Assembly (NCBI GenBank): GCA_015068325.1
Contig: SVKQ01000014.1
Coordinates: 1-41,216, forward strand
Direction: 5' to 3'
DNA length: 41,216 nt
Source of the DNA: Oscillospiraceae bacterium
GTDB taxonomy: Bacteria > Bacillota > Clostridia > Oscillospirales > Oscillospiraceae
Part shown: positions 1 through 41,216 of the stretch, piece after piece
Layout of the letters: each line of letters starts with the position of its first letter
Numbering within the stretch: the first letter of the stretch is position 1
Notes under the pieces: model-generated
What the model was told of the DNA's origin: nothing
Databases searched by the model: none
Seen by the model: only the letters and a program-made list of their open reading frames with translations
Translations under genes and position numbers: made by a program

Positions 1-127
1 ACAGCGCGCCTGCGCCGGTCTCCACGATGACCTTGCTCCCCAGGTCGATCAGCTCCTTGGCATCGCTGGGCAGCAGACCCACGCGGGTCTCATGATCCTT
101 GATCTCTTTTGCTACGCCGAATATCAT
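1..127 (-). CDS. ald: Alanine dehydrogenase, N-terminal fragment (runs off the window)
   Basis: The reverse strand encodes 42 residues beginning MIFGVAKEIKDHETRVGL and continuing to an ETGAGAL segment. This is the conserved N-terminus of the alanine dehydrogenase / NAD(P) transhydrogenase alpha family (pattern GVPKEIK.. E.RV.L.P ... VE.GAG). Known for the family: NAD-dependent interconversion of L-alanine and pyruvate in the cytoplasm. The start ATG (bases 125-127) follows a strong GGAGGAA site at 132-138. The gene is divergent from the LysR-type regulator at 414, a common arrangement for a regulator and its target. Only the first tenth or so is present, so the split between alanine dehydrogenase and transhydrogenase alpha rests on the N-terminus alone. 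Confidence 0.8.
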   Translation of the reverse strand, partial: MIFGVAKEIKDHETRVGLLPSDAKELIDLGSKVIVETGAGAL

Positions 128-413
128 GCTTTCTTCCTCCTAATATATGTGTTTTGCGAAGCGCATAAGCTTCTATTGTTAAAATACCACAAAGATGATA
201 CTGTATGGAAATATATACTTGTTATCATTGCCATAGGAAAAACAGATTTACGATGTATCGTTCAGAACTGTGGAAGAAAGTGGGGAGCGGACAGCGGAAC
301 GATGGAACAAAAACGGTGTTCCCGGCATTTTTCAGTTGCAATACGGCGAAAAAAAACGTATGATATATAGAGTGGTGATGTGGAAACCCACAGAGCCAGG
401 GAGAGGAGGAAAC
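128..413. promoter_or_regulatory. Divergent intergenic region between ald and the LysR gene
   Basis: This AT-rich 286-bp spacer holds the ald ribosome site (132-138), a short GAAGC-N6-GCTTC inverted repeat near 157-173 and the LysR gene promoter at 336-364. LysR-type regulators usually bind such shared spacers at T-N11-A sites, so the small inverted repeat is a possible operator. No convincing -35/-10 pair was picked for ald. Confidence 0.4.
336..364 (+). promoter_or_regulatory. Predicted sigma-A promoter of the LysR gene
   Basis: TTGCAA at 336-341 and TATGAT at 359-364 are separated by 17 bp, about 50 bp upstream of the start codon. Confidence 0.55.
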
Positions 414-1325
414 ATGATGACGGTCATACAGCTGAAGTATGTTCTGGCGGTGGAAAAGTGTCTGAACTTCTCCAAGGCGGCGGAGACGCTGTATATCTCC
501 CAGCCGGCCCTCTCGGCGCAGATCAAGGCGCTGGAGACAGAGCTGAAGCTGACGCTGTTTGTGCGCTCCCCGCAGGGCGTAAGGCTGACGGAGGAGGGCA
601 AGAACTTCTGCCGGGAGGCGGCGCTGCTGGTGTCGGCCTGGGACGATTTCGAGAAGAAATTCGGCACGGATCAGAAGGGCGGCATCGTGCAGGTGCGGGT
701 CGGCGTGGGCTTTCGCGCCCTCTCTACAGGCGTGTTTGACGAGGTCGTGAATTTTTACGACAATCAGGAAAACACGGAGGTCTTCTTTACCTTTATGGAG
801 ATAGACGGCAACTCGCTGGAGTATCTGCAGCAGGGCAAGATCGACTTGGCCATCGACCGGCTGCCGCCCTCGCCGATCCGCCAGACCATCGACCTGAACT
901 ATTTCACGCTGGTGGAGCTGATGCGGGAGCGTCAGTGCGCCGTGGTGTCCCCCAACTCGCCGCTGATCAACCGTGCCGCGGTGCAGTTCAACGATCTGCG
1001 GGGCTGCAGACTGATCACCGGCCTGAAGGGTTCCTCCGACGACCTGGCCATGCAGAAGGTGGGCCAGGATCACGATCTCCTGGCGGAAAACATATATCGC
1101 ACCAACAGCCTGAACGTGATGATGGAACTGATCCGCAAAGGGGAGGGCATCACCATCGGCCCCGAGTCGCTGAGCAGCTACTTTTCGGTGGCCACGGTGC
1201 CCATCGTGCCGGAGAAGTATGTGCCGCTGTATCTGATGTGCCTGAAGCAGCGGGCCAATACGCCCACCTTCGGGGCCCTGCGGGATTATCTCAGCTCCCT
1301 GTATGTGAACAGATCGGAACTCTGA
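414..1325 (+). CDS. LysR-family transcriptional regulator
   Basis: The 303-residue protein has the usual LysR length. The N-terminal winged helix-turn-helix (residues 1-65) contains the family pattern F.KAAE.L..SQPALS.QIK.LE.EL....F.R and then LTEEG; the remaining two thirds is a periplasmic-binding-protein-like effector domain. Likely role: DNA-binding regulator of the divergent ald gene, with a small-molecule co-inducer; this is inferred from position only. Two adjacent ATGs (414 and 417) follow AGGAGG at 404-409. Spacing favours 417 (7 nt) over 414 (4 nt), so the product may be one residue shorter. The C-terminus ends just before a clear terminator, so the gene is probably monocistronic. 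Confidence 0.92.
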   Translation: MMTVIQLKYVLAVEKCLNFSKAAETLYISQPALSAQIKALETELKLTLFVRSPQGVRLTEEGKNFCREAALLVSAWDDFEKKFGTDQKGGIVQVRVGVGFRALSTGVFDEVVNFYDNQENTEVFFTFMEIDGNSLEYLQQGKIDLAIDRLPPSPIRQTIDLNYFTLVELMRERQCAVVSPNSPLINRAAVQFNDLRGCRLITGLKGSSDDLAMQKVGQDHDLLAENIYRTNSLNVMMELIRKGEGITIGPESLSSYFSVATVPIVPEKYVPLYLMCLKQRANTPTFGALRDYLSSLYVNRSEL

Positions 1326-1366
1326 GCCAGTGTCGTCCGGCGCGGGAAGAGGTTCCGCGCCGCGCC

Positions 1367-1400
1367 AAAACGCTGCTTTCCGGAGCGGCGTTTTGTTCTT
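1367..1400 (+). terminator. Rho-independent terminator after the LysR gene
   Basis: AAAACGCTGC (1367-1376) pairs with GCGGCGTTTT (1385-1394), with one G-U pair and an 8-nt loop, followed by a short T-rich tail. Confidence 0.7.
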
Positions 1401-1469
1401 CTGCGGCCTGTACCAGTCGGCAGTGGGAAGAATGCAGTATTTTCCCAAAAAATTGTGAAAAAAGAGAGA

Positions 1470-1498
1470 TTGACAAACAACTCGTGTAGGCAGATAAT
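1470..1498 (+). promoter_or_regulatory. Strong predicted sigma-A promoter of the POR gene
   Basis: A perfect TTGACA (1470-1475) and GATAAT (1493-1498) with 17-bp spacing lie 64 bp upstream of the start codon. This fits high, constitutive expression of a central metabolic enzyme. Confidence 0.8.
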
Positions 1499-1561
1499 AA
1501 CGGTGCAGATTATCATATTATAAAAAGAAATTCCACGATATGAAAAAGGCGGTTTGAAAAA

Positions 1562-4500
1562 ATGAAAAAGTACGATGTGATGGATGGCAACACGGCTGCG
1601 GCACACGTAGCCTACGCATTTACCGAGGTGGCGGCGATCTATCCGATCACCCCGTCCTCCCCCATGGCGGAAAAGGTGGACGAGTGGTCCGCCAAGGGAC
1701 GCAAGAATCTGTTCGGCTCCACGGTGGACGTGATCCAAATGCAGTCGGAGGCCGGCGCGGCCGGCACCTGCCACGGCGCGCTGCAAGCTGGTGCCCTGAC
1801 CACCACGTTCACCTCCTCCCAGGGCCTGATGCTGATGATTCCGGCCATGTACGCCATGGGCGGCCAGTTCTTGCCCAACGTGATGCACATTGCCTCCCGT
1901 GTCGTTACCTCCAACCACCACTCCATCTTCGGCGATCACACGGACTTCATGACCTGCCGTACCACCGGCTACGCCATGCTGATGTCCTCCTCTCCCCAAG
2001 AGGCCATGGATCTGGCGGCGGTGGCGCACCTGTCGGCCATCCGCGCCAAGTATGCCTTCATGCACTGCTTCGACGGCTTCCGCACCAGCCATGAGATGCA
2101 GCGCATCGAGGTGCTGGACTACGAGGATCTCCGGGGCCTGCTGGATATGGATGCCGTGCGGGCGTTCCGCCGCCAGTCGCTGAACCCGGAGCACCCCACC
2201 AACCGCGGCAACAACGTCAACCCCGACGTGTACTTCCAGTGCAAGGAGGGAGCCAACGAGAAGGCCGCCTCTGTGCCGGAGACGGTGCAGTATTATATGG
2301 ACGAGATCAGTCGCCTGACAGGCCGGGACTACAAGCTCTTCAACTACTACGGCGCCCCCGATGCCGAGGAGGTCATCGTGGTCATGTGCTCCGCCGCCGA
2401 GGCGGTGAAGGAGACGGTGGACTACCTGAACGCCCGGGGACGGAAGGTGGGCCTGCTGCAGGTGCATCTGTTCCGGCCCTTCTCCGTGGAGCATTTCGCT
2501 GCTGCCATCCCCGCCAGCTGCCGTAAGATCGCCGTGCTGGACCGCTCCAAGGAGACCGGCTCCGTGGGTGAGCCGCTGTATCTGGACGTGGTGACGGCCC
2601 TCAATCAGGCGGGCCGGGGCGACATCCGCGTGGTGGGCGGCCGCTACGGCCTCAGCTCCAAGGACACCACGCCCGGCCAGTTCATTGCCGTGTTCGACAA
2701 TCTGGCCAAGGACCGGCCCAAGAACAATTTCACCATCGGCATCAATGACGACGTGACCTACACCTCTCTGGACTATCAGGAGGTGGAGTTTGCCCATCCC
2801 GGCCAGGTCTCCTGCAAGCTGTGGGGCCTGGGCGGCGACGGCACGGTGGGCGCCAACAAGAACGCCATCAGCACCATCGGTCTGGTGGCCAACAAGTACG
2901 CCCAGGCCTACTTCTCCTATGACTCCATGAAATCCGGCGGACTGACCCAGTCCCACCTGCGCTTTGGCGACGAGCCCATCCGCTCCACCTATCTGGTGTC
3001 CTCGGCGGATTTCGTGGCGGTGCATGCCCCTACCTATGTGAACAAGTACGATACCACCGGGGATCTGAAAGAGGGCGGCATCTATCTGCTCAACTGCCCG
3101 TGGAGCGTCGAAGAGCTGGAGACGCGCCTGCCCGGGAAGATGAAGCGGGATCTGGCCCGCAAGCACGCACAGTTCTATATCATCGACGCGGCAAAGCTGG
3201 CCGCGGAGATCGGTCTGGGCAAGCGAACCAACAGCATCCTGCAGGCGGCCTTCTTCGCGCTGACCAAGGTGATTCCCCTGGACATGGCCGTGGAGGACAT
3301 GAAGCGCAACAACTACAACTCCTACTTCAAGAAGGCCGGGCAGAAGATCGTGGATCTGAATAACCGGGCCGTGGATGTGGGCATCACCGCTGCTGTGCCA
3401 GTGGAGATCCCCGCCCACTGGGCTGACGCGCCGGACGCCCCCGCCGCCGAGATCGCAGCTACCCCCTTCGTGCGCGACATCGTGCTGCCCATGGACCGGC
3501 AGCAAGGCGACAAGCTGCCCGTGTCCGTGTTCAAGAAGCACGGCGTGCTGGACGGCACCTGGGAGAACGGCACCTCGGCCTACTCCAAGCGCGGCGTGGC
3601 CACGGCGGTGCCAGCCTGGGATCCCCAGAGCTGCATCCAGTGCAACCGCTGCGCCATGGCCTGTCCCCACGCGGCCATCCGCCCCGTGCTGCTGACGGAG
3701 GAGGAGAAGGCGCAGGTGCCGGCGGGCTTCGTCACCGCCCCGGCCAAGGGCTTGGGGAAGGACGCCCCCGCCTACTCCTTCCGCATGCAGGTCTCGCCCT
3801 ATGACTGCCTGGGCTGCGGCGTCTGCCTGACGGTCTGCCCGGCAAAGGAAAAGGGCGCGCTGACCATGAAGCCCTTCGAGGAGCTGAAGGACCAGCAGCC
3901 GCTGTTCGATCAGGTAGCCATGAACGAGGACTATCTGAAGAAGGATGTCATCAGCGACAAGAGTGTCAAGACCATCCAGTTCTCCAAGCCCTATTTCCAG
4001 TTCTCCTCCGCCTGTGCCGGCTGTGCCGAGACCACCTATATCAAGCTGTTGAGCCAGCTGGTGGGCGACCGGATGTACGCCGGCAACGCGGCGGGCTGCT
4101 CCTCCGCCATCAGCGGCGGTGCGCCTATCCTGCCCTACTGCCGCGACAAGGACGGCCGCGGCCCCGCCTGGGAACACTCCCTCTTCGAGGACAACGCCGA
4201 GTTCGCCTATGGCTTCTTCCACGCACAGGATGCCATCCGCAAGGAACTGCTGCTGCGCCTGGCGGCGATCCGCGACAGCGGCGTGGCCGTAGAGCAGGTG
4301 GATGCCTATCTGGCCGACTGGGAGGACAAGGAGCGCACCCGCGCCGTGACCGACGCCCTGCTGGTGGCGCTGGAACAGGCGGAGCGCACTCCTGAGGTGG
4401 CCTTTGTGCTGGACAACCGGGAGTATCTGACCAAGAAATCCATCTGGGCCATCGGCGGAGACGGCTGGGCCTATGACATCGGCTTCGGCGGCATCGATCA

Positions 4501-5095
4501 CGTGATGGCCCAGAACCGGGATGTGAACCTGCTGGTGCTGGATACGGAGGTGTACTCCAACACCGGCGGCCAGTCCTCCAAGGCCACCAACACCTCCGCC
4601 GTGGCCAAGTTCGCCGCCGGCGGCAAGCAGGTGGCCAAGAAGGATCTGGGCGCCATCCTGATGACCTATGGCTATGTGTACGTGGCCCAGGTGGCCATGG
4701 GCTATGACCAGGCCCAGACGCTGCGGGCCCTGCGGGAGGCAGAGGCCTATCCCGGTCCGTCTATTGTCATCGCTTACTGCCCGTGCCTGGAGCACGGCAT
4801 CAAGGCCGGCATGAGCTGCACCCAGTCGGAGATGAAGAAGGCGGTGGAATGCGGCTACTGGCACCTGTACCGCTACGACCCGCGCCGCGCCGCGGAGGGG
4901 AAGAACCCCTTCCAGCTGGATTCCCCGGAGCCCGACGACGGCAAGATCATGGAGTATGTCATGGGTGAGAACCGCTACGCCTCCCTGAAGAACAACTTCC
5001 CCGACAAGGCGGATGCGCTCTACGGCAAAATGGTCAGCGAGGCGAAGGCCCGCTATGCCAAATACCGCCGCATGGCGGACGCGGAGCAGGCATAA
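1562..5095 (+). CDS. nifJ: Pyruvate:ferredoxin (flavodoxin) oxidoreductase, single-chain
   Basis: The 1177-residue product has the full length of homodimeric POR. It catalyses CoA-dependent oxidative decarboxylation of pyruvate to acetyl-CoA with reduction of ferredoxin, in the cytoplasm. Visible in order: the pyrimidine-binding domain with YPITPSS (residues 27-33); the gamma and CoA domains; two 4Fe-4S motifs, CxxCxxCxxxC at 691-701 and again at 749-759; the CAGCAE cluster-ligand motif of the TPP domain; and the TPP/Mg site GDGWAYDIG from 966 followed by YSNTGGQ. All key residues are intact. AAGGCGG at 1546-1552 precedes the ATG by 9 nt. The gamma-glutamyltransferase gene follows after 111 bp without a true terminator, so read-through is possible. 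In anaerobic Firmicutes this is the main link from glycolysis or amino acids to acetyl-CoA. Confidence 0.97.
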   Translation: MKKYDVMDGNTAAAHVAYAFTEVAAIYPITPSSPMAEKVDEWSAKGRKNLFGSTVDVIQMQSEAGAAGTCHGALQAGALTTTFTSSQGLMLMIPAMYAMGGQFLPNVMHIASRVVTSNHHSIFGDHTDFMTCRTTGYAMLMSSSPQEAMDLAAVAHLSAIRAKYAFMHCFDGFRTSHEMQRIEVLDYEDLRGLLDMDAVRAFRRQSLNPEHPTNRGNNVNPDVYFQCKEGANEKAASVPETVQYYMDEISRLTGRDYKLFNYYGAPDAEEVIVVMCSAAEAVKETVDYLNARGRKVGLLQVHLFRPFSVEHFAAAIPASCRKIAVLDRSKETGSVGEPLYLDVVTALNQAGRGDIRVVGGRYGLSSKDTTPGQFIAVFDNLAKDRPKNNFTIGINDDVTYTSLDYQEVEFAHPGQVSCKLWGLGGDGTVGANKNAISTIGLVANKYAQAYFSYDSMKSGGLTQSHLRFGDEPIRSTYLVSSADFVAVHAPTYVNKYDTTGDLKEGGIYLLNCPWSVEELETRLPGKMKRDLARKHAQFYIIDAAKLAAEIGLGKRTNSILQAAFFALTKVIPLDMAVEDMKRNNYNSYFKKAGQKIVDLNNRAVDVGITAAVPVEIPAHWADAPDAPAAEIAATPFVRDIVLPMDRQQGDKLPVSVFKKHGVLDGTWENGTSAYSKRGVATAVPAWDPQSCIQCNRCAMACPHAAIRPVLLTEEEKAQVPAGFVTAPAKGLGKDAPAYSFRMQVSPYDCLGCGVCLTVCPAKEKGALTMKPFEELKDQQPLFDQVAMNEDYLKKDVISDKSVKTIQFSKPYFQFSSACAGCAETTYIKLLSQLVGDRMYAGNAAGCSSAISGGAPILPYCRDKDGRGPAWEHSLFEDNAEFAYGFFHAQDAIRKELLLRLAAIRDSGVAVEQVDAYLADWEDKERTRAVTDALLVALEQAERTPEVAFVLDNREYLTKKSIWAIGGDGWAYDIGFGGIDHVMAQNRDVNLLVLDTEVYSNTGGQSSKATNTSAVAKFAAGGKQVAKKDLGAILMTYGYVYVAQVAMGYDQAQTLRALREAEAYPGPSIVIAYCPCLEHGIKAGMSCTQSEMKKAVECGYWHLYRYDPRRAAEGKNPFQLDSPEPDDGKIMEYVMGENRYASLKNNFPDKADALYGKMVSEAKARYAKYRRMADAEQA

Positions 5096-5123
5096 GCGCA
5101 CCCGGTCCCACAGAATAACCTTC

Positions 5124-5150
5124 GCGCCGCCGGGGCCTTTCCGGCGGCGC
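5124..5150 (+). other. Intergenic GC hairpin without T-tract
   Basis: A perfect 10-bp stem (GCGCCGCCGG / CCGGCGGCGC) with a 7-nt loop lies between the POR and gamma-glutamyltransferase genes. No run of T follows, so it is more likely an mRNA-stability or partial attenuation hairpin than a full terminator. Confidence 0.5.
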
Positions 5151-5206
5151 GCCGTCTGCGCCGTGAAAGTGGAGACCGCCCGGATGTTGACAGGAGTGTG
5201 AGAGAC

Positions 5207-6835
5207 ATGAAAACGACCTTTGACCCGCTGGCCCAGCGGTATCCCTCCCAGCGATACCCCATCTATGCCCGGGGCGGCATGGTGAACTGCTCCAGTCCCC
5301 AGGCGGCCTCCGCGGGGCTGGAGATCCTCCGCCGGGGCGGCAACGCCATGGACGCCGCCGTGGCCGCGGCCGCAACACTCACCGTGGTGGAGCCCACCGC
5401 CAATGGCATCGGCTCGGACGCATTTGCTTTGGTCTGGAGCGAAAAGGACCGGCGCCTCTTCGGCTTGAACGCCAGCGGCCCGGCACCCATGCTGGCCAGC
5501 GCGGAGCGGGTCCTTTCCGACGGGAACGACTGCGGCGGCAAAATGCCCCGACGCGGCTGGACGCCGGTCACCGTGCCCGGCGCGCCCGGGGCGTGGGCGG
5601 AGCTGGCCGGGAGGTTCGGCCGACTGCCGCTGGCGGAGGATCTGGCACCGGCGGTTCGCTACGCCCGGGAGGGCTACCCCTGCGCGCCCAACCTGGCCCA
5701 CATCTGGCAGCAGGACCTGCGCCGTTATCAGGCGGAGCTGACCGGCCCGGCCTTTGCCGGCTGGTTCCGGACCTTTGCCCCGGAGGGCCGGGCGCCAGAG
5801 GCGGGCGACATGATTCGCCTGCCCGACCACGCCGCCACGCTGGAGGCCATCGGCAGTACCGACGCGGCCGCCTTCTATACCGGGGACATCGCCCGGCGCA
5901 TCGACGCCGAGAGCCGGAAGTTCGGCGGCTATCTGCGCTATGAGGATCTGGCCGCCTTTGAGGCGAAGTGGGTGGAGCCCATCCGGGTGAACTACCGGGG
6001 ATACGAGGTCTGTGAGATCCCACCCAACGGCCAGGGTATCGTGGCGCTGATGGCGCTCAACATCCTAAAGGAGTTCGATTTTCCCCGGCGGGACAACGCG
6101 GAGACCTGCCACCGCCAGCTGGAGGCCATCAAAATGGCCTTTGCTGACGCCTTCCACTATGTGACCGACCCGGCGCACATGACCATCGATTATCAATCGC
6201 TGCTGGATCCCGCCTACGGCGCCATGCGTGCCCGGGAGATGGGGGACACCTCCCGCATCTGGTCCCATGCCGTTCCGCCCAGGAGCGGCACGGTGTACCT
6301 CTGCTGCGCCGATGGGGAGGGTAACATGGTCTCCTTCATCCAGTCCAACTACATGGGCTTCGGCTCCGGCATCGTGGTGGACGGCACCGGTGTGTCGCTG
6401 CAGAACCGGGGCGCGGACTTTTCGCTGGATCCGGCCGCGGCCAACTGTCTGCAGCCGGGCAAGCGCAGCTACCACACCATTATCCCCGGCTTCCTGCTGA
6501 AGGACGGCGCCCCCGTGGGGCCTTTCGGTGTCATGGGCGCCTACATGCAGCCCCAAGGCCATGTGCAGGTGGTGATGAACTACGTGGATTTCCACATGGA
6601 TCCCCAGCAGGCGCTGGATGCGCCCCGCTGGCAGTGGATGCGGGACGGCAGCGTCACGGTGGAGACCCGGTTCGACAGCCAGCTGGCCCGGGAGCTGCGC
6701 CGCCGCGGCCACGACGTCCGTGTGGAACTGTCCACCCCCAGCTTCGGCCGGGGGCAGATGATCGTCCGGCTGGACAACGGCGTGCTGGTTGGCGGTACCG
6801 AGTCCCGCACCGACAGCAACATCGCCTGCTTCTGA
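5207..6835 (+). CDS. Gamma-glutamyltransferase family protein (YwrD-like), cytoplasmic
   Basis: The 542-residue protein is an N-terminal-nucleophile hydrolase of the gamma-glutamyltranspeptidase family, which cleaves or transfers gamma-glutamyl groups from glutathione-like compounds. Seen: the large-subunit start (GGMVNCSSPQAA, LRRGGNAMDAAVA, around 22-55), the autoprocessing/nucleophile site SGTVYL with Thr362, then GNMVSF and FGSGIVV. Family knowledge: self-cleavage before this Thr gives two subunits. There is no signal peptide, unlike periplasmic or secreted enzymes, so it probably acts in the cytoplasm as for YwrD-type members. The ATG at 5207 is preferred over an upstream GTG (5198) because AGGAG (5192-5196) has workable spacing only to the ATG. 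A strong terminator follows. Confidence 0.9.
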   Translation: MKTTFDPLAQRYPSQRYPIYARGGMVNCSSPQAASAGLEILRRGGNAMDAAVAAAATLTVVEPTANGIGSDAFALVWSEKDRRLFGLNASGPAPMLASAERVLSDGNDCGGKMPRRGWTPVTVPGAPGAWAELAGRFGRLPLAEDLAPAVRYAREGYPCAPNLAHIWQQDLRRYQAELTGPAFAGWFRTFAPEGRAPEAGDMIRLPDHAATLEAIGSTDAAAFYTGDIARRIDAESRKFGGYLRYEDLAAFEAKWVEPIRVNYRGYEVCEIPPNGQGIVALMALNILKEFDFPRRDNAETCHRQLEAIKMAFADAFHYVTDPAHMTIDYQSLLDPAYGAMRAREMGDTSRIWSHAVPPRSGTVYLCCADGEGNMVSFIQSNYMGFGSGIVVDGTGVSLQNRGADFSLDPAAANCLQPGKRSYHTIIPGFLLKDGAPVGPFGVMGAYMQPQGHVQVVMNYVDFHMDPQQALDAPRWQWMRDGSVTVETRFDSQLARELRRRGHDVRVELSTPSFGRGQMIVRLDNGVLVGGTESRTDSNIACF

Positions 6836-6846
6836 CGTGGCGGGCG

Positions 6847-6888
6847 AAAAACACCCGGGTAGCTTAGGCCGGGTGTTTTTTGTGTTTT
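6847..6888 (+). terminator. Rho-independent terminator after the gamma-glutamyltransferase gene
   Basis: A stem built on ACACCCGG / CCGGGTGT with flanking A and T runs starts 12 bp after the stop codon. Confidence 0.85.
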
Positions 6889-6916
6889 CGGCGCGAAATT
6901 TCCGCCGCGCGCCAAT

Positions 6917-6935
6917 CCGCACTTGCAAAGTGCGG
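6917..6935. promoter_or_regulatory. Perfect 8-bp inverted repeat, candidate operator of purA
   Basis: CCGCACTT-GCA-AAGTGCGG is a perfect 19-bp dyad that covers the predicted -35 element of the purA promoter. A repressor bound here would block RNA polymerase; the cognate regulator is unknown. Confidence 0.5.
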
Positions 6936-6951
6936 CGGAGTGGGGTAAAGT
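6923..6951 (+). promoter_or_regulatory. Predicted promoter of purA-purB
   Basis: TTGCAA (6923-6928) and TAAAGT (6946-6951) are 17 bp apart, upstream of purA. The -35 lies inside the 6917-6935 dyad. Confidence 0.5.
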
Positions 6952-7017
6952 ATGATGGGAATTATCGTTGCGGCGTTATGCTGTGACGGACACATATCAC
7001 ACAGGAGGTAATGGTTC

Positions 7018-8292
7018 ATGGCAAATTGTGCGATCGTGGGCATCAACTGGGGCGACGAAGGCAAGGGCCGCATGGTGGATCTGCTCACGCAGGATTACGA
7101 CGTGGTGGTGCGCTATCAGGGCGGCGGCAACGCCGGCCACACGGTGGTCAACGAATTCGGAAAATTCGCCCTGCATCTGCTGCCCTCCGGCATCTTCCGC
7201 AAGAACGTGGTCAACGTCATGGGCAACGGTGTGGCGCTGGACTGCGAGAACCTTTGGACGGAGATCGAGGATGTCCGCGCCAAGGGCGTGGAGATCTCCC
7301 CAAAAAACTTCCGCATCAGTACCCGCGCCTCGCTGTTGCTGCCGTGGCACCGGGAGCTGGACGCGCTGGAGGAGGCCCGGCTGAAGGACAAGAAGTACGG
7401 CTCCACCAAGCAGGGCATTGCTCCCTTCTACTCTGACAAGTACCAGAAGAAGACCATCATGGCCGGCGAGCTGCTGTATCCCGATGCGCTGGAGGCCCAT
7501 GTGGCTGACCTGTTGGAGTGGAAGAACCTGACGCTGACCGGCGTCTACGGTGCCCGGCCCTACACCATCAAGGGCATCATGGACTGGCTGAACACCTACG
7601 GCGGCGCCATCAAGCCCTTCCTGTGCGACACCACGACCTTCTTCGAGCAGGCCCGGCAGGAGGGCAAGAGCATCCTCTTCGAGGCTCAGCTGGGCGCCCT
7701 GCGGGATCTGGACTACGGCATCTATCCCTACACCACCTCCTCCAACACGCTGGCGGCCTACGCCCCCGTGGGCGCCGGCATCCCCTCGGTCCGTCTGGAT
7801 GAGGTGGTCGGCGTGGTGAAGGCCTACTCCACCTGTGTGGGTGAGGGCCCCTTCACCGCCGAGTGGTTCGGCGAGGAGGCCGAGGAGCTGCGCAAGGCCG
7901 GCGCAGAGTACGGCGCTAAGACGGGTCGACCCCGCCGGGTGGGGCCCATCGACTTGGTGGCGACCCGTTACGGCGTGCGCATGCAGGGCGCCACCAACAT
8001 CGCCCTGACCAAGCTGGATGTGCTCAGCTATATGGAGCGGATCCCCGTCTGCACCAAGTACGTGGTGGAGGGCGAGGAGACCGGCGATTTCCCGTTCCCC
8101 ACCGCGCTGGAGCAGGCAAAGCCCGTCATCGAATACGTGCCCGGCTGGCAGTGCGACATCTCCGGCGCCCGCCGCTGGGAGGATCTGCCCCAGGCGGCCC
8201 GGGACTACGTGGAGTACGTGGAGCGGGAGATCGGCTGCCGCATCGGCTATGTCTCCGTGGGCCCCGCCCGGGATGAGATCGTGATCCGTTGA
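7018..8292 (+). CDS. purA: Adenylosuccinate synthetase
   Basis: The 424-residue product has the standard length. It catalyses the GTP-dependent condensation of IMP with aspartate to adenylosuccinate, the first committed step to AMP, in the cytoplasm. Seen: the GTP-binding loop WGDEGKG (residues 11-17) with catalytic Asp13, the GNAGHTVV motif with catalytic His41, and the C-terminal GRPRRVGPIDLVA region. AGGAGGT at 7003-7009 sits 8 nt before the ATG. purB begins 30 bp downstream with no terminator, so the two steps from IMP to AMP are made as one operon. A promoter with a dyad operator precedes it. Confidence 0.97.
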   Translation: MANCAIVGINWGDEGKGRMVDLLTQDYDVVVRYQGGGNAGHTVVNEFGKFALHLLPSGIFRKNVVNVMGNGVALDCENLWTEIEDVRAKGVEISPKNFRISTRASLLLPWHRELDALEEARLKDKKYGSTKQGIAPFYSDKYQKKTIMAGELLYPDALEAHVADLLEWKNLTLTGVYGARPYTIKGIMDWLNTYGGAIKPFLCDTTTFFEQARQEGKSILFEAQLGALRDLDYGIYPYTTSSNTLAAYAPVGAGIPSVRLDEVVGVVKAYSTCVGEGPFTAEWFGEEAEELRKAGAEYGAKTGRPRRVGPIDLVATRYGVRMQGATNIALTKLDVLSYMERIPVCTKYVVEGEETGDFPFPTALEQAKPVIEYVPGWQCDISGARRWEDLPQAARDYVEYVEREIGCRIGYVSVGPARDEIVIR

Positions 8293-8321
8293 CAGAGACC
8301 TGCGCACGGGAGGACATGGTT

Positions 8322-9740
8322 ATGAGCTTTGACCGATACGAATCCCCTTTTTCGTCCCGCTACGCTTCAGAGGAGATGCTGCGTCTGTTCTCCCAGCGGG
8401 AGCGGATCGAGACATGGCGGCGGCTGTGGGTGGCGTTGGCCCGGGCAGAGCACCAGCTGGGCCTGCCTGTCACCCGGGAGCAGGTGGAGGAGCTGGCCGC
8501 CCATGTGAGCGACATCGACTTTGACCTGGCCGCCCGGCGGGAGCGGGAGGTCCGCCACGACGTGATGGCCCACGTGTACGCCTACGGCGCCGCGGCGCCG
8601 GGTGCGGCGGGCATCATCCATCTGGGCGCCACCAGCTGCTACGTCACCGATAACGCCGACCTGATCCTCTACCGCAGAGCGCTGCGCCATCTGCGTGGGG
8701 AGCTGCTGGGCGTGATGGCCCGGCTGGCCGACTTTGCCGACCGCTACAAGGCCACTCCCACCCTGGGCTACACCCACTATCAGCCGGCCCAGCCGGTCAC
8801 GGTGGGCAAGCGGGCCGCCCTGTGGCTGCAGGACTTCCTCACCGACCTGGAGGAGCTGGACCACCTGACGGCCCACATGAAGTTCCTGGGCTGCCGGGGC
8901 ACCACCGGCACCGAGGCCAGCTTTCTGGAGCTCTTCGGCGGTGACGGCGGGAAGATCGACGAAATGAACCGGATGATCTCCGCCGAGTTCGGCTTCGACG
9001 AGTGCTTCGACGTCTGCGGCCAGACCTATCCCCGCAAGCTGGACAGCCGCATCCTGAACTGCCTGTCCTCCATCGCCCAGAGCTGCTACCGTATGGCCGG
9101 CGACATCCGCCTGCTGCAGCACGACCGCCAGGTGGAGGAGCCCTTTGAGGACAAGCAGATCGGTTCCAGTGCCATGGCCTACAAGCGCAACCCCATGCGC
9201 TGCGAGCGGGTGTGTTCCCTGGCCCGCTACCTGATGGCGGATGCCCAGAACGCCGCCATGACTGCCTCCGCCCAGTGGCTGGAGCGGACACTGGACGACT
9301 CGGCCAACCGCCGCGTCTCCCTGCCGGAGGGATTCCTCTGTGCCGACGCGATTTTGCGGCTGGTGTCCAACATTGCCGGCGGTCTGCGGGTCAACGAGAA
9401 GATCGTGGACCGGGCCTGCCGGGAGTATCTGCCTTTCATCGCCACAGAGAATCTGCTGATGGAGGCGGTGAAGCGGGGCGGCGACCGCCAGCAGCTCCAC
9501 GAGGTGATCCGCCGCTGTTCCATGGCGGCCACCGAGAACATGAAAAACGGCTTGCCATGCGATCTGCTGGAGCGGTTGGCCCAAGAGCCGGCCTTTGCCC
9601 TGACGGAGGAGGAACTGCGCGCAGTGCTGGACCCGGCCCTGTATATCGGCCGGTGCCCGGAGCAGGTGGACGCTTTTTTGACGAAGCTGCAGCCGCTGCT
9701 GGCCCAGGCCCCCAAGGGGGAGGATACCATCCGACTGTAA
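8322..9740 (+). CDS. purB: Adenylosuccinate lyase
   Basis: The 472-residue fumarase/aspartase-superfamily enzyme splits adenylosuccinate to AMP and fumarate, and SAICAR to AICAR. Seen: TSCYVTDNADL (105-115), the general acid region GYTHYQPAQP (His152), and the superfamily signature loop GSSAMAYKRNP (281-291) that carries the catalytic Ser. Length and motifs resemble the longer, human-like ADSL branch. The ATG at 8322 is chosen because GGAGG (8309-8313) is 8 nt away; an ATG at 8316 would be only 2 nt away. It is the last gene of the purAB unit and ends just before a long bidirectional terminator. Confidence 0.95.
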   Translation: MSFDRYESPFSSRYASEEMLRLFSQRERIETWRRLWVALARAEHQLGLPVTREQVEELAAHVSDIDFDLAARREREVRHDVMAHVYAYGAAAPGAAGIIHLGATSCYVTDNADLILYRRALRHLRGELLGVMARLADFADRYKATPTLGYTHYQPAQPVTVGKRAALWLQDFLTDLEELDHLTAHMKFLGCRGTTGTEASFLELFGGDGGKIDEMNRMISAEFGFDECFDVCGQTYPRKLDSRILNCLSSIAQSCYRMAGDIRLLQHDRQVEEPFEDKQIGSSAMAYKRNPMRCERVCSLARYLMADAQNAAMTASAQWLERTLDDSANRRVSLPEGFLCADAILRLVSNIAGGLRVNEKIVDRACREYLPFIATENLLMEAVKRGGDRQQLHEVIRRCSMAATENMKNGLPCDLLERLAQEPAFALTEEELRAVLDPALYIGRCPEQVDAFLTKLQPLLAQAPKGEDTIRL

Positions 9741-9742
9741 AA

Positions 9743-9787
9743 AGAGCAAAAAAACACCCGGGATATGTCCCGGGTGTTTTTTGCTCT
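9743..9787. terminator. Long bidirectional terminator between purB and the serpin gene
   Basis: A near-perfect stem of about 20 bp (AGAGC...ACACCCGGGA, TATG loop) has A/T runs on both sides, so it can stop the converging purB and serpin transcripts. Its core ACACCCGGG matches the terminator at 6847. Confidence 0.92.
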
Positions 9788-9788
9788 G

Positions 9789-11342
9789 TCAGGGTTGGTT
9801 TACCACGCCGGTGAACAGCAGCGCGTTCTCCTCGCCGGTGACGGCGAACAGGAAGGGCCGGTCCAGTGTGAAGTCGACCTCGTCGCTGAGATCAATGCCG
9901 TTGGCCTCCACGGATACCACGGTAAAGGCCGCAGCCTCCACACCCTCCTCGTCCACTTTGACCCGGGCGGCGTGCTGGATCCGGCTGATATAAAGCTCAT
10001 CCACCTCCGTGGTCAGAGGGGTGAAGTCGGATACATCGGAGTCGAACGCGTCGATGACGCCCAGGACCTTCATCCCTTCGGCCAGCTCCATGTCGGAGTC
10101 CACGTCAAACTTGGGCATGTTCAGATGAACGATGTAGTGGTCCTGGTCGGCCCAGCTGTTCTTGTCGGCCAGCAGGAACGAAACCGCCTGTCCGCCGGCG
10201 AGCAGCTTGTCCGGGGAGGACCCCTCATCCGGCAGCAGGAACCACATGGCGCCGCCGCTGCTCAGATGCTTGCACACGGCGGTGAAGCCGTCGCCCCGGT
10301 AGAGCTGGCCGTCCTCGGCCACGCCGTGCATAAAGTCGCAGGTCACGTCGCCCTCCGGCCCGTGGAACACGTCGGGGGCGGTGGCGGCCTCGTAGAACTC
10401 ATCGGTCCAGCCGGCCTTCAGGTAGAGGGTAGAGGCCAGCGCCAGGATGGTATCCGGCGTCGGCTCCACGTTTTGAGCCTGCTCCTGCAGCAGCCCGCCG
10501 GTCTGGGCGTTGAGCCAGTCCCGCAGCGCCTGGGTGTACTCCGCGGAGCCCATTTTGCCTCGGTAGGCGGAGGCGAAGTAGTGCTCCGCCAGGGCCTGCA
10601 TGGTTTCAGGCACATAGCCGACGCTCTCAGACAGCCACAGGGAGTTGGCCAGCAGCAGCTTGGTGGCACCGTCGTCCTGATAGTTGGCGTCCCAGACGGC
10701 GGCGGCCCGGGCGCGCAGCGTCTCGATGCTGTCGGCGCCCAGCAGGTCCAGAATCTGCTGGCGGCTCTGGCCGTCGGTGACCTCGGCCACCATGGCCATG
10801 GCCAGGTAGACGTTCACCGGGGAGTAGACACGGTTTTCCGTGCCAGCGCCGGAGAGAAACTGCCGCACACTGTCGGCACAGAAGCTGTCCAGCGTGCCGG
10901 CGTAGCCGGCGGCCTGCTGGCGGCGGGCCTCATCGGCCTCGTACCACGTGTTGTAGTCGGCGGACCAGGTGTCGTAGTCCCATTCGCCGTTGGCGTTGAC
11001 ATAGTTCTCCTCCAAGGGGAAAGTGACCCGCTCCGGATAGACGGCCTCCGCCACCGAAAAGGCGGAGAGGTTGCTGGTGGGCAGGGAGTTGGGATCGCCC
11101 CGGTTGTCGTCGGGGGTGGGGACGTTTTCGTTCACCGGCCGGTCCGTGTTGTCTGCGGGGCTGCCGTGGGGCTGCGACAGGGCAAACGCCCCCGCCGCCA
11201 CCAGACACAGGCACGCCGCCATCACGCACCATTTGACCCATGGGCGCCGCCGGGGCGCGGCTTTGGCCTGGGCTGCCTCCACCAATTCGTCGTCGATATG
11301 GGTGATGCCGTGATACAGTTTTTCGCTGCTTTTTTCATTCAT
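9789..11342 (-). CDS. Membrane-anchored serpin with an anti-sigma-like N-terminus
   Basis: The 517-residue protein has a short cytoplasmic N-terminus (LYHGITHIDDELVEAA), a basic stretch, one transmembrane helix (about residues 35-56) and an extracellular serpin domain. Serpin marks seen: YSPVNVYLAMAMV, TLYLKAGWTDEF, the hinge EEGVEAAAFT of the reactive-centre loop, and C-terminal DRPFLFAVT...LFTGVV. The small-residue hinge is of the inhibitory kind, which suggests trapping of a serine or cysteine protease outside the cell. Its start overlaps the stop of the ECF sigma gene (ATGA), the position normally held by an anti-sigma factor. The N-terminus resembles the sigma-binding tails of clostridial ECF anti-sigma factors, so it may be both anti-sigma and protease sensor. 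That dual role is inference. Confidence 0.88.
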   Translation of the reverse strand: MNEKSSEKLYHGITHIDDELVEAAQAKAAPRRRPWVKWCVMAACLCLVAAGAFALSQPHGSPADNTDRPVNENVPTPDDNRGDPNSLPTSNLSAFSVAEAVYPERVTFPLEENYVNANGEWDYDTWSADYNTWYEADEARRQQAAGYAGTLDSFCADSVRQFLSGAGTENRVYSPVNVYLAMAMVAEVTDGQSRQQILDLLGADSIETLRARAAAVWDANYQDDGATKLLLANSLWLSESVGYVPETMQALAEHYFASAYRGKMGSAEYTQALRDWLNAQTGGLLQEQAQNVEPTPDTILALASTLYLKAGWTDEFYEAATAPDVFHGPEGDVTCDFMHGVAEDGQLYRGDGFTAVCKHLSSGGAMWFLLPDEGSSPDKLLAGGQAVSFLLADKNSWADQDHYIVHLNMPKFDVDSDMELAEGMKVLGVIDAFDSDVSDFTPLTTEVDELYISRIQHAARVKVDEEGVEAAAFTVVSVEANGIDLSDEVDFTLDRPFLFAVTGEENALLFTGVVNQP

Positions 11343-11896
11343 AGAAATACACCATTCCTTTCCAGTTCCGCCTTCAGTGCCAGGCGCAGGCGATAGGTGC
11401 GCTGGGCCAGCCGCGCCGGTGTGTCGTGCCAGAGGCGGGCCAGCTCACGGAGCGCTTCGCCGTTCCAGTAGCGGCGGACGAACAGCGTCCGGTCGTCGGC
11501 GGGCAGAGTGCGCAGCCATGCGCTGATGATCCCGCCCAGCTCCTCCGCCTCCAGCTGGCGCTCAATGGTCTGGGGGGAGGGGATGCACGCCTCCAGTTCG
11601 TCCAGCAGCAGCTCCATGCCGACATAGCGCTTTTTGGCGTGGTTTTTGTTCCACAGGTTGATGGCGGCGTTCCGCACGATTCGGCCCAGCCAGGGCCGCA
11701 GCAGTCGGGGCCGCTGGGGCGGCATGGCGTTCCACGCGCTGTGCCACGTGTCGTTGACGCACTCCTCGGCATCCTCCCGCACACCCAGCACGTTCATAGC
11801 TACCGTGTGGCAGAAGGGACCGTACTTGCGTGACGTCTCGTCGATGGCGCGCTCATCCCGCTGCCAGTACAGCTCGATGATCTGGAAATCCTCCAT
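11339..11896 (-). CDS. ECF-type RNA polymerase sigma factor
   Basis: The 185-residue protein has sigma-70 region 2 (residues 1-95, with AEECVNDTWHSAWNAMPP and PWLGRIVRNAAINL) and region 4 (about 120-180, with LPADDRTLFVRRYWNGEALRE...), linked as in ECF sigma factors. It would direct RNA polymerase to a small regulon in response to an envelope signal. The second of two in-frame ATGs (bases 11894-11896) is used because AGGAGG is 6 nt upstream of it; the first ATG abuts that site. The gene is translationally coupled to the serpin gene by an ATGA overlap. Neither canonical ECF promoter elements nor a clear sigma-A promoter were recognised upstream, but a 10-bp inverted repeat lies at 11966-11997. 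Confidence 0.9.
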   Translation of the reverse strand: MEDFQIIELYWQRDERAIDETSRKYGPFCHTVAMNVLGVREDAEECVNDTWHSAWNAMPPQRPRLLRPWLGRIVRNAAINLWNKNHAKKRYVGMELLLDELEACIPSPQTIERQLEAEELGGIISAWLRTLPADDRTLFVRRYWNGEALRELARLWHDTPARLAQRTYRLRLALKAELERNGVFL

Positions 11897-11920
11897 GTAC
11901 ATCCTCCTCTCCCGTGTGTT

Positions 11921-11933
11921 TGAAGGGCCTTCA
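11921..11933. repeat. Palindrome in the ECF sigma leader
   Basis: TGAAGG-G-CCTTCA, a 6-bp dyad with one central base, lies 25 bp upstream of the sigma start codon. It may be an operator half of unknown function. Confidence 0.35.
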
Positions 11934-11965
11934 CTCTCTATAGACAGCTTTTTGCGGCTTGTATT

Positions 11966-11997
11966 GACCTATAAAAGATCTTTTTTCTTTATAGGTC
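11966..11997. promoter_or_regulatory. Perfect 10-bp inverted repeat between pyrR and the ECF sigma gene
   Basis: GACCTATAAA and TTTATAGGTC are exact reverse complements separated by 12 bp. No T-run follows the stem on the minus strand, so it does not look like the pyrR terminator, which lies at 12020-12047. Its place upstream of the sigma-serpin operon suggests an operator. Confidence 0.45.
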
Positions 11998-12019
11998 GTT
12001 ATAGCACATTTCCCTGTAC

Positions 12020-12047
12020 AAAAAAGAGGCGCCGGGTGGGCACCTCT
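12020..12047 (-). terminator. Rho-independent terminator after pyrR
   Basis: On the minus strand AGAGGTGCC pairs with GGCGCCTCT (one G-U) and is followed by six Ts, 18 bp past the pyrR stop. Confidence 0.85.
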
Positions 12048-12064
12048 CGTGTTTTGTCTGCCCG

Positions 12065-12595
12065 TCAGGGGCTCAGCAGCTGCACGCCGGTCCGGCCGTC
12101 CACCTCCTCCAGCAGGACGGAGATGATCTCGTCCCGGGCGGTGGGCACATTCTTGCCCACATAATCCGGGCGGATGGGCAGTTCCCGGTGACCGCGGTCC
12201 ACCAGCACCGCCAGTTGGATGGCCCGGGGCCGACCGTGTGCCAGGATGGCGTCGATGGCGGCCCGGGCGGTGCGGCCAGTGCAAATCACGTCGTCCACGA
12301 TGACGGCGGTGCGGCGCTCCAGCGCGCAGGGGATGCAGCTCTCCACGGCTTCGGGGCGCGGTGCGGTCAGATCGTCCCGGTAGCGGGTGATGTCGATGCG
12401 GCCCACCGGCACCTCTGTACCCTCGAAGCGGAGGAGGTTCTCCGCCAGCATCCGCGCCAGCGGGATGCCCCGTCGGTGTACGCCGATGAGGCACAGATCC
12501 TCCACGCCCCGGTTTTTCTCGATGATCTCGTGGGTCATGCGCGCCAGGCAGCGGCGCAGCTGCGCCTCGTCCATGATCTGGGCCTTGACGGTCAT
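12065..12595 (-). CDS. pyrR: PyrR, pyrimidine operon regulator / uracil phosphoribosyltransferase
   Basis: The 176-residue protein is a type I phosphoribosyltransferase. Seen: the PRPP-binding loop [16 protein letters not shown], the [12 protein letters not shown] motif and the C-terminal [18 protein letters not shown] typical of PyrR. Known for the family: UMP-dependent binding to pyr mRNA antiterminators, plus weak uracil phosphoribosyltransferase activity. No pyr biosynthetic gene lies next to it, so here it acts in trans. A GGGAGGGG site precedes the ATG. It is divergent from the ilvD-type gene and has its own promoter and terminator. Confidence 0.93.
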
Positions 12596-12637
12596 GAAAA
12601 CACCCCTCCCGCGGTCCTCGCCGCTGAACCTACAGTT

Positions 12638-12666
12638 ACCATATCACGTCCTGCGCCGTTTGTAAA
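12638..12666 (-). promoter_or_regulatory. Predicted sigma-A promoter of pyrR
   Basis: On the minus strand, TTTACA (12661-12666) and TATGGT (12638-12643) are 17 bp apart, 43 bp upstream of the start codon. Confidence 0.6.
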
Positions 12667-12681
12667 GCACAGCCAAACCGT

Positions 12682-12710
12682 TTGACAAGCGGCGCAATTG
12701 CCCTTATCAT
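12682..12710 (+). promoter_or_regulatory. Predicted sigma-A promoter of the ilvD-type gene
   Basis: A perfect TTGACA (12682-12687) and TATCAT (12705-12710) are 17 bp apart. It lies back to back with the pyrR promoter, their -35 elements only 15 bp apart. The short leader carries a small GGCGG/CCGCC hairpin just before the ribosome site. Confidence 0.75.
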
Positions 12711-12772
12711 GGAGACGGAAGTACAAATCGACCAAAAAGCGGCGGAACTCCGCCGGACAAGGAGGAAATACC

Positions 12773-14455
12773 ATGGAGCGCAGCAAAAAGATCCTCACGG
12801 GACTGGGCAACCAGTACTACCGAGCTACATTGAAGTCGATGGGCTTTTCCACGGAGGACATGAAGGTACCGGTCATCGGCATCGCCAACGCCTGGAGCGA
12901 ATGCGTTCCCGGCCACTACAACCTGCGCCAGGTGGCCCAGCGAGTGCGGGACGGTGTCTACCGCGCCGGCGGCACGCCTATTGAATTCGGCGTACTGGGC
13001 GGCTGCGACGGCATGGCCAACGGCCATGCGGGCATGCACTATATTCTGCCCTCCCGGGAGCTGGTGGCCAACTCCGTGGAGACCATGGCGGAGATCAATC
13101 AGTTCGACGGCCTTGTGCTGCTGGGCTCCTGTGACAAGATCGTGCCCGGCATGCTGATGGCGGCGGCGCGGCTGGACATCCCCTGCATCCTGCTGCCGGG
13201 CGGACCCATGGAGGGGGGCGTGGTCTTCGACGGGCGACAGTCCGACCAGACCACTGCGTCAGAGGCCTACGGCATGCTGTCTGCCGGGCGTATCACGGAG
13301 GCGGAGTACACTGCCCTGGAGAACACGGCCTGTCCCGGCTGCGGTTCCTGCTCCTATCTGGGCACAGCCAACACCATGTGCTGCCTGTCTGAGGCGCTGG
13401 GCATGACGCCGCCGGACGGCGGCACCGCGCCAGCCACCTCGGCCGAGCGCATGCGCAAGGCAGAGGAGACTGGCATCCTCATCATGGAGCTGGTGCAGCG
13501 GGGCATCACTGCCCGGCAGATCATTACGGAGAGTGCCGTGCGCAACGCCATCCGGGCCTGCCTGGCCATGAGCGGCTCCACCAATGCCGTCATGCACCTG
13601 ACGGCCATCGCCCGGGAGGCGGAGCTGGACATCAACGTGCTGCAGGAGTTCGACGACCTGTCCCGCTGCACGCCGCAGCTGGCCCGGATGAACCCGGCCT
13701 GCAGTTACAACATTGCAGATTTCTACCGGGACGGCGGTGTGCCGCGGCTGCTGGAAAACCTGGGCGAGCTGCTGGAACGGGACGCTATGACTGTTACCGG
13801 GCAGACAGTGGCTGAGAACATCGCCGCGCACCGGTACAGCTATCCGGCCACGGGGCTGGTGAACCACACCCGGGACGATCCCTTCGGCTACTCCGGCGGC
13901 ATCGCGGTGCTGCGGGGCAATCTGGCCCCCGACACGGGCATCACCAAGCCGGGTGCCTTTGACAAGAGCCTGCACCACTTTGAGGGCACGGCCATCTGCT
14001 TCGACTCCGAGGAGGCGGCCGAGGAGGCCATTCTGGCCGGCCGGGTCCGGGAGGGCCATGTGGTGGTGATCCGCTATGAGGGCCCCAAGGGCGGGCCCGG
14101 CATGCGGGAGATGTACAAGGCCATGAAGTATCTGTACGGGCGGGGCCTGAGCAAGTCCACGGCCCTCATCACCGACGGCCGCTTTTCCGGCACCAACAAC
14201 GGCTGCTTCGTGGGCCACATCTCACCGGAGGCCTCCGAGGGCGGCCCCATCGCCATCGTCCGGGACGGCGACCGCATCGTCATCGATGTGGAGCAGCGGC
14301 GGTTGGATCTGTTGGTGCCCCAGGAGGAGATCGACGCCCGCCTGGCAGTCTGGAAAGCGCCGGTACCCAAGTTCACCAAGGGCTGGCTGGGCCTGTACTG
14401 CAAGGTAGCGGCCTCCGGTGCCGAGGGCGCTGTGATGAAGTTCGAAGAGCTGTAA
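12773..14455 (+). CDS. ilvD: Dihydroxy-acid dehydratase family protein (IlvD/Edd)
   Basis: The 560-residue protein is an Fe-S dehydratase of the IlvD/Edd family. Seen: GSCDKIVPGM with one cluster Cys, CPGCGSCSYLGTANTM with further cluster cysteines, SGSTNAVMHL, and the C-terminal LITDGRFSG...VGHISPEA. The classical role is dehydration of 2,3-dihydroxy-isovalerate to 2-ketoisovalerate in valine, leucine and isoleucine synthesis. No other ilv gene is adjacent. Instead a beta-hydroxyacid dehydrogenase follows after 22 bp, and the motif GRFSGTNNGCF differs from the usual GRFSGGTRG form. A sugar-acid dehydratase role is therefore possible. GGAGG at 12761-12765 sets the ATG start; in-frame codons upstream lie inside the leader. 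Confidence 0.85.
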   Translation: MERSKKILTGLGNQYYRATLKSMGFSTEDMKVPVIGIANAWSECVPGHYNLRQVAQRVRDGVYRAGGTPIEFGVLGGCDGMANGHAGMHYILPSRELVANSVETMAEINQFDGLVLLGSCDKIVPGMLMAAARLDIPCILLPGGPMEGGVVFDGRQSDQTTASEAYGMLSAGRITEAEYTALENTACPGCGSCSYLGTANTMCCLSEALGMTPPDGGTAPATSAERMRKAEETGILIMELVQRGITARQIITESAVRNAIRACLAMSGSTNAVMHLTAIAREAELDINVLQEFDDLSRCTPQLARMNPACSYNIADFYRDGGVPRLLENLGELLERDAMTVTGQTVAENIAAHRYSYPATGLVNHTRDDPFGYSGGIAVLRGNLAPDTGITKPGAFDKSLHHFEGTAICFDSEEAAEEAILAGRVREGHVVVIRYEGPKGGPGMREMYKAMKYLYGRGLSKSTALITDGRFSGTNNGCFVGHISPEASEGGPIAIVRDGDRIVIDVEQRRLDLLVPQEEIDARLAVWKAPVPKFTKGWLGLYCKVAASGAEGAVMKFEEL

Positions 14456-14477
14456 GAGAGCAGAGGTGAACAGAAGA

Positions 14478-15356
14478 ATGAAGATCGGTTTTATCGGTAT
14501 GGGCATCATGGGCCGGCCCATGGCTCTAAATCTGCTGCGGGCGGGCCACGACGTGATGGTGTCCAACCGCAGTATAGACAAGTGCGCACCGGCGGTGTCG
14601 GCCGGCGGCAAGACGGGAACCTATGCCGAGGCGGCGGCTTACGGAGAGATCCTTATCACCATGCTGCCCAACTCGCCCCAGGTGCGGGAGGTGGTGCTGG
14701 GCGCCGGCGGCGCGGCTGATGCCATGCGGCCCGGGCAGGTGCTGGTGGACATGAGCTCCATCAACCCGCTGGAGAGCCGCGCCATCGCCGCGGAGCTGGC
14801 AGAGCGGGGCATCGAGATGCTGGACGCCCCCGTTTCCGGCGGCGAGCCCAAGGCGGTGGACGGTACGCTGAGTATCATGGCGGGCGGCAGACCTGAGATC
14901 TTTGAGCGGTGCCGGGAGGTGCTGGGCGCCATGGGCTCATCTGTGGTATACTGCGGCGACATCGGCGCCGGCAACACCACCAAGCTGGCCAACCAGGTGA
15001 TCGTGGCGGCCAACATCGCCGCCGTGGCGGAGGGCTTCATGCTGGCCAGGAAGGCGGGCGTAGATCCCAACGTGGTGTTCAGCGCCATCCGCGGTGGCCT
15101 GGCGGGCAGCACGGTGATGGAGGCCAAGGGCCCCATGATGCTGGCCAACAATGTGCAGCCCGGCTTCAAGATCGACCTGCACATCAAGGATCTGGACAAT
15201 GCGCTGCAGGTGGGTCACGCCACTGGTGCACCGCTGCCCATGACGGCCAACGTGATGGAGCTGCTGCAGAACCTCCGCGCCGGCGGTCTGGGCGGCTGCG
15301 ACCACAGCGCTCTGGCCAAGTACTACGAAAAGCTGGCGGGGACGAATCTGTTCTGA
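14478..15356 (+). CDS. Beta-hydroxyacid dehydrogenase (2-hydroxy-3-oxopropionate reductase / 3-hydroxyisobutyrate dehydrogenase type)
   Basis: The 292-residue protein has the N-terminal Rossmann motif GFIGMGIMGRPMALNLL (residues 4-20), the substrate-binding motif DAPVSGGEPKA (116-126) and the catalytic Lys169 in NTTKLANQ. The family reduces tartronate semialdehyde to glycerate, or oxidises 3-hydroxyisobutyrate and related acids, with NAD(P)H in the cytoplasm. SGGEPKA is the variant common in GarR-type members, but substrate cannot be fixed from sequence. It is co-transcribed with the dehydratase gene, which suggests a shared hydroxy-acid pathway. The ATG at 14478 is chosen over a GTG at 14466 because AGAGGTG (14462-14468) overlaps that GTG. 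A strong terminator follows. Confidence 0.88.
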   Translation: MKIGFIGMGIMGRPMALNLLRAGHDVMVSNRSIDKCAPAVSAGGKTGTYAEAAAYGEILITMLPNSPQVREVVLGAGGAADAMRPGQVLVDMSSINPLESRAIAAELAERGIEMLDAPVSGGEPKAVDGTLSIMAGGRPEIFERCREVLGAMGSSVVYCGDIGAGNTTKLANQVIVAANIAAVAEGFMLARKAGVDPNVVFSAIRGGLAGSTVMEAKGPMMLANNVQPGFKIDLHIKDLDNALQVGHATGAPLPMTANVMELLQNLRAGGLGGCDHSALAKYYEKLAGTNLF

Positions 15357-15368
15357 CGCGGGATAAGA

Positions 15369-15402
15369 AAGGACGGCGGCCGACCGGTCGCCGTCCTTTT
15401 TC
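15369..15402. terminator. Terminator between the hydroxyacid dehydrogenase and SagB-type genes
   Basis: AAGGACGGCG pairs with CGCCGTCCTT around a 10-nt GC loop, followed by Ts on the plus strand. The A-run on the other side may also help stop the converging minus-strand gene. Confidence 0.85.
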
Positions 15403-15417
15403 GTTTACTGTCTGTGT

Positions 15418-16248
15418 TTACAGCCCGGCCTCCCGCACGAAGGCGTAAAAATCCTCCTCAGCATCGCGGTCCTCCTCCCGGACGGTACCCACGGGCATGG
15501 CGTAAAACACCGTCTCCTCCGATTTGTCCAGACCGAACTGCTCGTTGGCGGTGTCGGCGTCCACGGCGGCAATGGCACAGCCGCCAAGGCCGATGGAGGT
15601 GGCGGCCAGGTAGAGATTCTGCACCGCGTGGCCACCGTCCATCAGCAGCGGAGCATGAGCCCAGATGCCGTAGCGCCACTCGGCCCGGTAGAAGACGCAG
15701 CTGTAGTAAAAGACCACGTTGGCCCGGCAGGCCCAGTCCTGCCCGCATAGGGAGCGGGAGATAAAGCCGTGAAGATCTCCGGCCGCGCCCAGAAACTCGA
15801 TCTGGTGGGTCAGGGGCAAATAATGGTAGAGACCGTCCTCCAGACCCTCAACGCTCTGCACAGCCATGTAGCACTCAAAGGCGTGGCGGGCGCCGCCGCT
15901 GGGCACTGTGCGCAGCGTGGCGTAGGCTTTGCCCCGGATGGATTTGACGCCCTGGGTGCACCAGAGCAGATAGGACAACTGCAGCAGGGAGAGAGGCTCC
16001 TGGGTATAGACCCGGCGGCTCCTGCGGCTGTTGACGATGTGGAGAAAATCACTGTCGATATGCAGCCGATCGAAGTCCGTGGGCAGGCGGATGGCCCGGC
16101 CGGTCATAGGAGCCTTGGCCAGCGGCGGCTGGGGCTTCTTGAGGTCCTGGTCGCTGACGTAATCCTCGAACAGGCCGTCCTCGTCGCCGAACTTGGTGAG
16201 GAACGAGCGGCCCAGCAGGATGCGGGAGCGAATGGCGCTGTCATCCAT
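15418..16248 (-). CDS. SagB-type nitroreductase-fold dehydrogenase
   Basis: The 276-residue FMN-dependent nitroreductase-fold protein belongs to the SagB/ThcOx branch. Seen: the N-terminal NSRRSRRVYTQEPLSLLQLS motif, PSGGARHAFECYM (the SagB marker), and MDGGHAVQNLYLAATSIGLG near the C-terminus. In thiazole/oxazole-modified peptide clusters SagB oxidises azolines to azoles, but no cyclodehydratase, precursor peptide or transporter gene is adjacent here, so a stand-alone redox role is more likely. The ATG at 16246-16248 follows GAGGAGG by 8 nt; earlier in-frame codons are not needed. It has its own promoter at 16279-16308. Confidence 0.85.
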   Translation of the reverse strand: MDDSAIRSRILLGRSFLTKFGDEDGLFEDYVSDQDLKKPQPPLAKAPMTGRAIRLPTDFDRLHIDSDFLHIVNSRRSRRVYTQEPLSLLQLSYLLWCTQGVKSIRGKAYATLRTVPSGGARHAFECYMAVQSVEGLEDGLYHYLPLTHQIEFLGAAGDLHGFISRSLCGQDWACRANVVFYYSCVFYRAEWRYGIWAHAPLLMDGGHAVQNLYLAATSIGLGGCAIAAVDADTANEQFGLDKSEETVFYAMPVGTVREEDRDAEEDFYAFVREAGL

Positions 16249-16278
16249 GAGCGAAACCTCCTCTGCGGATTTTTGCCC

Positions 16279-16308
16279 ATCATACCACAACCGGCGCTGC
16301 ATTGACAA
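16279..16308 (-). promoter_or_regulatory. Predicted promoter of the SagB-type gene
   Basis: On the minus strand, TTGTCA (16303-16308) and TATGAT (16279-16284) are 18 bp apart, 31 bp upstream of the start codon. Confidence 0.65.
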
Positions 16309-16372
16309 GAGGGGGCTGTGGCCTTCCGCGGTCTGCCCGGGCGGATGAGAGGAAATATCCTGTAAATCCTGA

Positions 16373-16401
16373 TTGATTTTTCGGACAAAATGTACTATGA
16401 T
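16373..16401 (+). promoter_or_regulatory. Predicted promoter of the CoA-transferase gene
   Basis: TTGATT (16373-16378) and TATGAT (16396-16401) are 17 bp apart, 76 bp upstream of the ATG. Confidence 0.65.
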
Positions 16402-16476
16402 ACTCTACGTGATTGTTAAAAAATAGGCGATCCGGCCGGCGGAAAGAGAAGGGGTCGGACTCAAAAGGAGAACTAC

Positions 16477-17787
16477 ATGAAAGACGACATCAAGAGAGAA
16501 TACCAGGCCCGTCTGACCACGGCGGAGGCGGCTGCCGGTCAGGTAAAAAGCGGCGACAACGTCTATCTCGGCACCTGCAGCAGCGTGGCCGAGGCGCTGT
16601 GCGAGGCGCTGATGGACCGGGAGGGAGAGCTGGAAAACGTGACCGTTACCTCTTCCAACGTGCTGGCTCCCCTGCGGATCCTGCGGGGCGAGACAGGCAC
16701 CTTCCGCTTGAACACCTATTTTATGGGCGCGCAGGAGCGCAACATGCTGCGCCGCGGCCTGTGTGACTTCACCACCGTCCATCTGCGGGAGATCGAGATC
16801 TTCTGCCGCCAGACCAGTGTGCCGGACGTGGCGTTTCTGGAGGTGTCTCCTCCCGATGAGGACGGCTATATGAGCTTCGGCGCCTCCGGCGTGATCCTGC
16901 ACCGATTCATGGCGGACGCGGCGAAGACCGTGATCCTGCAGGTAAACCGAAACGCTCCGTATGTGTACGGCGAGATGAACCGGATCCACGTCACCGAGGC
17001 GGACGCCATCGTGGAGGCGGACCGCCCCATCGGCGAGGGCCGGTTTCAAGATCCGGACGACACGGTGCGCCGACTGTCGGGGCTGCTGCTGGAGCAGATC
17101 CCGGACGGCGCCTGCATCCAGCTGGGCATCGGCAATGTGGCCACGGCAGTGGGTTTCGGCTTGGAGCAGAAGAACGACCTGGGCATCCACTCTGAGCTGA
17201 TGTCTGACTCCATCATGTACCTGATGAAAAAGGGCGTGGCCAACAACAGCCGCAAGACCTTTATGCCGGGCAAGTCGGTGGTGGGCTTCACCTACGGCAG
17301 CCGGGAACTGTATGAGTTTTTGGACCACAACGAGGACATGTACTTCATGCCCTTTCCCCGGGTCAACGACATCGACCTGATCGCAAAGAACGACAACATG
17401 ATCTCCATCAACACTGCCATGTCCGCCGATCTGTTCGGCCAGATCAGCGCCGACAACATCACCGGACGGCAGTTCAGCGGTGTGGGCGGACAGATCGACT
17501 TTGTCCGCGGGGCCCAGGCGGCCCGGGGCGGCAAGTCCTTCATCGCCATGACGTCCACCTTCCTCAACAGAAAAGGGGAGCGGCAGAGCCGCATCGTGCC
17601 CTACTTCCCGCCTTTCACGGCGGTGACCACGTCCCGGGCCGACGTGCAGTATCTGGCCACGGAGTACGGCTGCGTCAACCTGAAGCCGCTGCTGATGAGC
17701 GACCGCGTCCGGGCTGTGATCTCCCTGGCCCACCCGGACTACCGGGAGGAGTTGACCGACGCGGCCAGAGCGGCCGGACTGCTGTAA
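16477..17787 (+). CDS. Acetyl-CoA hydrolase/transferase family CoA-transferase (4-hydroxybutyrate or butyryl-CoA:acetate type)
   Basis: The 436-residue protein matches the length of family I-like CoA-transferases such as 4-hydroxybutyrate CoA-transferase and butyryl-CoA:acetate CoA-transferase. Seen: N-terminal half with VSPPDEDGYMSFG, the glycine-rich LGIGNVATAV, the active-site Glu240 in GIHSELMSD, and the CoA-site GVGGQIDFVRGA. The Glu forms a glutamyl-CoA thioester during transfer. In gut anaerobes such enzymes finish butyrate formation or move CoA between short acids; substrate is not fixed by sequence. A clear AAGGAG site precedes the ATG. It stands alone with its own promoter; no terminator was recognised before the next gene's promoter. 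Confidence 0.88.
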   Translation: MKDDIKREYQARLTTAEAAAGQVKSGDNVYLGTCSSVAEALCEALMDREGELENVTVTSSNVLAPLRILRGETGTFRLNTYFMGAQERNMLRRGLCDFTTVHLREIEIFCRQTSVPDVAFLEVSPPDEDGYMSFGASGVILHRFMADAAKTVILQVNRNAPYVYGEMNRIHVTEADAIVEADRPIGEGRFQDPDDTVRRLSGLLLEQIPDGACIQLGIGNVATAVGFGLEQKNDLGIHSELMSDSIMYLMKKGVANNSRKTFMPGKSVVGFTYGSRELYEFLDHNEDMYFMPFPRVNDIDLIAKNDNMISINTAMSADLFGQISADNITGRQFSGVGGQIDFVRGAQAARGGKSFIAMTSTFLNRKGERQSRIVPYFPPFTAVTTSRADVQYLATEYGCVNLKPLLMSDRVRAVISLAHPDYREELTDAARAAGLL

Positions 17788-17804
17788 AAAGATGGGACCG
17801 TCTG

Positions 17805-17834
17805 TTGACGGGACAGATGCGGGAGTTGTATAAT
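17805..17834 (+). promoter_or_regulatory. Predicted promoter of the 812-residue membrane protein gene
   Basis: TTGACG (17805-17810) and a perfect TATAAT (17829-17834) are 18 bp apart, 64 bp upstream of the ATG. Confidence 0.75.
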
Positions 17835-17898
17835 ATTGTAAATCGGGAAGCTGCAGCGGGGCGAAGAGCTCCGGAATAAGCGACAGAGGAGTGGAAGT

Positions 17899-20337
17899 AT
17901 GGCAAAGAGTGAGAAGCTCGTCCAGTTCTATGCCCAGTGTCAGGAGAAGGGCTACACGGATATGTCCGACGAGGCCCAGAGCCTGAAGGCCAAGGTCATC
18001 GCCTCAGACCTAAAGTTGCCCATCGGCAACATCGCGGAGCTGTACCGCTCGGCGGAGGAGGCCTTCCGGCAGGATCAGGCGGACAAGGAGCGGGCGGCCC
18101 AGGCCGCCGCCGCAGAGGAGGCGCGCCGCGCCGTGGACGGCGAGCTGCTGATGACGCTGGGCGGCTCCATCAGCGGCAGCAAGGACTACAAGACCAAGGA
18201 GATGAAGGTCTACCGCCGGCCCGACAACAGCGTGTACGTGCTGATTGGTGACGGGCAGAAGAAGATCGAGCGGGTGAACATCTCCGTGGAGAAGGGCGCC
18301 ACGCTGAGCTATGAGTACCACCCCTCCAAGCTGGTATACACCGGCGCCTCCAGCGGCGGCATCAGCATGGGCGGCTTCCACCAGACGGAGGCCTACAGCA
18401 CCGAGCACGTCCACATGAGCGGCAAGGGCGACATCGTGGCCATCGCCGGCGACGGCACCAAGATGAAGCTGGACTATGCGGATCTGGAGCCTGAGGTCAG
18501 AAAGGCGTTCCGGCGGGATGACAACTACGTGCCCCTGACCGATGGAGGGAAAAGCACCCGGATCCTCTGCTACGACTATGCCGGCCAGCAGCACGGCAGG
18601 GATCTCATGAAATACAGCATGAGCGGCGGCTACAACTATCAGAAGGCCATGACGGCGGGCTCCCAGGCGGCGGATGCGCGCCGGCTGCCCATGGGCAAGT
18701 GCAACAACATCGCCAACCTGCTCAACCAGATCATCCGCCATGACTATCCGCCCACGGACGCGGAGTACTACGCCCAGGCAGAGAAACTGGTCCAGGCGAA
18801 CACCTCCGACCAGGTGAAGAGGGGCAAACAGTTGTTCACCCTCATCAGCGACTATCAGGATGCCCAGAGCCGGGCCGACGCCGCCAACGCCCGCTACGAG
18901 GAGCTGCTGCAGGCGGAGAAGGAGCAGAAGGTACTGGAGCGGGAGGAGGCGGCCCGGAACCGGAAGAAGTTCATCAAGATCGCGGCGCCTGTCGCCGCGG
19001 CGCTGCTGGTGATCATCATCCTGGCCGTGACCGTGATCATTCCCAACGCCAACTACGGCAAGGCCGTCAAGCTGCTGGAGGGCGGCCAGTACACCGAGGC
19101 CGCCACGGCTTTCCTGGAACTGGACGGCAAGAAGGACAGCACTGTCATGGCGCTGCAGGAGGTGCCCTATCAGGCGGCCAAAGCAGCCATCGACGCGGCT
19201 GACAAGGGCGATGCCTCCCTGCTGGAGAAGGTGGACGGCCTGGCCGGCCAACTCAGCAAGCTGTACAAGAGTGCCAACGCCAGCCTGAACAGCGACGGCC
19301 AGAAGTCCGCCGAAACGCCTGCGGACAAGTCCGCAGAGGCGTCGGAGGCACCCACAGAAACAGCGGCCGACAGCCTCACAGAGGACGACTTCGTGATCTT
19401 TGACGACGGCACCAGCCTGCTGAGCTACATCGGGCTGGGCAAGCTCAAGAGCGTGGAGCTGTTCACCCCCGGCAACGACGAGGTGATCCGCCAGTACAAC
19501 GCGGCATCCCGGCTGCTAAAGCTGTGCGGCGACTATAAAGACAGCGCCGCCCTGGCGGAGCGGGTGACCGGCGGCAAGGCGGCCCGCGAGCAGGCGCTGC
19601 AGGCCGACGGCTATGAGGAGGGCTACCAGCAGGCACTGGCCTATGCCCAGAGCGGCGACATGGAGAACGCAGTAAGCTACCTGATGGCGCTGGGCAGCTA
19701 CAAGGATTCCCGGGAGCAGTTGGTGGCGCTGGTGGGCGCCGCCGCCTCGGAGAAGGCGGTGAACGACCTCAAGAGCCGGGACGAGGGCGAGCAGTTCTAC
19801 GCCAATTTGGCGCTGGGCGCGCTGGGCAAGCTGGGTTACTCCGACCAGGCCACCGATGAGTATGCGGCTCTGCAGAAGGCGTGGAAGGCGTTTGAGAACT
19901 ATGACATCGGCCCGGCGCTGGAGGTGGTGGAGAACAACAAGCTCCTGCCCTTCAGTGAGGAACTGACCGAGGCCATCCGGCGCTCCGAGCCCTTCTGCGG
20001 CGACTGGGTACTGGAGGACGGCGACGGCAAGATCCTCTCCTATCTGGATGGCCACGACGGAGACTCCGCCGTGGAGCAGAAGAAGCTCACCGTCAAGTTC
20101 ATGGCGGAGCCCTTCGCCCAGCCGCTGTTCTATACTTCAGCGCTCTATACTTCAGGGCACCACAGTGTGCCGGAATTTGAGATGGAGTATGTGGAGGAGG
20201 ACAACGCCTATGTCCAGACTCACTATGCGTACGGCAACATGACCTTCACCCTGACGGAGGACGGCAAGCTGCAGATAGACTTCACCGGCAGAGGCTCCAT
20301 AGAGGATGCCCACGCCACCTACGTGCGGGCGCATTGA
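17899..20337 (+). CDS. Large single-pass membrane protein of unknown function with TPR-like segments
   Basis: The 812-residue protein was not recognised as a named family. Seen: a 355-residue N-terminal part with an Ala/Glu-rich helix (50-80), a beta-rich glycine segment (85-200) and a coiled coil just before the membrane (320-356). One transmembrane helix follows (about 359-382), then an alpha-helical part with TPR-like repeats such as NYGKAVKLLEGGQYTEAATAF and the repeated phrase of the type Y.A..LL...GDYKDSAAL / SYLMALGSYKDSREQ. A low-complexity Ser/Ala/Glu/Thr linker lies around 450-490. The C-terminal 120 residues look beta-rich. The KDS repeats resemble those in many clostridial TPR proteins. 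No signal peptide; the positive-inside rule suggests a cytoplasmic N-terminus and outer C-terminal TPR region. It may be a scaffold or sensor. Monocistronic. Confidence 0.8.
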   Translation: MAKSEKLVQFYAQCQEKGYTDMSDEAQSLKAKVIASDLKLPIGNIAELYRSAEEAFRQDQADKERAAQAAAAEEARRAVDGELLMTLGGSISGSKDYKTKEMKVYRRPDNSVYVLIGDGQKKIERVNISVEKGATLSYEYHPSKLVYTGASSGGISMGGFHQTEAYSTEHVHMSGKGDIVAIAGDGTKMKLDYADLEPEVRKAFRRDDNYVPLTDGGKSTRILCYDYAGQQHGRDLMKYSMSGGYNYQKAMTAGSQAADARRLPMGKCNNIANLLNQIIRHDYPPTDAEYYAQAEKLVQANTSDQVKRGKQLFTLISDYQDAQSRADAANARYEELLQAEKEQKVLEREEAARNRKKFIKIAAPVAAALLVIIILAVTVIIPNANYGKAVKLLEGGQYTEAATAFLELDGKKDSTVMALQEVPYQAAKAAIDAADKGDASLLEKVDGLAGQLSKLYKSANASLNSDGQKSAETPADKSAEASEAPTETAADSLTEDDFVIFDDGTSLLSYIGLGKLKSVELFTPGNDEVIRQYNAASRLLKLCGDYKDSAALAERVTGGKAAREQALQADGYEEGYQQALAYAQSGDMENAVSYLMALGSYKDSREQLVALVGAAASEKAVNDLKSRDEGEQFYANLALGALGKLGYSDQATDEYAALQKAWKAFENYDIGPALEVVENNKLLPFSEELTEAIRRSEPFCGDWVLEDGDGKILSYLDGHDGDSAVEQKKLTVKFMAEPFAQPLFYTSALYTSGHHSVPEFEMEYVEEDNAYVQTHYAYGNMTFTLTEDGKLQIDFTGRGSIEDAHATYVRAH

Positions 20338-20352
20338 GAAGCACATAGGGCG

Positions 20353-20387
20353 GCAGGGACGGGCTGCACCCGTCCCTGCTGCATTTT
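20353..20387 (+). terminator. Terminator after the membrane protein gene
   Basis: An 11-bp perfect stem, GCAGGGACGGG / CCCGTCCCTGC, with a 5-nt loop is followed by TGCATTTT. The T-run is short. Confidence 0.75.
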
Positions 20388-20411
20388 GAGGGGCTTCTTT
20401 GGCAGAAACGT

Positions 20412-20440
20412 TTGAAATATGTGGCGGCGTGTGCTATGCT
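20412..20440 (+). promoter_or_regulatory. Predicted promoter of the E2-like gene
   Basis: TTGAAA (20412-20417) and TATGCT (20435-20440) are 17 bp apart, 49 bp upstream of the ATG. Confidence 0.6.
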
Positions 20441-20488
20441 GTTGCCATGAGGTCGCCGCGCCCGGCGCGGCGGGAAGAGAGGTGCGTC

Positions 20489-21379
20489 ATGTTTGGAAGA
20501 AGACCGGACGGACGGAGGATTAGGGGTATCGACCCCATCGTGCAGATCACACCCTATGTGATGCCCATGCGCTGCGACGCGCAGGTGTTTTTGAAGCACC
20601 AGGTGGACCTGGAGAAGATGGGCGGCTATATCCGTCGGCAGCTCGCGGAGAAGAGCGAGCGCTTTTCCCACATGAACGTCATCGTGGCGGCCTATGTGCG
20701 GGCCGTGAGCCAGAACCCGGAGATCAACCGCTTCATCATGAACAAGCAGTTTTTCTCCCGCAACAACTGCTCTGTGGCGCTGACCATCCTGAAGGACCCC
20801 GGCGACGCGGATGTGGGCGAGACGGTGGTGAAGTTCCGCTTCGATCCCACCGACACCATTTATGACGTGCGCGACCGCATGGAGTCGCTGGTGGCGGCCA
20901 ACCGGGGCGACCAGCCCAAGAATTTCCTGGACAAGCTGGCGGCCGGGCTGTTCAAGGTGCCGGGCCTGCCTACACTGGTGGTGTCCGTGGTGCGGCTGCT
21001 GGACCGCTACGGCATCTGCCCCCGGGCGCTGATCGACGAGCTGCCCTTCCATGTGGGTATGTACATCACCAACACCGCCTCCATCGGGCTCCACGACGTG
21101 AACCACCACATCTACAACTTCGGCAATGTCAGCATGTTCTTCAGCATGGGCATGGCGGAGCGCGTGGCCGTGGTGGAGAACGGACAGGCCCGCATGAAGC
21201 GGTTTCTGCCCATCGGCGTGGTGGTGGACGAGCGTGTGTGCTCCGGCGCCCACTATGCCCGCTTTTTCAACGATATGCGGCACTATCTGGAGCGCCCGGA
21301 GCTGCTGGAGCAGCCGCCCCAGAGCGTTCGCTACGACCCGGGCTGCGAATACCACGAGCCCAAACCAGACAAACAGTGA
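20489..21379 (+). CDS. 2-oxoacid dehydrogenase E2-like acyltransferase-fold protein, catalytic motif lost
   Basis: The 296-residue protein resembles the catalytic domain of dihydrolipoamide acyltransferases and chloramphenicol acetyltransferase. It has no lipoyl or peripheral-subunit-binding domain. The C-terminal region PIGVVVDERVCSGAHYARF aligns with the family's active-site stretch (DHRVIDGA..ARF), but the catalytic His is replaced by Glu and the Asp of the DG pair by Ser. Normal acyl transfer is therefore unlikely, and the protein may be a structural or binding pseudoenzyme. No pyruvate dehydrogenase E1 or E3 gene is near. The ATG at 20489 follows AGAGAGG; upstream in-frame codons lie in the promoter. 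It is monocistronic. Confidence 0.75.
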   Translation: MFGRRPDGRRIRGIDPIVQITPYVMPMRCDAQVFLKHQVDLEKMGGYIRRQLAEKSERFSHMNVIVAAYVRAVSQNPEINRFIMNKQFFSRNNCSVALTILKDPGDADVGETVVKFRFDPTDTIYDVRDRMESLVAANRGDQPKNFLDKLAAGLFKVPGLPTLVVSVVRLLDRYGICPRALIDELPFHVGMYITNTASIGLHDVNHHIYNFGNVSMFFSMGMAERVAVVENGQARMKRFLPIGVVVDERVCSGAHYARFFNDMRHYLERPELLEQPPQSVRYDPGCEYHEPKPDKQ

Positions 21380-21387
21380 TCTGAGAG

Positions 21388-21425
21388 AAGAGTGCCCCGG
21401 CGTAAAAACGCCGGGGCACTCTTTT
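21388..21425. terminator. Bidirectional terminator between the E2-like and ABC transporter genes
   Basis: A perfect 15-bp stem (21388-21402 with 21409-21423) around TAAAAA, with A/T bases on both sides, separates two converging transcripts. Confidence 0.92.
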
Positions 21426-21445
21426 ATGTATGGGGCAGATGTCTG

Positions 21446-23281
21446 TCAGCGCCGGGGAGAGCCGGCGGCGGTTTTGCTCCACACCTGGGAGATGGCCGCA
21501 TCCTCATACTGGCGCATCCAGAGGGAGTAATAGTGACCCTTTTGGGCCAGCAACTCCGCGTGGCGGCCCTGCTCCACGATTTTTCCAGCCTGCACCACCA
21601 GAATGATGTCCGCGTCCTTGACGGTGGAGAGGCGGTGGGCGATGACGATAGAGGTGCGCCCCCGGATCACCTGGTCGATGGCGGCCTGGATCCGCTGCTC
21701 CGTGATGGTGTCCACGCTGGCGGTGGCCTCGTCCAGCACCACGATCTTTGGGTCGGCCAGGATGGCCCTGGCAAAGGAGATGAGCTGCTTTTCGCCGGTG
21801 GAGAGCAGGTCACCGCCCTCGCCAACGTTGGTGTCCAGCCCCTTTTCCAGGCGGGCGATGACGCCCTCCAGCGATACCAGACGGATGGCACGCCGGATAT
21901 CCTCCTCGGTGGCGTCGGGCCGGCCGTATACCAGGTTGTCCCGGATGGTGCCGGAGAACAGATGGGGCGACTGGAGCACGTAACCCAAGGCGGAGTGGAG
22001 CCACAGCTGGGAGCGCTCCCGGGCGTCCCGCCCGTCGATGAGCAGACGACCCCGTGTGGGCTCGTAGAAGCGGCAGATGAGGCTGGCCAGCGTAGATTTG
22101 CCCGCGCCGGTCTCGCCGACGATGGCCACATTGGTGCCGAAGGGGATCTGCAGGTTGAAGTCCTGCAGGATATATTCCTCGCCGTCGGGGTACTTGAAGT
22201 CCACATGCTCGAACTCGATGTCGCCGCGAATGGGTTCCCAATTCTCCCTTTTGGGGTCAAAGCAGTCGCCGTACCTGCGGACGACCTCTTCGCTGTCGGT
22301 CACGGTGGGCTTGAGGGACAGCAGGTCGGTGAAGCGGCCGATGTTGACCTGAGCCTGCACCAGCAGCGACAGCACCTCCACCAGCCAGCGGACGGGCTCC
22401 ATCAGGTCCTGGGCGTAGCTCATGAAGAGGGAGAAGGTGCCCACCTGGTCGGCCGCCAGGATGCCGCCCTTCCACAGCACCAGCGCCAGCGCACAGGAGG
22501 AGGCCAGATTGGTGATCATGGAGAAGGCGCCGTAGGTCCGGGCCGACTGCAGCACCTTGTGCTTCATGCGGGAGGTCTCTGCCCGGAACTCGGAGTCGGT
22601 CTTCTCCTCCACCGCCAGAGACTTGATGGTCTTGGCGCCGGTGATGCCCTCGTTGAAGTTGCCGGTGATGTTAGAGTTGATCTCCCGGATCTGGTGGTGC
22701 AGGTCGAACAGCCGACGCTGGAACACGGCGAACAGCAGCGCGATCACCGGCACTACCAGGAACACCAGACCGGTGAGCCCCGGGTTGATGCCCAGCATGA
22801 CCACGGCGGCGGCCACCACGAAGATCAGAAAATACGTTCCGTCAAAGAGCTGCCAGGTGAAGAGTTCGCCGATACGGCTGGTATCGCTCATGACCCGGGC
22901 GTGGATATAGCCCACGCTGTTCTGGTTGTAGTAGTCGAAGGAGAGCTCCTGCAGATGGGCAAAGGCGCGGTTGCGCATGTCCCGGTCCAGGCGCATCTCC
23001 GTGGCCATGCAGCCACGGACGCCGTAGTAGCTGACCAGTGCGGTCAGCAGGATCAGCGCCGCGTAGGCGAGAGCGAAGGGCACGATGCCGCTGAGGGTGC
23101 CATCCTGCACGAAGTGGTCCAGCGCATACTTCTGCAGCACGGGCCTCGCCACGTCGGACAGACTGCACAGCAGCTGAGCCGCCACCAGCCCGGAGAGCTG
23201 CTTTTTATAGGGTCTGGCAAAGGGGAGCAGCCGAGGGATCCCGAAAAACGGGAGGGCGACTTTTTCTTTTTTATTCTGCAT
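21446..23281 (-). CDS. ABC exporter half-transporter, second subunit of a heterodimer
   Basis: The 611-residue protein has an N-terminal exporter transmembrane domain (six predicted helices, about 20-320) and a C-terminal ATPase. Seen: Walker A GETGAGKST, Q-loop region VLQSPHLFSGT, Walker B IVVLDEAT with the catalytic Glu, and H-loop IAHRLSTV. The ABC signature is unusual, LSTGEKQ instead of LSGGQ. It overlaps the upstream ABC gene by 11 bp, so both subunits are made together. The pattern fits BmrC/BmrD- or TM287/288-type heterodimeric drug or lipid exporters; the substrate is unknown. Its ribosome site (AGAGGGGG) lies inside the upstream gene. Confidence 0.92.
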   Translation of the reverse strand: MQNKKEKVALPFFGIPRLLPFARPYKKQLSGLVAAQLLCSLSDVARPVLQKYALDHFVQDGTLSGIVPFALAYAALILLTALVSYYGVRGCMATEMRLDRDMRNRAFAHLQELSFDYYNQNSVGYIHARVMSDTSRIGELFTWQLFDGTYFLIFVVAAAVVMLGINPGLTGLVFLVVPVIALLFAVFQRRLFDLHHQIREINSNITGNFNEGITGAKTIKSLAVEEKTDSEFRAETSRMKHKVLQSARTYGAFSMITNLASSCALALVLWKGGILAADQVGTFSLFMSYAQDLMEPVRWLVEVLSLLVQAQVNIGRFTDLLSLKPTVTDSEEVVRRYGDCFDPKRENWEPIRGDIEFEHVDFKYPDGEEYILQDFNLQIPFGTNVAIVGETGAGKSTLASLICRFYEPTRGRLLIDGRDARERSQLWLHSALGYVLQSPHLFSGTIRDNLVYGRPDATEEDIRRAIRLVSLEGVIARLEKGLDTNVGEGGDLLSTGEKQLISFARAILADPKIVVLDEATASVDTITEQRIQAAIDQVIRGRTSIVIAHRLSTVKDADIILVVQAGKIVEQGRHAELLAQKGHYYSLWMRQYEDAAISQVWSKTAAGSPRR

Positions 23282-25109
23282 CGTGCGTCCCCCTCTCGAT
23301 GCCCAGCTGAATCTCGTAGATCTGTTGATAGATCCCGCCCGCTGACTTCAACTGGTCGGGCGTGCCCTGCTCCGAAATCCGGCCATCCTCCAGAACGATG
23401 ACCTGATCCGCCCGGGAGAGGGTGGTGATCCGGTGGGAGATGATGATAATGGTGGCGGTGCCGAAGCGCTCCTCCAGCGAGGTGCGGATCATGGCGTCCG
23501 TCTGGTTGTCCACCGCTGAGAGGGAGTCGTCAAAGACCATGATGGGCGCGTTCTGGGTCAGAGCCCGGGCGATGGCGGTGCGCTGCTTCTGGCCGCCGGA
23601 GAGGGTCACGCCCCGCTCACCCACAAAGGTGTCATACCCGGCGGTGAAGCCCTCGATGGCCTCCGTCAGGCAGGCCGCCCGGGCGGCCTCCTCCACGGCG
23701 CCGCGGCTGATGTCCTCGCCGGCCATAGCGATGTTGTCGGCAATGGAGCGGCTGAAGAGATAGGGCTCCTGCAGCACCATGGCGATGTTCCTGCGCAGGT
23801 GCTCGGTGCGGATGTCCCGCACGTCCACACCGCCGATGGTGATGCGGCCGCCGTCCTCGGGGAGGTCGTAGAGTTTGTCCAGCAACAGCATGAGAGTGCT
23901 CTTGCCGGAGCCGGTGCCGCCCAGGATACCCAGCGTAGTGCCCTGAGGGATGGTTATGTCGATGCCTTTGAGGATCTCGTGGCCCTCCTCGTAGGCGAAG
24001 TGAACATTCTCAAAGCGGATGTCTCCCCGCATGTCTGCATCCACGGCGCCGGGGCGGTCCCGCTCCGGCTCAGCGTTCATCACGTAAGCCAACCGGTCCA
24101 GGGATACGCCCGCCTTGGCCATCTCGGAGAGCATGCGGCCCAGCCGCCGGATGGGGAAAGACAGCATGCCGTTGTAGGAGATGAAGGCGATGTACTCGCC
24201 GGCTGTGATCTTTCCGTTCACGGCAAAGACGGCGCCGAACACGGTCACCAGCAGGATCTGCAGGCCGCAGAGGATGTCCTGGATGGAGAAGAATTTGCCG
24301 ATCACGTGGCCCATGTGGACCCAGAGGTCGGTGTAGTGGCTGTTGGCCGTCTCAAAGCGCGTTCGCTCCAGACCCTCGTTGGCAAAGGCCCGCACCACGC
24401 GCACACCGGTCAGGTTTTCCTGCACGATGTCGGACACCCGTCCCTCCTGCTCGTCACAGCGCTGGAAGCCCTGGTGCATCTCCTTGCGGAAGATCACGGA
24501 GTAGGCCACGATAAGGGGGATCGGCGCGGTGGCGATCACCGCCATCTCCACGTGCATGGAGAACATGAAGTACAGGGACATGGCGATGAGAATCAGGATG
24601 CGGAACACCGATGTCAGCTGTTCGGCCACGAAGGTGCGCATGCGGTCCACATCTGTGGTGCAGCGCTGGATGATGTCGCCGGTGCTGTTCTTCATGTGCC
24701 AGGCGTAGGGCAGCCGCTCGATGTGGGAGAACAGCGTGTCCCGCATGTTTTTTACCAGTACCTCCGAGCCGCTGGTGTTCAGCAGGGTGGTGCCGAACTG
24801 GGCCGCCACCCGCACCAGACCCAGGCAGGCGATGGCCAGGGCCGGGATCCAGAGATGCTGGCCTATGTAGGCGAAGTCGCCGGCACGGGCCACCAGAGCG
24901 TTGACCCAGGCGGGGAAGTCCGAGGCCTTGCCGCCGATGGCGTTGTCGATGGTGCCCCGCACGATCTGAGGTGTCAGCATGTCGGCCAGCGTTGTCAGTG
25001 CGGAGCAGAGGATGCTCAAAGCAAACAGGAGTTTGCTGCCCCGCAGGAAGCGGAGCAGCAGCTTTACATTGCCGCTGTTCAGTTTTTTATGTGTCTGCTG
25101 ATGGTCCAT
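23271..25109 (-). CDS. ABC exporter half-transporter, first subunit of a heterodimer
   Basis: The 612-residue protein has an exporter transmembrane domain (about 25-325) and a nucleotide-binding domain with Walker A GGTGSGKST (397-404), a canonical signature LSGGQKQR and H-loop ISHRITT. Walker B reads IMVFDDS, with Asp in place of the catalytic Glu. That is the hallmark of the degenerate-site subunit in heterodimeric exporters. Together with the LSTGE signature in the partner it predicts one inactive and one active ATP site. The ATG at 25107-25109 (MDHQQTHKK) is chosen because AGGAAAG precedes it and the upstream in-frame extension crosses the promoter at 25188-25216. Confidence 0.92.
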   Translation of the reverse strand: MDHQQTHKKLNSGNVKLLLRFLRGSKLLFALSILCSALTTLADMLTPQIVRGTIDNAIGGKASDFPAWVNALVARAGDFAYIGQHLWIPALAIACLGLVRVAAQFGTTLLNTSGSEVLVKNMRDTLFSHIERLPYAWHMKNSTGDIIQRCTTDVDRMRTFVAEQLTSVFRILILIAMSLYFMFSMHVEMAVIATAPIPLIVAYSVIFRKEMHQGFQRCDEQEGRVSDIVQENLTGVRVVRAFANEGLERTRFETANSHYTDLWVHMGHVIGKFFSIQDILCGLQILLVTVFGAVFAVNGKITAGEYIAFISYNGMLSFPIRRLGRMLSEMAKAGVSLDRLAYVMNAEPERDRPGAVDADMRGDIRFENVHFAYEEGHEILKGIDITIPQGTTLGILGGTGSGKSTLMLLLDKLYDLPEDGGRITIGGVDVRDIRTEHLRRNIAMVLQEPYLFSRSIADNIAMAGEDISRGAVEEAARAACLTEAIEGFTAGYDTFVGERGVTLSGGQKQRTAIARALTQNAPIMVFDDSLSAVDNQTDAMIRTSLEERFGTATIIIISHRITTLSRADQVIVLEDGRISEQGTPDQLKSAGGIYQQIYEIQLGIERGTHDAE

Positions 25110-25187
25110 GGCGTCTTTCCTGACAGTCTCCGCCTCGGCGGGATATTTCCGGCGGCCGCGAGCGCAGCCGCAGCCTGTGCGGACATT

Positions 25188-25216
25188 ATTGTACTGGATA
25201 CGGCGGACAAAGTCAA
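25188..25216 (-). promoter_or_regulatory. Predicted promoter of the ABC exporter operon
   Basis: On the minus strand, TTGACT (25211-25216) and TACAAT (25188-25193) are 17 bp apart, 79 bp upstream of the first ABC start codon. Confidence 0.7.
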
Positions 25217-25383
25217 TGACAGAAGAGACGTCACGGGGTACAGTCCCGGGGAAACGGCTGTTTTCGAAAGCTGCGGAGGGGGAAGACGCTTCTTTGCATA
25301 CGCAGGGGATAAGCCGACAGACTGATCGACACGGCGTATGCTGCGGCAGGGGCAGCGGTACAGCCGGGAGATGTCCGGTCATA

Positions 25384-25421
25384 AAACAGCGGCAGCCGAG
25401 GTTTTCGCGGCTGCCGCTGCT
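25384..25421 (-). terminator. Terminator after the NlpC/P60-like gene
   Basis: An 11-bp stem AGCGGCAGCCG / CGGCTGCCGCT is followed on the minus strand by TGTTTTAT. Confidence 0.75.
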
Positions 25422-25507
25422 CTATGAGTGTGCTGTGCTCGGCACAACGGACGTGAACCGCAGGAACGGACACGTTGCTTCACAATATCCGCTGCGCTCC
25501 GCTTCTG

Positions 25508-27004
25508 TCACTTCACGCCCTGCCAGGGGCGCAGCAACAGGAAGGCATACCGTCCAAACAAGGTGTCGATGAACCGGTCCATCTCCTCACCCTGCAGCGC
25601 CCGGCACTGCCCGTTGCTTTCGAAGGAGCCGACCAGACTCTCACCGGTGTACAGGCAGGCATAGGCTCCCGTGCCATAGGGATCATCACTGCACCAGATC
25701 ACGTCCCCCGGCTCCAGGTCCCGGAGGCTAAGCTGTGTGGTGCGGATGGATTCGCTGTAGGCCATCTCCGGGGTGATCACACCCATGCCGCCGAACATTC
25801 CGTAAACGGCCAGATCCTGCTGCGGTTTTTGAGGCAGACGGGCCAGAACACAGCCCGCCACCGCGTCATATTGGTGGAAATAGGTGACGGCGTATCGCGG
25901 GGCCTGGGGCTCCATGGCGACGCCGAGACCGCGGACAACCTTTGCAACAGCTTCCGTAACCCCGAGGCCTTGACGGATGAAAGTCTCCGCCTGACGGATC
26001 AGGAGCTCTTTTTCCGGGATGGACGGAGCAGCGCCCAGGAGGACCCGGGGGGAGAAGACCCGCATGCCGTTGACCCGGACTTCCGGACCTTCCAGACAGA
26101 TTTTGTCCGCAAGTGCTACCCGGACCGCAGCATCCGCCGTCAGAGTGCCGCCGGACGGGACTTCCCCGGCTGCGTCTATACCGGAGAGAAGGCATGTTCC
26201 GGCGGGGGGATCAAAGAGAATCCGGACCGGACGCGTTTCCTCCGAGAGATTGTCCACAGTGACCGTATATCGCACCGTATCGCCCGGACGGGCCTGACGG
26301 CCGCCGGGATGGGAGGTGGTGACAGAGCAGCGCAGGCCGGAACAGCCTTTCAGACGCAGCATGGCCTCCTCCGTCGGTTCGCCAAAGGAATCCAGAGGAC
26401 GGGAGACAGAAAAGCGCTTGACCCGCGTGGAGAAGAGATAGTCCCTGTCCTCTCCGGCCTGGAGGGGGTCGAAGAGGTTATCCAGAGAGTCGATCCACAT
26501 GAATCCTCTGTCGAGGTGGCGATTTTGCCGCTTGGAGTAATCATAACTTCCCAGGTGTCCGTGTTGGGAGCAGTGGATCAGCCGATAGTCGTTGAGGACC
26601 ATCATGGTGTGTCCGTTGCCCGAATGCAGTTCATAGGTGAGTATGTCGCCGGGCCGCAGCAGGCTGCGGATCTCTGCCTCTATCTGCTGCAGAGTCTCTT
26701 CTGTCTCCTCATGTGTCAGCTCATAGTAGAACACTCTGGGCTTGACATGGTCGATCATGTGCCAGGTCAGGGTGGCGGGGATCGTGCTGCCGAAGGTGTT
26801 ATAGTAGGCCGCATGGATGAAGCCCGAGCAGTCCAGATACAGCGTATTCTGGCTTGTCCCCGCCTCAGGCGGTTGATAGATCCGCCTTCTGGGCGTCAGC
26901 TGCAGCACACGGTCCATGCTGCACTGGTCGTACTGCAGAGCGGCGCCCCGTTCATAATACGCTCTGGCGCAGGCCAGGAGCGCTTCTGTTTTTATATCAG
27001 GCAT
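25508..27004 (-). CDS. NlpC/P60-like cysteine peptidase-fold protein without signal peptide
   Basis: The 498-residue protein has an N-terminal NlpC/P60-like papain-fold domain: Cys59 in LYLDCSGFIHAAYY, a beta region with RPGDILTYEL, and His132 in GNGHTMMVL followed by LIHCS. A middle segment (about 225-310) looks like an immunoglobulin-type domain (DTVRYTVTVDNLSEETRPVR). The C-terminal part repeats papain-fold features (LEPGDVIWCSDDPYGTGAYACLYTG) but without a clear Cys/His pair. Family members usually cut cell-wall peptides outside the cell; here no signal peptide or membrane helix is visible, so the site of action is unclear. The ATG at 27002-27004 follows GAGGTG; a longer in-frame reading upstream lies in the leader. 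Function uncertain. Confidence 0.7.
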   Translation of the reverse strand: MPDIKTEALLACARAYYERGAALQYDQCSMDRVLQLTPRRRIYQPPEAGTSQNTLYLDCSGFIHAAYYNTFGSTIPATLTWHMIDHVKPRVFYYELTHEETEETLQQIEAEIRSLLRPGDILTYELHSGNGHTMMVLNDYRLIHCSQHGHLGSYDYSKRQNRHLDRGFMWIDSLDNLFDPLQAGEDRDYLFSTRVKRFSVSRPLDSFGEPTEEAMLRLKGCSGLRCSVTTSHPGGRQARPGDTVRYTVTVDNLSEETRPVRILFDPPAGTCLLSGIDAAGEVPSGGTLTADAAVRVALADKICLEGPEVRVNGMRVFSPRVLLGAAPSIPEKELLIRQAETFIRQGLGVTEAVAKVVRGLGVAMEPQAPRYAVTYFHQYDAVAGCVLARLPQKPQQDLAVYGMFGGMGVITPEMAYSESIRTTQLSLRDLEPGDVIWCSDDPYGTGAYACLYTGESLVGSFESNGQCRALQGEEMDRFIDTLFGRYAFLLLRPWQGVK

Positions 27005-27075
27005 AACACTACACCTCAGATCCACAACTGATATCATTTTCAAAACTGTGTACTGCCGCACATCATGCATAAAGT

Positions 27076-27104
27076 ATTATACACGCGGGTGCGGCCTTCT
27101 TCAA
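27076..27104 (-). promoter_or_regulatory. Predicted promoter of the NlpC/P60-like gene
   Basis: On the minus strand, TTGAAG (27099-27104) and a perfect TATAAT (27076-27081) are 17 bp apart, 72 bp upstream of the start codon. Confidence 0.75.
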
Positions 27105-27707
27105 GTGCTTACGTTCTGTTCCTGGAGCGTGCGCAAGAGACAGTATGCCCTGCGCCGTTTCCGGTGCCCCGAGCGTTACGGCGCACGCTTCTGCCGCATA
27201 GCGGCACTGAATTTGAAATCGGCAGCCGCCGGGAGGATCCACAGGACGGGGGAGCCCTCCGGCAGGACGCGCCGGCTGTTCCGAACCTCCCCGTTTTTCG
27301 GAATGGCGCGCAGCAGAGCGGTGCAACGGGATGAATGGTCGATCGTTTGCGATTTTTTATGTATAAGCTATTGCAGTGACTGACGTTTGCATCAATCACT
27401 ACAATGGTTTTGGCGCGCTGCACCAAAAAAGACATTATGCTTTTTGCCTGAATCCTAACACGTCGATGATTGAAAAGGAACTACAAGAAATGGGCTGCCA
27501 GCGTCGTTTCAGACTGCTCACTGATAGTGTGGGCAGCTCATCGAAAGAAATGTTTCCGTATTCATCAGCATAACGCACGGTCCTTACCCAAACTGAATAT
27601 GCAGACCGGGATCCGGCAGGAAGAAGAGCAATGCTTCCGACACCCGCAGACAGGAACTACCAGGTTCAAAAACATGCCCATTCACCGGCAGTCCTCCCTC
27701 AAATGCT

Positions 27708-27736
27708 TTGCACTGCAGATAAAAATGTAGTATACT
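27708..27736 (+). promoter_or_regulatory. Predicted promoter of the TIR/RyR locus, module 1
   Basis: TTGCAC (27708-27713) and TATACT (27731-27736) are 17 bp apart, 37 bp upstream of the GTG start at 27773. Confidence 0.65.
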
Positions 27737-27772
27737 GTCAAAAAATGTTTCCGGTTCGAGGGAGGTATTGCT

Positions 27773-29530
27773 GTGCTTCTTTTGGGATATCTGCTGGGTT
27801 TTGCCACCGTGGCGGTGTTGGTCAGAAAGCGCGGCGACAATATGCGCAGCCTGGTGCTGGTGGGCTACAACTACATCTTTGCCACCGCCATGCTGACAGC
27901 GGCCCAATTGGCCGGGGAGCCCATTACCTGGCAATCCGTAGCGGCGGCATTGATCCGCGGCATGTATGATTCCCCTACCGCCATGACTTTCCAGGGCAGC
28001 ATAGGCGATGCTGTCAACCTGCAGGAGATGGTGATTTTCTGCGCCATGTCCATCTATACGCTGCGGGCGGCGGTGGTACTGTTTTTCCGTAAGGCGTGGA
28101 ACTACCTGAGAATGTGCTGGCGCCTGTGGAGTGCAAAGAAAATCTATGTGGTCTGGGGTGAAAAAGATGCTGCCGCTGCTTTGCTTCGGGATATCCACAA
28201 TCACGTGAAGCGAGCTGCCGCTGTGTGGATCCCCTTTTCCGGCAAAGCCACAACGGAGTTGCCAGCTTTCCCGGCAACGGCAGAATTTTTGCAAAGGCCC
28301 AAGCTCGGCCGGATCTGCCATATTATACTTCTGCCGGATGAAAAGCAGGGGAATCTGGAGCGGGTGAAAAAACTGGACGCTTTGGGTGAGAATGCGGCAG
28401 ATTACCATGTGACTGCTTTTCTGAATGATGATTTGCTGCGGCTGCAGGACCTCCATTTTCCCCATCTGGATGTCTGCCCGGTGTCCCAGCAGGAATTGCT
28501 GATGCGCCAATTTATCCGGGACCACAGACCACTGCAGCAGTTGAGTGCCCGAAGCCGCACCTTTGAAAAGAGCGGGATTCTGGTGCCGGAACGGCCGTTT
28601 TCCCTTTGCCTGGCCGGCTTGAGCAGACTCAACCGTGCCCTGCTTCTATCTATATGGGAAAACACCGCGTTTGAAACAGCGGCTCCGGATGGTCGTGGAT
28701 TTGACGCTGTGGTGTTGGGCGCGGATCCCTCAGAAAGGGAGTTGTTTTTCCGGGATTATCCGGCCTTTCGCGACAGCGGATCTTTGACCTGGCAGGAGGG
28801 AGACGGGGCTCTGGCCCTATATGCCTTGGCCGAAGATAAGGCCTGCTTATTTGATGAGATCGCAATTGACATAGGGACCACCTCCCGGAATGTGGAAGCT
28901 GCCCTTCGTGTACTGCGGCTGTTGCGTAGAAGGGGCGTTGAAGAAGATCGCCTGCCATTGATAGCGGTTGTGATCCATGAGATGTATGAAGGGAGCACGT
29001 CTCTGCTGGCAGAGGAACCACAGGTTTGTTTCCTGCAGGAAAACAGCAGCATACTGACCTATGCGGATCTGGTGGAGCGAGCTTTTGACCGGGAGGCCGA
29101 GAATCTGCACCGGCGATACCGGGGAACCGGGATGATCTCCGCCGGCTGGCGGAACCTGGGTACCTTTACCCAAAGCTCCAACCGGGCTGCGGTATGGGAT
29201 ATCCCAAACAAGCTGCTGCTTGGCCGGGATGCGGCCGAATTGCCTGCGGATAAACGCAATAAAGCGCTGTGGCGGCTGGCGGAGTACGAGCACAGACGAT
29301 GGGTGGCGTTCCATGCGGCCCACGGATGGTCCTTGCTGCCGGTATCGGAGCTGACAGAACAGGAGCGGGAGGACTGTGCCACCAAGCGTCCTGCGGAAAG
29401 GCGACACACCTGCATGGTGGACTGGCAGAGCCTGGACAGCCTGCCCCAGCATGAGCCGGGACTGCTGAAGAAGTACGATTACATGAATGTGGAGGAGCTC
29501 TTTGGGACAGAGGAGGGTGACCATGCCTGA
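27773..29530 (+). CDS. Membrane TrkA-N-like / RyR-domain protein, module 1 partner of TIR-STAND
   Basis: The 585-residue protein has three predicted transmembrane helices (about 2-17, 27-47, 84-106). A short loop between the second and third (ALIRGMYDSPTAM...) resembles the pore-loop place of channel-like proteins but lacks a potassium filter. Two Rossmann-like units follow, KKIYVVWGEKDAAAALLRD (122-140) and FSLCLAGLSRLNRALL (276-291), as in TrkA-N/RCK proteins. The C-terminal 80 residues (AEYEHRRW ... GWS ... RRHTCMVDW ... YDYMN) match the RyR (ryanodine receptor) domain pattern H..W...GW...HPCLVP....YD. A GTG start follows GGGAGG by 7 nt. Its stop overlaps the next start by 8 bp (ATGCCTGA), so it is translationally coupled to the TIR protein. 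Inferred role: membrane effector or channel-like sensor gated by a nucleotide. The RyR call is by pattern and moderately sure; the TrkA-N call is weaker. Confidence 0.7.
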   Translation: MLLLGYLLGFATVAVLVRKRGDNMRSLVLVGYNYIFATAMLTAAQLAGEPITWQSVAAALIRGMYDSPTAMTFQGSIGDAVNLQEMVIFCAMSIYTLRAAVVLFFRKAWNYLRMCWRLWSAKKIYVVWGEKDAAAALLRDIHNHVKRAAAVWIPFSGKATTELPAFPATAEFLQRPKLGRICHIILLPDEKQGNLERVKKLDALGENAADYHVTAFLNDDLLRLQDLHFPHLDVCPVSQQELLMRQFIRDHRPLQQLSARSRTFEKSGILVPERPFSLCLAGLSRLNRALLLSIWENTAFETAAPDGRGFDAVVLGADPSERELFFRDYPAFRDSGSLTWQEGDGALALYALAEDKACLFDEIAIDIGTTSRNVEAALRVLRLLRRRGVEEDRLPLIAVVIHEMYEGSTSLLAEEPQVCFLQENSSILTYADLVERAFDREAENLHRRYRGTGMISAGWRNLGTFTQSSNRAAVWDIPNKLLLGRDAAELPADKRNKALWRLAEYEHRRWVAFHAAHGWSLLPVSELTEQEREDCATKRPAERRHTCMVDWQSLDSLPQHEPGLLKKYDYMNVEELFGTEEGDHA

Positions 29531-31913
29531 AGAAAGACGCGATGTATTTGTCAGCTACCATACCAGCAGTGCCGCCCAGACGGTTCAGAAAGTAGTTCCG
29601 GCCCTGGAAGCGGCAGGGGTAACATGTTGGTACGCACCACGGGACTGCGATGAGCAATTTGCCGGCTCCATCGTAGGGGCGATTCGTCGGTGCAGGATTT
29701 TTCTGCTGCTGCTCAACGAGCAGTCTAACGTCTCGGCCCATGTGCTCAATGAAATCAACTGCGCCTTTGAACGCTTTAAAAACCACGAGGACATTGCGCT
29801 TTTGCCTTTCCGACTGGACAATTGTGCCCTTTCGGACGATGTGTATTACTATTTGGGCCGAATCCACATGATGGACGGCGCCCTTCCTCCGGAGGAGCTG
29901 CGCCTGCGAGAGTTGGTAGACCGAGTCACCGCCTTGCTGGGCCGGCAGCCGGTGAAGATGACGGCAGTTGCTCCGTCAGCCTCTGCCGGGGCAGCTGTCC
30001 CGGCCACCGACTATGCCTTGACAGGCACGCTGGTATATCCGGACAACCACTTCACCGGCCGGGAGAGAGAACTGGCAGCCATCGATGCGGGACTCCATGG
30101 CGTGGAAAACGTGCTGTTTTTGGTGGGTATGGGTGGCATCGGCAAAAGCGAGATCGCCAAAACGTACGTAAAGCGCCGTGCGCAAGACTATGATGTGGTG
30201 CTGTGGGTCAATTTCAATGATTCGTTGGAACAAACGGTAGCCAGTGATGCAGCCTTCCCCATCCGGGGCATGCAGCGCAGCGATTTCCCGGAGGACGACA
30301 CCCGCACCTACTTCGCCCGCAAGCTGCGGGCCCTCAAGGAGCTTGCCGACCGGCGGGTGCTGATCGTCATAGACAACTTCGATGTGGAGGATGATCCGGA
30401 TCTGAATGATTTTTGCGGCGGTGCATACGCCGTACTGTTTACCACGCGCTGTCACCAATTGGGCGGTAATCTGCCGGAGGTAGAAGTGGGTCCCATGACG
30501 GATCCAGCTGAGTTGATGGAACTGTTCCGCTCTGAATATACCCGCATGATGGATGAAGCAGGCCGGAAAGCGGCAGAGGAGATCATCACGCTGCTGGATG
30601 GCCACACGCTGACCATCCGCCTGGTGGCTTCTGCCATGCAGAGCCGGCGCATTCCGCCGGAAAAGATGCTTTCTCTGCTGCGGCAGGGATATGCAGGACT
30701 GACCCGCGAGAATGCCAAGGCATCGGATCTGATCTTTGGCCGGCTACAGCAGGTTTTTGCGCTGTCTACGCTGACGGAAGAGGAATTGTTCCTGCTGAAA
30801 AATCTGTCCCTGATCCCCCTGAGCGGCATTGCCGTGGAGACACTGTTTGATTGGTGCCAGCTGGATGATTACGATCTCATTGATGGCCTGATCCGGCGCA
30901 GTTGGGTCGTCCATGACCCGGTTACAGACTACGTCCATCTCCACCCGCTGCTCTGTGATTTGATGGCGGAAGAGTTGGAAAAGGATCCCGGCTGCTGTGA
31001 GACAATGCTTCGCAGTATGGTCAGGGCGCTGGAGAATACGTTCCGGCACAAATATGCTGAGAAACAACAAAAGTTGGCTCTGACCACCGCCGTTTGCCAG
31101 CGGCTGCCTCAGAATCATCCGCTGCGTCCCTTGATGATGCTGACGCGGGCTGATGCACTGATGGGACTCTCCATGCGCACCGCGTCCATCCCGCTCTATC
31201 AGGAGTTGTGGGACGGCGGCTGCAAGGGACTGGAACCCATTGTCGTCTGTGGAAAGTTGGCCCATGCCCAAATCCTCAGCGGCGATCCGGAAAGCGGCTA
31301 CCGCACAGCTATGGCCGGCTGGGAGATGACAAAGGATATTCCGGTGTCGGCGCTCTCTCCGGAGCAGGGCTACTGGCGCAGCCAGGTGCTGAGCCGGCTG
31401 ACGGAGTCCACCCGGGATATGGGGGACTATGAGAGTTCTATCGCCTACGGGAAACTGGGACTGGAGCAAAGCCGATATTTTTACACCACCACACCCCAGG
31501 AGGCGCGGGGCTGGAAGCTGTGGCATCTGGCGAAAACCCTCTTCCTCATGGGCGATCTGGCGGAGAGCGAGCGTTTGTTGCTGGAAGCCAAGGAACTGTT
31601 TACCGAGATTCAGGATGACTGGTCCCGCAGCTTCAGTTTGGAACTGTTGGGTCAGGTGATGATGAGGAAGGGCCAATTTGACTTGGCACTGGACTACTCC
31701 CGGCAGTCGTTTGATCTCCTGCTGCCTCTGCTGGGTGAGGAACACATGGACGTCGCCCATAATCTGGGCTGGCGGGGTGAGATCTACACAGCTATGGGTG
31801 AGCACGCTCAGGCCGCTGTTTGTTATCGGCGGGCCATTGAGATCTACCGCAAGCGCAGCTGCCCCAAACGAGCCGAGGAAATCGAAAAGCTACTGATGGC
31901 CCAGGAGAGCTGA
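29523..31913 (+). CDS. TIR-NB-ARC-TPR protein 1 (STAND NTPase, NLR-like)
   Basis: The 796-residue protein has an N-terminal TIR domain (7-140) with DVFVSYHTSS, CWYAPRD and putative NADase Glu77 in HVLNEINCAF. The NB-ARC-type STAND ATPase (about 175-500) has P-loop GMGGIGKSE (202-210), Walker B RVLIVIDNFD, sensor LFTTRC, and the winged-helix LHPLL motif in the MHD position. C-terminal TPR-like repeats (about 600-790) would serve as sensor. This is the layout of plant and bacterial NLR immune proteins: the repeats detect a trigger, the STAND module oligomerises with ATP, and the TIR domains cleave NAD+. The start is fixed by GAGGAGGGTGACC and the 8-bp overlap with the RyR-domain gene. Likely an antiphage effector; the trigger is unknown. 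Confidence 0.9.
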   Translation: MPEERRDVFVSYHTSSAAQTVQKVVPALEAAGVTCWYAPRDCDEQFAGSIVGAIRRCRIFLLLLNEQSNVSAHVLNEINCAFERFKNHEDIALLPFRLDNCALSDDVYYYLGRIHMMDGALPPEELRLRELVDRVTALLGRQPVKMTAVAPSASAGAAVPATDYALTGTLVYPDNHFTGRERELAAIDAGLHGVENVLFLVGMGGIGKSEIAKTYVKRRAQDYDVVLWVNFNDSLEQTVASDAAFPIRGMQRSDFPEDDTRTYFARKLRALKELADRRVLIVIDNFDVEDDPDLNDFCGGAYAVLFTTRCHQLGGNLPEVEVGPMTDPAELMELFRSEYTRMMDEAGRKAAEEIITLLDGHTLTIRLVASAMQSRRIPPEKMLSLLRQGYAGLTRENAKASDLIFGRLQQVFALSTLTEEELFLLKNLSLIPLSGIAVETLFDWCQLDDYDLIDGLIRRSWVVHDPVTDYVHLHPLLCDLMAEELEKDPGCCETMLRSMVRALENTFRHKYAEKQQKLALTTAVCQRLPQNHPLRPLMMLTRADALMGLSMRTASIPLYQELWDGGCKGLEPIVVCGKLAHAQILSGDPESGYRTAMAGWEMTKDIPVSALSPEQGYWRSQVLSRLTESTRDMGDYESSIAYGKLGLEQSRYFYTTTPQEARGWKLWHLAKTLFLMGDLAESERLLLEAKELFTEIQDDWSRSFSLELLGQVMMRKGQFDLALDYSRQSFDLLLPLLGEEHMDVAHNLGWRGEIYTAMGEHAQAAVCYRRAIEIYRKRSCPKRAEEIEKLLMAQES

Positions 31914-31926
31914 CGGCTGTGAAGCT

Positions 31927-31955
31927 CTGAAATAAGCGACGGAACATGGTATAAA
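31927..31955 (+). promoter_or_regulatory. Possible promoter of the TIR/RyR locus, module 2
   Basis: CTGAAA (31927-31932) and TATAAA (31950-31955) are 17 bp apart in the 82-bp gap before the HD-RyR gene. If active, the second module can be expressed apart from the first. Confidence 0.4.
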
Positions 31956-31995
31956 TTGCAATAGAACAGATCTTAAGTTTTCGAGGAGGCGCCCC

Positions 31996-33723
31996 ATGAG
32001 CAACTGTTCACCGTTCGTTGACCAATTCTTTCAGAACTTGACGCTTCAGGAGAACGCTGTGCGCAGTCAGTATTGCAAGGGTTATATTCATCAGGCCATC
32101 CGTTCATTCTTGGAAAACGAGAATCCGGATACTGCCTTTTCCGTCTATCGCGCTTTCTTTGACTGCTACCGTTTGACCCTGCCGGGCCGGGATGACCCCT
32201 TTATGGATCTTGTGGATATGCTGCGCACCTATGAGGAGACGGCTGCTTCCCTGATCGAGAAACAGCGGGATCATTTTATCCACTCGGTAAACGTGTTCAT
32301 CTGCGGCCTGTCGATATGGGCGGAGAACAACCGTTTTCGTCAGGCGTTCAGCGGTGCGGTACCCGAGAACGGATATACGCAGAGCTTCCCCACAAAGGAG
32401 GAGGAATTCTTTTTCCGCTGGGGCATCGCCGCGCTCTTCCATGACATGGGATATCCGGTAGAGATCATCGGTAGTCAGATCAACCGATTTATCCGCATGA
32501 TCAGCGACGCAGATGGCGATGAGGTCCGGGTTCGAGCGCAGATCCACTATGAGAATTTCAACGAGCTGAATCATATCCAGGAGATTCTGCCGTTCGATGA
32601 GTATTCCCGTGACTTCCGCGCGGCATACGGTGACTCCGAAAAAACGAATCTCTTCGCGCCGCTGGATCTGCTGGCTCACCGCATTCACTTGGCATTCGAC
32701 ACCGGTTATGACCGAACAAAAGCAGCTCTGGATGGTTTTGTGGACAACATGGCCGCCAGTGGTTTCATTGATCACGGCTATTACAGCGCTCTAATCGTGC
32801 TGAAATGGTATGGCTGTGCCCTTCAGCGGGCAGGGATCACGCCTCAGCGTTTCTTCTGGCCGGTGCTGGACAGCGCAGCCGCTATCCTGCTGCACAACTA
32901 TTTCCGCACCAATCTGCAAAAGCCCCCATTTGCTCTCGGCCCTATGCCTGTGGAGAGGGATCCACTGGCCTATCTGCTGATTCTGTGTGATGAGTTACAG
33001 GAGTGGAACCGGGAGGGGCGTGGAATCATCAGCCGCCGGGCCGCCAAAGCGGATACGGTACACCTGAGTATCCGCGACGATTATATGTCCGCCGTCTATG
33101 TGACCCACCACGGCCGGCTGGCAGACGACTTCTGTAGCAGGAAAGAAACCATACTGCACCAGGTGCTCTCCCTGGAGGATCTTTTCCCTGCCGGATTCAA
33201 CGTTGACGCTACGGCGCTGGACGATATCGCGTTTCTTAAGCCCCGGCTGGAAGCCATCGCGCCACGTCCTCTGCTAAAGCACATTGAGCTGCTGGCTATC
33301 GCCATTCACGCACGCTATAACGAGAAGCGTCTGGAAGAGCATCCGGAGCTTCCTCTGGCATATCCTGACTTTTCTGCGCTGCCGGATGACCTGAAGTACA
33401 GCAATCTCAGACAGGCCCAGAGCATTGTGGAACAGCTGGAAGCCGCCGGGTACGCGCTGGGGCCCAAGGGACAGGCGGGTGCCGTGACGGAATTCCCCAT
33501 ACGGATGCTGGAGCAGATGGCGGAACTGGAACATGAAGCCTGGGTGCAGGAGCGCATTGCCTCTGGCTGGACGCTGGGAGAAAAGGACACGGCCCGAAAA
33601 ACGACCCCCTATCTGGTACCCTATGCAAACCTATCCGAGGAAATCAAGGACTATGACCGGGATGCCATACGCTACATTCCGACTCTTGCAGAGACCGTCG
33701 GCATGGCGGTCTATGAAGTCTGA
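31996..33723 (+). CDS. HD-domain protein with C-terminal RyR domain, module 2 partner of TIR-STAND
   Basis: The 575-residue protein has an HD-type metal phosphohydrolase region: His96 in DHFIHSVNVF, the His149-Asp150 pair in ALFHDMGYP, His260 in FIDHGYY and a late Asp332 in LILCDELQEW, matching the H...HD...H...D order of the superfamily. The C-terminus (about 505-560) is a clear RyR domain: AELEHEAWVQERIASGWTLG, then KTTPYLVPYANLSEE and DYDRDAIR. No membrane helix. GAGGAGGCGCCCC precedes the ATG. It lies between the two TIR-STAND genes, with 58 bp to the second. HD domains hydrolyse phosphoesters in (cyclic) nucleotides; inferred role is to sense a TIR-made nucleotide through RyR and either degrade it or attack nucleotides. 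Substrate unproven. Confidence 0.85.
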   Translation: MSNCSPFVDQFFQNLTLQENAVRSQYCKGYIHQAIRSFLENENPDTAFSVYRAFFDCYRLTLPGRDDPFMDLVDMLRTYEETAASLIEKQRDHFIHSVNVFICGLSIWAENNRFRQAFSGAVPENGYTQSFPTKEEEFFFRWGIAALFHDMGYPVEIIGSQINRFIRMISDADGDEVRVRAQIHYENFNELNHIQEILPFDEYSRDFRAAYGDSEKTNLFAPLDLLAHRIHLAFDTGYDRTKAALDGFVDNMAASGFIDHGYYSALIVLKWYGCALQRAGITPQRFFWPVLDSAAAILLHNYFRTNLQKPPFALGPMPVERDPLAYLLILCDELQEWNREGRGIISRRAAKADTVHLSIRDDYMSAVYVTHHGRLADDFCSRKETILHQVLSLEDLFPAGFNVDATALDDIAFLKPRLEAIAPRPLLKHIELLAIAIHARYNEKRLEEHPELPLAYPDFSALPDDLKYSNLRQAQSIVEQLEAAGYALGPKGQAGAVTEFPIRMLEQMAELEHEAWVQERIASGWTLGEKDTARKTTPYLVPYANLSEEIKDYDRDAIRYIPTLAETVGMAVYEV

Positions 33724-33781
33724 GGGATCGTGGGCCTGATCGGCATGGCCATTGAAAAAGTTAAAAAGAGGGATCGACAGC

Positions 33782-36139
33782 ATGGAACACTTGATTTTTA
33801 TTTCACACTCAAGCAAAGACGCGCCCTTGGCGCAGTTGATCTGTCATCGGCTGGAGGAGGCCGGCATCCGTTGCTGGATCGCTCCTCGGGATATCCAGCA
33901 TGGAGATTGGGCCGGGTCAATCATGGACGGCCTTTCCCGTGCAGACGTGTGTGTGATTATCGTGGGGGAGCACGCGGTGGATTCACCGGAGGTCCTCAAG
34001 GAGGTTACCGAGGCCACGCGCAGCTGTCAGTATATCATTCCCTTTAAGGTGGACAGCGCTGACCTGTCGCTGAAAATGCAATATCATCTGGGGCCCTGTC
34101 ACTGGCTGGACGCCTCCACGCCACCTATAGAGCAGCGAATCGAAGAGCTTCTGCATCGGATCGGGCATCTGTCCGAGGAGGATGTGGTCTATCAGAACAC
34201 GCGGAAACTGCGGCTGAACGAGCACATGGTCTGGCCCCGGCCAAACTTCCTGGGGCGCAAGAGTGAACTGGAAGAGATTGCAGAGCGGCTGCCCCGGGAG
34301 GGTACCCTGTTCCTTCGCGGCATGGGCGGCATTGGCAAGTCTGAGATTGCCAAGTCCTACGCGGCGTCGTATCACGACCGGTATGACACTGTCCTGTTTC
34401 TGGGATATGAGGGGAGTATCCTCGACCTTGTCAGCGGAGACAGCATCCGGATCGAGAATCTGCCGCCTCGGGATCCGGACAGCGAAAACGCAGAGCAGTA
34501 TTTTGCCCGCAAGATGGAAGCGCTCCGCAGGATCGTATCGGCGCGTACACTGCTCATTCTGGACAACTATGACGTGGATGATGATCCCTGTTTTGCGGAA
34601 CTGGCCAATACAGAGGCCCATCTGCTGGTGACGACCCGGAATGAGCATGAGGATTACCCTGTGATGACCGTTGGCCCCATCGCCGATTTCGATACCGTGC
34701 GGACCCTGTTCATCTCCTCCTGGGGAAAGACGCCGAAGCCGGAGGAACTGCCGGTCATCGATGAGATTATCCGTATGGTGGGCAGCCACACCATTACAGT
34801 GGAGCTCATTGCCAGACAGATGAAGGCCAGCCGCCGTACGCCGGCGCAGATGCGTGAGCTTCTGCAGGCCGAGGGCCTGCACACAAAGCTGAAGGAGAAA
34901 ATCAAGCGGGAGGGCGGTGCGTCCCAGGGATCAGCCTATGATTATATCGCGCGGCTGTTTGTCTTTTCCCATCTCTCATATGAGTGCGAGCAGATCCTGC
35001 GCTGGATGGCCATGGTGCCGTATACCGGCATCGACATTGGGCTGTTCTATGATATCTGCCAATTGGAGTCTTATGATGAGATCAACGAGTTGATTGCCCA
35101 CAGCTGGCTGCAGTTGGATGAGGAGACGGACATCCTGAGTATGCACCCGGTGATCGGAGACGTGGTACGCGAGCAGCTGCATCCCACAGTAGAGACCGGA
35201 AAGACCTACATTGCTGGACTCTGGCGGGAAGTCGGAAGCCTGTGGATGAAGAGCATGGAGGAAAGGGCAAAACTTTGGCCCTATTACGCCAAGCTCATCC
35301 GAGATTACTACGATCCAATTCCTGAGCTTTGGACCGAATTCAGCTATTTGGAAAACAATGCCTGGATCTGCGCCAGATACGCTCTTGCTGTCGAAATCGG
35401 TCAGCGCTTCCTGGCGTACACCAAAGAGAACTTTCCCCAGGACTATGAGAAAATCGGGATCGCGGCAAACTATCTCGGCGCTTGCTATCACAACGGTGGG
35501 GACGATTTCCACGCGGCGCCCTATTATGAGGAGGGACTGGAATATCAGAAAAAGGCCATCAACGAAGACAGCGGATTTGCCCAGTGGGATCAGCTTTCCA
35601 GCGCCTACCAAAAGGTTGGACGCTGTGCGTATCTGGCGGCAGACTATGAAAAGGCGAAGGCCTGCTTTGAGGAATCCATTCGAATAAGCAGTGAAAAATG
35701 CGAAAAAAAGGGATACTATTGCAACGCCTTTCTGGAGATGGCCAATATGTATCTGAGAATGGAGGATTATGAAAACGCGCTGCGGTTTGCGGAAGAGAGC
35801 CGGAGACTCTATGATGCCAGATTCGGACCGGACAATCCAAACAGCGCCTGCTCCCTGACGAATATCGGAAAGTGCCGGATGCACACAGGAGACTATAATG
35901 GCGCAAGGGTGGCGCTGGAGGAGTCCCTGCGGCTCAATATCCGCTTCAACGGCAAAGAAAACCGGCAGACGTTCTGGGCCAAGGAAGCTCTGGGCGATCT
36001 GACGCTATTGGAAGGGAAGCCGGACGAGGCCTCTCGGATTTTTGGAGAGTTGGAAGTTGAGATGGAGCAGTCCTTCGGAGAGCAGAACCCGGACCTGCTG
36101 GCGCTGCGCGAGAAACTGCGCCGCGTCGGGGGCCAGTGA
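33782..36139 (+). CDS. TIR-NB-ARC-TPR protein 2 (STAND NTPase, NLR-like)
   Basis: The 785-residue protein is a diverged paralogue of the protein encoded at 29523. TIR domain (1-125): IFISHSSKDA, CWIAPRDI, and putative catalytic Glu74 in VLKEVTEA. NB-ARC (about 155-460): P-loop GMGGIGKSE (180-188), Walker B TLLILDNYD, sensor LLVTTRN, MHP in the MHD position. TPR array (about 540-780), more regular than in protein 1, with units such as AADYEKAKACFEESI and EDYENALRFAEESRRLYDARFG. The ATG at 33782 follows AAGAGGG by 9 nt; an upstream in-frame TTG has no good site. The shared sequence around YFARKMEAL and D.YDVDDDP shows common descent with protein 1, while the TPR part differs, suggesting a different trigger. 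The transcript probably ends at 36281-36318. Confidence 0.9.
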   Translation: MEHLIFISHSSKDAPLAQLICHRLEEAGIRCWIAPRDIQHGDWAGSIMDGLSRADVCVIIVGEHAVDSPEVLKEVTEATRSCQYIIPFKVDSADLSLKMQYHLGPCHWLDASTPPIEQRIEELLHRIGHLSEEDVVYQNTRKLRLNEHMVWPRPNFLGRKSELEEIAERLPREGTLFLRGMGGIGKSEIAKSYAASYHDRYDTVLFLGYEGSILDLVSGDSIRIENLPPRDPDSENAEQYFARKMEALRRIVSARTLLILDNYDVDDDPCFAELANTEAHLLVTTRNEHEDYPVMTVGPIADFDTVRTLFISSWGKTPKPEELPVIDEIIRMVGSHTITVELIARQMKASRRTPAQMRELLQAEGLHTKLKEKIKREGGASQGSAYDYIARLFVFSHLSYECEQILRWMAMVPYTGIDIGLFYDICQLESYDEINELIAHSWLQLDEETDILSMHPVIGDVVREQLHPTVETGKTYIAGLWREVGSLWMKSMEERAKLWPYYAKLIRDYYDPIPELWTEFSYLENNAWICARYALAVEIGQRFLAYTKENFPQDYEKIGIAANYLGACYHNGGDDFHAAPYYEEGLEYQKKAINEDSGFAQWDQLSSAYQKVGRCAYLAADYEKAKACFEESIRISSEKCEKKGYYCNAFLEMANMYLRMEDYENALRFAEESRRLYDARFGPDNPNSACSLTNIGKCRMHTGDYNGARVALEESLRLNIRFNGKENRQTFWAKEALGDLTLLEGKPDEASRIFGELEVEMEQSFGEQNPDLLALREKLRRVGGQ

Positions 36140-36280
36140 GATTTCCTTATCCGGAGAAGGCGCGCACTGTGTTCTGAAAAGCGAAAACGGTTGTTCTATG
36201 AATGAATTGTCAAACTAAGTGCAACAGCTTATAAGCTCAAGTCCCCACAAAGACTGAGCAGAGCGGAAATTAAAGTCCTT

Positions 36281-36318
36281 ACGAAACATGGCGTTCATCA
36301 ACGCCATGTTTCGTTTTT
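36281..36318 (+). terminator. Terminator of the TIR/RyR locus
   Basis: A perfect 15-bp stem (36281-36295 with 36300-36314) around CATC is followed by TTTT, 142 bp past the last stop codon. Confidence 0.85.
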
Positions 36319-36395
36319 GGGCGGCAGGTAGACCTCGTAATGTTCCGCATAGCTGCACACTGTTCTGCTTCATTTTATCAATCCTTTCTGTAGTT

Positions 36396-36435
36396 GAGCA
36401 CCAGCCGTCTGAAGCCAGCCGGTGCTCTATTTATA
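36396..36435. terminator. Terminator-like hairpin
   Basis: GAGCACCAGC pairs with GCCGGTGCTC (one G-U pair) around a 12-nt loop and is followed by TATTTATAA. No gene ends here now, so it may be a leftover of a lost gene. Confidence 0.45.
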
Positions 36436-36513
36436 AGGGTTGTTTTTGCAAGCTTATGTTGGGAACTCGCATTGTCACATGCAACAAAAATGCCTTGAAA
36501 TTTATATACTTTT

Positions 36514-36578
36514 CACCGAAAAAGAATCGAGGCTGGTTTTGGGATAAAGCTTATCCCAGAATCAGCCTCAAAACGGTG
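36514..36578. other. Long imperfect dyad, possible structured RNA or MITE-like remnant
   Basis: A 19-bp stem (36529-36547 with 36551-36569, two G-U pairs) has a 3-nt loop. An outer CACCG/CGGTG clamp (36514-36518 with 36574-36578) extends it. No T-run follows, so termination is not the obvious role. Confidence 0.45.
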
Positions 36579-36634
36579 GGGACGGAGGTTCAGGTCCTCT
36601 CAAACCGAAAAAGTATCTTTTTTTCACTCAAAAA

Positions 36635-36930
36635 GCGCACGGGTTTCTCCTAAAAAAGTACAAGGAGAAACAATATGAAAAGCTCTATTGCGGAGCTGTA
36701 TTACGGCAATATCTACCCGCAGAACAGCGGATTCGAGGATGACGAGAGCGTGCAGCATGAGCTGTGAACGATCAGCGAGAACGAGGATTGGCTGACCGGG
36801 CATCTCGCCGGCGAGGAGAAGAAGCGCTTCCTGGATTTCGCCGACGCCTGGTCCACCTACAACGGCGCCGCCACTCTGGACGGCTTCATCACCGGCTTCC
36901 GGTTGGGAGCGCGGTTTGTGCTGGATACTT
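36635..36930 (+). repeat. Left copy of the DUF6809 direct repeat
   Basis: About 300 bp from the AAAGCGCACGGG leader through most of the broken gene matches the stretch at 40790-41085 in the same orientation, with many third-position changes. The pair flanks the AAA/HTH operon. Confidence 0.7.
36643..36671 (+). promoter_or_regulatory. Leader hairpin that can hide the ribosome site, copy 1
   Basis: GTTTCTCC (36643-36650) is the exact complement of GGAGAAAC (36664-36671), which holds the ribosome-binding GGAG of the following gene. The leader is conserved in copy 2 at 40800-40827. Confidence 0.5.
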
Positions 36931-36980
36931 TCGTGTTGCCGGAAGCTTCGCCGCAGAACTATTTGCAAGACAAAGAATAA
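36675..36980 (+). pseudogene. DUF6809-type gene broken by an in-frame TGA
   Basis: Reading from the ATG at 36675 gives the same protein as the intact gene at 40831 (MKSSIAELYYGNIYPQNSGF start, then EDDESVQHEL), but codon 31 is TGA (36765-36767) where the intact copy has CGG (Arg). The frame then stays open for 70 more codons with clear similarity (TISENEDWLTGHLAGEEKKR, GFITGFRLGARF) to a TAA at 36978-36980. There is no frameshift, so the decay looks recent. The leader and ribosome site are intact, so a 30-residue peptide could still be made. DUF6809 is a small clostridial family of unknown function. The family name is from pattern recognition. Confidence 0.8.
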
Positions 36981-37016
36981 AACATGCCCCTGCCTCGATT
37001 CTGCAAGGCAGGGGCA
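36981..37016 (-). terminator. Terminator of the minus-strand AAA/HTH operon
   Basis: TGCCCCTGCCT (36985-36995) pairs with AGGCAGGGGCA (37006-37016). On the minus strand TGTTTTATT follows the stem; the plus side has no T-run. Confidence 0.75.
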
Positions 37017-37057
37017 AACTCCGCGCAAGGAGATCTTCAAAAAAACAAATAATGGGT

Positions 37058-38584
37058 TTACCAGTATTTCTTTTCTGGGGTCTTACGCTTTGCGTCCGCT
37101 TCGTGGTCACGCACACCGAAGTATGGATCCTTCGTGCAGACCGTCGGGTCATACCAGTCGGCTTTGGCGCTGGCCCATGCAATCCACTCTGCGCTTTTGG
37201 TTCCGGCTTTCCTGGCGGCTTCTATATAAGCTCTGATCTTGCAGGCAATGGCATAATCCTCCGCAGCATTCACAAGCCCCTCGGTGGCATCTATTTCCTT
37301 ATTGCGGCGTTCTCTTACTTCCGCAGCCTTCTGACGGGCCTCTTCGTCTTTGCGCTGCTTCTCTTCGTTCTCCAGACGAATCAGTCGATTGGCGTAAGAG
37401 GCCTCGTAAAACGCCACCATGATCTCTCCGATGCGATCCTCAAGCACATAGGACGTGCAGTCCGTGAACTTGCATTTTCCATCGACAACCAGTGTAAGCT
37501 TGCCATTCCAAGGACGATCCCATTTGGGAATATTGGGCTTCAATGCCCAAGTGTTCTTTCGCTTTGCCTCTTCGTATTTCAACTGCTCCAGCTTCTCGGC
37601 CCGGGTGATTTCATGAGGAATTTGATCCCTCGATTCCGATACCGTGAAAGGAACATCTTCCCCGTTTACCTGAAAGTGAAATTGGTATGTTACAGAAGCG
37701 CCAAACGGCATCATCCCCTTTAGGAGTGCGTCCAAAATATGAAAAGCTCTGGCATAGGAATCCTTGGAAATGCTGTCTGCCAACAGAGGGGCTTCCTCTG
37801 CATATCGGCCATATCTCATTTGATTGTCCTTTTGCCTATCCAGCCAGCTCTCACATTTTTCCTTTTGCTTTGCTATGTCCTTATGCAGCTTTGCACCGGG
37901 ACCGGCAACCCGCAACTTGGATGCGGCATCTAATACCTTTGCACGATCAGCCTCCTTGAGGAATGAAAGTGCAGTTTGTGCAATGTGCAGCGTCCGGCGG
38001 TCGCCGGTTTTGGGTTTGTCCTCGTTGGGTGGCAGCTTTAGCTTGGGCAAATCGGGCTTGGGAACGAGTTTTCCCGCACGTACCTTTGCCCAATAACCGG
38101 CCTGGGGGAACGGCACGTCCAGTTTTCGGCAGATTTTCCGAAGGCCGGTGTCGCTTATTCCGTACCGCTTACAAACATCCGTCATAGGGGCTTCCCAAAC
38201 CTCCCGATATAGCGTTTCCCGCTTATATCGTGGAGTTTCCCCTTCGCGGGGGATGACCAATCCAATCTTACCTTCTTCTGATACCGGTTTACTTTCTGCA
38301 GCAATTACTTCTGCGGTATCCTTGGGTTTTCTCTTTTCCGGAAATAGCAGAATGGTATCCTTTTCAGAGGCTGGCAGCGGAGTCCTTTCCACCGGCTTGT
38401 GAAACTCCAGTTTTGTCCAGTACCCGGATGGAGGAATCGGTATTTTGTTATCCTTACAAATCTTCAGAAATTGAGAATAACTGATCTCATACTTCTTTGC
38501 GATCCTTGCCGCAGAATCTGTCCAAACTTCCTCATATATCGTTTGTCGACTGACGGTTTTTTCATTCTTATCCGTATGCTCCAC
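37058..38584 (-). CDS. Tandem helix-turn-helix protein of unknown function
   Basis: The 508-residue protein opens with two copies of a helix-turn-helix-like unit (about 12-59 and 120-169). Both follow the pattern R.T.Y.EVW....T..... YGIS...L.KIC....VP.P..GYW.K. The central part is charged and helical, with a beta segment (VTYQFHFQVNGEDVPF, KLTLVVDGKCKF) and a coiled coil (about 400-430, KQRKDEEARQKAAE...). Proteins with this repeated GYW unit are widespread in accessory DNA but I know of no proven function. DNA binding is the simplest inference. The GTG start (38582-38584) overlaps a GGAGG site, so GAGAGGG 10 nt upstream may be the true ribosome site. Last gene of the operon, 31 bp after the small HTH gene. 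Confidence 0.75.
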   Translation of the reverse strand: MEHTDKNEKTVSRQTIYEEVWTDSAARIAKKYEISYSQFLKICKDNKIPIPPSGYWTKLEFHKPVERTPLPASEKDTILLFPEKRKPKDTAEVIAAESKPVSEEGKIGLVIPREGETPRYKRETLYREVWEAPMTDVCKRYGISDTGLRKICRKLDVPFPQAGYWAKVRAGKLVPKPDLPKLKLPPNEDKPKTGDRRTLHIAQTALSFLKEADRAKVLDAASKLRVAGPGAKLHKDIAKQKEKCESWLDRQKDNQMRYGRYAEEAPLLADSISKDSYARAFHILDALLKGMMPFGASVTYQFHFQVNGEDVPFTVSESRDQIPHEITRAEKLEQLKYEEAKRKNTWALKPNIPKWDRPWNGKLTLVVDGKCKFTDCTSYVLEDRIGEIMVAFYEASYANRLIRLENEEKQRKDEEARQKAAEVRERRNKEIDATEGLVNAAEDYAIACKIRAYIEAARKAGTKSAEWIAWASAKADWYDPTVCTKDPYFGVRDHEADAKRKTPEKKYW

Positions 38585-38615
38585 CTCCTTGCTGCCCTCT
38601 CGTTCAAATAAACTG

Positions 38616-38966
38616 TTAAAAAGCTTTATCCCCCCCCGATCCCTCGTTTTCTTTTAATAGAAAAAGCAGGTCGTGCTTCATCTCCTCAAAACTTTTTACG
38701 ATGGTTGTAAGGCTGTCTTCTATGTTTTTCACTTGGATTTCGTTGATTCTGCCGTACTTGTACGCAATCAGCCGTTCCGGGACAATCACATAGTGCCAGG
38801 TATCCGAATACTGGTTTTCCTCATTCTTGACCGCAAACCCGATGGGTAGCAGCGCGTTCCTCATGCCGAGGGTTACAGCAATAGGAGATATGCCGAGATA
38901 CTGGGCTGCCGCTTGGATGGTCACCTTTTTCATACTGCGGATATCATCGTCTGTAATACTGCTCAT
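38616..38966 (-). CDS. Small helix-turn-helix DNA-binding protein
   Basis: The 116-residue protein carries a MerR/excisionase-like helix-turn-helix near its N-terminus (VTIQAAAQYLGISPIAVTLG, about residues 15-34) followed by a short segment ending YVIVPERLIAYKYG, a layout seen in small regulators of clostridial mobile elements. The C-terminal 45 residues are helical. AGGAGG is 8 nt before the ATG (38964-38966); a GTG three codons earlier overlaps that site. It sits between the AAA ATPase gene (57 bp upstream) and the tandem-HTH gene (31 bp downstream), so it is probably the operon's own regulator. Confidence 0.75.
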   Translation of the reverse strand: MSSITDDDIRSMKKVTIQAAAQYLGISPIAVTLGMRNALLPIGFAVKNEENQYSDTWHYVIVPERLIAYKYGRINEIQVKNIEDSLTTIVKSFEEMKHDLLFLLKENEGSGGDKAF

Positions 38967-39023
38967 GCCCTTCACCTCCTCTCTTCGAGCCTTGGGCTTA
39001 CAGCAATCATAGTACGGGATTAT

Positions 39024-40472
39024 TTACTCAATTCCCTTATAACCGTTTTTCTCTGCGTATCCAAGCAGATATAAGAAAGCAAAAGCGGGTATCCGAATCA
39101 TATCTTTTCCAGATTTAGTATTTTGAATACCGAAATCTGTAGCACCCTTCGTCACCACGATGGCCGCGGAGGCTTCTCCGCAAAGCTCAGAGATTGCATC
39201 ATCGTCGGCTATAGGCGCGCCCTCCCGATATTTCACTTCAATGAGGATATTGTTCGTATTGGGATAATCAACGACAACGTCTATTTCCTTACCACGCTTA
39301 CCTCCGCGGAAGTACCCCACAGAGGTCGCCTGCTGATAATAAAACGCAGCGACATGCTTATAAACTGCCGTTTCAACGACCTTCCCCATTTGCACAGGGT
39401 CGGTCAACATAGAATCATCCATCAAAACTGCATTGCGGATTGCAGCATCAGCAATGTAGATTTTCGGGCTGGCCTTCAGAACCTTTTTGCCGGCCATGTT
39501 GATCGGCCAGCTTTGATAGATAAGATTTGTACTCTCCAAGTATTGAATATAGTTCTCGACAGTAGGGCGGGATACTCCGCTGAGTTCTTTTGCTATGGCC
39601 TCTATGGATACAATCTCTGAAGAAATGTTACAGAGATAAAGGAATATCCGCTCTAATTCTGTAGAATTTCGAATGTTATATAGCGATGGCAGATCTCGCT
39701 TCAACACCTTGTCTACAACATCTTCCCTCATGATCTGCTGGGCTAAAATGTCATTGTCAGCCAAAGCAAGCTCTGGGAATCCGCCGACCTGCAAGTAGCG
39801 TGTAAAGTGATTCTGCACTTTTGTCAACTGCATCATGATTTGGGTGCGTTCTTGCTGGTTCATGTGTAGCAGCCGCGTAACCTTCAAATTCTTCGGAAGG
39901 GCAGGGCGGTCCAGATTCAGCAATTCGCAGTATTCGAAGAAGGACATGGTTGGAACCTGTATGACAGACCAACGCCCGGCGCCACTCTCTTGATTGCCCT
40001 TCATCAAGGCTGGACTTGCAGAACCGGTCGCAATCACCTGGGAATCCGGCTGCATATCGTAAATTGTCTTCAACCATTTATCCCAATCCTGTGCATACTG
40101 AATCTCATCAAAGAAGTAATACACATCCTGCTCAGCATATACATTTTCATGATAGCATTCCAGGATTGTATTAAAATCGCTAAGCTTCAGCATGGGATGA
40201 TCCATAGAAATGAATACTATCTTCTGGGGAGCAACGCCCCTTGCAAGGAGTGCTTCGATCATCTGATACTGAATCGTGGTTTTCCCAACGCGTCTTGTTC
40301 CGGTCAGAACAATAGTGCGGCGAATACCGACTTGGTCCATTCGCTTCATCGCTTCATGGAAGGCAAAGCGTTTATATGATTTAGATAGTTTGGGATTTAC
40401 CAGTCCGGTTTTCCACCAGGGGTTATATGCGCTAAGCACTTTAAGGATGCTCTCCTTCGTTGTAATTGCCAT
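39024..40472 (-). CDS. AAA ATPase with C-terminal DUF4143 (AAA_14-DUF4143 family)
   Basis: The 482-residue protein has an N-terminal P-loop ATPase with Walker A GTRRVGKTT (58-66), Walker B VYYFFDEIQ (117-125) and sensor VIATGSASPAL. A winged-helix segment follows (SGVSRPTVENYIQYLE). The C-terminal DUF4143 region has a PD-(D/E)xK-like core, GKEIDVVVDY then ILIEVKYRE. This family is very common in bacterial and archaeal accessory DNA, with poorly known function; nucleic-acid cleavage or remodelling is proposed from the fold. The third nearby ATG (40470-40472) is used because GGGAGA at 40481-40486 is well spaced to it. First gene of a three-gene operon with its own strong promoter. Confidence 0.9.
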   Translation of the reverse strand: MAITTKESILKVLSAYNPWWKTGLVNPKLSKSYKRFAFHEAMKRMDQVGIRRTIVLTGTRRVGKTTIQYQMIEALLARGVAPQKIVFISMDHPMLKLSDFNTILECYHENVYAEQDVYYFFDEIQYAQDWDKWLKTIYDMQPDSQVIATGSASPALMKGNQESGAGRWSVIQVPTMSFFEYCELLNLDRPALPKNLKVTRLLHMNQQERTQIMMQLTKVQNHFTRYLQVGGFPELALADNDILAQQIMREDVVDKVLKRDLPSLYNIRNSTELERIFLYLCNISSEIVSIEAIAKELSGVSRPTVENYIQYLESTNLIYQSWPINMAGKKVLKASPKIYIADAAIRNAVLMDDSMLTDPVQMGKVVETAVYKHVAAFYYQQATSVGYFRGGKRGKEIDVVVDYPNTNNILIEVKYREGAPIADDDAISELCGEASAAIVVTKGATDFGIQNTKSGKDMIRIPAFAFLYLLGYAEKNGYKGIE

Positions 40473-40491
40473 TTTCATCATCTCCCATGCA

Positions 40492-40520
40492 ATGATACCA
40501 TAATTGGAAGAACACGTCAA
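40492..40520 (-). promoter_or_regulatory. Predicted promoter of the AAA-DUF4143 operon
   Basis: On the minus strand, TTGACG (40515-40520) and TATCAT (40492-40497) are 17 bp apart. The expected start of transcription is only some 15 bp before the ribosome site. Confidence 0.75.
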
Positions 40521-40530
40521 CAATTATTTA

Positions 40531-40540
40531 AAGTATACTT
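40531..40540. repeat. Palindrome AAGTATACTT upstream of the AAA operon
   Basis: A perfect 10-bp dyad lies just upstream of the -35 of the AAA operon, a likely place for the small HTH protein to bind. Confidence 0.35.
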
Positions 40541-40662
40541 ATAATAATATGCATTAATTATGATATTATGTGCCGCAATTTTGCAAAAAACAAGTCTGTC
40601 AAGGCAAACTACCAACTCCGCTGGAGAAAAAATAGAGTAACCGTTGCGGGGGAGGGACTACG

Positions 40663-40710
40663 CATATGTCTCCATATGTCGTCATATGTCTCCATATGTC
40701 TCTGTTTGTC
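40663..40710. repeat. Four and a half 10-bp direct repeats (CATATGTCNN)
   Basis: CATATGTC starts at 40663, 40673, 40683 and 40693, with a decayed TGTTTGTC at 40703. The 10-bp spacing puts each copy on the same face of the helix, and each contains the palindrome CATATG. Iteron-like or multi-site operator. Confidence 0.7.
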
Positions 40711-40789
40711 CCAATCTGGGCAGAGTGTGAATAACGCACTTGAGCAAGCACATTTCAAAAACGTTGCAAAACCCATGTTTTCAGGCAGA

Positions 40790-41085
40790 AAGCGCACGGG
40801 CTTCTCCTAAAAAAATGAAGGAGAAACGATATGAAAAGCTTTATTGAGGAGCTGTATTACGGCAACATTGACCCGCAGAACAGCGGCTTCGAGGATGACG
40901 AGAGCGTGCAGCATGAGCTGCGGACGATCAGCGAGAACGAGGACTGGCTGACTGAGGATCTCTCCGGCGAGGAGAAAAAACGCTTCCTGGACTTTGCCGA
41001 TGCCTGGTCCGCCTATAACGGCGACGCCACCCTGGACGGGTTCACCACCGGCTTCCGTCTGGGTGCAAGGTTTGAGATGGACACC
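40790..41085 (+). repeat. Right copy of the DUF6809 direct repeat
   Basis: The partner of 36635-36930. Leader, ribosome site and coding sequence are all shared, so the duplication covered a gene with its control region. Confidence 0.7.
40800..40827 (+). promoter_or_regulatory. Leader hairpin that can hide the ribosome site, copy 2
   Basis: GCTTCTCC (40800-40807) pairs with GGAGAAAC (40820-40827) with one mismatch. The stem covers the ribosome site of the intact DUF6809-type gene and keeps the core TTCTCC/GGAGAA seen in copy 1. Confidence 0.5.
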
Positions 41086-41130
41086 TTTCTGAGCGACAAA
41101 GCGTCGTTTGAGCGCTTCTTGGAAAACTAA
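40831..41130 (+). CDS. DUF6809-type small protein
   Basis: The 99-residue acidic protein (starts MKSFIEELYYGNIDPQN) fits the pattern of DUF6809, a small family common in gut Clostridia: ELYYGNI, then E....L...L...E......F...W......D.F..GFRLGARF. No catalytic motif, signal peptide or membrane helix. Probably an all-helical soluble protein; function unknown. GGAG at 40820-40823 precedes the ATG by 7 nt, within a possible hairpin. A broken copy lies at 36675. Its own strong terminator follows. Confidence 0.8.
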   Translation: MKSFIEELYYGNIDPQNSGFEDDESVQHELRTISENEDWLTEDLSGEEKKRFLDFADAWSAYNGDATLDGFTTGFRLGARFEMDTFLSDKASFERFLEN

Positions 41131-41136
41131 AGAACT

Positions 41137-41178
41137 GTGCCCTCGCGCAGGATTCGGCGCGAGGGCACGTTTACATTT
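41137..41178 (+). terminator. Terminator after the DUF6809-type gene
   Basis: A perfect 12-bp stem GTGCCCTCGCGC / GCGCGAGGGCAC (8-nt loop) is followed by GTTTACATTT. The T-run is broken by ACA. Confidence 0.75.
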
Positions 41179-41185
41179 CTCTGTT

Positions 41186-41216
41186 TTATTGGATGGCCTT
41201 TCCCATCTCATAAGCC
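41186..41216 (-). CDS. Possible C-terminal end of a gene entering from the right
   Basis: The minus strand reads AYEMGKAIQ and then TAA at 41186-41188. Codon use looks coding-like and the stop is close to a hairpin, but ten codons are too few to identify a family. Confidence 0.3.
   Translation of the reverse strand, partial: AYEMGKAIQ

Follow-up and report, generated by a model that had tools for sequence, protein, structure and literature searches.

Positions 27773–36139 of the window, that is, the whole 41,216-nt stretch analysed (contig SVKQ01000014.1 of Oscillospiraceae bacterium, GCA_015068325.1), hold four plus-strand ORFs that encode, in order, a membrane-RyR protein (P0001), a TIR-NB-ARC-TPR protein (P0002), an HD-RyR protein (P0003) and a second TIR-NB-ARC-TPR protein (P0004). 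We hypothesize, with a probability of about 0.5, that the locus is a Thoeris-like NAD-signalling antiviral operon in which membrane and HD effectors are activated through RyR receptors. The observed basis comprises the domain content, the operon layout, the conservation of catalytic- and ligand-type residues, the modelled RyR and PDE-like folds of P0003, the linkage of HD-RyR genes with TIR or DUF4062 genes, and one fusion seen by profile.

The locus begins with P0001 (27773–29530, 585 aa), continues with P0002 (29487–31913, 808 aa) and P0003 (31996–33723, 575 aa), and ends with P0004 (33752–36139, 795 aa from a TTG start); these and all following features lie on the plus strand. The coordinates confirm the order of four same-strand genes given in a preliminary description of this DNA, and the 8-bp P0001/P0002 overlap and subsequent gaps of 82 bp and 58 bp noted there are reproduced when internal ATGs at 29523 (P0002, 29523–31913) and 33782 (P0004, 33782–36139) serve as starts. 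The single terminator described at the end was also recovered, as an intrinsic hairpin at 36281–36314 followed by TTTTT (−23 kcal/mol, z −7.3), which is absent from the list of the consensus scanner. PADLOC returned weak matches only on the locus, with ThsB at E 0.009.

For the two large proteins, Pfam agrees with the TIR-NB-ARC-TPR calls made earlier. P0002 matches TIR_2 (4.9e-13), NB-ARC (5.3e-12) and TPR_12, with its TIR domain at 29544–29879 (PF13676 match in its own genome, E 3.0e-14) and a P-loop at aa 214, and presents the STAND layout of an N-terminal effector and a repeat sensor. P0004 matches TIR_2 (7.1e-20) and TPR_12, with its TIR domain at 33794–34153 (PF13676, E 4.5e-21); its NB-ARC match is sub-threshold (3.8e-4), and the P-loop, GMGGIGKS, is kept at aa 190. 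The two proteins share 31% identity over 518 aligned columns (blastp E 5e-72). A Glu within the VLNEI motif of P0002 (aa 86–90) and the VLKEV motif of P0004 (aa 81–85) aligns with relatives and is presumably the catalytic Glu of the TIR domain. No DUF4062 match was found in any of the four window proteins.

The HD-RyR call for P0003 holds, by Pfam for the RyR domain and by modelled fold and conserved residues for HD. The RyR domain (aa 503–560) has an E-value of 7.6e-16 and, at 58.6 bits, lies above the 27.4-bit cut-off; its core lies at 33502–33675 (PF02026 match in its own genome, 54.7 bits). The structure model (pLDDT 84) matches a phosphodiesterase-like HD fold and RyR Repeat12. The HD (PDE-like) domain, aa 3–448 (32002–33339; H93, H96, H149, D150, H260, H300 and D332), carries in model and alignment an H...HD...D metal site with conserved metal-ligand-type residues, the conservation being drawn from 95 HD proteins that include near-duplicates, e.g., the same contigs met twice. 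Pfam gave no HD support for P0003 itself and, among 28 aligned family members, weak HD matches in five (best E 0.011); on the modelled fold, P0003 is assigned to the HD phosphohydrolase/phosphodiesterase superfamily. In the available part of a May 2026 preprint (PMC13232231), phage RyR domains bind or cleave TIR-made 2'/3'cADPR, and RyDEP, a phage RyR protein that acts as a glycosidase through a catalytic His/Asp pair, cleaves TIR-made cADPR signals. P0003 retains H, W and D where RyDEP has its ligand residues, and H513 and D554, which match the catalytic His/Asp, are invariant in 28/28 HD-RyR proteins. The RyDEP H100 phosphate site is T or S in 26 of the 28, and T in P0003; judging from these residues, the HD-RyR ligand may therefore differ from that of RyDEP.

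P0001 has predicted transmembrane helices at its N-terminus and, from alignment to relatives, Rossmann-like (TrkA-N/RCK-like) regions. The RyR-like domain previously claimed for it was found by profile only: P0001 has zero Pfam matches and does not reach the curated PF02026 cut-off, and a custom profile of 180 other RyR stretches, P0001 not among them, detects aa 496–569 (29258–29479) at E 7.5e-7. Profile comparison gives a RyR probability of 98.2% at the family level and 63.9% for P0001 with its closest relative alone. H507, W510, H545 and D569 probably correspond to RyDEP H75, W78, H100 and D117; H507 and W510 are kept in 16/16 aligned members and H545 in 14 of the 15 with a residue there, while the D569 place aligns poorly, with D in 6 of 16 rows. 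The structure model, built on a three-row alignment, left the fold unresolved (pLDDT 35). The architecture is channel-like and P0001 is proposed to be a membrane effector; its identification as a K+ channel was rejected because the TVGYG selectivity filter, present in the relatives L122 and L123, is missing. The sole full-length relative found, L119 (45%), lies on a contig piece in which no TIR gene was found. That piece, the missing filter, the unresolved fold and the T/S at the H100 site were counted against the operon reading.

Across genomes, of 380 genes lying no more than three positions from HD-RyR, 45 are TIR or DUF4062 (TIR-like) NADase genes, against 1 of 325 genes five or more positions away, and 12 of 16 sequence clusters show the linkage. 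The neighbours come from longest-ORF calling, and some are antisense artefacts. Since some of the seed sequences for the TIR and DUF4062 profiles were HD-RyR neighbours, a Pfam-only check was run on random samples of 110/235 near and 110/263 far genes of 120–1300 aa; TIR_2 in the far sample numbered 0 or 1 (first 25 of 140 families listed). NADase proximity, this check and the available part of PMC13232231 back the earlier idea that RyR domains in operons of this type handle a TIR-derived signal. One archaeal protein (L057) appears from profiles to fuse TIR to HD-RyR, and some P0003 relatives adjoin DUF4062-NACHT genes; HD-RyR/NADase pairings recur in bacteria and archaea. No NADase gene was found within three genes in 40 of the 77 HD-RyR loci, some of them on short contigs, and in the two Methanobrevibacter clusters (14 and 9 loci) one locus each has a nearby NADase gene. 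L066 has a kinase-HSP70 protein, a phosphoesterase and an FHA gene as neighbours. The 40 loci, the L066 neighbours and the weak linkage of RyR genes at large (below) were likewise counted against the operon reading.

The preliminary description had assigned a RyR partner to each STAND protein. The order RyR-membrane, TIR, HD-RyR, TIR is absent from the other 76 HD-RyR loci, several of them on short contigs, and two-module pairing as a general rule was rejected because the partner switches between TIR and DUF4062 among relatives, which often have one sensor gene. A single TIR or DUF4062 gene often accompanies a single HD-RyR gene; in eight loci (L023, L024, L029, L031, L032, L034, L035, L060) the listed neighbourhood has only these two. 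Well-supported branches force at least three changes of partner type in a quick-method tree of 68 of the 77 rows (nine short or fragmentary ones dropped), in which some long branches meet. Partner labels were set by hand (27 TIR, 8 DUF4062, 33 unlabelled); the unlabelled rows include L020 and L028, both with a nearby NADase gene, and L038, which has both types, counted as TIR.

To RyR genes at large the claimed adjacency to TIR genes extends weakly, whereas for HD-RyR it stands. A PF02026 survey of 28 of the 29 non-window regions with a match (the 3.7-kb contig G270 being left out) placed TIR near the RyR gene in 9/28; among RyR-gene neighbours TIR numbered 9/159 near and 2/132 far (one-sided p 0.059), which weakens the notion that RyR genes mark TIR operons. 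No TIR neighbour was found for a group of short membrane RyR proteins of 457–499 aa (L132, L133, L135, L136, L189, L190, L193). A cassette of a membrane RyR protein, a ~95-aa RyR protein and TIR recurs in L120, L182, L186 and L187, a TIR operon of relatives includes a RyR-tailed K+ channel (L122), and such operons repeatedly contain membrane proteins bearing receptor-type domains. Scans of viral contigs with A1, P0001 and the L122 channel protein revealed no relatives; against plasmids and phages, P0003 matched one plasmid and two phage records, all distant. The plasmid record has no TIR gene among its four annotated features and one SIR2-family gene.

Avs-type NLR-like antiviral STAND proteins and plant TIR-NLRs combine an effector domain, an NB-ARC-type ATPase and a repeat sensor. 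The window STANDs have the same layout; unlike Avs, they have separate RyR-domain partners, and no Avs model was among the PADLOC matches. As in Thoeris (type I, ThsB TIR with ThsA SIR2-SLOG; type II, TIR with TM-macro ThsA), TIR stands beside a proposed effector with a putative nucleotide-receptor domain, and a membrane effector would be shared with type II as described in the available part of PMC11204291. The window differs in that its presumed receptor is RyR instead of SLOG or macro, its TIR proteins are large STAND-TPR sensors, HD replaces SIR2, and there are two TIR and two RyR genes; the ThsA model was unmatched, and neither P0001 nor P0003 has a Pfam match to SIR2, SLOG or macro. With RyDEP, as far as its preprint text was available, P0003 shares the PF02026 domain and the same H, W and D, and P0001 shares H, W, H and a likely D; in contrast to RyDEP, the window proteins are cellular, fuse RyR to HD or a membrane part, and are encoded with the presumed signal maker. 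The Swarozyc preprint (PMC13174449), in the part available, reports that DUF4062 proteins hydrolyse NAD+ to ADPR and nicotinamide, and RyR has no occurrence in its main text; NADase-STAND sensors are common to both systems, although the window TIR is canonical and lacks DUF4062. Compared with animal ryanodine receptors, P0001 is far smaller and lacks a recognisable K+ filter; homology was compared over the RyR domain.

The locus is read as probable antiviral signalling because related phage RyR domains bind TIR-type signals in the available part of PMC13232231. The two TIR-NB-ARC-TPR proteins would act as NLR-like sensors, the TPR region probably recognising a phage component as the trigger; NB-ARC would then oligomerise and the TIR NADase would become active, turning NAD+ into an ADP-ribose-type messenger, possibly a cADPR isomer or relative. 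The RyR domains of P0001 and P0003 would receive it; binding would open or activate P0001, causing membrane damage or ion leak, and would switch on the phosphodiesterase-like HD of P0003 to hydrolyse a nucleotide or nucleic acid, so that growth of the infected cell stops.

Alternatively, P0001 reads the TIR messenger and P0003 is an off-switch that binds and destroys it to limit self-harm, through RyDEP-like glycosidase action of RyR or through the PDE-like HD. PDE catalytic domains hydrolyse cyclic nucleotides, and the modelled HD fold is PDE-like. The invariant H513 and D554 match the His/Asp of the RyR glycosidase RyDEP (PMC13232231, available part), the four-locus cassette carries its ~95-aa RyR protein where an off-switch would be expected, and the L057 fusion would suit a synthase–hydrolase pair. 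Much of the evidence behind the effector reading would equally accommodate HD-RyR as an off-switch. We nevertheless regard it as unlikely: the eight listed two-gene loci would have no effector besides the NADase, HD-RyR proteins lack a conserved H100 phosphate site, and the available preprint text describes eight other selected RyDEP homologues, of which six bound signals, with no cleavage.

Direct arrest of infection by NAD+ depletion through the TIR-STANDs, with RyR proteins recycling or buffering ADP-ribose or tuning the system, agrees with the ADPR-forming chemistry reported for DUF4062 partners (PMC13174449, available part) and with HD-RyR being common to TIR and DUF4062 systems; it is rather improbable, given that recurrent receptor-type membrane proteins suit messenger signalling and depletion needs no conserved membrane partner. 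The locus might instead be a stress or developmental signalling unit, with P0001 an unrelated neighbour drawn into the operon: PADLOC matches are weak, the contig piece bearing L119 lacks a TIR gene, and STAND-TPR proteins are also regulatory (AfsR and FxSxx models are among the sub-threshold NCBIfam matches). Patchy presence (no same-genus genome besides its own among P0003 and P0004 matches), the association of HD-RyR with NADase sensors in both bacteria and archaea, and the 8-bp P0001/P0002 overlap make such a unit very unlikely.

Beyond the antiviral operon proposed here, we tentatively suggest, at less than even odds, that bacteria and archaea use the RyR domain as a general plug-in receptor for immune messengers derived from NAD, in the manner of SLOG, macro, SAVED and CARF. 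It would work with TIR or DUF4062 NADase sensors, and such prokaryotic signalling would be the prototype of the animal cADPR-RyR axis. The proteins coupled to it would range from HD/PDE enzymes and K+ channels to Rossmann-type membrane proteins, AAA ATPases and nuclease-like proteins, with the window operon as a two-sensor, two-effector member. The L122 K+ channel with its RyR tail, in a TIR operon, is a simple candidate for a messenger-gated channel. If this reading is true, binding of cADPR-type messengers by RyR Repeat12 would be testable in small soluble proteins, the presence of anti-Thoeris RyR-domain proteins in phages would be partly accounted for, and prokaryotes would read TIR-made NAD messengers with a domain of the animal ryanodine receptors, the calcium channels of muscle.

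The four-gene operon, closed by a strong hairpin terminator, spans positions 27773–36139 of the plus strand. The gene spacing claimed in the preliminary description, with genes overlapping by 8 bp or separated by 82 and 58 bp, is reproduced if internal ATG codons serve as starts. The assignment of P0002 and P0004 as TIR-NB-ARC-TPR proteins was borne out by Pfam, with a sub-threshold NB-ARC match in P0004; its P-loop is present although the domain scores under the cut-off. The two proteins share 31% identity across 518 aligned columns. Within the sequence stretches covered, this four-gene order was absent from 76 other loci encoding HD-RyR proteins.

RyR domains had also been proposed at the C-termini of both partner proteins. 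In the HD-RyR protein P0003 the domain scores far above the Pfam cut-off, whereas P0001, which has no Pfam match of any kind, yielded it only with a custom profile. This profile, built from 180 other RyR stretches with P0001 and its closest relative left out, placed the domain at residues 496–569 (E 7.5e-7). In profile comparison, an 11-sequence P0001 family profile matched the RyR region of HD-RyR proteins at 98.2% and, with 484 columns covered, a K+-channel-RyR pair at 99.8%; a profile of P0001 and its closest relative alone reached 63.9% against RyR. Residues E506, H507 and W510 are invariant across 16 aligned P0001 relatives, among which Pfam detects RyR in 10, TrkA_N in three and Ion_trans_2 in two, and none of these in P0001 itself. 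Judged from sequence, P0001 is a predicted membrane protein carrying a divergent RyR tail, and we read the remainder as a putative Rossmann and channel-like architecture. The one full-length relative of P0001 found lacks a TIR gene on its contig piece.

The 76 HD-RyR loci from a genome scan were analyzed together with the window, 77 in all. Custom profiles placed TIR or DUF4062 genes no more than three genes from HD-RyR in 37 of these 77 loci, and such proximity occurred in 12 of the 16 clusters formed at 60% identity; 40 loci had no such gene within this distance. Such genes made up 45 of 380 near genes versus 1 of 325 genes at least five away (Fisher p 7e-12, the loci not being independent), and Pfam alone, applied to random samples, detected TIR_2 in 14/110 near genes versus 0 or 1/110 far genes. 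In two large Methanobrevibacter clusters, of 14 and 9 loci, an NADase gene lies that close to HD-RyR in only one locus each. HD-RyR-RyR genes stand in tandem pairs in loci of this genus, for example L044, L045, L046 and L066; beside them, L066 encodes a protein kinase-HSP70 fusion, a phosphoesterase of calcineurin type and an FHA protein.

The partners of HD-RyR are diverse: TIR-LRR in L031, with the TIR genes of L032 and L034 in the same position, TIR-Big_6 in L024, and DUF4062-NACHT proteins with WD40 or TPR repeats in L022, L023 and L029. In two loci of the window's own family, L162 and L163, the HD-RyR and TIR genes overlap by 1 and 4 bp, and in the Methanobrevibacter locus L057 custom profiles detect TIR-TIR-HD-RyR-RyR within one frame. 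Rumen clostridia (L002, L003, L007, L008, L033) show a recurrent order of TIR, large protein, HD-RyR and membrane protein; the large protein has LRRs in L002 and L007, and the L007 membrane protein matches DUF4231 above the cut-off, and SLATT and SLOG-type profiles below it. Directly before the canonical TIR gene, upstream of HD-RyR, a divergent second TIR-like gene occurs in these five loci and in L004 and L009; the usual catalytic-Glu motif is missing from its alignment.

Membrane RyR proteins also recur. In L028, HD-RyR is followed after an 18-bp gap by a TM-TrkA_N-RyR protein, with a TIR gene divergent upstream; a similar membrane protein follows HD-RyR in L030, and in L070 HD-RyR and TIR accompany a membrane RyR protein that matches a SLOG-type profile below the cut-off. 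L122, from the window's own family, encodes in one operon a three-helix RyR protein, a K+ channel with a C-terminal RyR (L122:9441–11033, minus strand; KcsA-like pore, E 2.6e-15, TTVGYGD filter) and two TIR proteins from consecutive genes, one of which, the one scanned, has propeller-type repeats. L123 has an RyR pair of the same kind, with a TIR gene three genes further on. A cassette of membrane RyR, ~95-aa RyR and TIR is repeated in L120, L182, L186 and L187. Very large proteins with an RyR-like region and sub-threshold Card1-like endonuclease matches (L178:4780–8859, also bearing a protein kinase domain, and L181:4154–8677) each adjoin an RyR gene encoding 93 aa and have a TIR gene close by, and in L164 an RyR protein with an AAA region adjoins two TIR genes.

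For RyR genes at large, the expected proximity to TIR genes proved weak. A survey of the class with PF02026 gave matches in 27 of 391 genomes and covered 28 of the 29 regions outside the window. Only 9 of these 28 carried a TIR or DUF4062 gene no more than three genes away (9/159 near versus 2/132 far genes, one-sided p 0.059). No RyR neighbour of P0004 relatives in other genomes (L158, L159, L160) was found with the profiles used. Among 199 related genomes, own genome counted, P0003 matched in 15, P0004 in seven (E ≤ 1e-20) and P0001 in seven; P0003 and P0004 matched no other genome of the same genus, and P0001 had a weak match in one (G007). This patchy distribution, together with a GC content of 55–57% in the operon genes versus 63% across window positions 1–25000, suits a horizontally acquired island. 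A third TIR_2 gene lies elsewhere in the genome (G000:C11:120732–121145).

Downstream, two copies of a DUF6809 gene region (36621–36931 and 40778–41087; 87% identity over ~310 bp) bracket a 4-kb stretch. The copy at 40831–41130 is open; the one near 36676 is interrupted, with two stop codons along the part tried, of which one may be the natural end. A 508-aa protein (37058–38584), with an RWP-RK match slightly under the cut-off, and an AAA_14-DUF4143 ATPase (39024–40523) are encoded at 45–50% GC, far lower than the upstream chromosome.

PMC13232231 ties TIR signals to phage RyR domains; in the parts consulted, operons with cellular HD-RyR or membrane RyR are not described. According to PMC13174449, whose main text makes no mention of RyR, DUF4062 is a TIR-like NADase. 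We hypothesize, with a probability of about 0.5, that the TIR-STAND sensors would produce an NAD-derived messenger, which RyR domains would receive, thereby switching on the membrane protein and the HD enzyme. Less likely in our view, though sequence does not tell the two apart, is the main rival, that HD-RyR is instead an off-switch. It draws on a His/Asp pair, of the type found in the phage signal-cleaving protein RyDEP, that is invariant in HD-RyR, and on the small RyR genes adjoining membrane RyR and TIR. Eight loci (L023, L024, L029, L031, L032, L034, L035, L060), in which an NADase gene and HD-RyR stand alone together in the printed neighbourhood, favour an effector role. On a tree of 68 HD-RyR proteins, built by a quick method, the partner label switches at least five times, with at least three switches forced by well-supported branches. 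We take this to mean that what HD-RyR systems have in common is the NADase's chemical output rather than a protein contact.
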